Shown piece by piece: positions 1-64,000 of a stretch of DNA of 64,000 bases. Each line of letters begins with the position of its first letter. Positions within the stretch are counted from its first letter, which is position 1. Both the position numbers and the translations under genes were made by a program. The notes beneath the pieces were generated by a model. It had not been told where the DNA came from. It did not search any database and saw only the letters and a list, made by a program, of their open reading frames with translations. Source of the stretch: Phormidesmis priestleyi ULC007 (GTDB lineage: Bacteria; Cyanobacteriota; Cyanobacteriia; Leptolyngbyales; Leptolyngbyaceae). The stretch is from the NCBI RefSeq assembly GCF_001895925.1, contig NZ_MPPI01000004.1:62001-126000 (forward strand), in the 5' to 3' direction.

Positions 1-2607
1 ATACCAAGAAGGCAACAGAAAGCGGCTTTGAGTCCAGCTAAACACCCAAGGGATTGCTCGCAGACTTGACAGATCTTTCTTGCCACCGCGACGGGCAGGT
101 CGAGAACTGATTTGGAGTTGACTGATCTCCTCGATCGGGGTGACTTGATGAAAGAAATCAATAAAGTCTGGCTGTTCATAAATTAGACTCCGATAATGAG
201 TCCGCGATTTTGCTGCCAACTCTTCCATAATCTCGTGCCAGGGCTGAATGTCGTCAAACCCAGTTCGCAACAAGCTTCCCTGAATCACAGCAGTTGTCAC
301 GGTTTCTAAGTTGAACAATGCTAACTCTGGGAGAGAATACTTCGATGCCAAGACTTCGCCCTGTTCGGTAATCTTGATCCGCCCGTTGACGCTGCGACCG
401 GGCTGCGCCAAAATCGCCTCGTAAGCAGGGCCGCCGCCGCGACCGACCGAGCCGCCGCGACCATGGAAGATTCGTAGAGCAACCCCATGCTGGTCAGCAA
501 TGTCTTGCAGCGCTTGTTGGGCCTTGTGAATTTCCCAGTTGCTGCTGAGAAACCCAGAGTCTTTGTTGCTGTCAGAATAGCCCAACATCACTTCCTGCAA
601 TGAGACGCTGTGCAGAATCGTGGATGTGTCTTTGGGTTTGTCGATCGCTCCCTCTTCAGGCGGTGCAAAGCCGCCTGACAGCATCGATCGATAGAAAGGA
701 AGCTGAAAAATCTCTGTCAAAACAGAAGGCGCTTTGAGCAGATCTTCGACCGTCTCAAACAGCGGCACCACTTGCACAGTGCTCACCCCGGTTGCGGGGT
801 CATAGAGTCCGGCTTCTTTTAAGAGCAGCAAGACTTCGAGCATATCGCTGACATCGTGGCTCATGCTGATGATGTAGGTGCGGCAGATGTCGAGTCCAAA
901 TTCTTGCTGGAGCTTTCGCATCATGCGGAAGGTGGCGATCGTTTCCCGCGCTTTTTCTGAGAAGGGCAACTCAGCCGGGATCAGCGGTCTGCGAGTCTGA
1001 AGCTCGGTTGCCAGCCAAATGGTTTTTTCGGACTCTGACATCTCGTTATAGGATTTGGGCAACACCTGGAGATAGTCGGCAATCTCGTTGAGGGTGTCGG
1101 CGTGGCGAGTGCTTTCTTGCCGAATGTCGAGGTGTGCCAGGTTAAAGCCAAAAATTTCGACCTGACAGATCAGATGATCTAAATCGCGGCAGTTTAGTCC
1201 AGTTTCAGACAAGTTACGCTGGATTAGCCGCAGTTCTGCGAGAAAATTTTCGCCAGTACGGTAAACGATCGCTTCGTCATATTCAGGAATCTCTTGGGGA
1301 AGTGGATCGCTGTTATACATCTGCTCATTGCGAACCAGCGTATTTCTCAGCCGCTTTTGAATGTAGGACAGCTTTAAGCGATAGGGTTCTTGACGATAGC
1401 GAACGGAGAGTTGCTCATAGACATCGGGCATCCGCTGCTGGTCTTGCTCTAACGATTCCAGCAAGTCGGGCAGCACATCGCTCCAGTGCAAAGACAGACT
1501 CAGCAAATCGATCAAGCGATCAAGCGACTGAATATATTTTTCTAGCACCATGCGCCGTTGATAGCAGGCGGTTTGCCAAGTGACTTGAGGCGTGACAGAA
1601 GGGTTGCCGTCACGATCGGAACCCACCCACGAGCCAAACTGACAAAAGTTATAGCGGGGCATCTGCATCCCTGGAAATGAAGAATGCAACCCTTGCTTTA
1701 AGCGCTGATAGAGGTGAGGAATCGCGTCAAACAGCACCTCTTGGAAGTAGTGCAGCGTGTAATCGACTTCATCGAGGACGGTGGGCTTAAATTGGTGCAG
1801 TTCATCGGTGCGCCACCAGAGGCGAATTTCTTCGGTGAGTTGATCTCGCAGTGACTCAGCTTCCCAGGAAGAAGAAAGCCCCATTGATTTGAGGTTGTCT
1901 TCGACGCGATCGAGTTCTCGCAAAATCTTGGCGATGCGGCGCTGCTTGTCGCGAATGGTGTGACGCACAATCTCGGTCGGGTGTGCCGTAAACACGAGCC
2001 ACACGTCTAGCTGATCAATCAGCCGTTGAATCTGCTGAGGTGGCACGTTGAGCCGCTTGAGCTTAGGAAAGAGCCAGTGAAACGTCCCGACTTCTCGCCG
2101 CAGGTTGCTCTCGTGCATACTCTTTTCAAGCAAATCGGCTTCTAGGCTAGAGGTCGTCTCAGGCGATTGACCGTAATCATGCTTGACATTTGACGAAGGC
2201 GCTGCTTCACGAGCGGCCCGATATTGCTGCTGCTGATCTCGCTGCTCGTAGTGCTGTTCGACAATATTGATCAGTTGAAAATAAAGGGCAAAGGCCCGAG
2301 CCGCCCGAATCGCCTCATTGAGATCGAGCTTTTCGACCACTTGCAGCACGTCTGACTCGGCAAAAGTCGTTGCTTGACCTTCGGGCGAACACATCTCGCG
2401 CAATTGGTTAAGCAGATCGACCAGTTCTTGACCGCACTCCTGGCGCAAAACCGCTTCCCACAGATCTTCTACGATTTTGAGACGATGGCGAAGAAAGAGG
2501 TCAGAGGTAAACACTCCGATATCATCTGATGACATAGCTGACACTGCGTTCGCTTCTGTAGCGATTCTGGAGGAGGATTCTTCGGGAGAGGGGCGGGTCG
2601 AACTCAT
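1..2607 (-). CDS. ppc: phosphoenolpyruvate carboxylase (3' end cut by window edge)
   Basis: Carboxylates phosphoenolpyruvate with bicarbonate to oxaloacetate, the anaplerotic feed into the incomplete TCA cycle and nitrogen assimilation of cyanobacteria. The minus-strand frame is open from an ATG at 2607 to base 1, giving 869 residues. The N-terminal catalytic signature FTAHPTE lies near residues 206-212. The glycine-rich loop [14 protein letters not shown] is near residue 710, and AHLDIRQ lies between them. The frame runs off the edge after a segment matching the family's late ESLRAIPW region, so over 100 residues are missing compared with the usual 900-1,000. The start is uncertain: no clear ribosome-binding site precedes it, and another ATG lies at codon 25. 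The first 35 residues are serine-rich and unconserved. Identity is secure. Confidence 0.97.
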
Positions 2608-2676
2608 AAAGCGGTTCCAGCAGAGATACTCAATAATTTTACGGGCAAATATTCAATCCTAATAGTCGCGAAACAT

Positions 2677-2922
2677 TCAATCCGTATAATTTGTATCGGA
2701 GGAGCGTTCAGCCGTTGGCAAATTGAACTCTAAGATCGGGAGACGATCGCCCCGAAAGATTTCTTCACTCAGCGATCCGAGTTCGCGTAACCCCTCGGCT
2801 AAAGCTCGGACTCCGACCATACCTGCCAGCACTGGCAATGCCACCAGTCCGATTAAGACTTCAGAATCTAAGCCGAAACTAGAAGGCTCGATCGGAGAAA
2901 CTTTTTGATCAGAAGATTCCAT
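2677..2922 (-). CDS. small membrane protein upstream of ppc
   Basis: An 81-residue protein with one hydrophobic segment at about residues 23-42 (VLIGLVALPVLAGMVGV). A charged stretch with EEIFRGDRLPILEF follows. This layout is typical of small conserved cyanobacterial proteins, but I do not recognise a named family. It is co-directional with ppc and ends 69 bp before the ppc start, so the two may be co-transcribed. The plus-strand frame over the same bases looks like a shadow, because only the minus frame gives a plausible membrane topology. No function is proposed. Confidence 0.6.
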   Translation of the reverse strand: MESSDQKVSPIEPSSFGLDSEVLIGLVALPVLAGMVGVRALAEGLRELGSLSEEIFRGDRLPILEFNLPTAERSSDTNYTD

Positions 2923-3324
2923 AGAGGCTGCTCAAATAAACAGTTGAACGTCAAAGCGTCTTAAATCAGATTGTCGAAACCGCTAAATTCAGGTTCAATT
3001 TTTTAGTAAATGGTCATGATTCTACGTTTTTAGACTAGAATCTCTAAGATTTCAGTCTGAAAACGACAAAAGCCGCCGTATTTTGAAGCTAGGGAGGATA
3101 GAATTGCCCGATCAGAAGCAGCAGAAAGCGCCATGTCGCTCTTCAGAGCTTAGATCGATCGCAGTTCTGTGCGTCTACTCATGCATTATATTTAGCCTAG
3201 CAAGTTTATGAATTTAGAGCCTAAGTTGTTAACCCGTTTTTAACTTGATTCGTCAACTTTTGTTTACCCTATCAAATCTAGAGAGCGAAACGAGTCGTCC
3301 CTACCACAAGGAATTCCGCTTCTG
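2923..3324. other. 402-bp non-coding gap between divergent genes
   Basis: This region separates the leftward small-membrane-protein/ppc pair from the rightward SGNH protein, so both promoters should lie here. It is AT-rich (for example around 3181-3260). I saw no hairpin terminator, repeat or convincing open frame. No promoter could be fixed by eye. Confidence 0.4.
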
Positions 3325-6300
3325 ATGTTGAACGTACCTGAGCGCCCGCCGTCTTCAATAAAACCAGCAGAAACCAGACTCAGTTTGGTGCAGTGGCTTG
3401 AGCAGGTCATTGACTCGCCGCAGGTGCGTGTGCAGGTGCGGTCGCGGGGTAATAATCTCTATATTTTGTGTGAAGGTCAGACTTGTCCGCCCCGATCGCC
3501 GCTGTTACTTCGCGTCGTTCAAGCGCTTGCCAAGACGAATTTAGAGCGCTTTATTGCAGATGATCAGCCTCAAGTCTATCAAGTTTTGCTTTATGGTCGG
3601 GTGCTGGGTCAGCCTCACCCTGATTGGGCAGAGGTGATTTATCTCAATCAGATCGATCGCTATCTAGAAAAGCTGCAAAAAGTCCCGGCGCGATCTGTCA
3701 GTCTGACCGATGACACTCCAAGCTCTTCACTCGCGATCGCCAATATTCGACTCGCAAAACAGGGGCGACCGGACGCGATCGCTCGTTATTTAAGTGAGTC
3801 GCTCAATAGTTTAGGGGTGGCGGTTCGAGCTAGTGTAAAAACCATTCCGTCAAAAGATGGTGAATTAGACCACTCGCGTCTCTGGGTGATGTGTGAGTCT
3901 GCCTACAGCCCTGATGCGTCGCTGATGGCGGAATCGATCGCTCAAAAACTGCGAGATTTAGAGCTAACTGGGTTTGAATCGGCGATCGTGTTTAGCCAAG
4001 TTCATGGAGAGCTTCAGCCTGATTGGACGCTGCGAGTCGATCTAACTCCTCCCGATGAGATGCTCAAAGCGTGGGCGCGATGGGGTGACCCCGCCGCAAT
4101 TTCTCGGCTCCTCGATCGCACGTTCGATCAGCAGATTCACGCCTCTGCAACGCTTAAAGACACAACCCTTCATATCTCGTGCGTGGGGGAGAATGCGCCC
4201 GATCAGAGACGAGTCATTGCCGCAATCAAGCTTTTGTTAGAGACGATCGCCCCCCAAGGCATTCAATCTGCCGCCGTTTATGGCGTTGAAGCTCCCACTG
4301 ATTCCTCTAAACTTCAACCCTCGGAACCTGATAGCCCTGCTTGGGTTGAGTGGCTCAATTTGCCTGCCTCAATTCACCCTGCTTTGTCAGACTCGACTCA
4401 TTGGCTGGCAGAAAAAGGAGACATTCCCGCGATCGCGTTTTTGCTGAGTCGGTTGCTTAACCCCGATCTCGATCGCCAACTTGCCACAGGCGGCATTCGC
4501 ATTCAGGTGCGGCAAAAAGAAGATCTCCTGCATATCATGGCGGATGCGCCGCTCTGTCCGCCTCAAAATCGGGTCGGAACGGCGATCGCTCGGTTCCTTA
4601 AGCCACTCGATATTCCGGGTGTTGCTGGGGTAAGAATTTATGGACGCAGAGCCGGACAAGCCCGACCCGCTTGGAGCTATGGGGCTGATTTTGGGTTTCG
4701 CGATCGCATCGTGCCTGCTGCGACTCCAGAGTTTGCTGCCTCAGATGAATATGTGGGCGATTTGCTAACGGAATCGGGCGAGTTGACGCGGCGACCTGAC
4801 CTGACTGCTGACGATCTGCGAGTTGCCTTAAATCGACTGCTCGAATCAATGCAGGGAATTTTGACGCGATCGCAGCTATTCGTCGTGGAGACTCCGAGCC
4901 ATCGATCGCTAGACGCAAAACCGAGAATGGCTCAAAACACTAAACTCGCGTTGGTGTGGGGCACGCTCGGTCTATTGCTGACGGTGCAATCTGATTGGAT
5001 TTTGGGGCAACTGCTCAAGCCAAAAACTGAGCCAAAGCCGACTGCGATCGCCACTGTGTCTCCGGCTCCAGTTATCTCGGATGAGATCACATTGCCTCAA
5101 ATCTCGCTTCAAAAACCTGGCATTGGTCGCGGCGACGCATTTAATGGATCTGGCTTTACCCAGTCGGGGCAGACAGTGCTTTCGACGGATGATCCGAGTC
5201 CAACACCTGCGATCACGGGGGCACCCACTGCTAAAGCGCTGGCGGCGGCTCAACTTCAGCAAAAAGCTGTGGTTGACGCGACTCGATCGCCCTATCCGAC
5301 GTTTAACGCTCGTCAACTTGATGAAAAGCTGGTTCTCTATCGTCAATATATTGAGAAATCAGGCGCTCCTGATGTTTTGGTGGTGGGCAGTTCTAGAGCC
5401 ATGCGAGGCATCGATCCCGCTGCGTTACAGCAAGCATTGGCGGCACAAGGCTATCCCGGTTTAAAGATCTTCAACTTTGGCGTGAACGGGGCGACTGCTC
5501 AAGTAGTGGATTTGATTGTGCGTCGATTATTACCTGCCGAAAAGATGCCAAAGCTGATCATTTGGGCAGATGGCTCACGCGCGATTAACAGTGGGAGGGT
5601 CGATGTCACCTACAACGCGATCGCCGTCTCCCAAGGCTTTAAAAAGATTCCGATCGATTCGTCATCGGCGATCGCCTCTGCCCCAACGCCTCCTGAACCT
5701 GAGTCGTCTGTAACAACTTCGTTAGGCACGATTTCGTCCACTAACTCAGTCGTGGCGGACAGCTATCAAACCGTCAACACCTGGCTAAATCAATCATTGG
5801 CAAATCTTTCTAGCACTTACGATCAGCGAGAATCTCTTAAAACACTGTTCCAGCGTGGAGTCGCCTCTGGATTCAAATCCCATCCTAACTCTGAGCAAGA
5901 CACTGACCTGACCATTTCTCAAGACGGACAGGGGTTAATCGATGTCAATGGCTTTTTGCCGATTTCAAATCGCTTTAATCCGGCAACTTATTATCAGAAA
6001 TATTCTAGAGTAGCGGGCAATAGTGACAGTGACTATGCTGATTTTCGACTAGAGGGCAGGCAGTCTGCGGCGATCGCCTCTTTAGCCGCGTTCACGCAAT
6101 CGCAAAAAATTCCTCTGGTGTTTATCAATCTCCCCTTGTCGGGGGAATATCTCGACTCAGTGCGTCGAAACCACGAGCAAGCCTTCCAGCAATATATGCT
6201 CCGCACTTCTGCTGAATTAGGGTTCACCTACCGCAATTTGGCTGAAGAATGGAAAACCGAGCATGATTTCTTCTCTGATCCCAGCCATCTCAACCGCTAC

Positions 6301-6363
6301 GGAGCCTTTGCAGTGGCTAATCACATTGCAAAAGATCCTTTGATTCCTTGGGCAAAGCGTTGA
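3325..6363 (+). CDS. four-repeat protein with membrane segment and C-terminal SGNH hydrolase-like (DUF1574-type) domain
   Basis: A 1,012-residue protein. Residues about 17-457 contain four degenerate copies of a roughly 100-residue module. Each pairs an AIA/AIS-rLL helix with a later strand and an IYG(R)..G...P.W ending. A hydrophobic segment follows at about 540-560, then a proline/threonine-rich linker. The C-terminal domain begins near residue 680 and carries SGNH-type blocks: GSSRAMRG (candidate Ser nucleophile), NFGVNGA (Gly/Asn block) and DPSHLNRYG (Asp/His). Such domains deacylate or transfer acyl groups on polysaccharides, but the substrate here is unknown. The topology suggests a cytoplasmic repeat region and an extracytoplasmic catalytic domain. 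The start is ATG with AAGGA 12 bases upstream. The same repeat module appears once in the pilin-like protein at 46967. Confidence 0.8.
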   Translation: MLNVPERPPSSIKPAETRLSLVQWLEQVIDSPQVRVQVRSRGNNLYILCEGQTCPPRSPLLLRVVQALAKTNLERFIADDQPQVYQVLLYGRVLGQPHPDWAEVIYLNQIDRYLEKLQKVPARSVSLTDDTPSSSLAIANIRLAKQGRPDAIARYLSESLNSLGVAVRASVKTIPSKDGELDHSRLWVMCESAYSPDASLMAESIAQKLRDLELTGFESAIVFSQVHGELQPDWTLRVDLTPPDEMLKAWARWGDPAAISRLLDRTFDQQIHASATLKDTTLHISCVGENAPDQRRVIAAIKLLLETIAPQGIQSAAVYGVEAPTDSSKLQPSEPDSPAWVEWLNLPASIHPALSDSTHWLAEKGDIPAIAFLLSRLLNPDLDRQLATGGIRIQVRQKEDLLHIMADAPLCPPQNRVGTAIARFLKPLDIPGVAGVRIYGRRAGQARPAWSYGADFGFRDRIVPAATPEFAASDEYVGDLLTESGELTRRPDLTADDLRVALNRLLESMQGILTRSQLFVVETPSHRSLDAKPRMAQNTKLALVWGTLGLLLTVQSDWILGQLLKPKTEPKPTAIATVSPAPVISDEITLPQISLQKPGIGRGDAFNGSGFTQSGQTVLSTDDPSPTPAITGAPTAKALAAAQLQQKAVVDATRSPYPTFNARQLDEKLVLYRQYIEKSGAPDVLVVGSSRAMRGIDPAALQQALAAQGYPGLKIFNFGVNGATAQVVDLIVRRLLPAEKMPKLIIWADGSRAINSGRVDVTYNAIAVSQGFKKIPIDSSSAIASAPTPPEPESSVTTSLGTISSTNSVVADSYQTVNTWLNQSLANLSSTYDQRESLKTLFQRGVASGFKSHPNSEQDTDLTISQDGQGLIDVNGFLPISNRFNPATYYQKYSRVAGNSDSDYADFRLEGRQSAAIASLAAFTQSQKIPLVFINLPLSGEYLDSVRRNHEQAFQQYMLRTSAELGFTYRNLAEEWKTEHDFFSDPSHLNRYGAFAVANHIAKDPLIPWAKR

Positions 6364-6557
6364 TTAATTATTGCCAAAAGGTTTGGATGGGTAATCGCAC
6401 CTCGACTTAACAAATTTTCGACAGAGCGTTATCGAATTGTGATATAACGATTAAGGTTTTGTTACAAACAACACTGCATTGCTTCTAGCTAAGGATAGAT
6501 TTCTGAAGAAATTTGTCTGTTTAGGGTGCGATCGTGTCCACTACTAAATCGTTGGGA

Positions 6558-6587
6558 AAAGACCTGCTCACAGCTAGGCAGGTTTTT
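6558..6587 (+). terminator. terminator-like hairpin in the desA leader (possible attenuator)
   Basis: ACCTGC (6562-6567) pairs with GCAGGT (6578-6583) around a 10-base loop. The stem is extended by a flanking A-run against a T-run, the form of an intrinsic terminator. It lies 195 bp after the preceding gene and 41 bp before the desA ATG. It could end read-through from 3325-6363 or act as a leader attenuator for desA. Confidence 0.5.
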
Positions 6588-6627
6588 GTTTGCGTTCCGA
6601 ACACTACTCGGAGGAAAAAATCAATTC

Positions 6628-7674
6628 ATGACAGCATTGACCGTCCAGCCTCAGAACACGATTCTCGATCTCACTGATTCAAAGCTCCGTCTCAAGGATA
6701 TTCTTAAAACCCTACCCCGCGAAAGCTTTCAGCGTAATAGGCGAAAAGCCTGGACGATGGTGCTGGTCAACGTTTTGATGGTGGGTTTAGGCTATTGGGC
6801 GATTCAAGCATCTCCCTGGTTTTTACTCCCTTTCGCCTGGGTGTTTACGGGCACTGCCCTCACCGGATTTTTTGTGATCGCTCACGACTGTGGGCACCGA
6901 TCGTTTGCCAAGCGCAAATGGGTCAACGATCTAGTGGGTCACATTTTTATGGCACCGCTGATCTACCCGTTTCACGGCTGGCGACTTTTGCACAACACCC
7001 ACCACACTCACACCAATAAGATGGATGTGGACAATGCCTGGCAGCCTTTCCGCCCCGAAGACTATGACGAGTTTGGCATCGTCAGACGCGTGGGCTATCG
7101 ACATATGCGAGGTCGTTTGTGGTGGCTGGCATCGATTTTGCACTGGGGAGTTGTTCACTTCGATCTGTCGCAATATGAGCCAAAAGATCGCCCCAAAGTG
7201 AAAGTCTCGATCGCGGTTGTTGCTGTGTTTGCGGCGATCGTGTTTCCAACGCTAATTGCAACGACGGGAGTTTGGGGCTTTGTCAAATTTTGGCTGTTGC
7301 CCTGGCTAATTTATCACTTTTGGATGAGCACCTTCACCCTGGTGCACCACACGCTGCCCAACATCCACTTCTCTGAGCCAGAAGACTGGGATGAGGCGCA
7401 AGCGCAGCTATTTGGCACCGTTCACTGTGAATATCCGTTTGGGGTTGAGTTTCTCTGCCATCACATTAACGTTCACATTCCTCACCATCTCTCAACAGCG
7501 ATTCCGTCTTATAATTTGCGACTCGCCCATCGCAGCTTGCAAAAGACGTGGGGCAGTTCGCTGCAAGAGCATCGCTTTTCCTGGAAGCTGATGAAGCAGA
7601 TTACGGATCAGTGCCATCTATATCACCCAGAATCTGCCTATCAATCTTTTAAGGATTATCAGGGCAAGCGGTGA
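6628..7674 (+). CDS. desA: acyl-lipid desaturase, delta-12 (DesA) type
   Basis: A membrane di-iron desaturase that introduces a cis double bond into glycerolipid acyl chains, using ferredoxin as electron donor in cyanobacteria. The 348-residue product has the three histidine boxes: HDCGH (86-90), HNTHH (122-126) and HIPHH (about 282-286). Hydrophobic spans lie at about 45-85 and 200-245. Length and box spacing fit DesA; DesB (omega-3) is the main alternative. The frame is open 34 codons further upstream. However, ATG 6628 follows a GGAGG at 6610-6614, and the upstream extension would run through the hairpin at 6558-6587, so the shorter form is chosen. Cold induction is known for the family. 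Here only the leader hairpin hints at regulation. Confidence 0.93.
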
Positions 7675-7706
7675 TTGTGGGATTGGCGATCGCAGTTGAC
7701 TGACTC

Positions 7707-7758
7707 AAAAAAGTGCGAAATCTGGCAGCAGGACTCCAGTTTCGCGCTTTTGCTTTTT
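7707..7758 (+). terminator. imperfect hairpin terminator after desA
   Basis: The arm with AAAGTGCGAAATCTGG pairs, with a G-T pair and one bulge, to CCAGTTTCGCGCTTT. A T-rich run follows. It lies 32 bp downstream of the desA stop. Confidence 0.6.
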
Positions 7759-7991
7759 GTAAATGCGGGTCGATCACAGCTATAAACGGCTTCATGATGC
7801 CATGCAGTGTACATTTATAATCTGTTATGTCTGCTACAAAAAATACTGTTTTTAGCTTCCATAGCGCGATATTAGAACGAACCAAGCCCCTACTACTTCC
7901 AAAGTTCAATATATTTACTACAATTTGTTATTCACCTCAAATCGACTGATTTAAATCACACCCTCTAGATATCCTGTCGAGCCAAGTCTGA
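7759..7991. other. non-coding region upstream of pipX
   Basis: Part of the 317-bp gap between desA and pipX. It is AT-rich and should hold the pipX promoter. I searched by eye for the NtcA pattern GTA-N8-TAC and found no convincing copy. The leftward frame at 7649-7909 runs into the end of desA and has no family features. Confidence 0.35.
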
Positions 7992-8258
7992 ATGAGCACT
8001 GAGACCTATCTAAATCACCCTACGTTTGGGTTGCTGTTCAGAGTGTGTTTGGTAGAAGAAAAGCGAGAGCTATTCAGCACACTCTATGCCCAGCGCCTCT
8101 TTTTTGTCGCATCAAACGATTCCGATGGCATTGAATTTGAGCCAATCAACCGCACCGAGGCTAAAGTGCTAGTCGAAAACCGTCTGCGAATGCTGCGTCG
8201 AACTGGCTTATCTAAGGAGTACGATCAGCTTCAGGTGATTCACAAACGCACGTTTTGA
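7992..8258 (+). CDS. pipX: PipX, PII-interacting co-activator of NtcA
   Basis: An 88-residue protein matching the PipX (DUF3539) family in length and pattern. The Tudor-like N-terminal half (TYLNHPTFGLLFRVC...QRLFF) is followed by C-terminal helices with NRLRMLRRTGLSKEY. PipX binds PII (GlnB) when 2-oxoglutarate is low. When 2-oxoglutarate is high it binds NtcA as co-activator, tying nitrogen-responsive transcription to carbon status. The stop overlaps the start of the next gene by one base (TGATG). This implies translational coupling with pipY, the usual arrangement in cyanobacteria. Confidence 0.93.
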   Translation: MSTETYLNHPTFGLLFRVCLVEEKRELFSTLYAQRLFFVASNDSDGIEFEPINRTEAKVLVENRLRMLRRTGLSKEYDQLQVIHKRTF

Positions 8259-8956
8259 TGATTGATGCTATTGATTTTGATCTACTAAGAGATCGAATTG
8301 TCCGATTTTGTCAGACTGTTCCCGATGGCGTTCGGGTGGTTGCAGTCACTAAGCAAGTTTCGGTTGAGGCGATGCGGGTTGCTTACGCCTCTGGTCTGCG
8401 TGATTTTGGTGAAAATCGCATTCAAGATGCTGAGATTAAACAAGCTCAACTCGCCGATCTTCCTGATATCACCTGGCACCTGATCGGTCATCTGCAAGCT
8501 AATAAGGCAAAAAAAGCCCTAGAGCAATTTCAGTGGATTCATTCAGTCGATAGTCTCAAACTGGCGCAGCGACTCAATCAACTTGCGGCCGATCGCCCCC
8601 AAAAGCCTCAAATCTGTCTGCAAGTTAAACTGCTCCCCGACCCCAATAAGTTTGGCTGGACGGAACCAGAGTTATGGGCTGACCTGCCTCAACTGGGCGA
8701 TTGTGAGCATTTGCAGATTCGAGGATTGATGACGATCGCGCCTCTAGGTCTGAGCGCTACAGAAATTTTTGATCTTTTTGTGCGAACTCGCGAACTTGCG
8801 GTTAAAATTCAACAACAAAATGTACGGAGACTCTACCTAGATCAACTCTCAATGGGCATGTCCGAAGATTATTTATTGGCAGTCCAAGCGGGAGCCACTA
8901 TAATTCGACCCGGACGGATATTATTCGGGGATTTGAAAGTCAAGCCTGACGAGTGA
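8258..8956 (+). CDS. pipY: PipY, YggS/PLPBP-type pyridoxal-phosphate homeostasis protein
   Basis: A 232-residue protein of the YggS/PROSC family. These single-domain fold-type III PLP proteins have no known catalysis and help control PLP and amino-acid pools. Visible motifs are VAVTKQVS (the PLP lysine region), FGENRIQDA, WHLIGHLQANKAK and the phosphate-binding end LSMGMSEDYLLAV...GATIIRPGRILFG. The chosen start is ATG 8258, overlapping the pipX stop. A TTG one codon earlier is less likely. PipX and PipY are functionally linked in Synechococcus. Confidence 0.95.
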   Translation: MIDAIDFDLLRDRIVRFCQTVPDGVRVVAVTKQVSVEAMRVAYASGLRDFGENRIQDAEIKQAQLADLPDITWHLIGHLQANKAKKALEQFQWIHSVDSLKLAQRLNQLAADRPQKPQICLQVKLLPDPNKFGWTEPELWADLPQLGDCEHLQIRGLMTIAPLGLSATEIFDLFVRTRELAVKIQQQNVRRLYLDQLSMGMSEDYLLAVQAGATIIRPGRILFGDLKVKPDE

Positions 8957-9913
8957 GAGGTCTAGCCCCTCAGCCCCTTTTAGGCTAAGATTTCGATTCG
9001 GTGTTCCCACATCTGAGGAAAACTGTCTACCTACTTTAAAGGGCAAATAACTGAATAGAGCGGAAATGTAGTAAGTAACATCGCGAGTAAATGCGGTTAG
9101 ATAGGTAGTAACAAACACTTCTGTATCGGTAACTAACTGACGATAGTCGTTGGCTTACAAACTACCTACTATCAACCGAAGTGTTTTCAGTTATGGGTTA
9201 CAGAGGCTTTCTGAACTTTTTCTAAAAAAAGTGTTGGATGTGATGAAAAGTGATATCTTAATTACCCATCATGGCTAATTTCGATTGAACTTTTAGCGAA
9301 AAAAGCGACAGACTTGAGGTTTCAAGCTAGTTCAAAAAGTTCAGACAAACTTAATTTATCGTCCTGCATTTTTCAAGACAATGTTGAATTACAACTTTGA
9401 CTTCTGCAATGTTGAAACTAGCCTTGATTGTGTTAGTCAGGCACGAGCAAGGTGTCGCTTTAGAACCCCGTTTTATCGTTAGCCTCTCAGCGATCGCTGG
9501 CGGCTTTATGAGCAGTAATCACCTGCAATCCAGTTCGATATCTATTTTATGGAGAGGCGATATACAAGGGTTTGCGGTGCATCTAGGGCGATCGGGTGTA
9601 AAAAATAGCGATTGACTGGTTCAATTTTTAAACCACCCGATACAATAGCGTCTGAGATTGAAAGAAAAAATTATGGGGCTTTCAATTTCGCGAACTAGAT
9701 GTATACTGTTTATTCATAAATTCTAAACAGTAATTGTGATAAGCTTCCTGAGTCGCAAATCGAAACCTTAATTCTTAAATTAAGCGCAAAGATATTGGCT
9801 CGAAGTTTTATTTCCCTCGTTTAACTAAAAACTGAGTTTAGCTACATTGGCTACTCTCTGATCAAAACTGCTTTGCCAGTACACCCAATTGAAGTCGTGA
9901 TGGAGCTTGAATC
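8957..9913. other. 957-bp non-coding region with inverted repeats between pipY and sepF
   Basis: There is no convincing gene. An 11-bp inverted repeat, CTGAACTTTTT at 9211-9221 and its complement at 9334-9344, flanks 112 bp. Between 9020 and 9200, pieces around GGTAGT, ACACTTC and ACCTACT recur in both orientations. A 72-codon frame at 9397-9615 has no family features or ribosome-binding site. The gap is unusually long for a window where most neighbours are within 100 bp. It may hold the long sepF leader, a small RNA or a decayed element. Confidence 0.5.
9679..9707 (+). promoter_or_regulatory. candidate promoter for sepF
   Basis: TATACT at 9702-9707 is a good -10 hexamer. The upstream TTTCAA at 9680-9685 is a weak -35 at 16-bp spacing. 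If used, the sepF leader would be about 200 bases. Confidence 0.3.
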
Positions 9914-10525
9914 GTGAATATCTTCAGTAAACTACGGGATTTTGTGGGCTTGAACGAACAAGTGGACTACGAATACGAGTATGACGAAATGGATGGACAA
10001 GAGTATCAAACTCTTTATCAAGAAGAGAATCCGGCTCCTGCCCCGATCGCCGATGAAGAAAGCCGTGCTCGTCGTCAACGGTTCCGCGATCGCGCCGCCA
10101 TTACTCCCGAAACAACCCCTATTGCAACAGGTGTGAGCAACAACAGCATGAACAACGTCATTGGAATGCCCGGAGCCGCCAACGGTATCTCAGAAGTTGT
10201 GGTGATGGAACCCCGCACCTTTGAAGAAATGCCCCAAGCGATTCAAGCTTTACGCGAACGCAAATCAGTTGTGTTGAATCTGACGATCATGGACCCTGAT
10301 CAAGCGCAAAGAGCGGTTGATTTTGTGGCAGGTGGCACCTACGCGATCGATGGTCATCAAGAGCGCATCGGCGAAAGCATCTTCCTCTTCACGCCTAGCT
10401 GTGTTCAGGTCAGCACTCAAACGGGTGTGATTCATGAAGTGCCTCAACCTCAGCCTGCACGCCCCGCACGTCCCGCAGCCCCAACTCCTGCATGGGCAGC
10501 CGAGCCAGTCAGAGCGGCTCAATAA
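9914..10525 (+). CDS. sepF: cell division protein SepF (Cdv2)
   Basis: A membrane-anchoring partner of FtsZ in the division ring. It is essential in cyanobacteria, which lack FtsA. The 203-residue product has an amphipathic N-terminus ([13 protein letters not shown]) that fits membrane binding, then an acidic, disordered linker. The SepF core at about 95-175 contains [12 protein letters not shown]...[27 protein letters not shown] proline/alanine-rich tail ends the protein. The GTG start is supported by GGAG eight bases upstream. The gene follows pipX-pipY and precedes proC by 34 bp, the yggS-sepF-proC order widespread in cyanobacteria and Gram-positives. Confidence 0.95.
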
Positions 10526-10559
10526 TTGGGTGCAGGGATCATTAACTTTGGGGACTGAT

Positions 10560-11372
10560 TTGTCTACTAAATTTGGAATGATTGGCGGCGGGATGATGGG
10601 GGAAGCTCTGTTGTCCCGTCTTGTCGTTGAGCAGGTTTATTTGCCCGATGACATGGTGGTGAGTGAGCCACAGGTCAAGCGGCAGGAGTTTCTGGCGCAG
10701 CAGTATGGTGTGCAGGTCACAGGTGAAAATCGTTTGGCTGCAAACGCGATCGAGGTACTCTTTCTAGCCATCAAACCCCAAGTCTTTGAGCAAGTTGCGG
10801 TTAGTTTATCGGCACACGATCGCCATCCAGCAACCTTAGTGATCTCAATTCTGGCAGGAACACCTCTCAAGACTTTAGAATCGGCATTTCCAGGACAGCC
10901 AGTGATTCGGGCGATGCCAAACACTCCAGCAGCCGTTGGAGCAGGAATCACGGCGATCGCCGCAGGTCAACACGCTCAAGCTCACCATTTAGAACTTGCC
11001 CGACGCATCTTAGAAACCGTTGGCGAAGTGGTAGAAGTGCCAGAGTCGATGATGGACGCTGTGACCGGACTTTCTGGATCGGGCCCTGGCTATGTGGCGT
11101 TAATGATTGAAGCGTTAGCAGATGGCGGGGTCGCGGCTGGACTGCCGAGAGCGATCGCGATGAAGCTTGCCCTGCAAACCGTGCGCGGAACGGCTCAACT
11201 GTTGCAAGAAGAAGGCATTCACCCTGGCGAACTCAAAGATCGCGTCACCAGTCCAGGGGGGACAACGATCGCGGGGATCGCTGCGTTAGAAAAGTCTGGC
11301 TTTCGATCGGCAGTGATTGAAGCCGTGAGAGCGGCGTGGATGCGATCAAAAGAATTGGGACAGAAATCCTGA
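10560..11372 (+). CDS. proC: pyrroline-5-carboxylate reductase
   Basis: The last step of proline synthesis: NAD(P)H-dependent reduction of 1-pyrroline-5-carboxylate. The 270-residue product opens with the Rossmann motif FGMIGGGMMGEALL. It includes ALVISILAGTPL-type and RAMPNTPA blocks, and ends with the family signature DRVTSPGGTTIAG. The start is chosen as TTG 10560, which has GGGG six bases upstream and puts the Rossmann strand at the N-terminus. A longer frame from 10434 would overlap sepF by 92 bp and add residues unlike the family. Confidence 0.95.
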   Translation: MSTKFGMIGGGMMGEALLSRLVVEQVYLPDDMVVSEPQVKRQEFLAQQYGVQVTGENRLAANAIEVLFLAIKPQVFEQVAVSLSAHDRHPATLVISILAGTPLKTLESAFPGQPVIRAMPNTPAAVGAGITAIAAGQHAQAHHLELARRILETVGEVVEVPESMMDAVTGLSGSGPGYVALMIEALADGGVAAGLPRAIAMKLALQTVRGTAQLLQEEGIHPGELKDRVTSPGGTTIAGIAALEKSGFRSAVIEAVRAAWMRSKELGQKS

Positions 11373-11376
11373 AGAT

Positions 11377-11799
11377 CTAGACATCAAACAGGTCGATCGG
11401 TAAATGTCCAAAAGTCTCGTTGATGTCGTCGTCGTAAGCAGACTGACAAGAAATCAACACGCCTCGATGCTTGCCTGTGTAAGGTTCTGCGTGGCAGCGT
11501 CCCGTTTTGGGATTGTATTTGATATAGACAACGCCATCTGTAATGGGCACAGCCTCTGGTCTTTCGTCGCGGCCTAATGCCGCTAAATAACGGTGAAGTG
11601 CTTGTTGTCCTTGCGCTATGCTATCGGTGCAAATTCCAAAAATTTGAAAGTCGGATCGATCGACGACTAAAATTAAGGCTTCTCGCACGATCGCATACTC
11701 CAAGTCAGGGCTAGAAGGTTCACGATCGAGACAGATAAATTGTCTGAGAAGTTCTTGTGCTTCTTGTGCAGTCAGATTGGTGGAAGCTTGAAAAGACAT
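11377..11799 (-). CDS. DUF1824 family protein
   Basis: A 140-residue acidic cytoplasmic protein. The ending YDDDINETFGHLPIDLFDV and the overall pattern are those I associate with the cyanobacterial DUF1824 family, whose function is unknown. No signal or membrane segment is visible. It converges on proC with only four bases between the stops and no room for a terminator. Confidence 0.7.
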   Translation of the reverse strand: MSFQASTNLTAQEAQELLRQFICLDREPSSPDLEYAIVREALILVVDRSDFQIFGICTDSIAQGQQALHRYLAALGRDERPEAVPITDGVVYIKYNPKTGRCHAEPYTGKHRGVLISCQSAYDDDINETFGHLPIDLFDV

Positions 11800-11912
11800 C
11801 GGTGATTAGAGATGAAGGTCGCGAGAAAGAGTCTATCGTGGTTTGAGTCTAGTTTGAAAAGGTCGGAGAAAGTGTTGTAGTTTGAGGTGCAGTAGTCTAA
11901 CCAAGATTTATC

Positions 11913-12050
11913 GTGCCACGAATCTTTGACAACATTGAACTGAAGTTGTTGCCCATTTTGCAGGAAACTCTTAAAACTGCAAAACGAGCGGATTTCTGTG
12001 TTGGCTACTTTAATTTACGGGGCTGGCGACCACTCGATTGCCTAAAATAA
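11913..12050 (+). pseudogene. 5' fragment of a PLD-domain helicase-type protein
   Basis: GTG at 11913 opens a 45-codon frame reading [13 protein letters not shown]...[15 protein letters not shown], then stops at 12048-12050. This resembles the N-terminus of large phospholipase-D-like/SNF2 helicase proteins, often found in defence loci, where the PLD-like domain is followed by a helicase. Everything after about 44 residues is missing. I read it as a deletion relic. Recognition is by motif only. Confidence 0.5.
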
Positions 12051-12133
12051 TCTGCACTTCTTCACCAGTAGGAAGAGAGCTAGGGTACGGGCGAAGTAAT
12101 TTGTGCAGGAAGTCTAATATCGCACCTGTCAAT

Positions 12134-12154
12134 GGGCACGGCAGTGCCATGCCC
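12134..12154. repeat. short palindromic repeat, GGGCATGGCA type
   Basis: A 21-bp near-perfect palindrome (GGGCACGGCA, G/T centre, TGCCATGCCC side). A near-identical copy is at 22101-22121. Both lie in relic or intergenic DNA. Confidence 0.6.
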
Positions 12155-12183
12155 TTACGATTCTTAGGAAATGAGCAACTTAA

Positions 12184-14247
12184 TTAACGTGATTTTCCGT
12201 TGTGGTTTCCATTGCTATTCCCGTTAGCTGATGACTGCAAAACCCGTTCTGCTAATTTATCGGGCACTTCTTGCAGATGATCATCTTCCCAATGAAAATA
12301 GCCTACGCCCATCGTTAACGATCGTAGCTCCACAATTAGATCGTGCATTTCAGCCTGGGGCAAAAGCGCTAACACTTCATCCCAGCCGTGCCAATCGGCT
12401 TTAGCGTCATAGCCCAAAATCTGACCCCGCCGACCACTTACCAGCCGCAGCACTTTTGAGGTGAAATCAGTCGGGATGGAAAGCGTGATTCGCACGATCG
12501 GTTCTAACAGCACAGGTTCGCACTTAACCAACCCGTCTTGCATTGCCAATCGCGCTGCTTGTTTAAACGCTTGCTCAGAGCTATCAACGCTGTGATAGGA
12601 GCCATTGGTCAAAGTCACCGCCACATCGACCACCGGGAAGCCGAGGGGTCCATGTGCTAGATATTCTCGAACGCCCGTTTCAACGCCCGGAATATATTGC
12701 CGGGGAACCACACCCCCGACGATCGTCTCAGCAAACTGAAAGCCTTCGCCGCGAGTCATCGGCTGAATGTCGAGATAGACATCGCCGAACTGTCCGTGCC
12801 CGCCCGTTTGGTGCTTATAGCGTCCGTGAGAGGTTGCCTTTTTGCGAATGGTTTCTTTATAGGGCACCTGGGGCTGATGAGTAGACATCGGCAAATTATA
12901 TTTGCGCCGTAAGCGATCGAGGGCAACTTGCAGATGAATATCGCCCTGACCTGAGAGAATGATTTCGTGAGTGTCGCCGTGCTGATGCCAGTGCAGCGAA
13001 CAATCTTCCTCTAACAATTTGGCAAGGGCACCTGTGAGTTTTACCTCGTCATTGCGGTTTTCGGCATTGATTGCCAGCGCGTAAACAGGTTCCATTTGCT
13101 CGGCTCTGGGCAATTCAGCGGCGTTTTGAGCTTCTAGACTGGTGAGCGTGTCGCCCGTCTTGATGCCCTCCATACGTCCGAGTGCCACGATTTCACCTGC
13201 CTGAGCCGTTTGCAAACTCTGCTGTTGTTGACCACACAGACGATAGAGTCCGCCGACCCGAACCCCATTCAGCACTGCGCCATCGTGGATTGTGCCTTGC
13301 CAAACCCGCACGAGTGAAAGCTTTCCGCCTTGAGGCGTATAGTAGGTTTTGAGCACTTGGGCGATCGGAGCACTGTCATTGAGAACAATTCCGCGCCGCT
13401 CTGCGGTAGTTTCAGGGTCGGGCGCTTCTCGCAATAAAGCTTCTAACAAAGGACGAACGCCAAAATCTCGATCAGCGCATCCCACAAACACAGGCACAAT
13501 TAAATCCGCGCCCAGTTCCATCTTCAAGTCTTGAATGATTTCTTCGTGAGGCGGATTGATTTCTTCAAGCAGTTCTTCTAGTAGGTGATCATCGAAATCG
13601 GCTAGGGTTTCTAACATCTCTGATCGGGCAATTTGCTCTCGCGCTTTCAGCTCTTCAGGAAATGGCACCAGATCGGCAGGCGCACCCGGATGATAATGGT
13701 AGGCTTGCTCAGTGACTAAATCAATAAATCCTGTCAGGCTTTCGCCTTGCCCGATCGGATATTGATGCGGCACTAACGGACGGCTAGAAATTGATTTCAG
13801 CGCTTTTAACACTTGCATGAAATCGATATCGGCGCGATCCATTTTGTTGATGAACACGAGATGGGGAATCTCCCAATCATCCAAAAACTTGAACAGCGGG
13901 GCAAGATTGAGGACGCGATCGACGATCGGTTCACACACAATCACAACCGCATCCACACCAATCAGCGCGTTGTAGGTTTCTTGAGCAAACTCGATCGAGC
14001 CAGGGCAATCAAGAATCGAAAAACGAACGCCGCCATATTCAAAACTGGCGGCGTTAACTTCAATGCTCATCTGGCGATCGCGGGCTTCTAGGGCACTGTC
14101 GCCAACGGTGTTTTTATCAAGCACAGTGCCTTTGCGAGACGTGGTTTTAGTCACCCACAATAAGCTTTCTAATAGCGTTGTTTTTCCACTTAAGTAGGGC
14201 CCTACGATCGCAATGCTTCGAGAACCCGATGATAGTCTATCGCTCAT
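12184..14247 (-). CDS. elongation factor G-like GTPase (EF-G paralogue)
   Basis: A 686-residue translational-GTPase homologue with the EF-G domain order. G1 is GPYLSGKTTL (16-25), G3 is DCPGS (80-84) and G4 is NKMD (134-137). An EF-Tu domain 2-like region and the EF-G domain IV/V region (GGHGQFGDV, GRRGQILGYDA) follow. Canonical EF-G has AHIDAGKTT at G1 and DTPGH at G3. Here the GTPase-activating His is Ser, so this is a divergent paralogue, not the housekeeping fusA. It may work in ribosome recycling or stress translation. Start ATG 14247 has AGGAGG six bases upstream, so the 14-residue upstream extension is rejected. The tail (SSANGNSNGNHNGKSR) is low-complexity. Confidence 0.9.
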   Translation of the reverse strand: MSDRLSSGSRSIAIVGPYLSGKTTLLESLLWVTKTTSRKGTVLDKNTVGDSALEARDRQMSIEVNAASFEYGGVRFSILDCPGSIEFAQETYNALIGVDAVVIVCEPIVDRVLNLAPLFKFLDDWEIPHLVFINKMDRADIDFMQVLKALKSISSRPLVPHQYPIGQGESLTGFIDLVTEQAYHYHPGAPADLVPFPEELKAREQIARSEMLETLADFDDHLLEELLEEINPPHEEIIQDLKMELGADLIVPVFVGCADRDFGVRPLLEALLREAPDPETTAERRGIVLNDSAPIAQVLKTYYTPQGGKLSLVRVWQGTIHDGAVLNGVRVGGLYRLCGQQQQSLQTAQAGEIVALGRMEGIKTGDTLTSLEAQNAAELPRAEQMEPVYALAINAENRNDEVKLTGALAKLLEEDCSLHWHQHGDTHEIILSGQGDIHLQVALDRLRRKYNLPMSTHQPQVPYKETIRKKATSHGRYKHQTGGHGQFGDVYLDIQPMTRGEGFQFAETIVGGVVPRQYIPGVETGVREYLAHGPLGFPVVDVAVTLTNGSYHSVDSSEQAFKQAARLAMQDGLVKCEPVLLEPIVRITLSIPTDFTSKVLRLVSGRRGQILGYDAKADWHGWDEVLALLPQAEMHDLIVELRSLTMGVGYFHWEDDHLQEVPDKLAERVLQSSANGNSNGNHNGKSR

Positions 14248-14601
14248 AACATTCCTCCTGATCAAGAGTAATAGATGATGAACTGCCAATTAAAATCAGC
14301 AGGGTTTGAGCGATTGATTGGCGAAATCTCTCGTTATCCGAATTGGATTAAGGAGTTGTAGAGGTTCACGTTATTAAGCTTAGAAGAAGACTATCCTTAT
14401 TCCCCGGATCGGTCAGCCAGTAATTTTCGCAAACCCTTTGTGAGGGTCAATCAACCTTCAGCTTTGTTGAGTGAGAACTGATAGATTTGAATTATCCAAT
14501 CGCGAACTTGAACTTAATCAAAACATCCTTTTTTCTTAAGAAAGTGGCTCGTGAATTGCAGCGATCGCAGCTTCCTTTCTTGAATCTAGGCATCAACAAC
14601 A
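14248..14601. other. non-coding gap between lrtA and the EF-G paralogue
   Basis: About 350 bp that must hold the leftward promoter of the EF-G paralogue. No frame with family features and no repeat was recognised. Confidence 0.35.
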
Positions 14602-14628
14602 GTGAGGGCGAATAGCATTCGCCCTCAC
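14602..14628 (-). terminator. 12-bp perfect hairpin after lrtA
   Basis: GTGAGGGCGAAT (14602-14613) pairs perfectly with ATTCGCCCTCAC (14617-14628) around a 3-base loop. It lies 10 bp past the lrtA stop on the minus strand. The T-run is weak. It may end transcription or stabilise the mRNA 3' end. Confidence 0.7.
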
Positions 14629-14637
14629 CAAATCTAA

Positions 14638-15285
14638 CTAAACCTTAAAGCTTTCTCGCTCGGAAACAGAGTGATTGGCTTTGCCATTTTTGCCATTGTG
14701 ATGAGTATGACCATTGTTGTTGCGAGGTTGAATGACTCCATAGCCGCCGTGATTGCGATCGTAAATCACGTTAATCTCGTTGGTTTCAGCATTGCGAAAC
14801 ATATAGAAATCATGATCGACAAGTTCTAACTGCTCCATTGCTTCTTCAACCGTCATGGGTGGCATCGCAAAATACTTGGTTCGCACCACCGTGGGGGGAA
14901 GTTCGGGAGTGCGATCGAGTGCCAACGTCACGACAGGCTGCTGGTCGCTGAGACTCTCCTCAGCTTTGAGGGTTTCGTGACGTTTGTCAAAGCGCTTCTC
15001 TTTATATTTGCGGAGTTGTCGAGCAATCTTGTCAGCTACAAGGTCAATGCTGGCGTAGAGGCTTTCGCTCCCTTCTTCGGCACGAACGATCGTACCGTTG
15101 GCATAAATCGTGACTTCAGCAATTTGTTGGGGGTTGATTCGAGGGTTGCGGGCGACTGACAAATGCACATCTACCTCGGTTGTAAGCGTTTGAAAGTGGT
15201 TGACTGCCTTCTCAATTTTTTGGTCGACATACTCACGAATCGCATCAGTAATCTCGATGTTTTTGCCATGAATGACAAGCTTCAT
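14638..15285 (-). CDS. lrtA: LrtA, long-form ribosome hibernation factor (HPF/YfiA family)
   Basis: Binds the 30S subunit at the tRNA/mRNA channel and promotes 100S ribosome dimers, protecting ribosomes in darkness or starvation. The 215-residue product has the N-terminal S30AE domain ([20 protein letters not shown] ... [22 protein letters not shown]). A linker follows, then the C-terminal dimerisation domain ([36 protein letters not shown]). This is the long HPF form. The histidine/asparagine-rich tail is unconserved. lrtA transcripts are light-repressed in other cyanobacteria, with a role for the 5' leader. Here the gap to lipB is 238 bp, leaving room for such a leader. Confidence 0.95.
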
Positions 15286-15523
15286 AAAAGCGACTCCCCT
15301 GAAGTTTTGGGTGTTGTGTTTACCCTAACACTTTGTATCTTGGCAAACAGACCTCCTTCAAAATGTTTTGCATCCCTTGATAATTCTTGACTAAATCTGA
15401 TGGGATTCCTACTAAAGTTAACGTGATTTCCACTTGATTTTTACTGCTTTTTGTTGCACACTAGAAAGCGGCTCAAAAACGTAAGAGTTCACCCGATTGG
15501 ATTGATACCTTTGATCGCCTTTT

Positions 15524-16213
15524 GTGGATTTTTTTGCGCCCGTTAACTCTGCTTCTACTCGCTGCTGTCTGCTAGAAACTAAAGGCTTAGTGCCTTACTT
15601 AGAAGCCTGGGCCTGGCAACAATGTTTGGTGAGCGATCGTAAACTCAACCCTAAGCTAGATGACGTTCTCATTCTGTTAGAACATCCGCCTGTTTACACA
15701 TTAGGACAGGGTGCAACTACAGAATTTCTTAAGTTTAATTTGGCTCAAACTGAGTATGAACTACATCGCATTGAGCGGGGTGGTGAAGTGACTTATCACT
15801 GTCCGGGGCAGTTGGTTGGCTACCCGATTTTGAACTTGCAGCACTACCGCAAAGATTTGCACTGGTATTTACGGCAATTAGAAGAAGTGATTATTCGAGT
15901 GCTTGCCGTTTATAGATTAGAGGGAACGCGCATTTCGGGGTTAACAGGTGTTTGGGTGGCTGGGCGAAAAGTGGCGGCGATCGGCATCAAGGTCAGCCGT
16001 TGGATCACTATGCACGGCTTTGCGCTGAATGTCTGCCCTGATTTAGAGGGGTTCGATCGCATTGTTCCCTGTGGCATTCCTGATAAGCCTGTGGGCAGTT
16101 TGGCGCAATTTGTCCCTGATATTACGATCGAGCAAGTGCGCCAAGAAGTCGCGATCGCATTCGCAGAAGTGTTTGGCGTGAAGCTAGTCCCTACTCAAAC
16201 AGGTGGACTATAA
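15524..16213 (+). CDS. lipB: octanoyl-[ACP]:protein N-octanoyltransferase (lipoate synthesis)
   Basis: Transfers octanoate from acyl carrier protein to lipoyl domains of 2-oxoacid dehydrogenases and the glycine cleavage H protein, before LipA adds sulfur. Signatures are [14 protein letters not shown] (52-65), [18 protein letters not shown] (85-102), the [11 protein letters not shown] segment with the expected catalytic Lys at 149, and IVPCGI with catalytic Cys 183. The 229-residue length is normal. The start is GTG in the frame that aligns with the family. It converges on the lipoprotein at 16222, with stops 8 bp apart. Confidence 0.95.
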
Positions 16214-16221
16214 ACATTGTT

Positions 16222-16818
16222 CTACTCGGTTTGAACTAGCTTTGCAGAGTAGATGTGCCACGATCGCTCGTCTGAGGCTCCATCTACGAGCGATCGTCGC
16301 AAAACATAAGTTCCTTTAAAGTGTTGAACAGTTCGATTTTGAATCGTTGCCGTTAGCGTCACCGGAACCGTGACATATTGCGAACCTGCTGCACCTTCTA
16401 CTTGACTCGGTTCGCCAATCTTGACTTGAGTAGATGCCGTTTCTGCAAAGCCATTTTTGAACGTTTCAAAGGTTTGATGGCTGGCTGATCCGTTGTCTTG
16501 CCAGGTGCGGTAGGCTTGCTCATAGTCCCGGCGATCAATGGCATCGTAATAACGCTGAATGACCACAGCAGCATCCTCAGATTCAGAACTGTTGGCTTGA
16601 GGTGAAGCCTTTAACAAGGGAGTCGGAGCCGTATTGGTTTGCCGATTAGGTGATGCGTTGGCTTGGGGTGAAGTCGTTAAAGAGGGAGTCGGAACCGGGC
16701 TGGTTTGTAGGTTAGGTGATGCACGACTGTCTCGAAGTTCTGAATTCTGAATCGAGCTACAGCCTGACATCCAGCCAAGCACCAAAACGCTGATAATAAG
16801 AAAGTGAGGGTTCTTCAT
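16222..16818 (-). CDS. predicted lipoprotein with NTF2-like C-terminal domain
   Basis: A 198-residue product. The N-terminus is a lipoprotein signal: hydrophobic core to residue 16, then a lipobox ending in Cys 20 (GWMSGCSS). Residues about 30-80 are a proline/threonine/serine linker with two imperfect copies of a SPQANxSxNxQTNxxPTP-like unit. Residues from about 83 start VVIQRYYDAIDRRDYEQAYRTW, the helix pattern of small NTF2/SnoaL-like domains. It is likely anchored in the membrane facing the periplasm. Function is unknown. The linker repeats suggest length variation between strains. Confidence 0.7.
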   Translation of the reverse strand: MKNPHFLIISVLVLGWMSGCSSIQNSELRDSRASPNLQTSPVPTPSLTTSPQANASPNRQTNTAPTPLLKASPQANSSESEDAAVVIQRYYDAIDRRDYEQAYRTWQDNGSASHQTFETFKNGFAETASTQVKIGEPSQVEGAAGSQYVTVPVTLTATIQNRTVQHFKGTYVLRRSLVDGASDERSWHIYSAKLVQTE

Positions 16819-17181
16819 TGGAGGGTTTTTATTGAGAAAACTTTCTCGTCGATCGAGCCGATTGTTTTGTATTCGTAGATTTCAAAAATAGTACTTTCAT
16901 CTACTCTATTAGACACATGTCTCAGACAGTCAGTTCCGCACTAAAAAATACAATTGATTGAGTCTCCTTCTACAGAAACACGGTCACTATATCCTTAGAA
17001 ATAGAGTGTTCAGTTTCCAAATGAGTTAATAGCTCAATGATCAGTAAGGTTACAATTTTGGAAACGCAGTAAAATTTTGATTTAAGAAAAAATACAATGC
17101 TGAAGTTTGATGAATTATTTGCTGAAGGTTTGACTACATAATCGAAGCAGGTATGCTATTGGTGAGACACTACGCAAATTC
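16819..17181. other. 363-bp divergent intergenic region with 9-bp inverted repeat
   Basis: It holds the promoter pair for the lipoprotein and the NurA-type gene. GTTTCCAAA (17013-17021) and TTTGGAAAC (17057-17065) form a 9-bp inverted repeat about 65 bp upstream of the -35 element of the rightward gene, which could be an operator. The rest is AT-rich and shows no gene. Confidence 0.4.
17130..17157 (+). promoter_or_regulatory. sigma70-type promoter for the NurA-type gene
   Basis: TTGACT at 17130-17135 and TATGCT at 17152-17157 are separated by 16 bp. The ATG follows 24 bp after the -10. Confidence 0.55.
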
Positions 17182-18417
17182 ATGCTTGATCTGACAAAAC
17201 TCGCGCAGCAGATGCAGGGCATTAGCCAACATCTTACCGTCGAAGCAGTGGCAACTCGGCAGCGATTAGAACGCGCCCAGTTTTTGATTGAGCAAGCTCG
17301 ATCGCACCAAGACGAATTAGTCGAACTTCAAGAAACTTGGCGCGATCGGATGATCTTCACGGCTGCCACTCCGATCGAGCCTCTTGATACTTACCTCGAT
17401 ATCAGCGCGGCCCCGGTGGCGCACACGGCGATCGCCACAGATGGCTCTCAAATTGCCCCCAGTCACCACGAGATCGCCTACTGCTATCTAATCAATGTCG
17501 GGCGAATTGTCTTGCACTACGGTCAAAGCAAACTGCCGCTTTTAGACAGCCTTCCCGAAGTGTTTTATCGCCCTGAAGATCTCTATGTCTCTCGTCAGTG
17601 GGGCATTCGCACCGAGGAATGGATGGGCTATCGCCGCACCGCTTCCGAGACGACGATGTTAGCAGAGCTTGCCAGTGCGCTCAATGACGAAGGGAGACGG
17701 CTGCAAATGCGCCAACAGGGAAGCCTTTCAACTCAACCCTCCTTCATTGCTCATCCATCAGTGGCGATGGTCGATGGCTCTTTAATTCACTGGTTTTTAG
17801 AGCCGATGCCTCACGAAGCGAGAGATATGATTCTCACACCTATTCTCAAAGCATGGGATCAGTTACGATCGCTCCGCGTCCCTTTAGTGGGGTATATCAG
17901 CGCGTCTCGCAGTGGCGAAGCATTGAATTTTTTACGACTGCAAACCTGTCCTTATCTGGCTCCTGACTGTGGCACTCACTGCGCCGGAAAAACGGAACGT
18001 CCGCCTTGCCAAGTTCTCGATCCGCTCAAAGACACCGCCCTCTGGGCAAAGCTTTTAGAACCCGGACAGCGCAGCCCACTCTGGCGCAGTTCTGCCAAAA
18101 TATTAGATTTGTATGGTGAACACACGATCCACTTTTGCTATGTGAATGTCGGCAGCGAGATCGCTCGTGTTGAAGTTCCCGCTTGGGTCGCGCATGATAA
18201 ACAACTCTTAGATTCAGCTTTAAGTCTGACGCTGGCACAAGTTCAGAAAGGGTATGGCTATCCAGTCGCGTTGGCAGAGGCACATAATCAGGCAGTGGTG
18301 CGAGGGGGCGATCGTTCTCGTTTCTTTGCATTACTAGAACAACAAATGATCCGGGCAGGTTTACGAAATGTGGGCACATCTTATAAAGAAACTCGCAAAC
18401 GCGGCAGTATTGCCTGA
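17182..18417 (+). CDS. NurA-domain nuclease
   Basis: A 411-residue cytoplasmic protein of the NurA superfamily. NurA acts with the HerA helicase in DNA end resection in archaea. Bacterial relatives are often annotated as double-strand-break repair nucleases. Two acidic metal-site motifs are visible: IATDGSQI near residue 87, and MVDGSLIHW near residue 197. A C-terminal aspartate/alanine-rich segment and a histidine near AEAHNQAVV follow. A four-cysteine patch (CPYLAPDCGTHCAGK...PPC at about 255-276) could bind metal. No HerA gene is adjacent. The start is supported by the promoter at 17130-17157. Confidence 0.78.
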   Translation: MLDLTKLAQQMQGISQHLTVEAVATRQRLERAQFLIEQARSHQDELVELQETWRDRMIFTAATPIEPLDTYLDISAAPVAHTAIATDGSQIAPSHHEIAYCYLINVGRIVLHYGQSKLPLLDSLPEVFYRPEDLYVSRQWGIRTEEWMGYRRTASETTMLAELASALNDEGRRLQMRQQGSLSTQPSFIAHPSVAMVDGSLIHWFLEPMPHEARDMILTPILKAWDQLRSLRVPLVGYISASRSGEALNFLRLQTCPYLAPDCGTHCAGKTERPPCQVLDPLKDTALWAKLLEPGQRSPLWRSSAKILDLYGEHTIHFCYVNVGSEIARVEVPAWVAHDKQLLDSALSLTLAQVQKGYGYPVALAEAHNQAVVRGGDRSRFFALLEQQMIRAGLRNVGTSYKETRKRGSIA

Positions 18418-18427
18418 GTATCTTGGA

Positions 18428-18706
18428 TTAAAGGAAGAAGCAAGATATTGGGCAGGTGAAATTAGGGAGCAGTGGTGAGGTTAATCGATCGTCATCCAAC
18501 AATGTCACTACAAGCTTGAGCATTGCCTGCTGGTGGCGATACACTTCCACTTGTTGCAACTGCCAATTGAGAATCCAGTATTCTTGTACACCTCTGGAAC
18601 CATAGAGCTTTAGTTTGGCTTCTCTGTCACGTTGTTCATGTGCTAACCCCGGAGACAAAACCTCGATCGCTAAACAGTCTAGATTCTCAATGGTAGTCAG
18701 ATTCAT
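18428..18706 (-). pseudogene. 5'-truncated Uma2-family (DUF820) nuclease-like gene
   Basis: The 92-codon frame reads LAIEVLSPGLAHEQRDREAKLKLYG, then VQEYWILNWQLQQVEVYRH and LTSPLLPNF, the C-terminal half of the Uma2/DUF820 PD-(D/E)XK-like family so common in cyanobacteria. Full members are about 185-200 residues and carry an extra N-terminal half, which is not present upstream in any frame I could follow. It ends 11 bp from the NurA-type stop. It is most likely a remnant. Expression cannot be excluded. Confidence 0.7.
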
Positions 18707-18900
18707 AGCAAAAATTCAATGGCTCTCAAGGACAAGTAAATGATGGCCCTGCGATCGTCAGTCTTACGAATCTTCTTCACTCTGGCGTACTATACGGAGA
18801 TAGATCTGTCTAAATTGAGTCCATTCTCTTTCTGAGACTGTTGCATTTGCGGCTCACCTGTACGGACAAAACTTTACTATTGCCATTCATACTTACGTTT

Positions 18901-21531
18901 ATGTCGCTCCGTCGAACCCTACTGCCTGCTCTATCTGCTTTGATTTTGGCTCCCAATTTTGCTTTGGCTGAAACGGTTCCAAATTCCGTTGCCAATCTGC
19001 TGCCTAGTGATACGGCTGGCGTGTTGTTGATCAATACTGAAGCAAAAACGTGGGAAGAGCTCAGTCGCTTCGGATTATTTCCCGCCGATTTTTCCTTTCC
19101 TGGCAGCTTCTATCCAATTCAGGCGGGGCTTAACTTTTCCACAGATATTCAGCCCTGGCTGGGAAATCAGGTCGCGATCGCGTTTCTCCCCCTCAAATCG
19201 CATCCCGATCGTTCGCTCACCATTGCCTCAGTCAAAGACACTACGCTGATTCCAAAGTTTTTAGAGCGACTGAAAGCAGCCCGAAAAGAAGCCGCGATCG
19301 AGCATAACTATAAAGGCATTACGATTCTAGAATGGCAGCCCAAAAAGCCAACCGTTACTCCCTGCGAAAAAGAGTCTGAACAGAAGCCTTGTTCTGAAGC
19401 ACTTCGTCAACCGTTCGTGCTGGGTGATATCAGTCGGTCTTTCTCGACTGCCGCAAAGCCCGATGCTCTGACAGTGCCGCTGCCTCATTTGCCCACTCCA
19501 GAGAAGAATGCAGGCATCGAATCGCCATTTGCGCCCAAAGGTTTGGCGATCGCGATTCTTCCAGGCTATGTCGTGACAGCGTTTACCGTCGAGCCAATTC
19601 AACAACTGATTGATGCTCAGGGGTTGGGCAAACTGGCCGATAATCCATTGTTTCAGCGCACGATCCGGCAACCACAATTTCAGCGATCGTTTTCTGGTGA
19701 ATCTGCACAACCGCTGATCACAGGTTACGGTGATTATGCTCAAATTCTGACCGCCGCCACCACATTTAATCAAGCTCAAATCAATGCTCTGCCGCCTGGG
19801 TTTCCCATTCCTCCCAAACTTGACCCCGAAAAGCTTGATGTTTTGGGGCGCTATTACGATGTGATGGATGGCTTTGTGTGGGCGCAGCCTGACGGGCTGC
19901 ATATGCAAGTTGGCATCCACTTCAAGCAAGCGGTTCCACAGTCATTGCTCAACTCCATGACAACGCGCAATCAAATTTTAGACCGACTGCCAGAGGTGAA
20001 CTATGTCGCTTCTAATGGTCAGAATTTAGCGCTGTTTTGGCAAGTTTTCACCACAGGGTTAGAGTCCGATCCTTCGACTAAGAAAGGATTAGATCAGTTT
20101 CGTCAATTTAGTCAGCGCTTAGTTGGACTCGACGATCGCGACATCTTCCCCTGGATGAACGGCGAGATTGCAACGTTTATGTATCCGACTCGTCAAGGCT
20201 TTCTGCCAGCCACGTTTCCCAATCTAGATTTGGGGTTTGGCTTGATGATTCAAACTCGCGATCGTGCCGCCGCCGAAGCCGCTCTCAGCAAGCTCGATCG
20301 CGTGGCTCAAACTCGCATCGACAAAGATCTGGTCAACACTCGCACCATTCAAGGGCAACCCGTGACCACTTGGAACGTGCCTGCTAACGGCAAAACGGTG
20401 AGTCTTCTTTCCCATAGTTGGGTTAATAAAGATACCGTCTTGATTCTCGGTGGTGGGGGAACGATGACAGAATTTGTCCCTAAGCCACTGCGATCGCTGC
20501 CTCAATCTGCCAACTTTAAAGCAGCGATCGCTCCGTTCTCAAACGCGAACTTGGGTTATTTCTACGTCAATGGTGGAGCAGTGATGTCGCTGGTCAATCG
20601 CTCGATTATGCCCTTCTTGAGTGGAGGCAAAAAAAATCCTGGGCTTGATGCAGTTAAGGAATCTTTGGGCAGCATTCGCAGCCTTAGCGGTGCCAGTTCG
20701 GTGACTTCTGAGAAAGTGCAATCTGAAGGGTTTATGGCGTTGGCGACTACTCGCAAGACTCCTTTAACGGCGAGTCAACTCATTGAGCTAGGGCAAACCA
20801 AACTAGAAGGAGATCCAGAGGGAGCGATCGCTAACTTCACTCGCGCCATCCAACTAGACCCCAACAACGCAGAGGTTTACTATAAGCGCGGATTAGCTCG
20901 TTCTCTTACCGATGTCAGCGCTGCCATTGCCGACTACACCCAAGCACTGCGAATTGATTCTAAAAGTGTCAAGGCTTATTTGGAGCGATCGAGTGCCAGA
21001 GAGCGACTCTTTGATTATGTCGGAGCCCGTCAAGACCTTGACCAAGCCATTCAATTAGTGCCAGATGATGACGAGTTTTACCTGAAACGCTCAAAGGTTC
21101 GCATCGTGCAGGGAGACTATCAGGGCGCGATCGCTGACGCAAATCAAGCCATTCGGCTTGAGACTAACAGCAGTCAGGCTTATGGCACTCGGTGTTATGC
21201 TCGTGCCCGTGGGTTGGGCGACTTTAAAGGAGCATTAGTCGATTGCGATCAGGCGATCGCGCTAGACCCTGAATCGCTCACTAGTTTCACGAGTCGCTGT
21301 TATGTTCGGGCTAATTTAAACGACAAAAAAGCGCTAGAAGACTGCGACCTTGCTCTAGAAATTGACCCCGAATATTCAGCAATCTATGAAGATCGCGGAC
21401 TTGCTTATGCAGCACTGGGCAACAAAAAGGCGGCGTTAGAAGACTTACAGAAGGCGGTTGAGATCTTTAAACAGCAAGGAGATATTGTGAGTCAGCAGCG
21501 CGTTGAGAAAGCGATCGAGAAGTTGAGCTAG
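18901..21531 (+). CDS. exported DUF3352 protein with C-terminal TPR repeats
   Basis: An 876-residue protein. Residues 1-23 are a signal peptide (positive start, hydrophobic core, ALAET cleavage site). Residues about 30-600 match the cyanobacterial DUF3352 pattern (LLPSDTAGVLLINTEAKTW...WLGNQVAIAF, later DRDIFPWMNGEIATF). Residues about 620-870 hold TPR units such as GAIANFTRAIQLDPNNAEVYYKRG and GALVDCDQAIALDPES. It is probably periplasmic or thylakoid-lumenal and protein-binding. An upstream in-frame codon at 18841 would add 20 residues before the signal, so ATG 18901 is preferred. The fusion of DUF3352 to TPRs is the notable part. Function is unknown. Confidence 0.8.
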   Translation: MSLRRTLLPALSALILAPNFALAETVPNSVANLLPSDTAGVLLINTEAKTWEELSRFGLFPADFSFPGSFYPIQAGLNFSTDIQPWLGNQVAIAFLPLKSHPDRSLTIASVKDTTLIPKFLERLKAARKEAAIEHNYKGITILEWQPKKPTVTPCEKESEQKPCSEALRQPFVLGDISRSFSTAAKPDALTVPLPHLPTPEKNAGIESPFAPKGLAIAILPGYVVTAFTVEPIQQLIDAQGLGKLADNPLFQRTIRQPQFQRSFSGESAQPLITGYGDYAQILTAATTFNQAQINALPPGFPIPPKLDPEKLDVLGRYYDVMDGFVWAQPDGLHMQVGIHFKQAVPQSLLNSMTTRNQILDRLPEVNYVASNGQNLALFWQVFTTGLESDPSTKKGLDQFRQFSQRLVGLDDRDIFPWMNGEIATFMYPTRQGFLPATFPNLDLGFGLMIQTRDRAAAEAALSKLDRVAQTRIDKDLVNTRTIQGQPVTTWNVPANGKTVSLLSHSWVNKDTVLILGGGGTMTEFVPKPLRSLPQSANFKAAIAPFSNANLGYFYVNGGAVMSLVNRSIMPFLSGGKKNPGLDAVKESLGSIRSLSGASSVTSEKVQSEGFMALATTRKTPLTASQLIELGQTKLEGDPEGAIANFTRAIQLDPNNAEVYYKRGLARSLTDVSAAIADYTQALRIDSKSVKAYLERSSARERLFDYVGARQDLDQAIQLVPDDDEFYLKRSKVRIVQGDYQGAIADANQAIRLETNSSQAYGTRCYARARGLGDFKGALVDCDQAIALDPESLTSFTSRCYVRANLNDKKALEDCDLALEIDPEYSAIYEDRGLAYAALGNKKAALEDLQKAVEIFKQQGDIVSQQRVEKAIEKLS

Positions 21532-21542
21532 TTAAAACTGAG

Positions 21543-21695
21543 CTAGACTCTGGCGCTTGTTTTAGCTGCTTCCATTACCTCATTATCTGGTCTGCCTCGC
21601 AGTCCAATATCGCGCACATCTTGTGCTGAAAAGCCGAGAGTTGCAATCTGCGGAGCTAGGGAGCGAGGCATATTTTCATCGACCAAAATATTCAA
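21543..21695 (-). pseudogene. truncated DUF5615 PIN-like toxin
   Basis: TTG at 21695 starts a 50-codon frame beginning NILVDENMPRSLAPQIATLG...DVRDIGLRGRPDNEV. This is the N-terminal half of DUF5615 PIN-like toxins, which are normally about 110 residues. It begins two bases after the stop of the antitoxin-like tail at 21699, matching the usual DUF433-DUF5615 gene order. The C-terminal catalytic acids are absent, so it should be inactive. Confidence 0.65.
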
Positions 21696-21698
21696 CGC

Positions 21699-22070
21699 TT
21701 AAGCTCCCAGAGGCACGACTTCTGTTTGTTTCACTAAGTCGGTAGCATAGGCAAGAGCGGCTTCTACCTGTCTTTTGGTCAGTTCATATTCTTGCATTAC
21801 AGCGAAATACAGCAAGACTGAGATGACTGCAAAAGCCGCGAGTCCAGCAATAATTAACGTTTGAGTCGCTTTTTCCTGAGCTTGGAACTGCCCACCCAAT
21901 TCGACATAGTAACCGCTGGATAATTTAACTGATTTGACGCGATCGCGCACCTCTTTAATCACTGATCCTAAGTCTCGCCCGGATACATTTGCCGAAACCA
22001 CAATCAAACGAGAGACGTTCTCTCGATTAATGGTACTCAAACCTTCACCCTAAACGACTTTGGCGACTTG
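21699..22070 (-). pseudogene. chimeric relic: CusA/CzcA-type RND fragment joined to a DUF433 antitoxin tail
   Basis: The frame to 22040 reads STINRENVSRLIVVSANVSG...LGGQFQAQEKATQTL with a membrane helix. This is an internal piece of heavy-metal RND efflux pumps (CusA/CzcA, about 1,000 residues). A stop codon lies just upstream, with similar reading beyond it. After about 82 residues it switches abruptly to MQEYELTKRQVEAALAYATDLV..EVVPL, the end of a DUF433 antitoxin. The join suggests a deletion between two formerly separate loci. Neither part is functional as encoded. Confidence 0.65.
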
Positions 22071-22100
22071 GGAGGCTTAATAAAGCCAGAATTTTTGTCA

Positions 22101-22121
22101 GGGCATGGCACTGCCATGCCC
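22101..22121. repeat. short palindromic repeat, GGGCATGGCA type
   Basis: GGGCATGGCA, C, TGCCATGCCC is a perfect 10-bp palindrome with one central base. It is near-identical to 12134-12154. It lies just past the O-methyltransferase stop and may act as its terminator. Confidence 0.65.
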
Positions 22122-22147
22122 ATTACTTTCGCAAGATTATCGATCGT

Positions 22148-22912
22148 CTAAAGCCGTTTCAGAGCGAGAGTTAGCCCATCAGAGACAGGTAACAAACTGA
22201 TCGTAACTCGTGGATCGCGATGCACTTTTTTGTTTAAAGCACGAATTGCGACTGTAGAGGCATCCTGTTTCTTAGGTTTTGCCACATTTCCAGACCAAAG
22301 CACGTTATCAATGGCAATTAAGCCACCAGGACGAACCAGTTGCAACGATCGCTCATAATAGGCATCATAATTCTCTTTGTCGGCATCAATAAAGGCAAAA
22401 TCAAAGGTGTTGGCATGTCCTTCGGCTAAGAGCCGATCGAGAACATCGAGAGCCGGGGCAATGTGAAGATCGATTTTTCGATCAACCCCTGCTTTTTGCC
22501 AATAGCGGCGTGCGATCGCCGTAAATTCTTCGCTGATGTCGCAGGCAACAGTTTTGCCATCAGCCGGAAGTGCAAGCGCAACAGCTAGGGTGCTGTAGCC
22601 TGTGAAAACGCCAATTTCCAGAGTTTTCTTAGCGCCCATCAGTTGGATCAGCAGGGCCAACAATTGCCCTTCTTCTGGAGCGACTTGCATCATGCCTGCT
22701 GGAAGTTGAGCCGTTTCTTGCCGCAGTTGAGCTAAGATGTCTGGCTCTCGCAACGAGACAGATTGCGCGTAGGCATGAAGCCGATCACTCAGCCCTAAAG
22801 ACTTGCTCGATCGATAAGTCTTTAGTCCTAAAAACGACAGAACTTTAAGCAGTCGTTGACGAAGACCCAATGAACGGATTTGCTGCCGAAATCCAATAGA
22901 ATCGCTAACCAT
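22148..22912 (-). CDS. O-methyltransferase, caffeoyl-CoA OMT-like family
   Basis: A 254-residue SAM-dependent enzyme. Motif I is LEIGVFTGYSTLAVALAL, followed by ACDIS. FDFAFIDADKENYDAYYE and GGLIAIDNVLWSGNVA are the metal-binding and substrate blocks of the caffeoyl-CoA/catechol OMT family. The substrate in cyanobacteria is unknown; small phenolics or catechols are likely. Start ATG 22912 is preferred over 22942 because GAGG lies eight bases upstream. The first 60 residues, before the conserved domain, are extra. It stands alone with relic DNA downstream. Confidence 0.88.
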   Translation of the reverse strand: MVSDSIGFRQQIRSLGLRQRLLKVLSFLGLKTYRSSKSLGLSDRLHAYAQSVSLREPDILAQLRQETAQLPAGMMQVAPEEGQLLALLIQLMGAKKTLEIGVFTGYSTLAVALALPADGKTVACDISEEFTAIARRYWQKAGVDRKIDLHIAPALDVLDRLLAEGHANTFDFAFIDADKENYDAYYERSLQLVRPGGLIAIDNVLWSGNVAKPKKQDASTVAIRALNKKVHRDPRVTISLLPVSDGLTLALKRL

Positions 22913-23345
22913 TTCAAGTGCCTCAACTTTTCGGTGAACCAAAACCGGGCAATACTGTCTACTGAGTCTGGTTGAGATAGGCTCATCGTCGTCTTCATGT
23001 CATGTTCTAGGGTTAGAACTGAATTAGGGAATCGTAATCTACTTTCGTCAGATTTATCAGTGAAACCTCTGAGAGCTTTATCCAATCAATATATGCATTC
23101 AGCCTATTATGAGGCAACAATCAAGAAGGCAGGCGGATTGTAAAGCAAGTTTGAAGAGAAGAAGGCTTCACAGAACCTTAAAGAAACCGTGACTCTAACC
23201 AAGTCGCAACCTTGAGCATGTGACCAGCGAGAAGTCTGCGATCGCGCACAAGGGGTCTGCTGTGTAAATCCAGTAACCGTTTCGTAGCGCAGTCGTCTCG
23301 ACTGCAAGCAGGCAAGATGCCTGCCCTACGGTTATTGAAGGGTAA
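22913..23345. other. 433-bp non-coding gap with a short repeat
   Basis: It lies between the O-methyltransferase start and the ABC permease stop. At about 23283-23332 there is a dispersed-repeat-like segment (GTCTCGACTGCAAG, then AGGCAAGATGCCTGCCC, which contains an AGGCA/TGCCT palindrome). The remaining bases show no gene with family features. Confidence 0.4.
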
Positions 23346-24119
23346 CTAATATCCTCCTAGTCTGCCTCTGCGTTTAGTCTCACGTTCAGCAAATCGAAAG
23401 AGGGTTAGCCCCAGCCCAAAATAAATGCCTCCATTGAGCCAAGCCAAACCCAACTGAGGCAGATTGAGGGGCTGTTGCCGTGCCATCACATCTCGCAAAA
23501 GTCCCGCTCCGGTAGTCATCGGCAGCAGCAATCCCAACACTTTTGACGAACCTGTCCAAGTTTCAGTCGGCACGGTTAGCAAAAATAGCAACGCAAACTG
23601 AAAGATCCCTAATAGCTGCTGGATGCGTTTTAGCAATAGCGCTAGAGACCCGATCGCGAATGACAATCCGTATGCGCCCAATATCACAGCGATTAATGGC
23701 AAAATCAACGTTGGAGGAAACGATAACCAACGCCCCGTGAGCGACATAATGATCAGCAAAATTGTGGTGATCAAAATAAACTGAATCATCAAGTTTGCGA
23801 TCGCGCGGGTCAAAAAGACGCGAGGTGCCCCAAAGGGCGAAATAAATAGCTGCTCCAACGTTCCGGTTTGCGCCTCGTTTTGCAGCGTTCCGGCAATGTC
23901 AAATAGCACGAATGTGACGAGCGTCCACAGCATATAGCCGACGATAATCGAGTCGAGGCGATCGCCCAATTTAATGCTTGGCCCTGCGACATAGGTGGCA
24001 CCGAGGAACAAGCCATAAAACAGCGCACTGATGATAAAAATGCCCCCGATCGCTTCGGCTGGGTAGCGAATAAACTGAATCCAACTGCGCTTGACTTCTG
24101 CTAAAAATAATTTCAACAC
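23346..24119 (-). CDS. ABC-2 type exporter, permease subunit
   Basis: A 257-residue integral membrane protein with about six hydrophobic segments. It has the ABC-2 pattern (VGYMLWTLVTFVLFDIAG, LEQLFISPFGAPRVFLTRAI, LSFAIGSLALLLKRIQQ). The GTG start overlaps the ATPase gene by seven bases, so the two are translationally coupled and form one exporter. The substrate is unknown; drugs, lipids and polysaccharides are common for this class. Confidence 0.9.
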   Translation of the reverse strand: MLKLFLAEVKRSWIQFIRYPAEAIGGIFIISALFYGLFLGATYVAGPSIKLGDRLDSIIVGYMLWTLVTFVLFDIAGTLQNEAQTGTLEQLFISPFGAPRVFLTRAIANLMIQFILITTILLIIMSLTGRWLSFPPTLILPLIAVILGAYGLSFAIGSLALLLKRIQQLLGIFQFALLFLLTVPTETWTGSSKVLGLLLPMTTGAGLLRDVMARQQPLNLPQLGLAWLNGGIYFGLGLTLFRFAERETKRRGRLGGY

Positions 24120-25042
24120 GGTGACTCTGATTGATTTTGAATGAGCTGTAAAAAGACTTCGGTCAGGTTGGCTTGCTCTTTTTCGACGCGGATTAGGGGC
24201 AGCGGTTGGAGAATGTGCAAAACTTCGTACAAGATTTCTGTCTCTCGGATTAGGATCGTTTTTTCGTTGACGATCGCGCCCAAATTCTGAATTTTGCTGA
24301 CGCGATCGCGATCGATTTCTTGCTCTAATTCCACGACATAAGCGCTGCCAGAAAATCGTCGAATTAGCTCCTCAGTGGATTCTTCAGCAACGATCGCGCC
24401 TTGGTTAATAATGGCAACGCGATCGGAGAGTTCTTCTGCAATATCTAATTGATGAGTCGTTAGTAGAATGGCTCGTCCTTCGCTGGCAATTTCTCGAATC
24501 AGACGTTTTACTGTTTGAGTGGCTTCGACATCTAACCCCAAAGTCGGCTCATCTAAGAGCAATAACTGAGGCTCGTGAATCAGGGCAACGGCGATCGCAA
24601 GTTTTTGCTGCATTCCTCGCGATAAAGTCTGGACAGGCGCTCTACGTTTGTGAGATAGCTCAAATCGCTCTAAGAGATCTCGTCCGCGTTGCCGTGCCAC
24701 TTTCTGGCTCAAGCCTCGCAATACACCGAAGTATTCTAAATTCTCGATCGGAGTCAATCGCCAATAGAGATTACGGTTGCCTTCTAAGACGGCTCCCAGC
24801 GATCGCAGCGCCTGAGCCTCTCGGTGAGGATTGAGTCCATTAATTTTCACCTCACCCCGATCGGGCAAGATTAACCCCGCAATCATCTTGATTGTGGTTG
24901 TTTTTCCGGCTCCGTTAGGCCCTAAAAATGCCAGCACTTCTTGCTGGGCGATTGCAAATGAGACATCTCGCACTGCTGTGGTTAGATGCTTGCGGGACGA
25001 TCGATAAGTTTTTTGGAGGTGTTGAACCTCAAGTACTTGCAT
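24113..25042 (-). CDS. ABC-2 type exporter, ATPase subunit
   Basis: A 309-residue ATP-binding subunit. Walker A is GPNGAGKTTT (about 40-49), the signature is LSRGMQQKLAI, Walker B is LLLLDEPTLGLD, and the switch His sits in LLTTHQLD. The C-terminal 80 residues form the extra domain typical of DrrA/NatA-like exporters. It pairs with the permease downstream through a 7-bp overlap. Confidence 0.93.
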   Translation of the reverse strand: MQVLEVQHLQKTYRSSRKHLTTAVRDVSFAIAQQEVLAFLGPNGAGKTTTIKMIAGLILPDRGEVKINGLNPHREAQALRSLGAVLEGNRNLYWRLTPIENLEYFGVLRGLSQKVARQRGRDLLERFELSHKRRAPVQTLSRGMQQKLAIAVALIHEPQLLLLDEPTLGLDVEATQTVKRLIREIASEGRAILLTTHQLDIAEELSDRVAIINQGAIVAEESTEELIRRFSGSAYVVELEQEIDRDRVSKIQNLGAIVNEKTILIRETEILYEVLHILQPLPLIRVEKEQANLTEVFLQLIQNQSESPC

Positions 25043-25311
25043 GAATCTGAGGGGGATAAGTGAGTCAGGTGAACCGTGAGGGAAGCGATCGTCACAACAA
25101 GCGAAAAAGTTCTCTCATTGCTGAACTATTCCTCATAATGACAGAGACAAAATCACCATCTAAGGGGAAACACTCACTTGAGTTTGTGTAGTATATTAAA
25201 AATTGTAACAGGACAGGTGTAGTAGTCCACAAAAGTGCTGATCAAAGCACTGCTTAAATTTAACGGATGGCTGATTGCTAATCGACATCCACTCTCTTGA
25301 GGAGCACTCTC
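25043..25311. other. divergent intergenic region
   Basis: A 269-bp gap between the exporter and the bilin lyase, which diverge. It is AT-rich from about 25160 to 25260. No promoter stands out by hexamer and spacing, and no repeat or gene is seen. Confidence 0.35.
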
Positions 25312-25851
25312 GTGAAAACATCTTTGCAACTTCAATCTACGACGAGCGAATCTTTAATTGCCGCGTTCTTTCGACAGTCAGCGGGTGAATGGCGTTCTGA
25401 ACGGCGCTATTACACCTTGCCCGACGGCGAACCCAAAGAGATGGTTAGCCTGGTCAAGATTCGCTTTTTAGAGCCGGGATGTCTGGAACTTCGAGAGCTT
25501 GCTCGACTTCACAAGTTATCTGACGAAGCCGTCCTGACCTGCGGAGCCGCTGTAACTTGGGATAGTGAAAACTCGGTTTCGGGTAAGAAAGAGTCAAAAG
25601 GCTCGACGCTGTTTGGCGTGTTAGGAACGACTTTATATCGCGATCGCGGGTTTGCCACCCCAAAACCCGTGACGGCTGAGTTTTATTTCACCAACCCTGA
25701 AACGCTGTGTCTCAAAACGGAATATAGAGACTCGGTGTTTGAAGAAGAGTTAAAGCTGGTTGGCACCAAATATCGCACTCGTCAAACTATTATTTCTCGT
25801 GCAGGTGAACAGCAGATGATTGGTCAATATTTAGAAAAGCGCATTTGTTAA
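25312..25851 (+). CDS. CpcS/CpeS-type phycobiliprotein lyase
   Basis: Attaches phycocyanobilin (or a related bilin) through a thioether to a cysteine of phycobiliproteins. The 179-residue product has the lipocalin-fold pattern of the family: AAFFRQSAGEWRSERRYYTL at the N-terminus, then CLELRE, VTAEFYFTNPETLCLKTEYR and GQYLEKRI at the end. Which subfamily (CpcS, CpcU, CpcT-like) and which target site cannot be decided by eye. The start is GTG 25312, with GGAG seven bases upstream. The in-frame TTG at 25297 lacks such support. A strong terminator follows. Confidence 0.85.
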   Translation: MKTSLQLQSTTSESLIAAFFRQSAGEWRSERRYYTLPDGEPKEMVSLVKIRFLEPGCLELRELARLHKLSDEAVLTCGAAVTWDSENSVSGKKESKGSTLFGVLGTTLYRDRGFATPKPVTAEFYFTNPETLCLKTEYRDSVFEEELKLVGTKYRTRQTIISRAGEQQMIGQYLEKRIC

Positions 25852-25883
25852 TCTAATAACTAGCCTGACACTTTTTAACCGAT

Positions 25884-25911
25884 CGCCCAGACAAAAATGT
25901 CTGGGCGTTTT
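25884..25911 (+). terminator. intrinsic terminator after the bilin lyase
   Basis: CGCCCAGACA and TGTCTGGGCG form a perfect 10-bp stem with a 4-base A loop, followed by TTTT. It lies 32 bp past the stop. Confidence 0.9.
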
Positions 25912-26107
25912 GATGTCTAAATTTAGTCGATACCCCACTAGCCCGATCGCTTGTACTATGAATCACAGGCTTTAGATCAGGAGAAGTTTCATAGACTTTT
26001 CTCACGCTGTTGAGTAAGAACAAAATTACGCAAAAGACCCGTTAGAGAGTAAAGCCTATCAGGATTCCCTAACAATTTTAAGAAACTTAGGTTGCTCTAC
26101 AGAAAAC

Positions 26108-26270
26108 CTAAAAATGTTACAAAACTTTACAATATTCACTCTTTTCCCCAGCTATTCCACATTCATTCCACAGATGTTTAAAGCCTTTTCCCCAGCTTTT
26201 CCACACCCTTGTAAAAGTTATCCACAGGAGATCGGCTTCTGATCGGCTTGATCGGTTCACCTGTGGATAA
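26108..26270. other. candidate chromosomal replication origin (DnaA-box cluster)
   Basis: Five DnaA-box-like 9-mers lie within 118 bp: TATTCCACA (26153-26161), CATTCCACA (26164-26172), TTTTCCACA (26197-26205), perfect TTATCCACA (26218-26226), and its exact complement TGTGGATAA (26262-26270). The last two face each other across 35 bp. A 21-bp unit at 26141-26161 recurs at 26185-26205 with one change, 44 bp apart. Beside them, 26108-26140 is very AT-rich (ATGTTACAAAACTTTACAAT) and could be the unwinding element. The 745-bp gap has no gene. Neither dnaA nor dnaN is nearby, which is not unusual in cyanobacteria. A smaller DnaA-titrating or regulatory site is the alternative. Confidence 0.65.
26141..26205 (+). 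repeat. 21-bp direct repeat within the DnaA-box cluster
   Basis: Two copies, 26141-26161 and 26185-26205, differ at one of 21 positions (A versus T in the box). Each reads CTTTTCCCCAGCT followed by a TTCCACA-type box. The 44-bp period is close to four helical turns, so bound DnaA would sit on one face. Confidence 0.75.
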
Positions 26271-26596
26271 CTCGATCGCTCCTGTCAACTTCTGCGAAAA
26301 ATCGAGTTATTTATGAAGCTATGTAACAAAAAAGAGCCTGAAAGCCTGATTCCATCGTTGATAGTTTTTTACTCTTAACTGGTTCTTTAACTTCCTTAAC
26401 GTTGTAATTTTGAGGACGATCGCGCAAGATATAGCGACTGACCTGAAGCACTCAGACCTTCATCAAACTCACCCCCTACAAAAGATAGAACGGTAGGAGA
26501 GAGGCTTGAGAGGCGCAAGTTTCTGCTACGCAGATTTGTTCTTGAAGAGCAGGTTTTCCCATTCATTCCCGTCACTCATTCACAAAGAGGTTTGTC
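26271..26596. other. right part of the 745-bp non-coding gap
   Basis: AT-rich DNA between the DnaA-box cluster and the DUF2811 gene. It should contain the promoter of that gene. No repeat or gene was recognised. Confidence 0.35.
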
Positions 26597-26809
26597 ATGG
26601 ATAGCAACATCAGCATTTTGGTCGAAATTCCTGAATCTCTACACCAATCGTTTATGACATTCATTGAGGCGCGACCCGATTGGGATCAAGACCGTGTGTT
26701 TTCGGCAGCGCTCTCGTTGTTTTTGCTGCAAAACCGGACGACTAACGATCGTCAAACTGCCCGCATCTATCTTGACTCTCTTTTTAAGCGCACCGTCGAG
26801 CCAGTTTAG
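26597..26809 (+). CDS. DUF2811 family small protein
   Basis: A 70-residue protein matching the cyanobacterial DUF2811 pattern as I remember it: ISILVEIPESLHQS, then RPDWDQDRVFSAALSLFLLQN and RIYLDSLF. The N-terminal strand followed by helices resembles small ribbon-helix-helix-like folds, but DNA binding is only inferred. ATG 26597 has GAGG eight bases upstream. The next gene starts 45 bp later and is probably co-transcribed. Confidence 0.75.
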   Translation: MDSNISILVEIPESLHQSFMTFIEARPDWDQDRVFSAALSLFLLQNRTTNDRQTARIYLDSLFKRTVEPV

Positions 26810-26854
26810 TTTCCGACCGAATCCCTACCACCCTGTCACTGCGATCGCTGGGCT

Positions 26855-27652
26855 ATGACCTACCAAATTTCTGCAACCAAACTCCAGGCTTATAATCGAT
26901 GCCCTTATGCTTATTATTTGCGCTATGAGAGACGGCTAAGTTCTAACGAATTTTTTGGCTCTGCGGCGCTAGGGTCTGCACTGCATCAAGCTCTTGCAAA
27001 ATTTCATCGAGATTGGCACTACAACGACCCGATTCCAGACCTGCGCTGGGTCTATCGATGCTGGGATGATAACTCCGCTGGGTTAACCACCAATCAGATT
27101 CTAGAAGGCAAAGACATTCTAGAGGGCTATTATCAAAAGTTTGTCGCCGGAGAATCGTCGCTACGGCAACCGTTGGCAGTCGAAGGAAAGATTCACGCTT
27201 ATTTGCAAGTCGAAAATCTAGAATTTTGCATCACGGGACGCTATGACAGAATCGACTACTTAAGTGACGGCTTAGAGCTAATTGACTATAAGTCGAGCCG
27301 AGAGTTTAAAGTGCCCGAACCCCATGAAATGGATCTGCAAATCGGGCTATATTACCTAGCGCTAGAGCAGACCTATCAAAAAAGCCTGAAGTACCTGAGT
27401 CTGCTGTTTTTGCGAACGGGAGAAATGGTTCGCTTCCGCGCCACCCGCAAGCACAAAAAGCAGGTGCAGAAGGTGATTTCCGAGTTAGCAGTGCGTCTAC
27501 GCGAAGATCACACCTGGGAGCCAACCCCCGGCAAACAGTGCGATCGCTGCGCCTATGCTCGATATTGCCCGGCTGTCACCCCTGAGCCAACGCCCCTACC
27601 CGCGTCTCTAGGTGCCTCCCCCGAATTGCAGCTTGCCTTGAGCTTGAACTAG
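26855..27652 (+). CDS. RecB/Cas4-like PD-(D/E)XK nuclease with Fe-S cysteines
   Basis: A 265-residue exonuclease-type protein. The N-terminus has TKLQAYNRCPYAYYLRYER with one cluster cysteine (16), and GSALHQALAKFH is motif I. Catalytic residues lie in GRYDRID (131) and ELIDYKSS (Asp 144, Lys 146). The C-terminus QCDRCAYARYC supplies three more cysteines. The Cys plus C-x2-C-x6-C arrangement is the Fe-S pattern of AddB/Cas4 and the stand-alone PDDEXK_1 family. No CRISPR array or cas gene is present, so a repair role is more likely than adaptation. It lies immediately downstream of DUF2811 and the candidate origin. Confidence 0.85.
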   Translation: MTYQISATKLQAYNRCPYAYYLRYERRLSSNEFFGSAALGSALHQALAKFHRDWHYNDPIPDLRWVYRCWDDNSAGLTTNQILEGKDILEGYYQKFVAGESSLRQPLAVEGKIHAYLQVENLEFCITGRYDRIDYLSDGLELIDYKSSREFKVPEPHEMDLQIGLYYLALEQTYQKSLKYLSLLFLRTGEMVRFRATRKHKKQVQKVISELAVRLREDHTWEPTPGKQCDRCAYARYCPAVTPEPTPLPASLGASPELQLALSLN

Positions 27653-27714
27653 TTCGTCAATTTGCCCAGGAGGGTCTCTGAATGCAACCGATGAGATCGA
27701 TTTATAACGCTTTT

Positions 27715-27874
27715 TAACGTCAGTTCGCTTCGTTCTTCAGCGCTTCAGCCCCCTAAATCCCCATTCTGGGGGACTTCAAGCCCAGAATTGAGGTTCAAAG
27801 TCCCCCAATTTTGGGGGATTTAGGGGGCACCCCGGATCGGCAACCGTAGCGAAAAGCTTCATCGAATTCACGTC
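27715..27874. repeat. palindrome-cored intergenic element, subfamily 1 (copy A)
   Basis: About 160 bp. The core contains CCCCCTAAATCCCC and its complement GGGGGATTTAGGGGG around an inner CCCCATTCTGGGG and CCCCCAATTTTGGGGG. Outer ends are TAACGTCAGTTCG and GAATTCACGTC. It shares ends with copies at 38461 and 58951. It sits between two convergent genes and could act as a two-way terminator. Confidence 0.8.
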
Positions 27875-27877
27875 TTT

Positions 27878-28396
27878 CTAACTCTTTGCCAAATAGCGTA
27901 AGACGCGCTCCTCGACGCGCTTGCCGTTAGGGAACTCAATTCCTAGCACTGGGTTAGGAATCTGAGACATGGGCATTTGCAGCACGTAGGTATAGCCCTT
28001 ATTTTTGAACTCAAAATAGCGCATTTGACGAGGGTTATAATTCGTGGCTTCCAGGTTTAGAACGCGGTTGTGATGGTGACGATCGCGACTTCGATAATAA
28101 CGGGGCTGAGTGTGATGATTTGGGTCTGAACAAATGTAAACCAAAAAACTTTTGGTTTCGGCGTAGGTCATAATGCCCCCAGTACCACGACAAGTTCGGT
28201 CTTCCTTCAACTCTTTAAGCGAACCTACTTTTAACGGTTCGCTTTTTTCTTTGAGATTCTTTGGGGTCGAGACTTGCTGGGTGATTTCTGGCTGAAAAGC
28301 AAACGACACGGGACTTTGGTTTGCATATAAAGCCGTCAACGTGCTGATGGCGATCGCGCCCACCATGCCCAGCCGCTTGTTTTGATCAAAATTCAT
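27878..28396 (-). CDS. secreted protein of unknown function
   Basis: A 172-residue protein. Residues about 8-35 look like a signal region (hydrophobic GMVGAIAISTLTALYA, possible cleavage near FAFQ). The mature part has a charged linker, two cysteines (in RTCRGTG and YICSD) that could form a disulfide, a histidine/arginine-rich patch (RYYRSRDRHHHNR), and then YTYVLQMPMSQIPNPVLGIEFPNGK. I recognise no family. The start is strong, with AGGAGG six bases before the ATG. It is upstream-adjacent to the repeat A element. Confidence 0.65.
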   Translation of the reverse strand: MNFDQNKRLGMVGAIAISTLTALYANQSPVSFAFQPEITQQVSTPKNLKEKSEPLKVGSLKELKEDRTCRGTGGIMTYAETKSFLVYICSDPNHHTQPRYYRSRDRHHHNRVLNLEATNYNPRQMRYFEFKNKGYTYVLQMPMSQIPNPVLGIEFPNGKRVEERVLRYLAKS

Positions 28397-28460
28397 TGTC
28401 GCCTCCTCTTAAAACTCACCCCTTTATATAGTGACAATCTCTATCAAAAGTGCAAACAAA

Positions 28461-30287
28461 TCAACTCCCTAACTTGACATAAATTTGGTAGCCGATAGAT
28501 TCAGTCGCTTGAGAAGCGATTACCAGTTCGTAGCTGCCCGTTTTGTTAATTTTCGTTGACCACGACTGACCAGAAGAATTTTGCAGTAACGGCGGTGCCT
28601 CTGGAAACGGGAATATGGATAATTGAGTCGCACGATCGGGCGCTTTGAGCGCAACTTGCAGAGTCTGACCCTGATTGACCCGCACGACGTAAACCTTTCC
28701 CTGTCCCGGCTTTAAGGTGTCTTGGTCGTTAAAGGGTTGGGTGCTGATTCGCTTCAAGGCAGATTTGTCGCGAAAGGCACTCACTTGATCATGAGCGATC
28801 GCATACCAAACCTGTCCAAACTTGCGCGGGTTTAGCGGCTGACGCTGCTGTGGGAATAAGTAGCTAAATCGGGCATCGGTTAGGGTTGAGAGCGATCGAC
28901 CACTCACTTTTAATTGGTTGACTTCGGTTAACCAGCCGTTATAACTGGCGCGATTGTAGCGACCCAGGTTGCTTCGAGCTTCTTGACTCAGGGTTTCCAG
29001 CTTTTTTAAGACTGTCTTAGCTAAGGCGTTCCATTCCGCCCGAAACTGATTAGCTTTAGGGTCTGTGTCTAAGCTGCGGTTTTGCAACTGAGGGTGCTGG
29101 GCGTAAAACAACTCATCCACTAAATCAGTGAACACGTTAAACGAGATGCCTAATCTTTTGCGATCGTCGCGCAAGGATTCCTGAGTTTTCTGCTCATCTT
29201 CGTTATTTTCAGAAGGTGAGAAATTCTGTGCAGCAGTGGTTCCTGATGGTTCAGGTTTCAATAAAGATAGAATCCTCCAACTTGCGATTCCGGTTAACCC
29301 AAAGAACACAGACACCAAAATCAAAAACGATAGATCTTGCAAAATCCGAGGTTCAGGAAGTTCCGAAGCAGAGGTTTGAGTGACTTTTGATTTTTTGGAT
29401 TTTGAGGTTTGAATTTTAGAATTTGAATGCTTCTCTTGATCTTTGACCGCAAGTCTTCTCAATGCCTGAGCAACTTTTCCTGGGGTTGAATATCGCCTAG
29501 CAGGATTTGGTGACAACATCCGCTCTAAAACTTGAGCAAATTGCGGACTAACGATCGCCCATTCTTGCCAAGACCAGCGCTGAGTTTTGTCGTCATAAAG
29601 TTCTTCCGGCTCTCGCCCTGTGAGCAACACCACCGCGATCGCTGCCAGGGCATAAAAGTCACTATCTCGTGCTACCCGATCGCTCAATCGCTGCTCTAAA
29701 GGCGCATAGCCCCAGTTACCCACTTTGCTGTGAGAAGTCAACTGCAACGTTAGCGCCACGTCTCGCACTAGCCCAAACTGAATCAAGACAGGTAACTGAT
29801 CAGACGATCGCAGCACGATGCTATCGAGATTAAGGTTTTGATGAATGATCTCATGAGCGTGAAGGTCGCTCAATACAGGCAACACCTTCAACAGCAGATT
29901 CAGCACTTCTGTCTCTGAGAACACATAACCTTGCGCCAACCGTTGATTGAGTAACGCTCGATAAGTGTAGCCATCCACATAGTCTCTAACCCCAAATAAG
30001 CGGCGATCGGGTTCGTCCGCAAAAGCAGGGTGGACAATCATCACCCGAAATCGCGGAATTTGAGGATGGTGTAATTCTGCCAGCAGGCTGACTTCTTGCT
30101 GAAAGCGTTCTCTTAATGCGTCTAGATCATCGGTTTTAAGGGGAATAAATTCTTCTAGAACACAGCGTTCGTGCGATCGTTTTAAGTCTTCTGCAACATA
30201 AGCCCATCCATAGTCTCCTTGTCTAAGCGCCTCAATGATTCGATAGCGATTGTGCAGCAGAGTGTCTAATGGAATTGGAGATGGCAT
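28461..30287 (-). CDS. predicted pseudokinase with membrane segment and C-terminal sensor-like domain
   Basis: A 608-residue protein. Residues 14-280 follow the cyanobacterial Ser/Thr kinase fold: a loop GDYGWAY (24-30), DLHAHEIIHQNLNLDSIVLR, and GYAPLEQ retained. The three catalytic positions are lost. The beta-3 Lys is Glu (CVLEEF, 42-47), the catalytic-loop HRD is HQN (149-151), and DFG is QFG (170-172). Residues about 322-345 form a transmembrane helix. The last 120 residues (VYVVRVNQGQTLQVALKA...KTGSYELVIASQ) resemble PPC-type bacterial C-terminal domains. ATP hydrolysis is unlikely, so a scaffold or ligand-sensing role is inferred. It lies 64 bp from the secreted-protein gene in the same direction. 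Confidence 0.85.
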   Translation of the reverse strand: MPSPIPLDTLLHNRYRIIEALRQGDYGWAYVAEDLKRSHERCVLEEFIPLKTDDLDALRERFQQEVSLLAELHHPQIPRFRVMIVHPAFADEPDRRLFGVRDYVDGYTYRALLNQRLAQGYVFSETEVLNLLLKVLPVLSDLHAHEIIHQNLNLDSIVLRSSDQLPVLIQFGLVRDVALTLQLTSHSKVGNWGYAPLEQRLSDRVARDSDFYALAAIAVVLLTGREPEELYDDKTQRWSWQEWAIVSPQFAQVLERMLSPNPARRYSTPGKVAQALRRLAVKDQEKHSNSKIQTSKSKKSKVTQTSASELPEPRILQDLSFLILVSVFFGLTGIASWRILSLLKPEPSGTTAAQNFSPSENNEDEQKTQESLRDDRKRLGISFNVFTDLVDELFYAQHPQLQNRSLDTDPKANQFRAEWNALAKTVLKKLETLSQEARSNLGRYNRASYNGWLTEVNQLKVSGRSLSTLTDARFSYLFPQQRQPLNPRKFGQVWYAIAHDQVSAFRDKSALKRISTQPFNDQDTLKPGQGKVYVVRVNQGQTLQVALKAPDRATQLSIFPFPEAPPLLQNSSGQSWSTKINKTGSYELVIASQATESIGYQIYVKLGS

Positions 30288-30526
30288 AGCAGTTTAGTAA
30301 TAGTGAAAGTACTCCAATGGCTGATTTTTTGATGAGGTAACGATTTCAAATAAGAACTTTTGTACTAATCTAACATTAGTAATTAGCTTAGAATCAACTT
30401 TTTGCAGAAAATCAAGATTTTTCGAGCATTACGGCAGCTTTTAAGACGCTGTTTTTGGAGTATTAAGCGCTCAAGTTGTGACTGATTGAAGTGCCTAATG
30501 TTGTAAGAACCCGATCACTCGTGTCC

Positions 30527-32116
30527 CTATTTATCTTGAGAAAACAACGCAGTTAGCGAGATCGCTTGGGCGAGTTGCATTTGCCCATAGCTAAAAACAT
30601 AGGGCACCGTTGACGGCAAAAATGGCAAAAATTGCTCTAACACATAGGGACTGCCATAGATAATTAAGGCTTGTAATTGCTGAGATTTAAGCAAATGATC
30701 AAACCAGTTTTGAGCAGTTTCTGTCAACCCAGCGCTGCCTCTAAACGGGTTTCCTCGAATAAACAATTGCAGCAGCGTTGGACACAAATGGGTCGAATTT
30801 GAGTCAAGCAAAATTGTCGGCGTGTATCGATCAATCACTTGAACTTGAGTAAACCCAAACTGACGGGGAACTGCGATCGCAGGTGCAGTTCGTCCTAAAA
30901 AGTCACAGTCGATGCCATCATCAATCAAAATTAAATTTCGTCCATTTTTCTCAGGTAAATGATCTAGTCGTGACAGAGTTGGATGATAAACCCGCATCGA
31001 GTCTTGCAAGATTTTGGTGTTGGTCGCGATCGCTTCGGGCTGTGCAAGAAGCGACAAAGATTGTGTTTCTGAAGGCAAGACTTTGAGTTTGGCATCCCAA
31101 ATGCGCTCAACTGATGCGCGAATGCGATCGGGGGAAATCCGTCCTGCTTTGACTGCTGCACAAACTGCATGAATTGCGCGCTCTGGGTGAAGAGGCATTA
31201 ACAAAATGTCGGCTCCCGCTTCGACTGCCAAAACTGCTGACTCGTCGTTGCCATAGCGGTTAGCGATCGCGCCCATAATTAGCGCATCCGTGACAATCAA
31301 GCCTTCAAATCCCAATCGTTGCCGAAGTTCTGCGGTGAGAACTTGGGGCGAAAGAGTTGCCGGATAGCGATCGTCTAATGCCGGAATCTGAAGATGAGCG
31401 CTCATCACCGCATCAACGCCCGCTTGAATCGCTGCCTGGAATGGGGGAAGTTCGACTTGTTCGAGTCGGGCGCGATCGTGCTGCAAAACGGGCAATTCCA
31501 AATGAGAATCTACCGCCGTATCGCCATGACCCGGAAAATGTTTCGCGGTGGTTAAAACTTTGTGAGACTGTGCGCCTCGAATAAACGCAGTTGCCAATTC
31601 GCTAACAATTTCTGTGGTTTCCCCAAACGCCCGGACATTAATCACCGGATTGGCTGGGTTGTTGTTGACATCCACGATCGGAGCCAGCACCCAATTTAGC
31701 CCGATCGCCACCGCTTCTTGGGCAGTCACGGCTCCCATTTGCTCGGCGTAATCACAGGCAAGCGGTAAATTGAATTGAGCGATCGCATTCAGTGCCATCG
31801 GCGGCGGAAACCAGGTTGCCCCTGAAAATCGTTGCCCGACTCCTTCTTCAATATCGGCAGAAATCAGCAGCGGAATCTTTGCCCAGGCTTGAAGTTGCTG
31901 AGTCCGCAGTGTAATTTCTCCCGCACTGCCACCCAACAAAATTACGCCCCCGACTCCTAAATCTTCGAGAAGATGACGTAGCGTTGTTGAATTTGCTTCC
32001 CAGAGCGGATATTGAATTTGATGGTCAAACAAATAGCCAGACGTTCGCACGACGACCATTTGAGCGACCTGCTCAATTAAGGTCAGTGAGTCAAGATTGG
32101 GCAAAGAAGACAGCAT
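30527..32116 (-). CDS. nagZ: glycoside hydrolase family 3, NagZ-type beta-N-acetylhexosaminidase
   Basis: Hydrolyses N-acetylglucosaminyl-anhydromuropeptides in cell-wall recycling. The 529-residue product has the GH3 barrel. KHFPGHGDTAVDSH (about 194-207) holds the NagZ Asp-His catalytic dyad, and LIVTDALIMGAI carries the nucleophile Asp. Residues from about 350 form an extra C-terminal domain absent from the short (about 340-residue) enterobacterial NagZ but common in larger GH3 members. It lies downstream of rbfA in the same direction, separated by the repeat element at 32160. Confidence 0.88.
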   Translation of the reverse strand: MLSSLPNLDSLTLIEQVAQMVVVRTSGYLFDHQIQYPLWEANSTTLRHLLEDLGVGGVILLGGSAGEITLRTQQLQAWAKIPLLISADIEEGVGQRFSGATWFPPPMALNAIAQFNLPLACDYAEQMGAVTAQEAVAIGLNWVLAPIVDVNNNPANPVINVRAFGETTEIVSELATAFIRGAQSHKVLTTAKHFPGHGDTAVDSHLELPVLQHDRARLEQVELPPFQAAIQAGVDAVMSAHLQIPALDDRYPATLSPQVLTAELRQRLGFEGLIVTDALIMGAIANRYGNDESAVLAVEAGADILLMPLHPERAIHAVCAAVKAGRISPDRIRASVERIWDAKLKVLPSETQSLSLLAQPEAIATNTKILQDSMRVYHPTLSRLDHLPEKNGRNLILIDDGIDCDFLGRTAPAIAVPRQFGFTQVQVIDRYTPTILLDSNSTHLCPTLLQLFIRGNPFRGSAGLTETAQNWFDHLLKSQQLQALIIYGSPYVLEQFLPFLPSTVPYVFSYGQMQLAQAISLTALFSQDK

Positions 32117-32159
32117 AGATAGACGGATTGACGATCGTCATTCATTATCGTCTGTCTTC

Positions 32160-32402
32160 TTGGGAACGTGGATTTATTAAGGTGTAATTTCTCGCCCTCG
32201 CCCTGTCCCTAAAAAGTTACGGTGCACACAAGTCTTTGTCGCTGCGATTCAGTCGGCTTCAGCCCCCTAAATCCCCCATTCTGGGGGACTTTGAGCCAAA
32301 ACTCCAGCTTCAAAGTCCCTCACTCGTGGGGGATTTAGGGGGCAAAAGTTTCGGCGAGAACAAATCGGAAAACTTTTGCAGGCTATTAATTCACGATCCT
32401 TA
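32160..32402. repeat. palindrome-cored intergenic element, subfamily 2 (copy B)
   Basis: About 243 bp. One end has GGAACGTGGATTTATTAAGG, and the other has TATTAATTCACGATCC, an imperfect terminal inverted repeat. The middle carries the CCCCCTAAATCCCCC / GGGGGATTTAGGGGG core. The whole element is the reverse complement of the copy at 52356-52598. It separates rbfA from nagZ. Confidence 0.8.
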
Positions 32403-32434
32403 GCGGTTGTGACAACCCGATCTGGTTCAACAAA

Positions 32435-32833
32435 CTATTCTTCAGCCGAAACCGAATCGCCAGCCAGATCGTCAGGCTTGCGTTCTCGACTCAGCCGACT
32501 AATCAGATTGAGAACGTTGTCACCTCGTTCTAGACCCTGGTCTTCGACAAAAATGATTTCAGGGGTGCGGCGCAACCGAACTCGACGACCCAACTCGCCG
32601 CGCACAAAGCTAGTTGCCGACTTTAGCCCCGCCATCGTTTCAGTTTTGGCTTCGGCTGATCCATAAATGCTCACAAAAATCTTGGCGTGTTGCAAGTCGC
32701 CAGAAACATCTACATCCGTCACACTCACCATGCCAGTGCCGATGCGATCGTCTTTGATGCCATTGACTAGCATCTGGCTAACTTCGCGTTTAATTTGCTC
32801 TGCAACACGAGCCATGCGCCGATCTGTAGCCAT
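32435..32833 (-). CDS. rbfA: 30S ribosome-binding factor A
   Basis: Assists late 16S rRNA processing and 30S maturation, especially in the cold. The 132-residue product has the KH-like RbfA pattern: [35 protein letters not shown], and [18 protein letters not shown]. Start ATG 32833 ([10 protein letters not shown]) aligns with the family, and the 12-residue upstream extension is rejected. It follows the Ycf33-type gene. Confidence 0.95.
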
Positions 32834-32935
32834 TATCTCTTGTCCTTTCTGTGCGATCCAGACTCTCATACTAGCACCGTGTCTTCACGAGGCATCAAGC
32901 CAAAGGTGGATGAACAATGCTCATCCACCTTTTGT

Positions 32936-33133
32936 TTAGCTAAATCCCAACATCGCCTTTAGCGTAAAGCTGAGACAGGCAAAGGCAGCGACGAAGAAAC
33001 CCACGATCGCGATCGCCGTCACAGGTTTTTTAAACAACGGGACGATCGGCGAAAACACATTCAAAATCACGCCCAAAATTACGCCGATCAAAAAACGGGG
33101 ATATTTAGAAACAGTACTCCAAAGGTCTTGCAT
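32936..33133 (-). CDS. DUF751/Ycf33-type small membrane protein
   Basis: A 65-residue protein starting MQDLWSTVSKYPRFLIGV with two hydrophobic helices. It ends in AFACLSFTLKAMLG. This matches the DUF751 (plastid Ycf33) family, whose function is unknown. It is usually next to rbfA, as here (102 bp upstream). A longer frame from 33259 would overlap the divergent methylase, so ATG 33133 is used. Confidence 0.85.
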   Translation of the reverse strand: MQDLWSTVSKYPRFLIGVILGVILNVFSPIVPLFKKPVTAIAIVGFFVAAFACLSFTLKAMLGFS

Positions 33134-33169
33134 AGCTTCAATTTGCGAATTCCCTTTTATGATAATTGA

Positions 33170-34018
33170 ATGATCACACAAATTCGTGCCACATCTCCTC
33201 GCCCGTTTCTTAAATGGGTGGGTGGAAAAAATCAACTGATTCAACAATATCTCCCTCATTTTCCAGAGAGTTATCGTCGCTATTACGAGCCGTTTGTAGG
33301 GGGAGGGGCGATTTTTTTCCGCTTACAGCCTCAGCAATCTTTTCTCGCTGACATCAACATTGAGTTGGTCAATGTCTACCGATGTGTCAGAGAACAGGTC
33401 GAAGAATTAATCACGCTGCTAGAAAACCATCAAGCGCTGCACGGGCAAGAACATTTTTATGCAGTACGATCGCAGCCCACAACCTCTGATGACTGGTTCC
33501 TCGAAGGCAATAATTTAGAACGAGCCGCGCGGCTAATTTATCTCAACAAAACCTGCTTTAACGGTCTTTATCGAGAGAATTCTAAAGGACAGTTTAACGT
33601 GCCGATCGGCAGCTATCAAAAGCCAACAATTTGCGATTCAGATTTACTTCGAGTTGCGTCTTCGGCGCTGCAATCTGCTCAAATCGAACGGAGTTCTTTT
33701 GACGCGGTTTTAGACCATGCCAAAGGTTCTGAAGATTTTGTTTATTTCGATCCGCCTTACTATCCGATCAGTTCGACGAGCAAGTTTACGAACTATAGCC
33801 GCTACTCATTTAGCGAAGCCGATCAAATTCGCCTTAAAGAGGTGTTTGTTGAACTGAGCGATCGGGGCGTAAAGGTCATGCTTTCTAACTCTGATTGTCC
33901 CTTTATTCGAGAGCTTTTTAACGGGTTTAATATTCATACCATTAACGCGAATCGCAACATTAACTGCAACACTGAAAAACGAGGAAAGATTACGGAAGTG
34001 TTAGTGACTTCTTACTAA
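33170..34018 (+). CDS. dam: Dam-type DNA adenine-N6 methyltransferase
   Basis: A 282-residue D12-class methylase. Motif I region is FLKWVGGKNQ and FVGGGA (42-47). Motif IV is DPPY (194-197), followed by TSKFTNYSRYSF. LYLNKTCFNGLYREN-type text (IYLNKTCFNGLYREN, 123-137) and this motif IV context are those of GATC-specific Dam/DpnM enzymes. No restriction partner is adjacent, so it is a solitary methylase. GATC lies inside HIP1 (GCGATCGC), the most abundant octamer in this genome. Specificity is inferred from the family, not shown. It converges on the next gene with a 4-bp stop overlap. Confidence 0.9.
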   Translation: MITQIRATSPRPFLKWVGGKNQLIQQYLPHFPESYRRYYEPFVGGGAIFFRLQPQQSFLADINIELVNVYRCVREQVEELITLLENHQALHGQEHFYAVRSQPTTSDDWFLEGNNLERAARLIYLNKTCFNGLYRENSKGQFNVPIGSYQKPTICDSDLLRVASSALQSAQIERSSFDAVLDHAKGSEDFVYFDPPYYPISSTSKFTNYSRYSFSEADQIRLKEVFVELSDRGVKVMLSNSDCPFIRELFNGFNIHTINANRNINCNTEKRGKITEVLVTSY

Positions 34019-34680
34019 AATTCTGCTCGACGATGATGCACTCGAAACCGTCGTGCAGATGTATCTTTCTCGTAATAATCTTCAAACGTCACCTCGTGCA
34101 AACCCTGATTTTGAAACGCGCCTAGCTCCTCGCGAGTCAAGGGAAACGGAACAGTTTCAGCAGGTTGATCAGCATTGCGTCCACGACAAATAATCAGCAG
34201 TGATCCAGCACGTTTGACCAATGCCGCGACGTGGGGAATCGCCCGATCGCGCACCTCTTTCGGCATCGCTTGCAGGGTGTAAGACTCCAGCACAAAATCA
34301 AATCCACCTTGCCAAGTAGCCGGAACGTTGAACAAATCAGCGACTTGATAAGTCACGGCTGAGTCAGGAAAGCGCTTTTGACACCAGGCGATCGCGGTCG
34401 GAGAAATATCAAATGCAGTTACCTCAAATCCCAACTGTGACAGGGCTTCAGCGTCGTCTCCTAAACCACAGCCGATGACGATCGCTCGTTTACCTGTGCC
34501 CGTGATCTGCTCTCGTTCTAGCCATTCTGCCAGGTTAGGATTCACCGTCATGTCTGCCCAAGGCACCGCTTTTTCGTCTCCGGCGGCAGTCTCATATAGC
34601 CGCTCAAACCAGCCCAAGGGATCACCTTTCTCGATAAATTCCTTAGCAAGTTGCTTTGTTCGATTTCTAATCGGTTCCAC
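34015..34680 (-). CDS. class I SAM-dependent methyltransferase (TPMT-like)
   Basis: A 221-residue enzyme. Motif I is AIVIGCGLGDDAEALSQLG, followed by VTAFDISPTAIAWCQKRF and ADLFNVP. GDPLGWFERLYETAAG at the N-terminus recalls thiopurine/thiol methyltransferase-like enzymes that act on small molecules. The substrate is not predictable. Its stop shares CTAA (34015-34018) with the stop of the convergent dam gene. Confidence 0.82.
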   Translation of the reverse strand: MEPIRNRTKQLAKEFIEKGDPLGWFERLYETAAGDEKAVPWADMTVNPNLAEWLEREQITGTGKRAIVIGCGLGDDAEALSQLGFEVTAFDISPTAIAWCQKRFPDSAVTYQVADLFNVPATWQGGFDFVLESYTLQAMPKEVRDRAIPHVAALVKRAGSLLIICRGRNADQPAETVPFPLTREELGAFQNQGLHEVTFEDYYEKDTSARRFRVHHRRAEF

Positions 34681-34714
34681 AGAGTTCTGATTTCACTCCT
34701 CAGTTTGAAACTTT

Positions 34715-34921
34715 CTAGCTGGATCTTGACGGAATCTTTCTAATAATAGGTGGAAAGTTTTGAAAATCATCTAGCGATTTCGGCGCAGGGAAGATTTCTG
34801 TAGGAGGTTCAGCATTCACTTTATCCATGTAAGCGTAGAATGCTGCATCATTACTGCGATGAGCAAGCATATAAGCCTTCAACTCTTTTCGAGTCATTGC
34901 CTCAAAATTAGGCTGAGTCAT
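34715..34921 (-). CDS. small DUF6887-like protein
   Basis: A 68-residue acidic/basic protein beginning MTQPNFEAMTRKELKAYMLA, then HRSNDAAFYAYMDKV. This opening is shared by many small cyanobacterial proteins that I associate with DUF6887. Those are often paired with a second small gene, which is not seen here. ATG 34921 matches the family start, and the ATG three codons upstream is also possible. No function is known. Confidence 0.65.
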   Translation of the reverse strand: MTQPNFEAMTRKELKAYMLAHRSNDAAFYAYMDKVNAEPPTEIFPAPKSLDDFQNFPPIIRKIPSRSS

Positions 34922-34939
34922 AAATTTCAACTAGAAAGA

Positions 34940-35866
34940 TTAAGCAGACTTAATCGGAACAATACCCCGATCGAACACCTGATAATCTGTTCCGATGCCT
35001 TGAATTTCTAGACGATCGTTATATACCTCGACTCCAGAAAAGCCAAATCGCGATACGGCGTATTCTGTCCACTGCGATCGACCTACCGGGCGCAAGTGAG
35101 CGCCGCCAATGCCCGTAATCAGATAAGTTGTGCCATCAATGGAACGAGTTCGCTCATAGTTATGCTCGTGACCGTTGATATAAAGCTGAACGCCATGTTT
35201 TTTGAAGATCGGCGTTAGCAGAGAAACCATTTCTTGGTTAGTGCCATATTGTCCTGAAGAATAGATCGGATGATGTCCATAGACAATTTTCCAAGGTGCG
35301 GTGCTGCCGCTCAACTCTTGATTTAACCAGGCAAGTTGCCCCTTCCAATCGGCGTTGGTGTTGGTATCTAAAACAAAAAACTGCGCCGACTTTTCACGAT
35401 AGGTATAGCGCCGCCCATCCATGTTGTATCCGGCATAGCGCAGTTGCAACTCGCCGTTTTGACTCCGAATATCATGATTTCCCAGACAGGCGTGAAACTT
35501 GACTCCCTGCTTCAGCAACGCTGCATAAGGCTGCTCAAACACCGCCCCAATTTTCTCCATTTCGCCATTGGTGTAGATATTGTCACCCGCCAACACCGCC
35601 AGCGAATAGGGATTTTGCTGATAGTAACGAGTCATCGCCTCCGAGACAGCGTTCTGATTGCGATCGCCCGCTCCTACATCGGCAACCGCCACAAATCGCA
35701 GCACTAGATTTTTTTGAGTAGAGGGCACGATCGCAGTCTTTGCCCCAGCATTGAGTGGGTAGTTTGCCGATTGAGATGATTGCCCGATTAGGGTTTTTCC
35801 GATCGCAGTCAAACCTAGACCACTCAACCCACCCACGATCAGAAATTTGCGGCGTTTTAAGCTCAT
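34940..35866 (-). CDS. Tat-exported calcineurin-like metallophosphoesterase
   Basis: A 308-residue protein. Residues 4-9 KRRKFL plus a hydrophobic stretch form a twin-arginine signal. Metal motifs are VADVGAGD, GDNIY, GNHD, GHHPIYSSG and GHEHNYER, the order of purple-acid-phosphatase-like enzymes (dinuclear metal, phosphate monoesters). It is probably periplasmic and involved in phosphate scavenging. No Pho box was identified by eye. Confidence 0.88.
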   Translation of the reverse strand: MSLKRRKFLIVGGLSGLGLTAIGKTLIGQSSQSANYPLNAGAKTAIVPSTQKNLVLRFVAVADVGAGDRNQNAVSEAMTRYYQQNPYSLAVLAGDNIYTNGEMEKIGAVFEQPYAALLKQGVKFHACLGNHDIRSQNGELQLRYAGYNMDGRRYTYREKSAQFFVLDTNTNADWKGQLAWLNQELSGSTAPWKIVYGHHPIYSSGQYGTNQEMVSLLTPIFKKHGVQLYINGHEHNYERTRSIDGTTYLITGIGGAHLRPVGRSQWTEYAVSRFGFSGVEVYNDRLEIQGIGTDYQVFDRGIVPIKSA

Positions 35867-35984
35867 AAGTCTAAATTATGTGAGAGAACAAAGATTAGCG
35901 CAAAATGGTAAATTGATGCTCGTAAGGTGGCACCCGTTGCAAGTGACTGTGCCCATTGTTTGTGCCGCCTCAAAGGAGATTTGT

Positions 35985-37019
35985 ATGCCGCAAGACGAAC
36001 CCAATCAGTCAGACGAGACAGAATTGCCTCAGCCCAGTGTGGCACAGTCCCCCACTTCTGAGCAAACGGGCATCCAAATTCTTCCTTGGCTGCGATCGGT
36101 GAGCATCCGATTATTGCGAACCACCGTTCAGGGACTCGAAGGCACGATCGCCAAGCTAGAAGCCGATACTTCGACCGGGGCAACGTTGCCCATCTCGCCC
36201 AAGCTTCAAACTCAGATGCGATCGCTGTGGGAACGCATAGGGTCGCTGCTCAAAAAGTTTTGGCAATGGTTTGTGCCCGTTTGGGAAAAGCTTTTGACCC
36301 AAATTAGAACTCGACTCCCCGAAAATCTGAGTCAGAAACTCAACGATCGTGCCCTCTCTAGCGTCGTTGCGAGTCTTCTGATCGTTGTGCTGTGGACGAC
36401 TTCTAACCTGTTTGCGTCTAAACCGCCGACCAAAGTTGCGATCGCGCCCCAACCTGCTCAAAAAACGATCCCTGTTTCCGAACCCGCTTCTAAACCCATT
36501 CAGCCAGATTTTGGTAGCCCCGCTCCACAACCGATTCCGACCGAGTTGACTGCCCCCGAACCGGAGAAACCTGCCCCCACGATCGCATCTCCCGTTGCTG
36601 AACCCATTGCCCCATCTCCTCCCGTTGTCGAACCTGCGCCTCCGATTGAAGAACCCGCCCCTGAGCCAGAGAAGCCTGCACCGCCTGTTATAGAACTCAC
36701 CCCAGAGCAGAAATTGATCGCTTCGATTCAAGATCAAGTCGTCACTGTTGCTGATCCCTATTCCAGTGGGTTAATTGAAACGATTAAGCCCAACTTCAAC
36801 AGGAGTCGTTTGAGCGTTTCAGTCGGCGATGATTGGTATGGGTTGAGTCGATCGCAGCAAGACAAACTCGGTGACGAACTGTTGAAACGCTCTCAAGAAC
36901 TCGATTTCAGCAAGTTAGAGATCACAGATGCTCAAGGGACACTATTGGCGCGCAGTCCGGTGGTTGGCTCAACAATGGTAATTTTGCAGCGCAAGGCAGA
37001 CGCACCGGAAACGGTTTAA
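35985..37019 (+). CDS. membrane protein with long proline/glutamate-rich linker
   Basis: A 344-residue protein of unknown family. Residues 1-30 are polar. Residues 40-120 contain amphipathic helices. Residues about 125-145 (SSVVASLLIVVLWTTSNLFA) are a transmembrane helix. Residues about 150-245 are Pro-Glu-Ala-rich with repeated EPAP/EKPAP units, and 245-344 form a compact domain (LIASIQDQVVTVADPYSSGL ... SVGDDWYGLSRSQQDKLGDE). The layout suggests a tethered domain that spans the periplasm. ATG 35985 has AGGAG six bases upstream, so the 46-residue extension is rejected. Its stop shares TTAA with nanE. Confidence 0.72.
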   Translation: MPQDEPNQSDETELPQPSVAQSPTSEQTGIQILPWLRSVSIRLLRTTVQGLEGTIAKLEADTSTGATLPISPKLQTQMRSLWERIGSLLKKFWQWFVPVWEKLLTQIRTRLPENLSQKLNDRALSSVVASLLIVVLWTTSNLFASKPPTKVAIAPQPAQKTIPVSEPASKPIQPDFGSPAPQPIPTELTAPEPEKPAPTIASPVAEPIAPSPPVVEPAPPIEEPAPEPEKPAPPVIELTPEQKLIASIQDQVVTVADPYSSGLIETIKPNFNRSRLSVSVGDDWYGLSRSQQDKLGDELLKRSQELDFSKLEITDAQGTLLARSPVVGSTMVILQRKADAPETV

Positions 37020-37702
37020 TCAGCCAACACTGAGCGATAAGCTTTCACCTGCAAATCAATGCCTGTAATTGCCGTACCTACCACTACAGTAGTTGCACCT
37101 AGCTCGATCGCGTGTCTCGCCATTTCTGGAGACGCAATTCCCCCTTCACAAATCACCGGAATTTTTAGAGTTTTCACCATTTGAGTCAGCAGGTCGAATC
37201 CTGGTGGCGAGAGGTGTTGAGTCTCAGCCGTGTAGCCATAGAGAGTGGTTCCGACACAATCGGCTCCTGCCTCAACTGCTGCGATCGCCGCCTCTAACGA
37301 ATCGACATCCGCCATCACAGGTTTGTTTAAATCTGTGTGAATCTGAGCAATTAACTCGGCAACCGTTGCGCCATTGGGTCGATCGCGGAGTGTGGCATCG
37401 ATCGCAATCACATCTGCGCCCGCTTCAGCTATCTTTGCAGCATGATGAAACTGAGGCGTAATGTAAACGTCGAATCCTGGGATCTTCTGCTTCCATAAGC
37501 CAATAATTGGTTGATCGAGGCGCGATCGGACTGCCGCTACATGCGTTGGCGTGTCGATTCTCACCCCGGCTGCCCCTTGATTAACGGCAACTTGCGCCAT
37601 TGCAGCAATTACGGCTGGCTCATGCAGAGGTGAGTCTACCGGAGCCTGACACGAAACCACTAGCCCCCGAAGGCTTTGAATAACCTGAGAAAAATCAGTC
37701 AT
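37016..37702 (-). CDS. nanE: N-acetylmannosamine-6-phosphate 2-epimerase
   Basis: A 228-residue TIM-barrel enzyme of the NanE family, interconverting ManNAc-6-P and GlcNAc-6-P. Motifs are GLVVSCQAPVDSPLH, GVRIDTPTHVAAVR, DVIAIDATLRDRP, VMADVDSLEAA, GTTLYGYTAET and EGGIASPEMARHAIELGAT. No sialic-acid catabolic genes (nanA, nanK) are nearby, so its role may be amino-sugar salvage or synthesis. It overlaps its convergent neighbour by 4 bp. Confidence 0.92.
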   Translation of the reverse strand: MTDFSQVIQSLRGLVVSCQAPVDSPLHEPAVIAAMAQVAVNQGAAGVRIDTPTHVAAVRSRLDQPIIGLWKQKIPGFDVYITPQFHHAAKIAEAGADVIAIDATLRDRPNGATVAELIAQIHTDLNKPVMADVDSLEAAIAAVEAGADCVGTTLYGYTAETQHLSPPGFDLLTQMVKTLKIPVICEGGIASPEMARHAIELGATTVVVGTAITGIDLQVKAYRSVLAD

Positions 37703-37784
37703 TCTCGAAACTCCATTCTCCGCACAGGCATAATACCAGGCTAGACAATTTCTGGCTCTGAATACTTATATCTATGAGAGGTGC

Positions 37785-38336
37785 TTATTGGCCTTTGGCT
37801 GCTTTGACGTTGCTCAAGGCAGACTGACTGATGGCTCTCCAGTCACTTTGCTCGTCGTAGCTGCTTCTCACTAACTCAGACCCGACAAACATCCGACAAA
37901 ACAGCACACTTTCGTCACTGCCTGGTTGAGGCGCGATCGTAATCGGCATCCGCAGTTGCTGGGGAGTCAAAAGAGCAACGGATGACAGCAACCCTTTTGA
38001 GAAGTGAGAATCATAGCCAGACTCGACGCAATAGGGACGATCGCCCTTGATAAATGCCTGAAGTTTAATCACTTCTTTGCCTCTGCGCTCGACTTTCTCA
38101 AATTTGAGTTCTTCGAGATAACCTGTCAGTGCAGACTGCTGAACGGGGGAAACTTCTCCATCACGGATGGTATACCAGGGGCAGTTATTAGAGCGGTTGG
38201 CATAAATCCACAAAGTGCTAGGAGTTTCGACAAGTCCGAGTTTGGGCTGTTTGAGTTGGTCGAGAATCTGACTTAACAGCGCGTTTTGCTGGGCGAGTGC
38301 GGCTAGTAGTTGGGCGGTTTCAGAGATGGTTTGCAT
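37785..38336 (-). CDS. conserved-looking protein of unknown function
   Basis: A 183-residue soluble protein. It starts with an amphipathic coiled-coil-like helix (TAQLLAALAQQNALLSQILDQL, two heptads or more). A mixed domain follows with LWIYANRSNNCPWYTIRDGE and KLQAFIKGDRPYCVESGYDSHFSKGLL. I recognise no family. ATG 38336 is chosen, and an in-frame TTG at 38381 lies in a weaker context. It is flanked by repeat C upstream. Confidence 0.55.
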   Translation of the reverse strand: MQTISETAQLLAALAQQNALLSQILDQLKQPKLGLVETPSTLWIYANRSNNCPWYTIRDGEVSPVQQSALTGYLEELKFEKVERRGKEVIKLQAFIKGDRPYCVESGYDSHFSKGLLSSVALLTPQQLRMPITIAPQPGSDESVLFCRMFVGSELVRSSYDEQSDWRAISQSALSNVKAAKGQ

Positions 38337-38460
38337 GATTGATTCTTTCTGAGGGGTTGAGCGATTGATGGCTTGACTCAATCGTTTTTATAGGACATGT
38401 GTTCTATAAGTCTATTGTTTTATCAGTGGACTGTCAGCCAGTTTGGGCACGATCGGGCTA

Positions 38461-38647
38461 CAGATTAACGTGAGTTCGACGAGTTTTTTCACTTCGTTGT
38501 CAGCGGCTTCTGCCCCCTAAATCCCCCAATTTGGGGGCCTTCAAGCCAAAATTCCGGTTCAAAGTCCCCCAATTTTGGGGGATTTAGGTAGCTCTCCCGA
38601 ATTCATCATCGGAGTGAATCACTTCTATACAATTCACGTCAGATTAG
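38461..38647. repeat. palindrome-cored intergenic element, subfamily 1 (copy C)
   Basis: About 187 bp. Ends are AGATTAACGTGAGTTCG and AATTCACGTCAGATTA, and the core has CCCCCTAAATCCCCC and CCCCCAATTTTGGGGGA. AGATTA at both outer ends is shared with copy E, so it belongs to the element and is not a target duplication. It lies between two leftward genes. Confidence 0.8.
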
Positions 38648-38731
38648 CCTTCTAGCAGCCCACTTATCCTCATGATAGATTTCCCCAGAAATCGTAAATT
38701 CACCCTGTCTCAAACCCTGTGATTTTCACCC

Positions 38732-40426
<1,695 letters not shown>

Positions 40427-40546
40427 TCATTTTGACACAGGGATCTAGTGTGCGGATGGGTGATTGGTCATTGATCAGCAACAATTCTATTAACGCGGTG
40501 TCTTTGCTTTAAGATAGTCACTTCTCACGCTCCTCTTAACTCCTCT

Positions 40547-42328
40547 ATGCAACGATTTCTAGGGCTGGCATTTTTGATGGTGCTGTTGGTGGCGCTGCCG
40601 ACTTGGGCAAGTCAGCCGTTGGCAGTGGCTTATCCGCCTGCTGATCATCAAACGACAGCCGCGCAAATTTTTTTGATTGGCACCGCTCCGATCGCAGGTT
40701 CTGTCTCGGTAAATGGTCAAACGATCGATCGCAGCCCGGCCGGACATTTTGCCCCTAGTTTTCCATTGCAGATGGGAGAAAATTTGTTTTTACTGCGCTA
40801 CCAAACGCAAGAACTCAACATTAAGGTGACGCGCAAATCGACAGAACCTGCTGCACCAGAAGGATTAGCGTTTGGTCAAGATTCATTAACGCCGATCGCA
40901 GATATCGCCCGATTGCCAGGAGAGTTAGTTTGCTTTGGGGCCATAGCGCCTATAAATGCAATGGTTTCGGTCAAACTTGCGGATCAGATTATTCCGCTAC
41001 AGCGTCAAACCGCGATCGTCACTTTGCCCGAAAATTCTGGTGTTTTAACAGGATTGACTCAACCCAGCAGCGCCAATGGATCAGGACAGTATGCGGGATG
41101 CGTCAAGGCTGACGCGACTGGAGAGCTAGGTCAGCCTCAATATCTCCTTAATGTGAATGGAGCCAGCCTCGCTCAAGCGGCTCCTGGAAAGGTCTATATT
41201 CTGGCTCCTGCCCAGCTAGAAGTTGCTGAAGTGAGGGCAGATCAAGGCGTTGCTCGAACAGGAGCCAGCACCGATTATTCTCGCTTAACCCCTCTCCCAA
41301 AAGGAACTCGTGCAACTGTGACGGGGCAGGAAGGAGAATGGCTACGACTCGATTATGGGGGATGGATTAAGAGCAGTGAAACTAAAATTGTCGCGAGTTC
41401 GGTGCCTGTGCGATCGTTAATCCGCGGAGTCACATCTCGTCAAAAAGCCAACTGGACAGAGATTCTCTTTCCGCTGCAAGTGCCCATTCCGGTCACGATT
41501 CAGCAAAGTAGAGACACGTTTGTTTTGACGCTCTACAACACGACGGCTCAAACCGACACGATTCGTCTTAGCAGCAATCCGTTTGTCACCTTTTTAAACT
41601 GGCAGCAAGTCGAACCCGGCAAAGTCGAATATCGGTTTTCCCTCAAATCGTCTCAGCAGTGGGGCTATAAGCTGCGATATGACGGCACAACGCTCGTTTT
41701 GTCTCTCCGAAATCCGCCGCAGATTACTCCAATCAAAAATCAAAAATCTCTCACAGGTGTACGGATTTTGCTCGACCCAGGGCATGGCGGGCCCGAAGAT
41801 TTGGGGTCAAGAGGGCCGACGGGATATCCCGAAAAAGATGTCGCGTTGATTACCTCAAAACTGGTGCGATCGCATCTCATTCAGCGCGGTGCAACGGTCT
41901 TGATGACTCGCGAAGCAGACGTGGATTTGTTGCCCAACGATCGCGCCGCAATGATTCAAAAAATGGAGCCAGCGATCGCCATTAGCCTCCACTACAACGC
42001 GCTGCCCGATGATGGCGATGCAATCAACACTAAAGGCGTTGCAGCATTTTGGTATCATCCGCAAGCCCATGATTTGGCGGCATTTCTGCATGATTATTTA
42101 GTGAAAAAGCTCGATCGACCTTCTTATGGCGTGTTCTGGAATAATTTAGCGTTAACCCGTCCCACCGTTGCCCCATCTGTCTTGCTAGAACTGGGCTTTA
42201 TGATTAACCCTCTCGAATTTGAGTGGATCACAAACCCGCAAGCGCAGCAAAAATTAGCCCTCACCTTAGCCGATGGAATTACAGAATGGTTAGTGCAAAA
42301 TCGTGAGCCGATCGCCAACAATCACTAG
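40547..42328 (+). CDS. exported N-acetylmuramoyl-L-alanine amidase with SH3b-like domain
   Basis: A 593-residue cell-wall hydrolase (AmiC-like) that cuts the amide bond between MurNAc and the stem peptide. Residues 1-22 form a signal peptide. An SH3b-like segment lies at about 224-284 (RTGASTDYSRLTPLPKGTRA), followed by an AMIN-like beta region at 285-395. The Amidase_3 domain at 405-590 has ILLDPGHGG (zinc His), SLHYNA (zinc His) and LLELGFMIN (catalytic Glu). It precedes the response regulator by 30 bp. The likely role is septal splitting or remodelling. Confidence 0.9.
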   Translation: MQRFLGLAFLMVLLVALPTWASQPLAVAYPPADHQTTAAQIFLIGTAPIAGSVSVNGQTIDRSPAGHFAPSFPLQMGENLFLLRYQTQELNIKVTRKSTEPAAPEGLAFGQDSLTPIADIARLPGELVCFGAIAPINAMVSVKLADQIIPLQRQTAIVTLPENSGVLTGLTQPSSANGSGQYAGCVKADATGELGQPQYLLNVNGASLAQAAPGKVYILAPAQLEVAEVRADQGVARTGASTDYSRLTPLPKGTRATVTGQEGEWLRLDYGGWIKSSETKIVASSVPVRSLIRGVTSRQKANWTEILFPLQVPIPVTIQQSRDTFVLTLYNTTAQTDTIRLSSNPFVTFLNWQQVEPGKVEYRFSLKSSQQWGYKLRYDGTTLVLSLRNPPQITPIKNQKSLTGVRILLDPGHGGPEDLGSRGPTGYPEKDVALITSKLVRSHLIQRGATVLMTREADVDLLPNDRAAMIQKMEPAIAISLHYNALPDDGDAINTKGVAAFWYHPQAHDLAAFLHDYLVKKLDRPSYGVFWNNLALTRPTVAPSVLLELGFMINPLEFEWITNPQAQQKLALTLADGITEWLVQNREPIANNH

Positions 42329-42358
42329 AATGATAGAAAACACAAGGGAGCGCAATTG

Positions 42359-43051
42359 ATGCCAGGGCAACTAGTATTGGTCGATGATGAACCTGGACTT
42401 CGCGAGGCAGTGCAAGCCTATCTCGAAGACAGTGGCTTTGCGGTCAACACGGCAAGCAACGCTAAAGAAGGCTGGGAACTGGTTCAGCAGAAACTACCCG
42501 ACTTGGTGATTACCGATGTGATGATGCCCCAAGTCGATGGCTATCAGTTTCTTAAGCAACTCCGAGAAGACCCCAGATTTCAATCGCTGCCTGTCGTATT
42601 TCTAACGGCTAGAGGCATGACGGGCGATCGCATTCAAGGCTATGCGGCGGGCTGTGATGCCTATCTACCCAAACCCTTTGACCCTGACGAATTGGTGGCG
42701 ATCGTGACTCGCTTGCTCAAACAGCGTGAATCGCTCAAAGCATCAGGTGGAAGCGGTGAAACGCCCGATGTTGCAGATATGGCACGTCAGATTGCAGAAA
42801 TTAAAGCAATTTTGACTCAGAGAGGTGCAATTGTTCAATCGAATTCTTCAGTCAAGCTTGACTTTACGCCCAGAGAGCAAAGCGTTTTAGACCTCGTAGT
42901 AGACGGTCTGATGAATAAAGAAATTGCTCGTCGCCTAGAAACGAGCGTTCGCAATGTCGAAAAATATGTCAGTCGTCTGTTTACTAAAACTGGCACCAAC
43001 AGCCGAACGGAGCTAGTTCGATTTGCGCTAGAGAATGGTTTAATAACGTGA
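42359..43051 (+). CDS. REC-LuxR response regulator, Rre1/Ycf29 type
   Basis: A 230-residue DNA-binding regulator. The receiver domain (LVLVDDEPGLREAV, phospho-Asp in VITDVMMP, Lys in YLPKPF) is followed by a NarL/LuxR-type helix-turn-helix (FTPREQSVLDLVVDGLMNKE, RRLETSVRNVEKYVS). This text is very like cyanobacterial Rre1 and plastid Ycf29, which mediate heat and salt stress responses with Hik34/Hik2. No kinase gene adjoins. ATG 42359 has GGGAG eight bases upstream. Confidence 0.85.
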   Translation: MPGQLVLVDDEPGLREAVQAYLEDSGFAVNTASNAKEGWELVQQKLPDLVITDVMMPQVDGYQFLKQLREDPRFQSLPVVFLTARGMTGDRIQGYAAGCDAYLPKPFDPDELVAIVTRLLKQRESLKASGGSGETPDVADMARQIAEIKAILTQRGAIVQSNSSVKLDFTPREQSVLDLVVDGLMNKEIARRLETSVRNVEKYVSRLFTKTGTNSRTELVRFALENGLIT

Positions 43052-43081
43052 ACTAAAGACTGAACAAGTTGTAATTTAAAG

Positions 43082-43183
43082 GGTGTTGCCGAATGCGGGG
43101 ATGAAATGGCTGTAGGGGTAGCCCCCGGCGGGCAACCACGGGGGGATTGCCCCTACCTAATCATCCCGCTATTCAGCAACGCC
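43082..43183. mobile_element. 102-bp MITE-like inverted-repeat element
   Basis: Ends GGTGTTGCCGAATGCGGGGA and TCCCGCTATTCAGCAACGCC are imperfect complements. Inside is a second palindrome, GTAGGGGTAGCCCCC against GGGGGATTGCCCCTAC. No coding capacity. It is a palindromic miniature element of a type common in cyanobacteria, here upstream of the PHP gene. Confidence 0.7.
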
Positions 43184-43256
43184 ATTTAAAGACTTTCTTC
43201 AAATTCGTTATAGTGACGACAAGTAACAAAATAAGCCAATTCACTTTTGAGGCGCT

Positions 43257-43970
43257 ATGGCTGCTAATCTTGCGACCGTTTCAACATCTAAGAAGCCAGC
43301 AGCGCAGGATGGGGCGGCACTCAGGCAGGTTTTCGGATCGATCGATGCTGAGAGTTGTCCGCACGTCTATAACTTCCACATGCACACCAATCACTCCGAC
43401 GGGCAGTTGCAGCCTGAGTTGTTGATGCAGCAAGCGATCGCGCTATCACTCACCGGGTTTGCGATCACTGATCACCATCGGGTGAGCGGTTATCAAGTCG
43501 CGCAGCAATGGTTTGATCACTGGCGAAATTCTCCTGAAGCGGTGGGCAAACCGATTCCTCACCTGTGGGTCGGTGCTGAAATTACGTCCCAATTAATCGG
43601 AACTGAGGTGCACATTTTGGGCTTTGCGTTTGACCCAGAGCATGGCGCGATCGTGCCCTATCTACAAGGCAATGCACCTCAAGGCGAAGCGGCTCAGGCG
43701 GCTCAGGTCATTTCTGCCATTCATCAAGCGGGCGGTTTGGCAGTGTTGGCGCACCCAGTTCGCTATCGACGATCGCCCAATGATTTGATTCCGGCTGCGG
43801 TCAACTGCGGCATTGATGGAGTAGAAACTTACTATGCCTACAATAACCCTAAGCCTTGGCGAGCCAGCCCCAGCGAAACTCAGCGAGTTCGACAGTTGAG
43901 CGATCGCCATCATTTGCTCAACACCTGCGGCACTGACACTCATGGGTTGAGTTTGCTGCAACGAATTTGA
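43257..43970 (+). CDS. PHP-domain phosphoesterase-like protein
   Basis: A 237-residue protein. Metal ligands appear as NFHMHTNHSDGQLQPE (HxH, D), AITDHH, an Asp/Glu in WVGAEIT, VLAHPVRY and CGTDTHG (DxH), the full PHP set. Stand-alone PHP proteins hydrolyse nucleotides such as pAp or small phosphoesters, and exact activity is not predictable. ATG 43257 has GAGG upstream. A strong terminator follows. Confidence 0.85.
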   Translation: MAANLATVSTSKKPAAQDGAALRQVFGSIDAESCPHVYNFHMHTNHSDGQLQPELLMQQAIALSLTGFAITDHHRVSGYQVAQQWFDHWRNSPEAVGKPIPHLWVGAEITSQLIGTEVHILGFAFDPEHGAIVPYLQGNAPQGEAAQAAQVISAIHQAGGLAVLAHPVRYRRSPNDLIPAAVNCGIDGVETYYAYNNPKPWRASPSETQRVRQLSDRHHLLNTCGTDTHGLSLLQRI

Positions 43971-43992
43971 GCTTGCGGCTAGGGTCAAAAAT

Positions 43993-44030
43993 AAAGGGCA
44001 GAGGCCACTTTAATGAGGTCTCTGCCCTTT
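43993..44030 (+). terminator. intrinsic terminator after the PHP gene
   Basis: AAAGGGCAGAGGCC (43993-44006) pairs with GGTCTCTGCCCTTT (44017-44030), with one G-T pair. The stem is flanked by A and T runs. It lies 22 bp past the stop. Confidence 0.88.
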
Positions 44031-44148
44031 ATTATGAGAAGTTTCAGATAAACCATCGGAATTTGTTAACTAAAGTAAAGGATTTTCATTTAGCCCATCT
44101 ACAAAATGATCTGGCTTTTCCTTCTTACTTTAAGGTTTGCCGAGCCAA

Positions 44149-44250
44149 TTAGTTCATTTGAGAGATCAGTGCGATAAAACTAATACAAGTTATAGAGAGT
44201 AACACAACCATTCCGATCGACTGACCGAGGTGTCTTTGAGAGGATTGCAT
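44149..44250 (-). CDS. candidate 33-residue single-helix membrane protein
   Basis: ATG 44250 opens MQSSQRHLGQSIGMVVLLSI, continues TCISFIALISQMN and stops at 44149. It has a polar N-terminus, one helix of about 20 hydrophobic residues and a short tail, the build of small photosynthetic or respiratory complex subunits. It matches none of the Psb, Pet or Psa peptides I can recall. AAGG lies seven bases before the ATG. It stands in its own gap between the PHP terminator and dacB. Confidence 0.45.
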   Translation of the reverse strand: MQSSQRHLGQSIGMVVLLSITCISFIALISQMN

Positions 44251-44382
44251 AACGTTACCTTAATCATGTTTGGGAATCATCACAGAATATCAGGCTTCTC
44301 TCATCTTCCTGTAAAAACGCAACGTAACTTAGATTTGCTTAAACTATCTTAAAGATTCACTCATGTTGATGAGGTTTTTCGT

Positions 44383-45678
44383 CTAGCCGCCATACACGAT
44401 TTCATTTCGAGCCGATGCCCCTAGCGTGGCGCGTCTCATCCCCACCCAAGAGCTTGGCTCAATCATGGTCGGAGACGGCATAGGGCCCCACTGCTGCTGA
44501 AGCGATTTTAGAAAAACTTCCTGCTGCTTTCGCAAGTTGCTAATGTTGCTGCCCCGATTGATAATTGCAAACCAGACAAACCCGCGATCGCGCGTCGGCA
44601 ACACTCCGGTTAAGGCGCTCACCTCGTTGAGTGTGCCTGTTTTGACCACCGCCGCACGCGGCAGATCTCGGTCTTCTAGCGTTCCTTCGTGATCCCAGCC
44701 TGAGACGGGAAACAGATCAGCGATCGTCAAGTTGCGCGGATGAATGTAATGGTCGATCGCGGCAAACATTGCACAGGCAGCACGAGGAGAAATTCGATTC
44801 TCGATGCTTAACCCTGACCCATTCACAAGCCGGATTTCGGATGGAGAAACTCCGGCGGCAGTAGCGGCTTTTTGAACGGTTGCCTGAACGCCACCTAAGT
44901 TGTCTGCCAACATCTGAGACATCTCATTTTGGCTGTGGACATTCATACGTTTGAGCAGGTCTGTCAACGGGAGAGACCGATGTCTCAACAGCAAAATTTG
45001 CTTGGGAAGTGCGCTCGTTGTAAGAACCTTGACTGCACCTTTGATCTCGATCGTGGGGCGAGGCGTATCTTTTGGCAACTGCTCATATTCTGCTTTTGCG
45101 TCTTCATCCCACGTTTTTGAGTTGAGCGCTTGTTTAAGTAGCGCTCCAGATTGGGTGCGATCGTCCTCAAAGTTCATCATAAAGTTGCCCACGATCAGCA
45201 GATTTCCGGTGATGCGCGAGATGCCAATCTGGTTGAGAGAATGACCCAGCGCGATCGCCTCTTCCCAATCAAATAGCGGATCGCCGCCGCCTTGAATCAC
45301 TAAATCTCCCTGCAAGACTCCATTCTGAATGGGTCCTGTGGCAGCAATCAAGGTTTCAAACTGATGATCTGGGCCCCACGTTTCTAGCGCTGCTAATGTG
45401 GTCGCCACTTTTGTAAGCGAAGCGGCGGGGAGAGGAGTCGTTCCTTGATTGGTCGCTAACAATTTGGCACCTGATTGCAGCCAAACTCCTTGGGTTGTCT
45501 CACTCAATCCCTCACTGGCAAGCTGCTTAAGATAGTGCTTCATTGTGCGCTCTGCGCCGCGATCGGGCGTTTCTTGCAGGCTCGTTAGCTCGATCGCATC
45601 TAGAGAATCGAGCGAGTCTGGCACTCCTGCCACATTCAGCCAAAGCGACACCAATCCAGAGCCAAAAAGTTCTAGCAA
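44383..45678 (-). CDS. dacB: D-alanyl-D-alanine carboxypeptidase, PBP4/DacB type
   Basis: A class C-type low-molecular-mass penicillin-binding protein that trims or cuts peptidoglycan peptides. The 431-residue product has SLTK (active Ser, about residue 87), VNGSGLS (SxN-type) and VKTGTLNEVS (KTG). The hydrophobic N-terminus (LFGSGLVSLWLNVAG) is a signal-like segment. The start is taken as TTG 45678, because AGGAG lies seven bases upstream and longer frames would overlap the divergent gene at 45733. Confidence 0.88.
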   Translation of the reverse strand: MLELFGSGLVSLWLNVAGVPDSLDSLDAIELTSLQETPDRGAERTMKHYLKQLASEGLSETTQGVWLQSGAKLLATNQGTTPLPAASLTKVATTLAALETWGPDHQFETLIAATGPIQNGVLQGDLVIQGGGDPLFDWEEAIALGHSLNQIGISRITGNLLIVGNFMMNFEDDRTQSGALLKQALNSKTWDEDAKAEYEQLPKDTPRPTIEIKGAVKVLTTSALPKQILLLRHRSLPLTDLLKRMNVHSQNEMSQMLADNLGGVQATVQKAATAAGVSPSEIRLVNGSGLSIENRISPRAACAMFAAIDHYIHPRNLTIADLFPVSGWDHEGTLEDRDLPRAAVVKTGTLNEVSALTGVLPTRDRGFVWFAIINRGSNISNLRKQQEVFLKSLQQQWGPMPSPTMIEPSSWVGMRRATLGASARNEIVYGG

Positions 45679-45732
45679 GCCACGTCTCCTGTCAGAATAA
45701 ATGAAGGGGATTGAGAAATTTGAGCGAGAAAA

Positions 45733-46392
45733 ATGGCGAAACCTGATCAAAATCAAGTGCTGCGACAACTGCCGATCGTGGTTGGCACAATAGCAGGTAT
45801 TCTACTGTTCGCCAATCGACTTTTAACACCGAGTTTGACCGATTCACAAGCTCGATCGGATGCGCTGGGGATCATTCTTAGCGCCTTGCTGATTTTGACT
45901 GGGTTACTTTGGCAACGAGTCCAACCGAGAACGCCAGAAAGCGTAGAGCTAGTTGGCGAACAAGGCTTTGAACTTTTGCCTGATCTGCCCGATGCGATCA
46001 AAACTGAGCTTGCTTGGGCATCACATTTACTCCTAACCAACACCGTTACGAAATCGATCGTCGTTTGGCACCGGGGCAAAATTCTGCTGCGGCGAGGTAT
46101 TCTCAGTCCCAAAGTTGAAGTCAAACCCGGAGCTATCTTACAACGAGTTTTAGACAAACATAAGGCGGTCTATCTCGTCGCGCTCTCGATCTACCCAGGA
46201 CGCTTTGAGTTTGATTATTTGCCAGAAAACACGCAAGGAGTGATCTGTCAGCCGATCGGGACTGAAGGCATTCTGATCTTAGGCGCTAATGCTCCGCGAA
46301 GTTACACCAGTCAAGATGAAAATTGGGTGGCTGCGATCGCAGAAAAGCTGGATAACACCCTCAGCCAATACCTTGAACCTGCCAAAGGTTAA
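45733..46392 (+). CDS. cofactor assembly of complex C subunit B (CCB2/CCB4-like)
   Basis: A 219-residue membrane protein with two N-terminal helices (about 14-60) and a soluble C-terminal domain. It matches the cyanobacterial family annotated as cofactor assembly of complex C subunit B, related to plastid CCB2/CCB4. These attach heme c' (ci) to cytochrome b6 at the Qi site of the b6f complex. Visible text is GILLFANRLLTPSLTDSQARSD (two halves) and VKPGAILQRVLDKHKAVYLV. It is divergent from dacB, with a 54-bp gap. Confidence 0.8.
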   Translation: MAKPDQNQVLRQLPIVVGTIAGILLFANRLLTPSLTDSQARSDALGIILSALLILTGLLWQRVQPRTPESVELVGEQGFELLPDLPDAIKTELAWASHLLLTNTVTKSIVVWHRGKILLRRGILSPKVEVKPGAILQRVLDKHKAVYLVALSIYPGRFEFDYLPENTQGVICQPIGTEGILILGANAPRSYTSQDENWVAAIAEKLDNTLSQYLEPAKG

Positions 46393-46448
46393 CTTTGCTG
46401 ACTTAACTTCTACGCTAACGTAGTAACATCCTTTAGCTGACTTTTCCA

Positions 46449-46970
46449 ATGACATCGACGATCGTTCTCTATTGGTTGTTGGTTGCCCTAATGGTCGTGG
46501 GCATCATCGGTGCAGTGGTTCCTGGCATCCCTGGAACTAGTTTGATTTTGATTGGGATCACCGCTTGGGGGCTGATTAGAGGATTTTCTAGCGTTGGAGT
46601 CGCTTTAGCGGTCGCGATCGTGGTTCTGATTAGCAGCATCGGCATCGATGTTTTGGCAAGCTATTGGGGAGCCAAGAAAGCAGGCGCTAGCAACTGGGGG
46701 CAAGGCGGCGCGATCGTCGGTCTATTTTTAGGAATCTTTGGGCTGTTACCTGCTCTGCCCTTCGGCGGGCCGCTGCTAGGCATCTTGATCGGGCCGCTGC
46801 TAGGCGCGATCGTGGGCGAGTTTATCTACTGCAAAGACATCAAAGTTGCTGCCAAAGCTGGAGTTGGAATCGTCGTCGGTTCGCTGATTGGCAATTTGAT
46901 TCAGGGCGTATTGGCGATCGCGGTGGTTGCCATTTTTCTGTTCACCACGCTGCCAACGGTTCCGTCTTAG
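46449..46970 (+). CDS. DUF456 family membrane protein
   Basis: A 173-residue protein with four or five hydrophobic segments rich in glycine. The DUF456 signature GAVVPGIPGTSLILIGITAW is near the N-terminus, with a second glycine zipper (GPLLGILIGPLLGAIVGEF). Function is unknown. The gap to the complex C assembly gene is 56 bp, so co-transcription is likely. Its stop overlaps the convergent pilin-like gene by 4 bp. Confidence 0.82.
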   Translation: MTSTIVLYWLLVALMVVGIIGAVVPGIPGTSLILIGITAWGLIRGFSSVGVALAVAIVVLISSIGIDVLASYWGAKKAGASNWGQGGAIVGLFLGIFGLLPALPFGGPLLGILIGPLLGAIVGEFIYCKDIKVAAKAGVGIVVGSLIGNLIQGVLAIAVVAIFLFTTLPTVPS

Positions 46971-47938
46971 TTGACTTGAGACGATCGACTCGGACACCTC
47001 AATGTCTTTGAAACTAATGTCCTCGAAAATTCGGGAATGGGCAACGACTCGATCGAAGAGTTTTTTGCCTTGCAGACGATATCGTCAGTTTTTGAGTCAG
47101 TCACCACCACAGCGCCCACGTAGCTTTTTAAGCCCTTTGCTTTAGGAATGGCTGCGATCTCGGCGCGAGACTCATCGGCTACTCTTAACTTATAGGCATA
47201 GTCATAGCTTTGAGAAATTAAGTTAGTCGATCGCTCAAGCTCTTCTAAGCTGCTGGCAAAGCGCTGATTTTGGCGATAAAACTTTGCTTGAGCGACATTC
47301 ATCGCCTTTAGATAACTTTCCGCTTTCTGCTGTTTTTCTTGAGGAGTTTGCTTTTTAATACTCTCATCCAAAAACACGCCTTCTGTCTCTGCCGCCGTTT
47401 GGTTTTCTGCCTGCGAAGTCGAAATAAAAGCAACGATCATTCCGCCTGACATAAAACCCACCACGATCGCAAGGACAAACAGAATTGAGTAAGCCCGAAA
47501 ATAAGTTGGAATGGATGACCCACTTTCAGCCTGTTCTTCCTCAAATTCTGATTCGTCTAAACCACGATCGGGGTCAGCTAAGTCTAAAGAGTCATGACGA
47601 TCTTCAGTAGGGCTGACTAAATCTACCGAAACTAGTTGAACGATCGGCTTTATCTCAAATTTTCTCACCCAGGAGAAAGAAGATTCCCCAGGTTTGCGCG
47701 AACAAATTTCAACCGTGTCGATTAACTCTATGTTTAGCTTGAGTAACCCTCTTTCAACAAATTTAACGAGGGTCTCTTGGCTCAACGTTTGGTTCGACTC
47801 CAGAAAAATGCACAAGCAGCGTGCTTTTAACTTCGCTTGAGCTTGAATCTCATGGGGGTTTAAAACTGCGTTTATCAAGACTGCGATCGCGGTTGGGCTG
47901 CCCTGTTTAGCGAGTTCTAGAAGGTGAGGCTGATCCAT
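46967..47938 (-). CDS. type IV pilin-like G/H protein with N-terminal repeat-module domain
   Basis: A 323-residue protein. Residues 1-100 (LLELAKQGSPTAIAVLINAV ... VEICSRKPGE...FSWVRKFEI) match the module repeated four times in the protein at 3325. An acidic linker and a transmembrane helix at about 147-175 follow. The C-terminal pilin-like G/H domain (AQAKFYRQNQRFASSLEEL ... SYVGAVVV) lies outside the membrane. There is no prepilin peptidase site at the N-terminus, so it is not a processed pilin. ATG 47938 is preferred to the TTG three codons earlier. Confidence 0.8.
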   Translation of the reverse strand: MDQPHLLELAKQGSPTAIAVLINAVLNPHEIQAQAKLKARCLCIFLESNQTLSQETLVKFVERGLLKLNIELIDTVEICSRKPGESSFSWVRKFEIKPIVQLVSVDLVSPTEDRHDSLDLADPDRGLDESEFEEEQAESGSSIPTYFRAYSILFVLAIVVGFMSGGMIVAFISTSQAENQTAAETEGVFLDESIKKQTPQEKQQKAESYLKAMNVAQAKFYRQNQRFASSLEELERSTNLISQSYDYAYKLRVADESRAEIAAIPKAKGLKSYVGAVVVTDSKTDDIVCKAKNSSIESLPIPEFSRTLVSKTLRCPSRSSQVN

Positions 47939-47947
47939 AGAAAGCAA

Positions 47948-48319
47948 CTCTTGAGATGAGGAAAGGAATTAGTAGAGGGTTTATTCTAATCACCCACAGT
48001 CAGCGAAAAATCTAACTCTTATCGAAACACTTCAACTAGGTATTTCTTAATTCAGGAGTAATCAAGGTTCGATTAACGGATATTGATATATCTATTAAAA
48101 CTTTTTATCTCGATTTATACCATCGCATTCTCTCAGATAGCCAAGACTTACGCATTTTGACCAAAACCTCCGAGGTTTGCATAAGTTCTCATCAAATTTA
48201 ACCTTTATCAAGTTTTCACTTGAGAATCCGTGAGGCTGTAGATGTAGCTGGGAACACTCAGTATAGGGGCGCAGGGTTCCCCGCTTTTGATATTCACTCG
48301 TGACGAAGGGAGCAAGGCA
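47948..48319. other. non-coding divergent gap
   Basis: About 370 bp between the pilin-like and Hpt genes. It is AT-rich around 48060-48120. No gene, repeat or hairpin was recognised. The 76-codon leftward frame inside it (48095-48325) overlaps the Hpt start and shows no family features. Confidence 0.35.
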
Positions 48320-49270
48320 GTGCAATCAGTCAAGCAGCAGCAAATTTTGGGCTATTTCATCGAAGAAGCCAAAGAACATCTCGATACGATCGAGCAAGGC
48401 TTGGTCAATTTAAAAGTCACCATGTCAAACTCAGAGCAAATCAACGAACTATTTCGGGCGGCTCACTCGATCAAAGGTGGAGCCGCGATGCTAGGGTTTG
48501 ACAGCATTCACAAAACGGCTCATCACTTCGAGGATTGCTTTAAACACTTACAAGAACATCCGGTCAAAATTGACCAAAAATTAGAAAACCTTTTCCTCAA
48601 AGGATTTGACACCCTCAGAGAATTGATCGAAGCGCTGCAAAGTCCGTTTGGGCTGCGAGAAGAAGAGGCTCAACAGGCTGTAATTGCCTCGGAGCCAATC
48701 TTTACAGAACTAGAAATGTATCTTCGATCGCTGCTCAATCGCGAGGCAACTCCGGCATCACCCAGCAACAAAACCGGGTCAGCCACGAATGCGACGGCTC
48801 ATATCAACACCATTCTCAAGGCGATGCTGCAACTGTTTAAGCAAGGAGACTCGATCAAAAGCCGTCAACAGATGGTTGCATTGTGCAATCGCTTAATTCA
48901 GGTAAGTGGCACTGCCAAGCCTTGGGTGACTGCACTGCAAACGGTGCAAAGAGCGATCGCTAACCCCAAAAATACTTACTCGACTTTGGCTCCGATCGTG
49001 ATTCGAGATCTGAAGCAAGCCAGCGATTTGTTGCTAACTAGGCGAGTGGCTGAGATCGAAGTGAGTCAAAATCTTCTCAAACTGGTGATGCCTGTTCAAG
49101 CGGCTACACTCCCGGCTCAAGTGGCCCAACTTTCGGTACGTCAAGTTAGTCGGCATGAACAGATTTCTATTCCACGAGAACCGAGAGCGGCGGCCAGAGT
49201 CCTGTTAGAAACGTTCAACAAAAATGAATTGATTGAAATCGCTCAGTTCTTGATGAAGGCAATTCAATAA
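48320..49270 (+). CDS. Hpt-domain phosphotransfer protein
   Basis: A 316-residue protein. Residues 1-115 are an Hpt four-helix bundle like the N-terminus of CheA, with the phospho-acceptor His in RAAHSIKGGAAMLGF. The rest is helical without CheA dimerisation or kinase domains. It could relay phosphate between an unlinked hybrid kinase and a regulator, for example in phototaxis or motility. The GTG at 48320 has GGGAG seven bases upstream. A TTG at 48287 is the longer alternative. Confidence 0.78.
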   Translation: MQSVKQQQILGYFIEEAKEHLDTIEQGLVNLKVTMSNSEQINELFRAAHSIKGGAAMLGFDSIHKTAHHFEDCFKHLQEHPVKIDQKLENLFLKGFDTLRELIEALQSPFGLREEEAQQAVIASEPIFTELEMYLRSLLNREATPASPSNKTGSATNATAHINTILKAMLQLFKQGDSIKSRQQMVALCNRLIQVSGTAKPWVTALQTVQRAIANPKNTYSTLAPIVIRDLKQASDLLLTRRVAEIEVSQNLLKLVMPVQAATLPAQVAQLSVRQVSRHEQISIPREPRAAARVLLETFNKNELIEIAQFLMKAIQ

Positions 49271-49328
49271 AGTCAAGAACCCCTGTGCCTTGTAGACTCT
49301 AGGAGTCTATCTATATAAAAGGTGAACC

Positions 49329-49598
49329 GTGAAGATTAGCGTTCTGGGGATCGGGCTGATGGGCTTGCCGATCGCCCAACGTTTGATTGATGCCCATCAC
49401 TCTCTCACTGTCTACAATCGCACTGCCTCTAAGTTAGCTCCGCTGCAAACGGCTGGAGCTACGATCGCTCCCTCTGCTGCTGCCGCAATTGCTGCTTCAG
49501 AGTGCACTATCCTCATGCTCACGGATGCCGCTGCGATTCGTGAGCTTTTGCTTTCAGACTCGTCTCGATCGCAGTTAGCGGGGCGCACCGTGATTCAG
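49329..49598 (+). pseudogene. N-terminal part of a 3-hydroxyisobutyrate-dehydrogenase-like gene, split by an insertion
   Basis: GTG 49329 (AAGG upstream) starts the Rossmann motif SVLGIGLMGLPIAQRL and runs in frame to RTVIQ at 49598. The 264-bp insertion then replaces the continuation, and a stop appears at 49617-49619. The rest of the enzyme resumes at 49863. Rejoining 49598 to 49863 restores the reading VIQ-MSTIAPTES, as in intact family members. Confidence 0.85.
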
Positions 49599-49862
49599 TT
49601 GACATACTCACCGACCTAAAGGAACGGTGATTCTCTAAACCTCACGATTTAGATTTCTGTTTCGTTGCAACTGCCTCCACCTCGAAGGTTTTTTGGTCTT
49701 ATGTTCGCTCCACAGACTTTAAGCATTGCCCTGCTTTCCCGGATGTCCCTCGGTATAGGGTGGAGCAAACTTGGTTATCGTTTGCTCCCGTAATATCGTA
49801 TCTCGTTCAAATGTACTTGTAAAGCCGTGCTAGAAGCACGGGGTTTCAGACCCATTTTTTTG
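49599..49862 (-). mobile_element. 264-bp IS200/IS605-derived miniature element
   Basis: The element lies between the two halves of the dehydrogenase gene. On the minus strand it carries the end of a TnpB-like frame (VCGANIRPKNLRGGGSCNE) near one end. Subterminal hairpins are visible: CCGTGCT-AGA-AGCACGG at 49825-49841, and CACCG against CGGTG near 49609-49629. There is no target duplication, as expected for this family. It lacks transposase, so it would need help in trans. Confidence 0.8.
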
Positions 49863-50495
49863 ATGAGTACCATCGCCCCGACTGAAAGCCAAATGATTCG
49901 AGACGAAGTGGTTGCTGCCGGGGGCGACTATCTAGAAGCGCCTGTACTGGGCAGCATTCCAGAAGCGCGATCGGGGTCACTGATCGTGATGGTGGGCGCA
50001 GAGCCAGATCAGTTTGCTCAATGGTCAGCGCTGTTAGAAACTTTTGGATCAGAGCCAGTGCTTTTAGGATCGGTGGGTTCTGCGGCGGCAGTCAAATTGG
50101 CACTCAACCAACTCATCGGTTCATTAACCAGCGCGTTTGCCGTCAGTTTGGGTTTAGTCATGCGTCAAGGCGTAGACCCTGACTTGTTTATGGCGATTCT
50201 TCGTAAAAGTGCCCTCTATGCCCCCACGTTTGACAAGAAGCTGCAACGAATGCTCGATCGCGACTATCAGACTCCAAACTTTCCGACCAAGCATCTCAAA
50301 AAGGACATCGAGCTATTCATCTCAGCCGCCCAATCCTCCGGTCTTGAAATTGACGGTGTAGAAGGAGTGCGTCAAATTTTGATCAAAGCGATGGCGATGT
50401 CGTTTGCCGAGATGGATTACGCAGCGCTATTTTCGGCGATCTATAAAGCAGATACTGCCCAGATCGATCCACTTTCTGGTGAGGAAGAGAAATAG
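49863..50495 (+). pseudogene. C-terminal part of the split 3-hydroxyisobutyrate-dehydrogenase-like gene
   Basis: The frame from ATG 49863 (STIAPTESQMIRDEV) contains LEAPVLGSIPEARSGSLIVM, KLALNQLIGS (the catalytic Lys region) and TKHLKKDIELFI, to a stop at 50495. The 210 residues plus the first 90 give about 300, the normal length. The frame is clean, so the split looks recent, or the fragment is still expressed. Confidence 0.85.
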
Positions 50496-50902
50496 CGGCT
50501 CTCGATCGTCTTAAAATCCACTAAGTTCTTAACCCTCGGTTTTGCCCAAGAAAGCCTAGATTGACACGAACATTTTCCAGAGATGGGAGGTTAGGCGTGT
50601 AAAGAGTAAGCAAAGCAAAGCCCGCTTCAAGTATTTAAAGGGACTATAAAGGTTAGCCTCTTTTACATAGCGTTAATCAAGATCTAGTAAAAGGAGTAGA
50701 TGTCTCATATCTCTGGTAACTGACTGCGTAGCGTGATTATTTTTACTTACTGGGCATGATAAGCACATCGCCACTTAGAAACAATTCTTTAAGAGATTTT
50801 AACAGCTCTCGTTGAGACGAAAATTTTAAGAGGCTGAGAGTCAAATTCTCAACACGAATGCAGTCAGTGAAACGCAACCATAATCGTCTGGGCCCATCAG
50901 CT
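50496..50902. other. 407-bp non-coding region upstream of a glycosyltransferase
   Basis: AT-rich and probably the promoter region of the next gene. No repeat, hairpin or gene was recognised. Confidence 0.35.
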
Positions 50903-52273
50903 ATGCGTGTTTTGATCTATTCATACAATTACTACCCAGAGCCGATCGGCATCGCTCCGCTCATGACTGAGCTTGCAGAGGGGCTAGTAAAACGTGGGCA
51001 TGAAGTGCGAGTGATTACGGCGATGCCCAATTATCCGCAGCGAGAGATCTACGAGCAATATCGCGGCAAGCTTTATGAGACTGAAGAAAGGAATGGAGTC
51101 ACCATCCAGCGCAGCTATGTTTGCGTCAAACCGAAGCCAAGCCTGCTCGATCGGATTATTTTAGACAGCAGTTTTGTGCTTACCAGCTTTTTTCAAGCGC
51201 TTAGAGGTTGGCGACCCGATTTGATTTTCCTCACCGTTCCGCCGTTGCCAGTCTGTGCCCCGGCTGCGCTGTTAGGCTGGCTGCACAACTGCCCGATCGT
51301 GCTCAACGTGCAAGATATTTTGCCTGAAGCCGCCATTCACATGGGCTTGATCAAAAACAAACCATTGATTTGGCTGCTGGAGGCGATCGAGAAATTTGCT
51401 TACCGAACGGCTCACACCGTGAGCGTCATTGCCGAAGGATTTGTGGAGAATCTAGAAGGCAAAGGCGTTCCCTCTCAGAAGATCACCTGCATTCCCAACT
51501 GGGTAGACACCAACTTCATTTGTCCCCTGCCTAAAGATGACAATGCGTTCCGACGTGCCCACAATCTTGAGGGCAAATTTGTCGTCCTTTATTCGGGCAA
51601 TATTGCCTTGACTCAAGGTTTAGAAACCGTTGTGGAAGCTGCTGCTCAGTTGCGTGACGTTTCAGACATTGTGTTTGTCATCGTCGGCGAATCGAAGGCA
51701 GTTGAAACGCTGAAACATCACTGCCAGACTTGCGGAGCTGACAATGTGATCTTGCTGCCATTTCAACCACGAGAGCAATTGCCCGAAATGTTGGCAGCAG
51801 CCGACGTGGGGCTGATTGTGCAAAAGCATAATGTCGTGTCTTTTAACATGCCATCTAAAACACAAGTTTTGCTGGCGAGTGGTCGCCCGGTGATTGCTTC
51901 GGTGCCGCATTCTGGCAGCGCTGCGAAGGCGATCGAGAAAAGCCGAGGTGGAGTCGTGGTTGAGCCAGAAAATCCGATGGCGTTAGCCATGCAGATTTTA
52001 GAGTTTCACAAAAACCCTGAACAGGCAGAGCGGTTGGGCAAGCAAGGGCGGCAATATGCGTTAGAGCGTTACTCGTTTGAACAAGCGCTAAACCAGTATG
52101 AGGCTCTCTTTTATCAAGTGAAAGAGGGTTCTAGGTCTGTTGATTCTTTCAGCGCCAAAGTGACTGAATTTGCCAGCGCATCAATCCTTCTATATGGGCA
52201 ACCACGCGGCACCCAGAATTTAGCAAGAATTAAAGAAAAACCACGACGGCAAACTGAAACTAAAAGGACGTAG
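50903..52273 (+). CDS. WbuB-like family 4 glycosyltransferase
   Basis: A 456-residue GT-B enzyme, probably in exopolysaccharide or O-antigen-type synthesis. Motifs are MRVLIYSYNYYPEPIGIAP, HEVRVITAMPNYPQ, VLNVQDILPEAAIHMG, CIPNWVDTNFI, VVLYSGNIALTQGLETVVE and SFNMPSKTQVLLASGRPV, as in the WbuB/WcaI-like group. The last 50 residues are polar and unconserved. ATG 50903 begins at the first conserved strand. ATG 50858 would add 15 residues. No other polysaccharide genes adjoin. Confidence 0.88.
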   Translation: MRVLIYSYNYYPEPIGIAPLMTELAEGLVKRGHEVRVITAMPNYPQREIYEQYRGKLYETEERNGVTIQRSYVCVKPKPSLLDRIILDSSFVLTSFFQALRGWRPDLIFLTVPPLPVCAPAALLGWLHNCPIVLNVQDILPEAAIHMGLIKNKPLIWLLEAIEKFAYRTAHTVSVIAEGFVENLEGKGVPSQKITCIPNWVDTNFICPLPKDDNAFRRAHNLEGKFVVLYSGNIALTQGLETVVEAAAQLRDVSDIVFVIVGESKAVETLKHHCQTCGADNVILLPFQPREQLPEMLAAADVGLIVQKHNVVSFNMPSKTQVLLASGRPVIASVPHSGSAAKAIEKSRGGVVVEPENPMALAMQILEFHKNPEQAERLGKQGRQYALERYSFEQALNQYEALFYQVKEGSRSVDSFSAKVTEFASASILLYGQPRGTQNLARIKEKPRRQTETKRT

Positions 52274-52309
52274 AGACATTCTATGGCAGTCCTATTTCAG
52301 TTGTAAAAG

Positions 52310-52348
52310 TGGGATGGGCATCTTGCCCGTGGCTGGAAACCCATCCCA
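52310..52348 (+). terminator. hairpin after the glycosyltransferase
   Basis: TGGGATGGG (52310-52318) and CCCATCCCA (52340-52348) form a perfect 9-bp stem. No T-run follows. It may stop transcription with the adjacent repeat D. Confidence 0.5.
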
Positions 52349-52355
52349 TAATTCA

Positions 52356-52598
52356 CTTAGGATCGTGGATTAAATAACCTGTAAAAGTCCTCTGATTTGT
52401 CATCGCCGAGACTTTTGCCCCCTAAATCCCCCACGAGTGAGGGACTTTGAAACCGGAGTCTTAGCTCAAAGTCCCCCAGAATGGGGGATTTAGGGGGCTG
52501 AAGCCGACCCAAACGCAGCGACAAAGATTGGTGTACACCGTAGCTCCTTAGGGAGATGGCGAGAAGTTACACCTTAATAAATCCACGTTCCTTAGGAT
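52356..52598. repeat. palindrome-cored intergenic element, subfamily 2 (copy D)
   Basis: About 243 bp and the reverse complement of copy B. Ends TAGGATCGTGGATTAAATAA and TTAATAAATCCACGTTCCTT form imperfect terminal inverted repeats. The core has CCCCCTAAATCCCCC and GGGGGATTTAGGGGG. It lies between convergent genes. Confidence 0.8.
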
Positions 52599-52615
52599 TG
52601 CTATAGGGGACGTTC

Positions 52616-53365
52616 CTATACGCTAACCTTGGCGCGGTTCACTGTTGCCAGCGCTTCAACCAAGCTGCGAACGGCGGCAACCATTGCAACTTCACTATTG
52701 AGTTGGTTAATGGCAGACCCGACACCGATGCCAGAAGCGCCTGCCGCGATCGCCAACGGAGCCGTCACACTCGACAACCCAGACGCACACAAAACTGGGA
52801 TTTCGATCGCACGAGCAATTTCATAAGCCGCCGCAAGAGTCGGAGCGGCTTTTTCGATTAAACCCAGGCTGCCAGAATGAGCCGGGGCGCTGCTGGTGCC
52901 GCCTTCGGTTTGAATGATGTCGGCTCCGGCTTTGACCAAGGTTTCTGCCAGGTGAACTTGCTGATCGAGGGGCAAAATGTGAGGAACCGTGACGGACAGG
53001 GTAATGGTCGGCAATAGAGCACGAGTCGCATGAGTGAGTGCCAAGACTTCGACTGCCTCAAATCGACGACCTTGAGCATAGAAGCTATCAAAGTTACCAA
53101 TTTCAATCAAGTCTGCCCCGGCATTGACCGCCGCGACCAACAACTCAGGATCGACCGCAGAAACGCAGACTGGAAGGCGGGTAAGTTGTTTTGCCATTCG
53201 TACTAAGTTGGGGTCAGCCGCGATATCGACAAAGGTTGCACCGCCCCGATCGGCTGCCTTAACCACCGCAGCGACTCGCTCGGCATTAAAGTTATTCAAG
53301 CCACTAATGATTTTTAGAGTGTGGGCACGATCGAGGGCATTCTGTAAAGCTGGATGAATCGTCAT
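52616..53365 (-). CDS. ycf23: Ycf23/DUF561 family protein
   Basis: A 249-residue TIM-barrel-like protein of the Ycf23 family (cyanobacteria and plastids), function unknown. Recognisable text is LKIISGLNNFNAERVAAVV, GGATFVDIAADPNLV, LPVCVSAVDPEL, IQTEGGTSSAP and IPVLCASGLSS. ATG 53365 is chosen over an ATG four codons upstream. It diverges from the phzF cluster. Confidence 0.88.
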   Translation of the reverse strand: MTIHPALQNALDRAHTLKIISGLNNFNAERVAAVVKAADRGGATFVDIAADPNLVRMAKQLTRLPVCVSAVDPELLVAAVNAGADLIEIGNFDSFYAQGRRFEAVEVLALTHATRALLPTITLSVTVPHILPLDQQVHLAETLVKAGADIIQTEGGTSSAPAHSGSLGLIEKAAPTLAAAYEIARAIEIPVLCASGLSSVTAPLAIAAGASGIGVGSAINQLNSEVAMVAAVRSLVEALATVNRAKVSV

Positions 53366-53457
53366 GATGCTTTTCAACTAACGAAAAGAGTAACGTCTAT
53401 TTTGCCACTGTCTGTTGAGAGATGCTAGGGAAGAAAGGGGACTGTAATACTAATTTG

Positions 53458-53483
53458 ATTGCGATCGTTCAAGCGATCGCAAT
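53458..53483 (+). promoter_or_regulatory. HIP1-based hairpin upstream of the phzF-like gene
   Basis: ATTGCGATCG (53458-53467) and CGATCGCAAT (53474-53483) form a perfect 10-bp stem with a 6-base loop. A TTG-TTTTT run follows. It resembles a terminator, yet lies in the divergent ycf23/phzF promoter region, 60 bp before phzF. An attenuator or HIP1 coincidence are alternatives. Confidence 0.4.
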
Positions 53484-53543
53484 TGTTTTTGAAATTGGTA
53501 TAACGGTTTCAGTTTATGTTAGGTCAACCGTGAGGCAGAAAAA

Positions 53544-54422
53544 ATGCAGTTTTATATTGTCGATGTGTTTGCGGAGGAGAAATATGCAGGCAATCAGCTT
53601 GCGGTGTTTCGCGGAGTGGAGAATCTCTCTACTGAGCAGATGCAGCGAATTGCCAAAGAGATGAACTATTCTGAAACCACGTTCGTTGTGTCTGAAATCA
53701 TTGAGAGTGGCGGCTATTTTGTTCGGATCTTTACCCCTCAGCAAGAGTTGCCGTTTGCCGGACATCCGACGTTAGGAACGGCATTTATTTTGCAACAAGA
53801 AGTGATTCGGCAACCCATAGAAACGGTAATGCTGAATCTCAAAGTGGGACAGATTCCGGTGACGTTGAGTTATCAAGATCAAAAGATTGATCTGCTCTGG
53901 ATGCGTCAAAATCAGCCAACTTTTGGACAACAATTTGATAGAGAGACGATCGCGCCAATTCTAAATCTCAAGGCTGATGAATTCGACGATCGCTATCCCA
54001 TTCAAGAAGTTTCAACGGGCTTACCGTTTATCATTGTGCCGTTGAAAAAGCAACGATCACTCCAACACGCCAAAATTAGCCGAGAGAAACTATTTGAACT
54101 GATTAAAACCACGGAAGCTCAAGCCATTTTGGTTTTCTGTCCCGAAACCTATCATTCTGAAAATCAACTCTGTGTGCGCGTGTTTGTCGATGGGTTAGGC
54201 ATTCCAGAAGACCCAGCGACAGGAAGCGCCAACGGTTGTCTCGCTGGATATCTGGCTCAATATCACTATTTTGGCGATTCCTCAGTCGATGTGCGCGTTG
54301 AGCAAGGCTATGAAATGGGCAGACCGTCGCTGCTGTTGCTAAAGGCGCAGAAAACAGGTGACAAAATCGAAGTCTCGGTCGGCGGTCATGTGGTGATGGT
54401 GGCAAAAGGCGAATTTGTTTAG
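53544..54422 (+). CDS. PhzF-family isomerase
   Basis: A 292-residue protein with the diaminopimelate-epimerase-like double-hotdog fold. The N-terminus MQFYIVDVFAEEKYAGNQLA and SETTFVV (catalytic Glu) are followed by LPFAGHPTLGTAFIL and, late, DPATGSANGCLAGYL. Family members isomerise small molecules, but most are uncharacterised. Neither phenazine genes nor other biosynthetic genes are nearby. It heads a three-gene rightward cluster, with the next gene 12 bp downstream. Confidence 0.9.
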   Translation: MQFYIVDVFAEEKYAGNQLAVFRGVENLSTEQMQRIAKEMNYSETTFVVSEIIESGGYFVRIFTPQQELPFAGHPTLGTAFILQQEVIRQPIETVMLNLKVGQIPVTLSYQDQKIDLLWMRQNQPTFGQQFDRETIAPILNLKADEFDDRYPIQEVSTGLPFIIVPLKKQRSLQHAKISREKLFELIKTTEAQAILVFCPETYHSENQLCVRVFVDGLGIPEDPATGSANGCLAGYLAQYHYFGDSSVDVRVEQGYEMGRPSLLLLKAQKTGDKIEVSVGGHVVMVAKGEFV

Positions 54423-54434
54423 AAGGATTAAAGA

Positions 54435-55277
54435 ATGCTGGCGTTAAAAGAACGGTTACGATCGCACCTTCAAGAAATCATTCGCGAACGGGATGCTTAT
54501 TTAGCCACTGAGGGACACTTTTATGTACAGCAATATATTCGTCAGGAGTTTAGCCAGTGGGGAATTGCTGAGAGTCATGAATTTCTAGTCGGGGCAAAAA
54601 CTCACTCAAATTGGGTGCTGAATTTACCTGCACAAGATCAAGTAAATCGATCTGAAATTTTGATCGGTGCCCATTATGATACGGTGCCAGGTTCGCCCGG
54701 TGCCGACGATAATGCGACGGGGATTTCGGTGCTGCTAGAGATGGCAAGAGCTTTTCACGCCGAACCTGCTCGACATCCGATCCGATTAGTAGCGTTTGAC
54801 TTTGAGGAGACTTCTTACGATCGTGCTGGCAGCACTCACTACGCCCACTCTCTCAAAGAGCAGCCGTTGCGTTTGATGATTTCTTTAGAGATGTTGGGCT
54901 ATTGTGTGTCTGATCCCAATTCGCAAAATTACCCGATCGGACTAAAGTATTTTTATCCCAATCAGGGCGATTTTATTGGATTAATTGGCAATCTAAAATC
55001 GATTCCAGATCTGATTCATTTACGACGCAATATCCGTCAAGCAGGCGTTGGTTGCGAATGGCTTCCGGTGCCTAACAAAGGAAAGATTTTGCCATTAACT
55101 CGACGCAGTGATCACGCGCCTTTTTGGGATCGTGGCGATCGGGCCTTAATGATCACCGACACCGCAGATCTTCGCAATCCAAACTATCACAAAGCCAGCG
55201 ATCGTTTAGAAACCCTCGATCTAGATTTTCTAACCGGAATCTGTCATGGACTAATTACCGGAATTCGCTCTTTATAA
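54435..55277 (+). CDS. M28-family zinc aminopeptidase / glutaminyl-cyclase-like
   Basis: A 280-residue di-zinc peptidase-fold protein. Metal ligands appear in [10 protein letters not shown] (His), GADDNATG (Asp), [13 protein letters not shown] (Glu pair) and SDHAPF (His), so the site is complete. No signal peptide is visible, so it is probably cytoplasmic. M28 aminopeptidases and glutaminyl cyclases share this fold. With a 5-oxoprolinase-like gene 17 bp downstream, release of N-terminal or pyroglutamyl residues is an inference. Confidence 0.85.
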
Positions 55278-55294
55278 TCAGATTTTTAGTAGGT

Positions 55295-58200
55295 ATGATG
55301 ACGCAATCTGATCAGCGCTGGCAATTTTGGATCGATCGCGGCGGCACCTTCACCGATATCGTGGCGCAAAACCCAGATGGCAAGTTAGTGATTCACAAAC
55401 TGTTGTCAGAGAACCCTGATCGCTATCAAGACGCAGCGTTACAAGGCATTCGCGAGATTTTAGGCGTAAGTACAGATGAACCGATTCCGTCTGAGCAGAT
55501 TGCGGTAGTAAAGATGGGAACAACGGTTGCGACGAATGCGCTACTGGAACGCAAGGGCGATCGCACTGTTTTGGTGATCACAAAAGGGTTTCGAGATGCC
55601 CTGCGGATTGGCTATCAAAATCGCCCCAATATTTTTGCCCGCCAGATTGTGTTGCCCGAAATGCTCTACGAGCAAGTCATCGAAGTTGAGGAGCGATATA
55701 GCGCCCAGGGTGAAGAACTGACTGCACTTTCAACAGCCGAAGAAACGTCATGGATAGTATCTCTCAAGTCGGCTTATAACGATGGAATTCGGGCATGTGC
55801 GATCGTGTTGATGCACGGCTATCGATATTCTGATCACGAACAGAAGATTGCGGCGATCGCGCACAAGATTGGCTTTACGCAAGTCTCGGTGTCTCATCAA
55901 GTCAGCCCACTTATGAAACTCGTGAGCCGAGGCGATACCACCGTTGTTGATGCCTATTTGTCTCCAATTTTGCGGCGATATGTCGATCGAGTTACCACAG
56001 AACTAACTGCTCACACTTCAATTCACAATGCTCCGAGACTTATGTTTATGCAATCCAACGGCGGATTGACTGACGCTGATCTCTTTCAAGGTAAAGACAG
56101 CATTTTATCCGGCCCGGCTGGGGGCATTGTGGGTGCTGTACAGACCAGCAAACTGGCAGGGTTTAACAAAATCATCAGCTTTGACATGGGTGGCACCTCG
56201 ACCGATGTCGCTCATTACGACAGCGATTATGAGCGCACCTTTGAAACAGAAGTTGCGGGTGTGCGGCTACGTGCGCCGATGATGGCGATTCACACTGTAG
56301 CGGCGGGTGGCGGCTCTCTGCTCGACTTTGATGGTTCGCGCTATCGAGTCGGGCCTCGATCGGCAGGCGCAAAGCCGGGCCCGGCTTGCTATCGTAACGG
56401 GGGCGAGTTGACCGTCACAGATTGCAATGTCAGGGTCGGTAAACTTCAGCCAGATTTCTTTCCTCATGTGTTTGGGAGGAGTGGCGATTTGCCGCTAGAT
56501 GCAGAAATTGTGCAGCAGAAGTTTGCAGCATTCGCGGCAGACATTCAGACCGCGAGTGGAGATGTTCGATCGCCCGAAGCGGTTGCCCAAGGATTTTTAG
56601 CGATCGCTGTCGAAAAAATGGCCAGCGCGATTAAAAAAATCTCCGTCCAACGCGGTTACGACATTACAGACTATACGCTCTGCTGTTTTGGTGGCGCAGG
56701 TGGACAGCATGCTTGTCTGATCGCCGACGCGCTAGGAATGAAACAGGTTTTTCTGCATCCCTATGCAGGCGTTTTGTCGGCGTATGGCATGGGTTTGGCA
56801 GACCTGCGAGTGTTGCGCGATCGCGCTGTCGAAGCCGTTCTCACTGATCAGTTGTTGCCAGAACTGACTCAAATTCTGACCGATCTTGCCACAGCAGGCA
56901 TTGCAGAATTACAGCGTCAAGATATTGCAGATACTCACATTCAAGTGTTGTCTAAAGTCCGATTGCGCTATCAAGGAACCGATTCAGCCCTAATCGTAGA
57001 CTTTGGCACTTTGAGCGCAATGCTGACTCAGTTTGAACAAATTCATCGCCAACGTTACGGCTTTATTGACGACACCAAAGCACTGATTGTTGAAGCGCTT
57101 TCAGTTGAAGTGATTGGCACCACGATCGCGCCTCAAGAAATCATCATTCTCGATCGTCGCACTAGTCCGTTAACCGCGATCGCCACTGTTCCCATTTATA
57201 CGCAGGGATGTTGGCAACAATCGCCCGTCTTTCAGCGTGGAGATTTACATCCAGGCGATCGGATTTTGGGTTGTGCCTTGATCATCGATCCCACTAGCAC
57301 AACGGTGATCGAACCGGGTTGGCAAGCAGACCTCAGCGATCGCAATCACTTAATCTTGAGGCGTTTAGAAATCGCTAATCCAACATCGCTAATCCAAACT
57401 TCAAAATCTGCCGATCCTGTTCTTTTAGAGATCTTTAATCATTTGTTCATGTCGATCGCCGAACAAATGGGATTCACATTGCAAAACACAAGTTCGTCAG
57501 TCAACATCAAAGAGCGATTAGACTTCTCGTGTGCTCTATTTGATCAACATGGTCAACTTGTGGCGAATGCTCCTCATATCCCCGTTCATTTAGGATCGAT
57601 GAGTGAGAGCGTGATTAGTTTAATGAATGCAAAAAACATAATTCTAAAACCTGGTGATGTTTACGTCTTAAACAATCCCTATAACGGAGGAACTCATCTA
57701 CCAGATATCACAGTAATCACGCCTATATTCACAGAAGAGAATAGGACAGACAATAATTCTGCACCGCTATTCTTCGTCGCCTCTCGTGGACATCATGCCG
57801 ATATTGGTGGAATGACACCCGGATCAATGCCACCTAACAGCACCTTGATCGAGCAAGAAGGCATCTTAATCAATCACTTCAAACTCGTTGATCAAGGACA
57901 CTTGCGATCGCCAGAGATCTTAGAACTATTAACCCATCATGCTTACCCAGCCAGAAATCCGGCTCAAAATTTGGCAGACTTAAAAGCACAAATCGCCGCC
58001 AACGAGCGAGGCGTACAAGAACTTCGGAAAATGATTGCTCACTTCAGTTTAGAAACAGTCCAGACCTATATGCAGCATGTGCAAGACAATGCAGAAGCCT
58101 CGGTGTGTCGAGTCATTGAAACCCTTCAAGACGGCAGCTTTACTTACCCGATGGATGATGGCTGCGAGATTTGTGTCAGCGTTCGTCTTGATCGCACGTC

Positions 58201-58948
58201 CCATCGCGCCACGATCGACTTCACAGGCACCTCACTTCAACAGCCTACCAATTTCAATGCGCCCCTAGCCGTCTGCAAAGCCGCCGTTCTCTACGTTTTT
58301 CGCACCCTAGTGGATGATGACATTCCCTTAAATGCAGGCTGTCTCAAACCGCTAGATATTATTGTTCCTGAAGGCTGTCTACTCAATCCGCGCTACCCGG
58401 CGGCAGTTGTTGCGGGCAATGTTGAGACTTCGCAAGCGGCCACCGATGCGTTGTATGGAGCCTTAAATGCGATCGCAGCGTCTCAAGGCACGATGAATAA
58501 TTTCACCTTTGGCAACGATCGCTATCAATATTACGAAACGATTTGCGGCGGTTCAGGAGCAGGGGCAACCTTTAACGGAACTGATGCTGTGCAAACCCAC
58601 ATGACCAATTCTCGTCTCACCGACCCTGAAGTTTTAGAATGGCGCTTTCCGGTGTTGTTAGAAAGTTTTGCGATCCGTCCTAACAGCGGCGGCAAAGGCT
58701 TGCATCCTGGCGGCAATGGCGTGATTCGTCAGATTCGATTTCGAGAACCGATGACGGCAGCAATTTTGTCAGGTCATCGCGTCGTGCCACCGTTTGGGCT
58801 GCAAGGCGGCGAACCGGGACTCGTCGGAAAAAATTGGGTCGAACGATCGAATGGCGCGATCGATCTTCTAGCCAGCAAAGCCGAAGTCACGATGCAACCG
58901 GGAGATATCTTTGTGATCGAAACGCCTGGAGGAGGAGGATTTGGTTAA
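55295..58948 (+). CDS. 5-oxoprolinase / hydantoinase-type ATPase, fused HyuA-HyuB
   Basis: A 1,217-residue protein. Residues 1-690 are HyuA-like: [14 protein letters not shown] at the start, then [16 protein letters not shown] and [14 protein letters not shown]. Residues about 720-1,217 are HyuB-like: [52 protein letters not shown] and ending in ETPGGGGFG. This single-chain order is that of ATP-dependent 5-oxoprolinase, which turns 5-oxo-L-proline into glutamate. Hydantoinase is the alternative. ATG 55295 replaces a 57-codon upstream extension that would overlap the M28 gene. It is the last gene of the cluster. Confidence 0.88.
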
Positions 58949-58950
58949 CC

Positions 58951-59136
58951 AGATTAACGTCAGTTCGCTGAGTTCTTTCGCTGCGTTCTTCAGAGCTTCA
59001 GCCCCCTAAATCCCCCAATTCTGGGGGACTGCAAGCCCAGAATTTAGGTTCAAAGTCCCCCAATTTTGGGGGACTTAGGGGGCTACCCGAATTTGCAGCC
59101 GTAGCGAAAAGCTTCATCGAATTCACGTCAGATTAG
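58951..59136. repeat. palindrome-cored intergenic element, subfamily 1 (copy E)
   Basis: About 186 bp. Ends are AGATTAACGTCAGTTCG and AATTCACGTCAGATTA, with the CCCCCTAAATCCCCC / GGGGG core. It starts three bases after the oxoprolinase stop, and its right end supplies the TAA stop of the convergent CNNM gene (TTA at 59133-59135). Confidence 0.82.
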
Positions 59137-60494
59137 GATCTGTCTCGTCGATCGGGTTCATAAGTTCCTCGTCCTTCCAATCCTCGGCTTTCTGTTCTGC
59201 GAGGCATCACCATCACTTTATCGACGCGGTTGCCATCCATATCCATCACTTCAAAGCGCATCGTACTCCACTCAAAGTGGTCGGCTGCTGAAGGAATACG
59301 ACCCAGATGCATCACTACAAAACCGCCGAGCGTCTGATAGCTGCCCCGTTGTTCTCCCGGAAGCTCTTCCTCTTCTAAATTGAGGATCTCTTTGAATTGG
59401 TAAATCGGCAACATTCCATCCAATAGCCACGAACCATCTTCTCGTCGCACGGCTTGCGGCTCTTGCAGTTCTTCGACCGAGGGAATATCACCGACGATCG
59501 CTTGCAGCACATCTGTCAGCGTCACCAATCCCTGAATCACCCCATATTCATCCACAACAAACGCGATCTGAGTGCCCGATTGCTTAAATAGCTCCAGCAC
59601 CTTGAGCGCACGAGTGCTTTCGGGCACAAACACAGGCGTATGCAGCGAACTGGTGAAATCGATCGGCTGACCCGCCAGCGTTTTAACTAACAGATCATAA
59701 ACCTGCACGACTCCTAGCAAATTATCTAGCCCGCCATGACAAACGGGGAAGCGAGAGTGAGAACTCTCCATCATCGTGCGGCGGTTTTCGTCAAGCGAGT
59801 CTTCTAGGTCGAGCCAGACAATCTCTAAGCGAGGAGTCATGAGAGAACTGACGCGACGATCGCCCAGCCGAAACACCCGTTTCATGATGTCTTCTTCTGC
59901 CTGCTCAAACATTCCCGCTTCGGTGCCCTGCTCAATCATGACTCGAATTTCTTCTTCAGTCACGGTCGGCTCACCAGAGGGACGAATGCCTAAGACGCGT
60001 AGCACTACGTCAGTTGAGACACCCAACAAGAAGACGATCGGAGAGGCCACTTTTGCCAGCAAACTCATCGGCATCGCCACCAGCGACGACACCCGTTCGG
60101 GATAGTTAAGCGCTAATCGCTTCGGCACTAATTCGCCAATAATCAGCGTCAGATAAGCCAGAAGAATCACCGAGATCACAAACGAAAGCGGCTGACTATA
60201 GGGTCGCAAAAATGGGATTGATTCTAAAACAGGCTCGACTCTTCGAGAAATGGCAGCCTCACCAAATGCACCAGAAATGATCGCAATTAGCGTGATGGCA
60301 ACTTGCCCGATCGCCAAAAAGTTATTGGGCGCGTTTGCCAGATCGAGCGCTGCTTTGGCTCTAGCGTCTCCTTGATTTGCCATCTGTTGAAGGCGCACTT
60401 TTCGGGCAGACACGATCGCCATTTCTGACATCACAAACAGTCCGTTGGCGATCGTTAAGAGAAAGATAATCAGAAGTTCGACGGTGAAAGGCAT
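59133..60494 (-). CDS. CNNM/CorC (HlyC) family membrane protein
   Basis: A 453-residue protein. A DUF21/CNNM transmembrane domain lies at about 1-180 (three or four helices). A CBS pair at about 200-330 has RVSSLMTPRLEIVWLDLEDS and VDEYGVIQGLVTLTDVLQAI. The CorC/HlyC C-terminal domain (DGMLPIYQFKEILNLEEEEL) ends the fold. Relatives transport or sense Mg2+ or Co2+. The polar tail (RTESRGLEGRGTYEPDRRDR) and stop lie at the edge of repeat E, so the last residues may be altered by it. Confidence 0.9.
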   Translation of the reverse strand: MPFTVELLIIFLLTIANGLFVMSEMAIVSARKVRLQQMANQGDARAKAALDLANAPNNFLAIGQVAITLIAIISGAFGEAAISRRVEPVLESIPFLRPYSQPLSFVISVILLAYLTLIIGELVPKRLALNYPERVSSLVAMPMSLLAKVASPIVFLLGVSTDVVLRVLGIRPSGEPTVTEEEIRVMIEQGTEAGMFEQAEEDIMKRVFRLGDRRVSSLMTPRLEIVWLDLEDSLDENRRTMMESSHSRFPVCHGGLDNLLGVVQVYDLLVKTLAGQPIDFTSSLHTPVFVPESTRALKVLELFKQSGTQIAFVVDEYGVIQGLVTLTDVLQAIVGDIPSVEELQEPQAVRREDGSWLLDGMLPIYQFKEILNLEEEELPGEQRGSYQTLGGFVVMHLGRIPSAADHFEWSTMRFEVMDMDGNRVDKVMVMPRRTESRGLEGRGTYEPDRRDRS

Positions 60495-60641
60495 TCCTGA
60501 CGCTGCCTGTTGATTTGGCAGGGATGGTGCGGACTGTTTTAGTGTATCTGAGTTTTACCATTCACCTGTCACGTCTTCTAATCACCTCGATCGCTCGATA
60601 AAATGTAAAGATAGCTAAACTGCAACACCCCCGCTTAACCA

Positions 60642-63600
60642 ATGGCGTTCTCTTCGATTACTCGTGCCCTCAGACGATTGCCCCTGACGACTGAACTGCT
60701 CAATAAATTGAGTCAGCAGCAATTTTTGCGACTGAGTGGGCTGGCACGGTTGCCCAAGGGCTTAGTCGCGTCTACGCTGGCACAAGCCCAAACCCATCCT
60801 TTGCTGGTGGTGACAGCGACGTTAGAAGAAGCCGGGCGCTGGAGCGCTCAACTAGAGGCGATGGGCTGGCAAACCGTTCATTTTTATCCCACGTCTGAAA
60901 CGTCGCCCTACGAGTCGTTTGACCCCGAAGCGGAGATGAATTGGGGACAGTTGCAAGTCTTGGCAGATCTAGTGAAGGTGAACGATGAAACCGAGAAGGC
61001 TTCTCTGGCGATCGTGGCCACCGAACGCGCCCTCCAAACTCACCTGCCCCCGGCTGAGGCATTTGCCCCTTATTGTTTGTCGCTCGATCGCGGCAAAGAG
61101 TTAAACCTGAATACACTCAGTAACGAACTAGCACGATTAGGCTATGAGCGCGTCAATCTCGTCGAAACTGAAGGACAGTGGAGTCGTCGAGGAGACATTA
61201 TCGATGTGTTTCCCGTTGCGGCAGAATTGCCCGTGCGATTGGAGTTATTTGGCGACGAGTTAGATCAGATTCGTGAGTTCGATCCGTCTACGCAAAGATC
61301 GCTCGATCGCATCGATCGCTTAGTGCTGACTCCCACCAGTTTCAGTCCCATTATTCAATCTCATCTCACCTTTGAGCAAGTCGAGTCTTATCTCTCTCCT
61401 GAGGATCAAGAAAAATTTGAGCAGGGACAGGCGATCGAAGGAATGCGCCGCTTTTTAGGACTCGCCTTCTCAAAACCTGCCTCTTTGCTGGATTATTTAC
61501 CCGACAACACGCTGATTGCCCTCGACGAACCAGAAATGTGTGAGGCACACGGCGATCGCTGGTTTGATCAAGTCGAAGAACATTGGCAAGAAATTCCTCA
61601 TCCGTTTCCTAAAACTCACCGTTCTTTTGCTGCATCTCTGGCTGAAGTCGAGTGTTTCGATCGGCTGTTTCTCAGCGAACTGGCAGAAGAAAAAAATGGG
61701 CTAAATCTCGCCAGCCGTCCCGTTCCTGCGGTGCCGCATCAGTTTGGACGACTCGCCGAAACTTTGAGAGGAGAGCGCGATCGCGGTTTCTCAGTCTGGC
61801 TTGTCTCAGCCCAGCCGTCTCGTTCAGTCTCGCTGCTGCAAGAGCATGATTGCCCCGCGCAATTTGTGCCCAACCCACGCGATTTTTTGGCGATCGACAA
61901 ACTGCAAACTCAGCACATTCCCGTCGCGGTCAAATATTCGGGTTTAGCCGAGCTAGAAGGCTTTATTCTGCCAACTTTTCGAGTCGTGTTGGTGACTGAT
62001 CGGGAGTTTTTTGGGCAACACAGCTTAACGACTCCGAGCTATGTTCGCAAACGTCGTCGCGCCGCCTCTAAGCAAGTTGATCCCAACAAATTGCAGCCCG
62101 GTGATTACGTGGTTCACAAAAATCATGGCGTGGGTCAATTCATCAAGCTTGAAAGTTTGACGCTCAACGACGAAACTCGCGAGTATTTAGTTCTGAAATA
62201 TGCTGATGGTTTGCTGCGAGTCGCGGCAGATCAACTCAGCGCCCTGTCTCGATTCCGAGGCGTGGGCGAGGCAACGCCGCAACTCAACAAGATGTCGAGC
62301 AAAGCCTGGGAGAAAACCAAGAGCAAAGTCCGTAAAGCGATTAAAAAAGTCGCGGTAGATTTATTGCATCTCTATGCCCAGCGATCGCAACAGTCTGGCT
62401 TTGCTTACCCGACTGATATGCCCTGGCAACAAGAGATGGAAGAGTCGTTTCCCTATCAGCCAACGCCCGATCAGTTAAAAGCTACGCAAGACGTGAAGCT
62501 GGATATGGAGAGCGATCGCCCAATGGATCGCCTGGTCTGCGGAGATGTCGGATTTGGCAAAACAGAAGTTGCGATTCGTGCCATCTTCAAAGCAGTCATC
62601 GCCGGAAAACAAGTTGCATTGCTGGCTCCGACTACAATTTTGACGCAACAGCACTATCACACCCTCAAAGAAAGATTTGCGCCTTACCCAATTCAGGTGG
62701 GTTTGCTCAATCGTTTCCGCACGGCTGACGAACGCAAAGATATTCAGCGTCGATTGACTACTGGAGAATTAGATATTGTCGTCGGCACCCACCAGCTTTT
62801 AGGCAAAGGAATTCAGTTTCAGGATTTGGGACTGCTAGTCGTCGATGAAGAACAACGGTTTGGTGTCAATCAAAAAGAGAAAATCAAATCGCTCAAAACT
62901 CAAGTTGACGTTCTCACTCTCAGCGCGACTCCGATTCCGCGAACGTTGTATATGGCGTTATCTGGTGTGCGCGAAATGAGTTTAATTACGACTCCTCCAC
63001 CGTCTCGTCGTCCCATTAAGACTCACATGTCGCCTTACGATCCCGAAATGGTGCGATCGGCGATTCGGCAAGAACTCGATCGCGGCGGACAAATCTTCTA
63101 CGTGGTTCCCAGAGTTGAAGGCATTGAAGAAATCTCGGCTCAACTGCGGGAGATGATTCCGGGTGCCAGAATCGCGGTAGCTCATGGGCAAATGCCAGAA
63201 TCAGAACTCGAATCGACGATGCTGACTTTTGGTGAAGCGGAAGCCGATATTCTGGTTTGCACCACGATTATCGAATCGGGGTTAGACATTCCTAGAGTCA
63301 ACACGATTTTGATTGAAGACGCGCAAAAGTTTGGGTTGTCTCAGCTTTATCAATTGCGGGGTCGAGTTGGGCGGGCAGGCATTCAGGCTCACGCCTGGCT
63401 GTTTTATCCTAAAAAGCACGAACTCTCAGACGCAGCCCGTCAACGACTCCGCGCACTCCAAGAGTTTACCCAACTCGGATCGGGCTATCAGTTAGCAGTG
63501 CGAGATATGGAAATTCGCGGCGTGGGCAACTTACTCGGAGCGGAACAATCGGGACAAATGGATGCGATCGGGTTCGATCTCTACATGGAAATGCTCGAAG

Positions 63601-64000
63601 ATGCGATTAAAGAAATTCGCGGTCAAGAAATTCCCAAAGTGGACGACACGCAGATCGATCTCAGTCTCACCGCATTTATTCCTGCCGATTACATTCCCGA
63701 TTTAGACCAAAAAATGGATGCTTATCGCATGGTTGCCACCGCATCTTCTAAACCAGAGTTGACCCAAATTGCAGCAGACTGGAGCGATCGCTATGGCACG
63801 ATTCCGACAGCGGTTCTCCAACTTCTGCGCGTCATGGAACTCAAGCAAGTCGCCAAAAAGATTGGCTTTTCTCGCATCAAGCCCGAAGGCAAACAACACG
63901 TCATTCTCGAAACCCCAATGGAGGAACCCGCCTGGAATCTGCTCAAAGAAAATTTACCGAATCATCTGCAAACCCGCTTTGTCTATGCACCCGGCAAAGT
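60642..64000 (+). CDS. mfd: transcription-repair coupling factor Mfd (3' end cut by window edge)
   Basis: Removes RNA polymerase stalled at lesions and recruits UvrA. The frame is open from ATG 60642 to the window end, giving 1,119 codons. UvrB-like N-terminal text ([18 protein letters not shown]) and the RNA-polymerase-interaction region ([19 protein letters not shown]) are visible. The helicase motifs are [14 protein letters not shown] (Walker A), [10 protein letters not shown] (motif II) and RGRVGRAG (motif VI). About 50 residues of the usual 1,160-1,170 are missing. It diverges from the CNNM gene. Confidence 0.97.

What the first reader, a model, noticed from the sequence alone, without database searches (positions are those of the whole stretch)
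26108..26270. Candidate chromosomal replication origin not beside dnaA or dnaN
Seen: five DnaA-box-like 9-mers in 118 bp, two perfect and facing each other (TTATCCACA at 26218, TGTGGATAA at 26262). A 21-bp unit repeats at a 44-bp period, with an AT-rich stretch beside it. All of this lies in a 745-bp gene-free gap. Known: boxes such as TTATCCACA and TTTTCCACA mark bacterial origins, and cyanobacterial origins are often away from dnaA. Inferred: this is oriC, or a DnaA-titration site.
Basis: partly seen in the sequence, partly recalled or inferred. Interest (0 to 1): 0.75.

Follow-up and report, generated by a model that had tools for sequence, protein, structure and literature searches.

The report
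DnaA-box cluster upstream of DUF2811
A cluster of binding sites for the DNA-replication starter protein DnaA, first read as a replication origin, is more likely an ancient cyanobacterial control region in front of a small gene of unknown function that tends to be lost when DnaA is lost.

Summary
In detail: six DnaA boxes (≤1 mismatch), three perfect, lie in 129 bp of a 745-bp gap, far beyond chance. The oriC reading does not hold well: in this genome dnaA and dnaN are adjacent, with ten boxes in the 480 bp between them. The array belongs to an element found across the photosynthetic cyanobacteria in front of a 70-aa DUF2811 gene: boxes upstream in 117 of 121 usable DUF2811 loci (4.44/kb versus 0.19/kb downstream); best model hit 177–562 bp upstream, same strand, in 97 of 101 genomes. 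In relatives it is tied to a promoter motif by fixed spacing: an RpaB-type HLR1 motif in 45 of 72 loci, with TTGACA exactly 92 bp on in 34 of 46. Two dnaA-less genomes that keep DUF2811 have lost the boxes but kept TTGACA; eight of ten near-complete dnaA-less genomes lack DUF2811, against 2 of 193 with dnaA. Best reading: a DnaA-bound, probably light/redox-tuned control region of DUF2811, perhaps also a DnaA sink. There are no binding or expression data, the window's own promoter match is weaker than in relatives, and no held paper mentions DUF2811.

The parts
25852..26596 (.). 745-bp intergenic gap between a CpeS-like lyase gene and DUF2811
26116..26133 (+). HLR1-like site (RpaB consensus KTTACAWW-NN-KTTACAWW), 0 mismatches, left of the array
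   Evidence: consensus read in PMC9241938 (passages); binding not tested
26142..26150 (+). DnaA-box-like TTTTCCCCA
   Evidence: conserved as TTTTCCCCA in relatives
26153..26161 (+). DnaA-box-like TATTCCACA
   Evidence: conserved as ATTCCACA
26164..26172 (+). DnaA-box-like CATTCCACA (2 mismatches), 11 bp after the previous one
26186..26194 (+). DnaA-box-like TTTTCCCCA (44 bp after the first)
26197..26205 (+). DnaA box TTTTCCACA, core box 1
26218..26226 (+). DnaA box TTATCCACA, core box 2 (21 bp after box 1)
26262..26270 (-). DnaA box TTATCCACA on the minus strand, core box 3 (44 bp after box 2, head-to-head)
26142..26302 (+). match to element model R1 built from 41 DUF2811-upstream elements (this sequence is one of the 41)
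   Evidence: 70 bits; E 4e-19 in the own genome
26310..26327 (-). HLR1-like site between array and gene, 2 mismatches; 113 bp from core box 1, the commonest distance in relatives
26402..26407 (+). TTGTAA, promoter -35-like hexamer 92 bp from the start of the HLR1-like site, where 34 of 46 loci have TTGACA
   Evidence: weaker than in relatives
26597..26809 (+). DUF2811 gene (PF10929, 70 aa), the constant companion of the array
   Evidence: E 2.4e-25

Best explanation
The array is a multi-site DnaA-binding control region for the DUF2811 gene. DnaA protomers would load on boxes phased by about 11 bp on one face of the helix (two direct core boxes 21 bp apart plus a head-to-head box 44 bp on, and further boxes upstream), next to an RpaB-type site, and set the output of a promoter at a fixed spacing downstream. 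DUF2811 output would thus follow the level or state of DnaA and, through RpaB, light or redox. Because DUF2811 tends to be lost with dnaA, its product probably works in the same process, most simply as a regulator of DnaA or of initiation that closes a feedback loop. Shown by sequence: the boxes, their geometry, their linkage to DUF2811, the fixed spacing to the promoter motif in relatives, and the loss of boxes and mostly of DUF2811 where dnaA is lost. Inferred: DnaA occupancy, RpaB occupancy, the effect on transcription and its sign, and the role of the protein. Sequestering DnaA may be a side effect of so many boxes.
For: Linkage: best R1 hit 177-562 bp (median 322) upstream of DUF2811, same strand, in 97 of 101 genomes for which both places were listed (the capped tables show 127 and 144 of 194 genomes). 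At least one box matching TTWTCCMCA in -750..-100 in 117 of 121 usable loci (5 of 126 were too short; some loci may be of one species); 349 boxes at 4.44/kb against 15 at 0.19/kb in equal stretches downstream. Geometry: same-strand spacings 21 (85), 44 (40), 65 (33), 22 (25), 43 (21), 54 (18), 11 (17), 33 (17); head-to-head partner (relaxed inverted box) at 43-46 bp in 80 of 121. Promoter tie: HLR1 on the minus strand, <=2 mismatches, between array and gene in 45 of 72 loci against 0 of 72 equal-length downstream controls, and 48 of 73 on either strand against about 2% of dinucleotide shuffles; TTGACA exactly 92 bp from the start of HLR1 in 34 of 46; in the 43 of 72 loci with TTGACA before a C-run, box 1 to TTGACA distances fall at 193-196, 203-206, 212, 215, 225, 234, a helical-turn series reached by 0 of 5000 random sets (loci are related, so not independent). 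DnaA dependence: three of three near-complete dnaA-less genomes of the class sample have no R1 match, against 168 of 180 with dnaA that have one (Fisher 4.5e-4). G054 and G374 lack dnaA but keep DUF2811: no box at <=1 mismatch remains in 700 bp upstream and no R1 match at E<=1, while the left-flank motif and a TTGACA remain; the four dnaA-positive genomes of the same family keep the array. DUF2811 is absent in 8 of 10 near-complete dnaA-less genomes and in 2 of 193 dnaA-positive ones (G399, G485, both fragmented). Moves as a unit: 7 of 9 plasmid DUF2811 loci read (of 13 records found) carry the array.
Against: No binding, expression or replication data. The window's own promoter is weak: TTGTAA instead of TTGACA at the expected place, and its nearest relatives L118-L121 lack TTGACA there too. 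HLR1 is not found at <=2 mismatches in 27 of 72 loci, nor at the usual place in the two f10 (S. elongatus-like) genomes (3-4 mismatches, left of the array). The left-flank HLR1 of the window is shared by only a few relatives (<=2 mismatches in 7 of 73, shuffles 1.8%). The array lies about 200 bp upstream of the -35, far for direct contact with polymerase. A second copy of the three-box core in the same genome (C30:409405-409478) stands by other genes with no HLR1 or promoter motif, which suits a stand-alone DnaA site. Twelve dnaA-positive genomes of the class sample (3 f50, 9 f19) have no R1 match. Two dnaA-less genomes keep DUF2811, so the protein is not strictly tied to DnaA, and the co-loss rests on at least two lineages (f13, f7 g17), not on independent events. 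In the two dnaA-less loci the HLR1 near TTGACA has 4 mismatches, which is chance level. 2 of 9 plasmid copies have no array. DUF2811 could not be given a fold (pLDDT 54; no PDB relative; no match to CopG).
Confidence: 0.62

Rival explanations
1. It is a datA/DARS/DBC-like site: its main job is to sequester DnaA or change its nucleotide state and so time initiation; DUF2811 is next to it for a secondary reason.
For: Three-box core with one box opposite and the same spacing in two copies of one genome; PMC5742627 (passages) describes the E. coli DARS core in those terms, and says box clusters in B. subtilis and S. coelicolor repress untimely initiation. The C30 copy has no DUF2811 beside it. The element lies away from dnaN in the complete genomes compared.
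Against: In relatives the array is tied to one gene, its promoter motif and an HLR1 site by fixed spacings and occurs with that gene on plasmids; a pure sink would not need this. E. coli control sites keep a constant relative distance from oriC (PMC4585315, abstract and passages); this one shows no constant distance from dnaN.
Confidence: 0.22
2. It is the chromosomal oriC, or one of several origins.
For: Box cluster beside an AT-rich stretch; 12 of 27 genomes checked, among them 8 of 8 of f18 g28, have no TTWTCCMCA within 1.5 kb upstream of the dnaN domain, so their origin is elsewhere; PMC4674748 (section 12) says the predicted T. elongatus oriC is bordered by genes of unknown function; PMC5987646 (passages) puts the N. 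punctiforme oriC away from dnaA and dnaN; some cyanobacteria replicate from several origins (PMC7198777 abstract).
Against: The dnaA-dnaN gap of this genome holds ten boxes at <=1 mismatch. The nine other element-bearing genomes have 4-12 TTWTCCMCA boxes upstream of dnaN. In G401 the element is 0.85 Mb from dnaN; sampled skew fits an origin near dnaN (0.0062-0.0069) better than at the element (<=0.0013), though 8 of 100 permutations reach the best fit. S. elongatus oriC lies near dnaN (PMC7198777 passages). Three f18 genomes without boxes at dnaN (G089, G179, G477) list a second R1 match far from the first. Skew in G241 and G308 is uninformative.
Confidence: 0.1
3. The 9-mers are sites of some other protein, not DnaA.
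For: No binding data exist for this locus.
Against: TTTTCCACA is the box bound by DnaA domain IV in Cyanothece (PMC4674748 abstract and section 12), and the boxes are missing where dnaA is missing.
Confidence: 0.03

Closest known systems
DnaA-regulated promoters (for example the DnaA-bound intergenic regions of B. subtilis, Ishikawa et al. 2007, seen only as cited in PMC7198777)
   Same: DnaA boxes outside oriC, upstream of a gene, proposed to control its transcription
   Different: Here several phased boxes with a fixed spacing to an RpaB-type site and a promoter motif in most relatives, kept across a class of bacteria; the gene tends to be lost with dnaA
E. coli DARS1/DARS2 core
   Same: Three DnaA boxes, one in the opposite orientation, equal spacing in both copies of the genome
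   Different: Spacings 21/44 bp in a larger phased array; IHF or Fis sites not looked for; tied to a promoter motif; no evidence of nucleotide exchange
E. coli datA and B. subtilis / Streptomyces DnaA-box clusters
   Same: Non-origin DnaA-box cluster in an intergenic region
   Different: Linked to one gene with fixed spacing; no constant position relative to dnaN
Cyanobacterial oriC upstream of dnaN
   Same: TTTTCCACA boxes, often at 11- and 21-bp spacing, AT-rich flank
   Different: There the boxes form two facing groups beside dnaN; this element has mostly one orientation plus an inverted box and lies beside DUF2811
RpaB (HLR1) promoters
   Same: HLR1 motif near the promoter in most loci
   Different: HLR1 starts 92 bp upstream of the -35-like TTGACA and is combined with a DnaA-box array

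Membership tests
oriC | Cluster of DnaA boxes beside an AT-rich stretch | tested here: met
oriC | Is the densest box cluster, or lies beside dnaA/dnaN | tested here: not met
   Ten boxes between dnaA and dnaN on C103; the window cluster is on C48
oriC | Lies at the GC-skew minimum | tested here: inconclusive
   Own genome is 118 contigs; G241 and G308 show no skew pattern; G401 favours dnaN weakly
oriC | Replication starts there in vivo | not testable with these tools
   needs marker-frequency sequencing
DARS/datA-like site | Non-coding DnaA-box cluster outside oriC with fixed box spacing | tested here: met
DARS/datA-like site | Constant position relative to oriC | tested here: not met
   Taking dnaN as the mark, distances in eight complete f18 g28 genomes range from about 0.3 to 1.3 Mb of 2.5-2.8 Mb; but boxes are missing at dnaN there, so the true origin is not known
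DARS/datA-like site | Changes the nucleotide state of DnaA or initiation timing | not testable with these tools
   biochemistry needed
DARS/datA-like site | IHF/Fis binding site in the element | not tested
   no scan for these sites was made
DnaA-regulated promoter | DnaA boxes at conserved position upstream of one orthologous gene | tested here: met
   97 of 101 genomes; 117 of 121 loci
DnaA-regulated promoter | Fixed or helically phased spacing between boxes and promoter | tested here: met
   in relatives; weaker in the window itself
DnaA-regulated promoter | Boxes lost when DnaA is lost | tested here: met
   few lineages
DnaA-regulated promoter | Transcription of DUF2811 depends on DnaA | not testable with these tools
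   reporter or RNA-seq needed
RpaB regulon | HLR1 motif near the promoter | tested here: met
   45 of 72 loci against 0 of 72 controls; window: 0 mismatches left, 2 mismatches right
RpaB regulon | RpaB binds there | not testable with these tools
   EMSA or ChIP needed
Ribbon-helix-helix proteins (for DUF2811) | Sequence or fold match | tested here: inconclusive
   hhalign to CopG probability 0.2 with Neff 1.7; AF2 pLDDT 54 with helices 13-24, 31-45, 52-64

The most novel reading that the evidence does not exclude
DUF2811 is an unrecognised cyanobacterial partner or regulator of DnaA, and this element is the switch of a class-wide feedback loop in which DnaA occupancy and light/redox (RpaB) jointly set its level, coupling replication initiation to photosynthesis; this would also explain why many cyanobacteria keep dnaA although some can replicate without it.
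Probability: 0.25. Interest if true: 0.85.

Novelty: new variant of a known kind. Interest (0 to 1): 0.62.

Why it matters
[quoted passage not shown] This element gives a concrete, testable target for DnaA outside oriC, found in most of the photosynthetic cyanobacteria sampled, and a small gene that tends to disappear with dnaA. If the HLR1 sites are real it also offers a direct link between light signalling and the replication machinery. It warns that a clean DnaA-box cluster in a cyanobacterium need not be an origin, which matters for automatic oriC calls in genomes where dnaN has no boxes.

Tried and rejected
GC skew: sampled at 40 x 20 kb in G241 and G308; no significant two-arm pattern (285 of 300 and 54 of 300 permutations reach the observed fit). 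In G401 the best fit is near dnaN but 8 of 100 permutations reach it.

Exact-geometry pattern search (box-12-box-35-inverted box, <=2 mismatches): 10 of 386 genomes of the phylum sample, reversed-pattern control 1 genome. It showed the element exists elsewhere but missed most copies, because the third box is often AAATCCCCA-like or shifted by one base; the model R1 replaced it.

R1 also matches dnaN-type origins at lower score (L007 25 bits, L033 38 bits), so '179 of 194 genomes' is not a count of DUF2811-linked elements; one search is. In f50 and f19 R1 matches are weak or missing (missing in 3 of 6 and 9 of 20); of seven DUF2811 loci read there, four (2 of 2 f50, 2 of 5 f19) have two head-to-head perfect boxes 44-46 bp apart, and only one of the genomes without an R1 match (G393) was looked at.

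DUF2811 as a ribbon-helix-helix protein: the sequence pattern suggested it to me (recalled), but there is no profile match to CopG, no PDB relative, a poor AF2 model; left open. No fold search was run, the model being of low confidence. Rfam: one sub-threshold human lncRNA hit, taken as chance. No nucleotide match to the array region in plasmids, no DUF2811 in phages, none in NCBIfam.

Loci set aside: one search dropped 5 of 126 as too short; the four without a box are L142 (a 3-mismatch geometry hit lies at -1641), L194 (degenerate boxes) and the two dnaA-less L293 and L296. One search used the 72 of 80 named loci with a good anchor; add the window (73). G442 and G453 (62% and 83% complete) have no dnaA match but keep R1 and DUF2811 matches; they are counted in the Fisher table but not among the 'near-complete'.

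Gene names hemJ, ispE, DUF3082, guaA and cation efflux for neighbouring loci come from my reading of the translations, not from a search.

Full report
What is there. The window is cyanobacterial (G000:C48:62001-126000 of a 5.68-Mb draft in 118 contigs); the nearest named relative by the neighbouring protein, among the records searched, is Phormidesmis priestleyi BC1401 (97% over 70 aa). The 745-bp gap 25852-26596 lies between a CpeS-like lyase gene and a DUF2811 gene (PF10929, E 2.4e-25), followed by a PD-(D/E)XK nuclease gene. In it lie six DnaA boxes at <=1 mismatch in 129 bp, three perfect; 500 shuffles of the gap never gave more than two in 130 bp.

Why it is probably not the origin. dnaA and dnaN of this genome are neighbours on contig C103 and the 480 bp between them hold ten boxes at <=1 mismatch, four perfect. 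The nine other genomes in which the window's geometry was first found have 4-12 TTWTCCMCA boxes upstream of dnaN as well. In a 2,696,255-bp genome (G401, S. elongatus-like) the equivalent, poorer element is at 774 kb and dnaN, with eight boxes upstream, at 1620 kb; sampled skew prefers an origin near dnaN, weakly. S. elongatus oriC lies near dnaN according to PMC7198777 (passages). Against this, 12 of the 27 genomes checked have no box upstream of dnaN and a thirteenth (G463) only two scattered ones; among the twelve are all eight f18 g28 genomes. The origin has therefore moved away from dnaN in some lineages and I cannot say where it is in those; three of them (G089, G179, G477) list a second R1 match far from the first.

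What it is linked to. A search for the exact three-box geometry found it in 10 of 386 genomes, twice in this genome. Of the nine loci from other genomes, seven show a DUF2811 reading frame beside the array (L009, L011, L012, L014-L017, by eye), L010 has one too, and L013 only a possible divergent one. A scan of named genomes with the DUF2811 protein gave 80 loci; 75 have at least one TTWTCCMCA box within 1.5 kb upstream, in most about 230-700 bp upstream and in the gene's orientation; three of the other five hold less than 400 bp of upstream sequence. Counting 121 usable DUF2811 loci, 117 have at least one box upstream; density 4.44/kb against 0.19/kb downstream. The alignment of 41 elements reads TTTTCCCCA-nAn-ATTCCACA-nnn-TTTCCACA ... 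GTTTTCCACAG-nTTnnnnAAnG-TTTTCCACAGG ... TTGGGGATTTT, with most box letters invariant or nearly so and the spacers free. With a model of it (R1) the best hit is upstream of DUF2811 on the same strand in 97 of 101 genomes where both are listed. In families f50 and f19 the element is poorer: R1 is missing in 3 of 6 and 9 of 20, though four of seven loci read still have two head-to-head boxes 44-46 bp apart.

How it is built. Box spacings are near-multiples of 10.5-11 bp (11, 21/22, 33, 43/44, 54, 65), so bound DnaA would sit on one face. Between the array and the gene lies, in 45 of 72 loci, a match (<=2 mismatches) to HLR1, the RpaB site whose consensus I checked in PMC9241938 (passages); none of 72 equal stretches downstream has one. 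TTGACA follows exactly 92 bp from the start of HLR1 in 34 of 46 loci, and the distance from core box 1 to this promoter motif jumps in helical turns (193-196, 203-206, 212, 215, 225, 234; 43 loci). The window itself has a perfect HLR1 left of the array (26116), a two-mismatch one right of it (26310) at the usual 113 bp, and TTGTAA, not TTGACA, at +92 (26402). So the frame is there but its promoter element is weaker in this genome and its nearest relatives.

Dependence on DnaA. In the class sample of 194 genomes dnaA is not found in five, two of which are incomplete (62% and 83%; both keep R1 and DUF2811 matches); the other three have no R1 match. Of fourteen genomes from the three families involved, ten lack dnaA; eight of those lack DUF2811 too, while all four dnaA-positive ones have it. 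Over all genomes examined for both, DUF2811 is present in 191 of 193 with dnaA and 4 of 12 without (Fisher 3e-10, not corrected for kinship). The two near-complete dnaA-less genomes that keep DUF2811 (G054, G374) have no box at <=1 mismatch in 700 bp upstream, yet the left-flank motif (0 and 2 mismatches) and a TTGACA remain, and their four dnaA-positive family members keep the array. This is the strongest sign that the boxes are kept for DnaA and that the rest of the region is the promoter of DUF2811.

Moving as a unit. DUF2811 occurs on 13 plasmid records. Of nine loci read, seven carry the array and two do not; four of six checked have TTGACA 92 bp from the best HLR1-like site, which there has three mismatches. 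In the own genome a second core copy with identical 21/44 spacing lies on C30 between a hemJ-like gene and DUF3082-ispE (my reading), without HLR1 or promoter motif. In G005 the order is ispE-DUF3082-array-DUF2811 (my reading), so the own genome may hold the two sides of a split locus, each with an array; this is inference.

Mechanism proposed. DnaA fills the array; with RpaB at HLR1 it raises or lowers DUF2811 transcription; DUF2811 feeds back on replication. Binding, sign and the last step are inferred. The array can also withdraw DnaA from oriC, as suggested for box clusters of B. subtilis and, at first, for datA (PMC5295017, passages). Its three-box core resembles the description of DARS cores in PMC5742627 (passages), but a constant distance from the origin, reported for E. 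coli control sites (PMC4585315, abstract and passages), is not seen when dnaN is taken as the mark.

Novelty. DUF2811 appears in no paper of the held library. Searches for cyanobacterial DnaA with datA/DARS, oriC and dnaN, GC skew, Synechocystis with DnaA box and regulation, ChIP-seq, Thermosynechococcus oriC and RpaB with DnaA gave no account of this element in the listings and passages I saw; of the five papers, in two RpaB is only in a cited title, in one it is unrelated, and two were seen as listings only. Subscription journals are mostly not held, and the RpaB regulon paper was not available, so an earlier report cannot be excluded. DnaA-controlled genes and non-origin DnaA clusters are known kinds; the widely conserved, spacing-locked DnaA/HLR1/DUF2811 unit is a new variant. 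DUF2811 and R1 were searched only within the class, so nothing is claimed for the other classes of the phylum.

Noticed in passing
L004 5402-5510 (G000:C30:409405-409478): Second copy of the three-box core with the same 21/44 spacing, between a hemJ-like gene and DUF3082-ispE, without HLR1 or promoter motif; another perfect box 260 bp away.
   Followed up: partly
L008 4973-5022 (G000:C105:11972-12021): Three perfect direct DnaA boxes 20 and 21 bp apart between the ends of a cation-efflux-type gene and a guaA-type gene (names from my reading of the translations).
   Followed up: no
L293 (G374) and L296 (G054): Two near-complete genomes of family f12 without a detectable dnaA that keep DUF2811 but no boxes; with f13 and f7 g17 this suggests several separate dnaA losses.
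   Followed up: partly
L262, L263, L265, L267-L270, L272: Eight of eight f18 g28 (small genomes, 2.5-2.8 Mb) have no TTWTCCMCA within 1.5 kb upstream of the dnaN domain; their origin must be sought elsewhere.
   Followed up: no
L342-L345, L347-L349: Large cyanobacterial plasmids (187-485 kb) carry DUF2811 together with the DnaA-box array.
   Followed up: partly
L030 and L031, upstream of dnaN: In the f17 genomes G241 and G085 the dnaN-side boxes are TTATCCACA rather than TTTTCCACA, matching the box type of their DUF2811 element: the two sites share a drift in box sequence.
   Followed up: no
window 33170-34018: A D12-class adenine DNA methyltransferase gene (PF02086).
   Followed up: no
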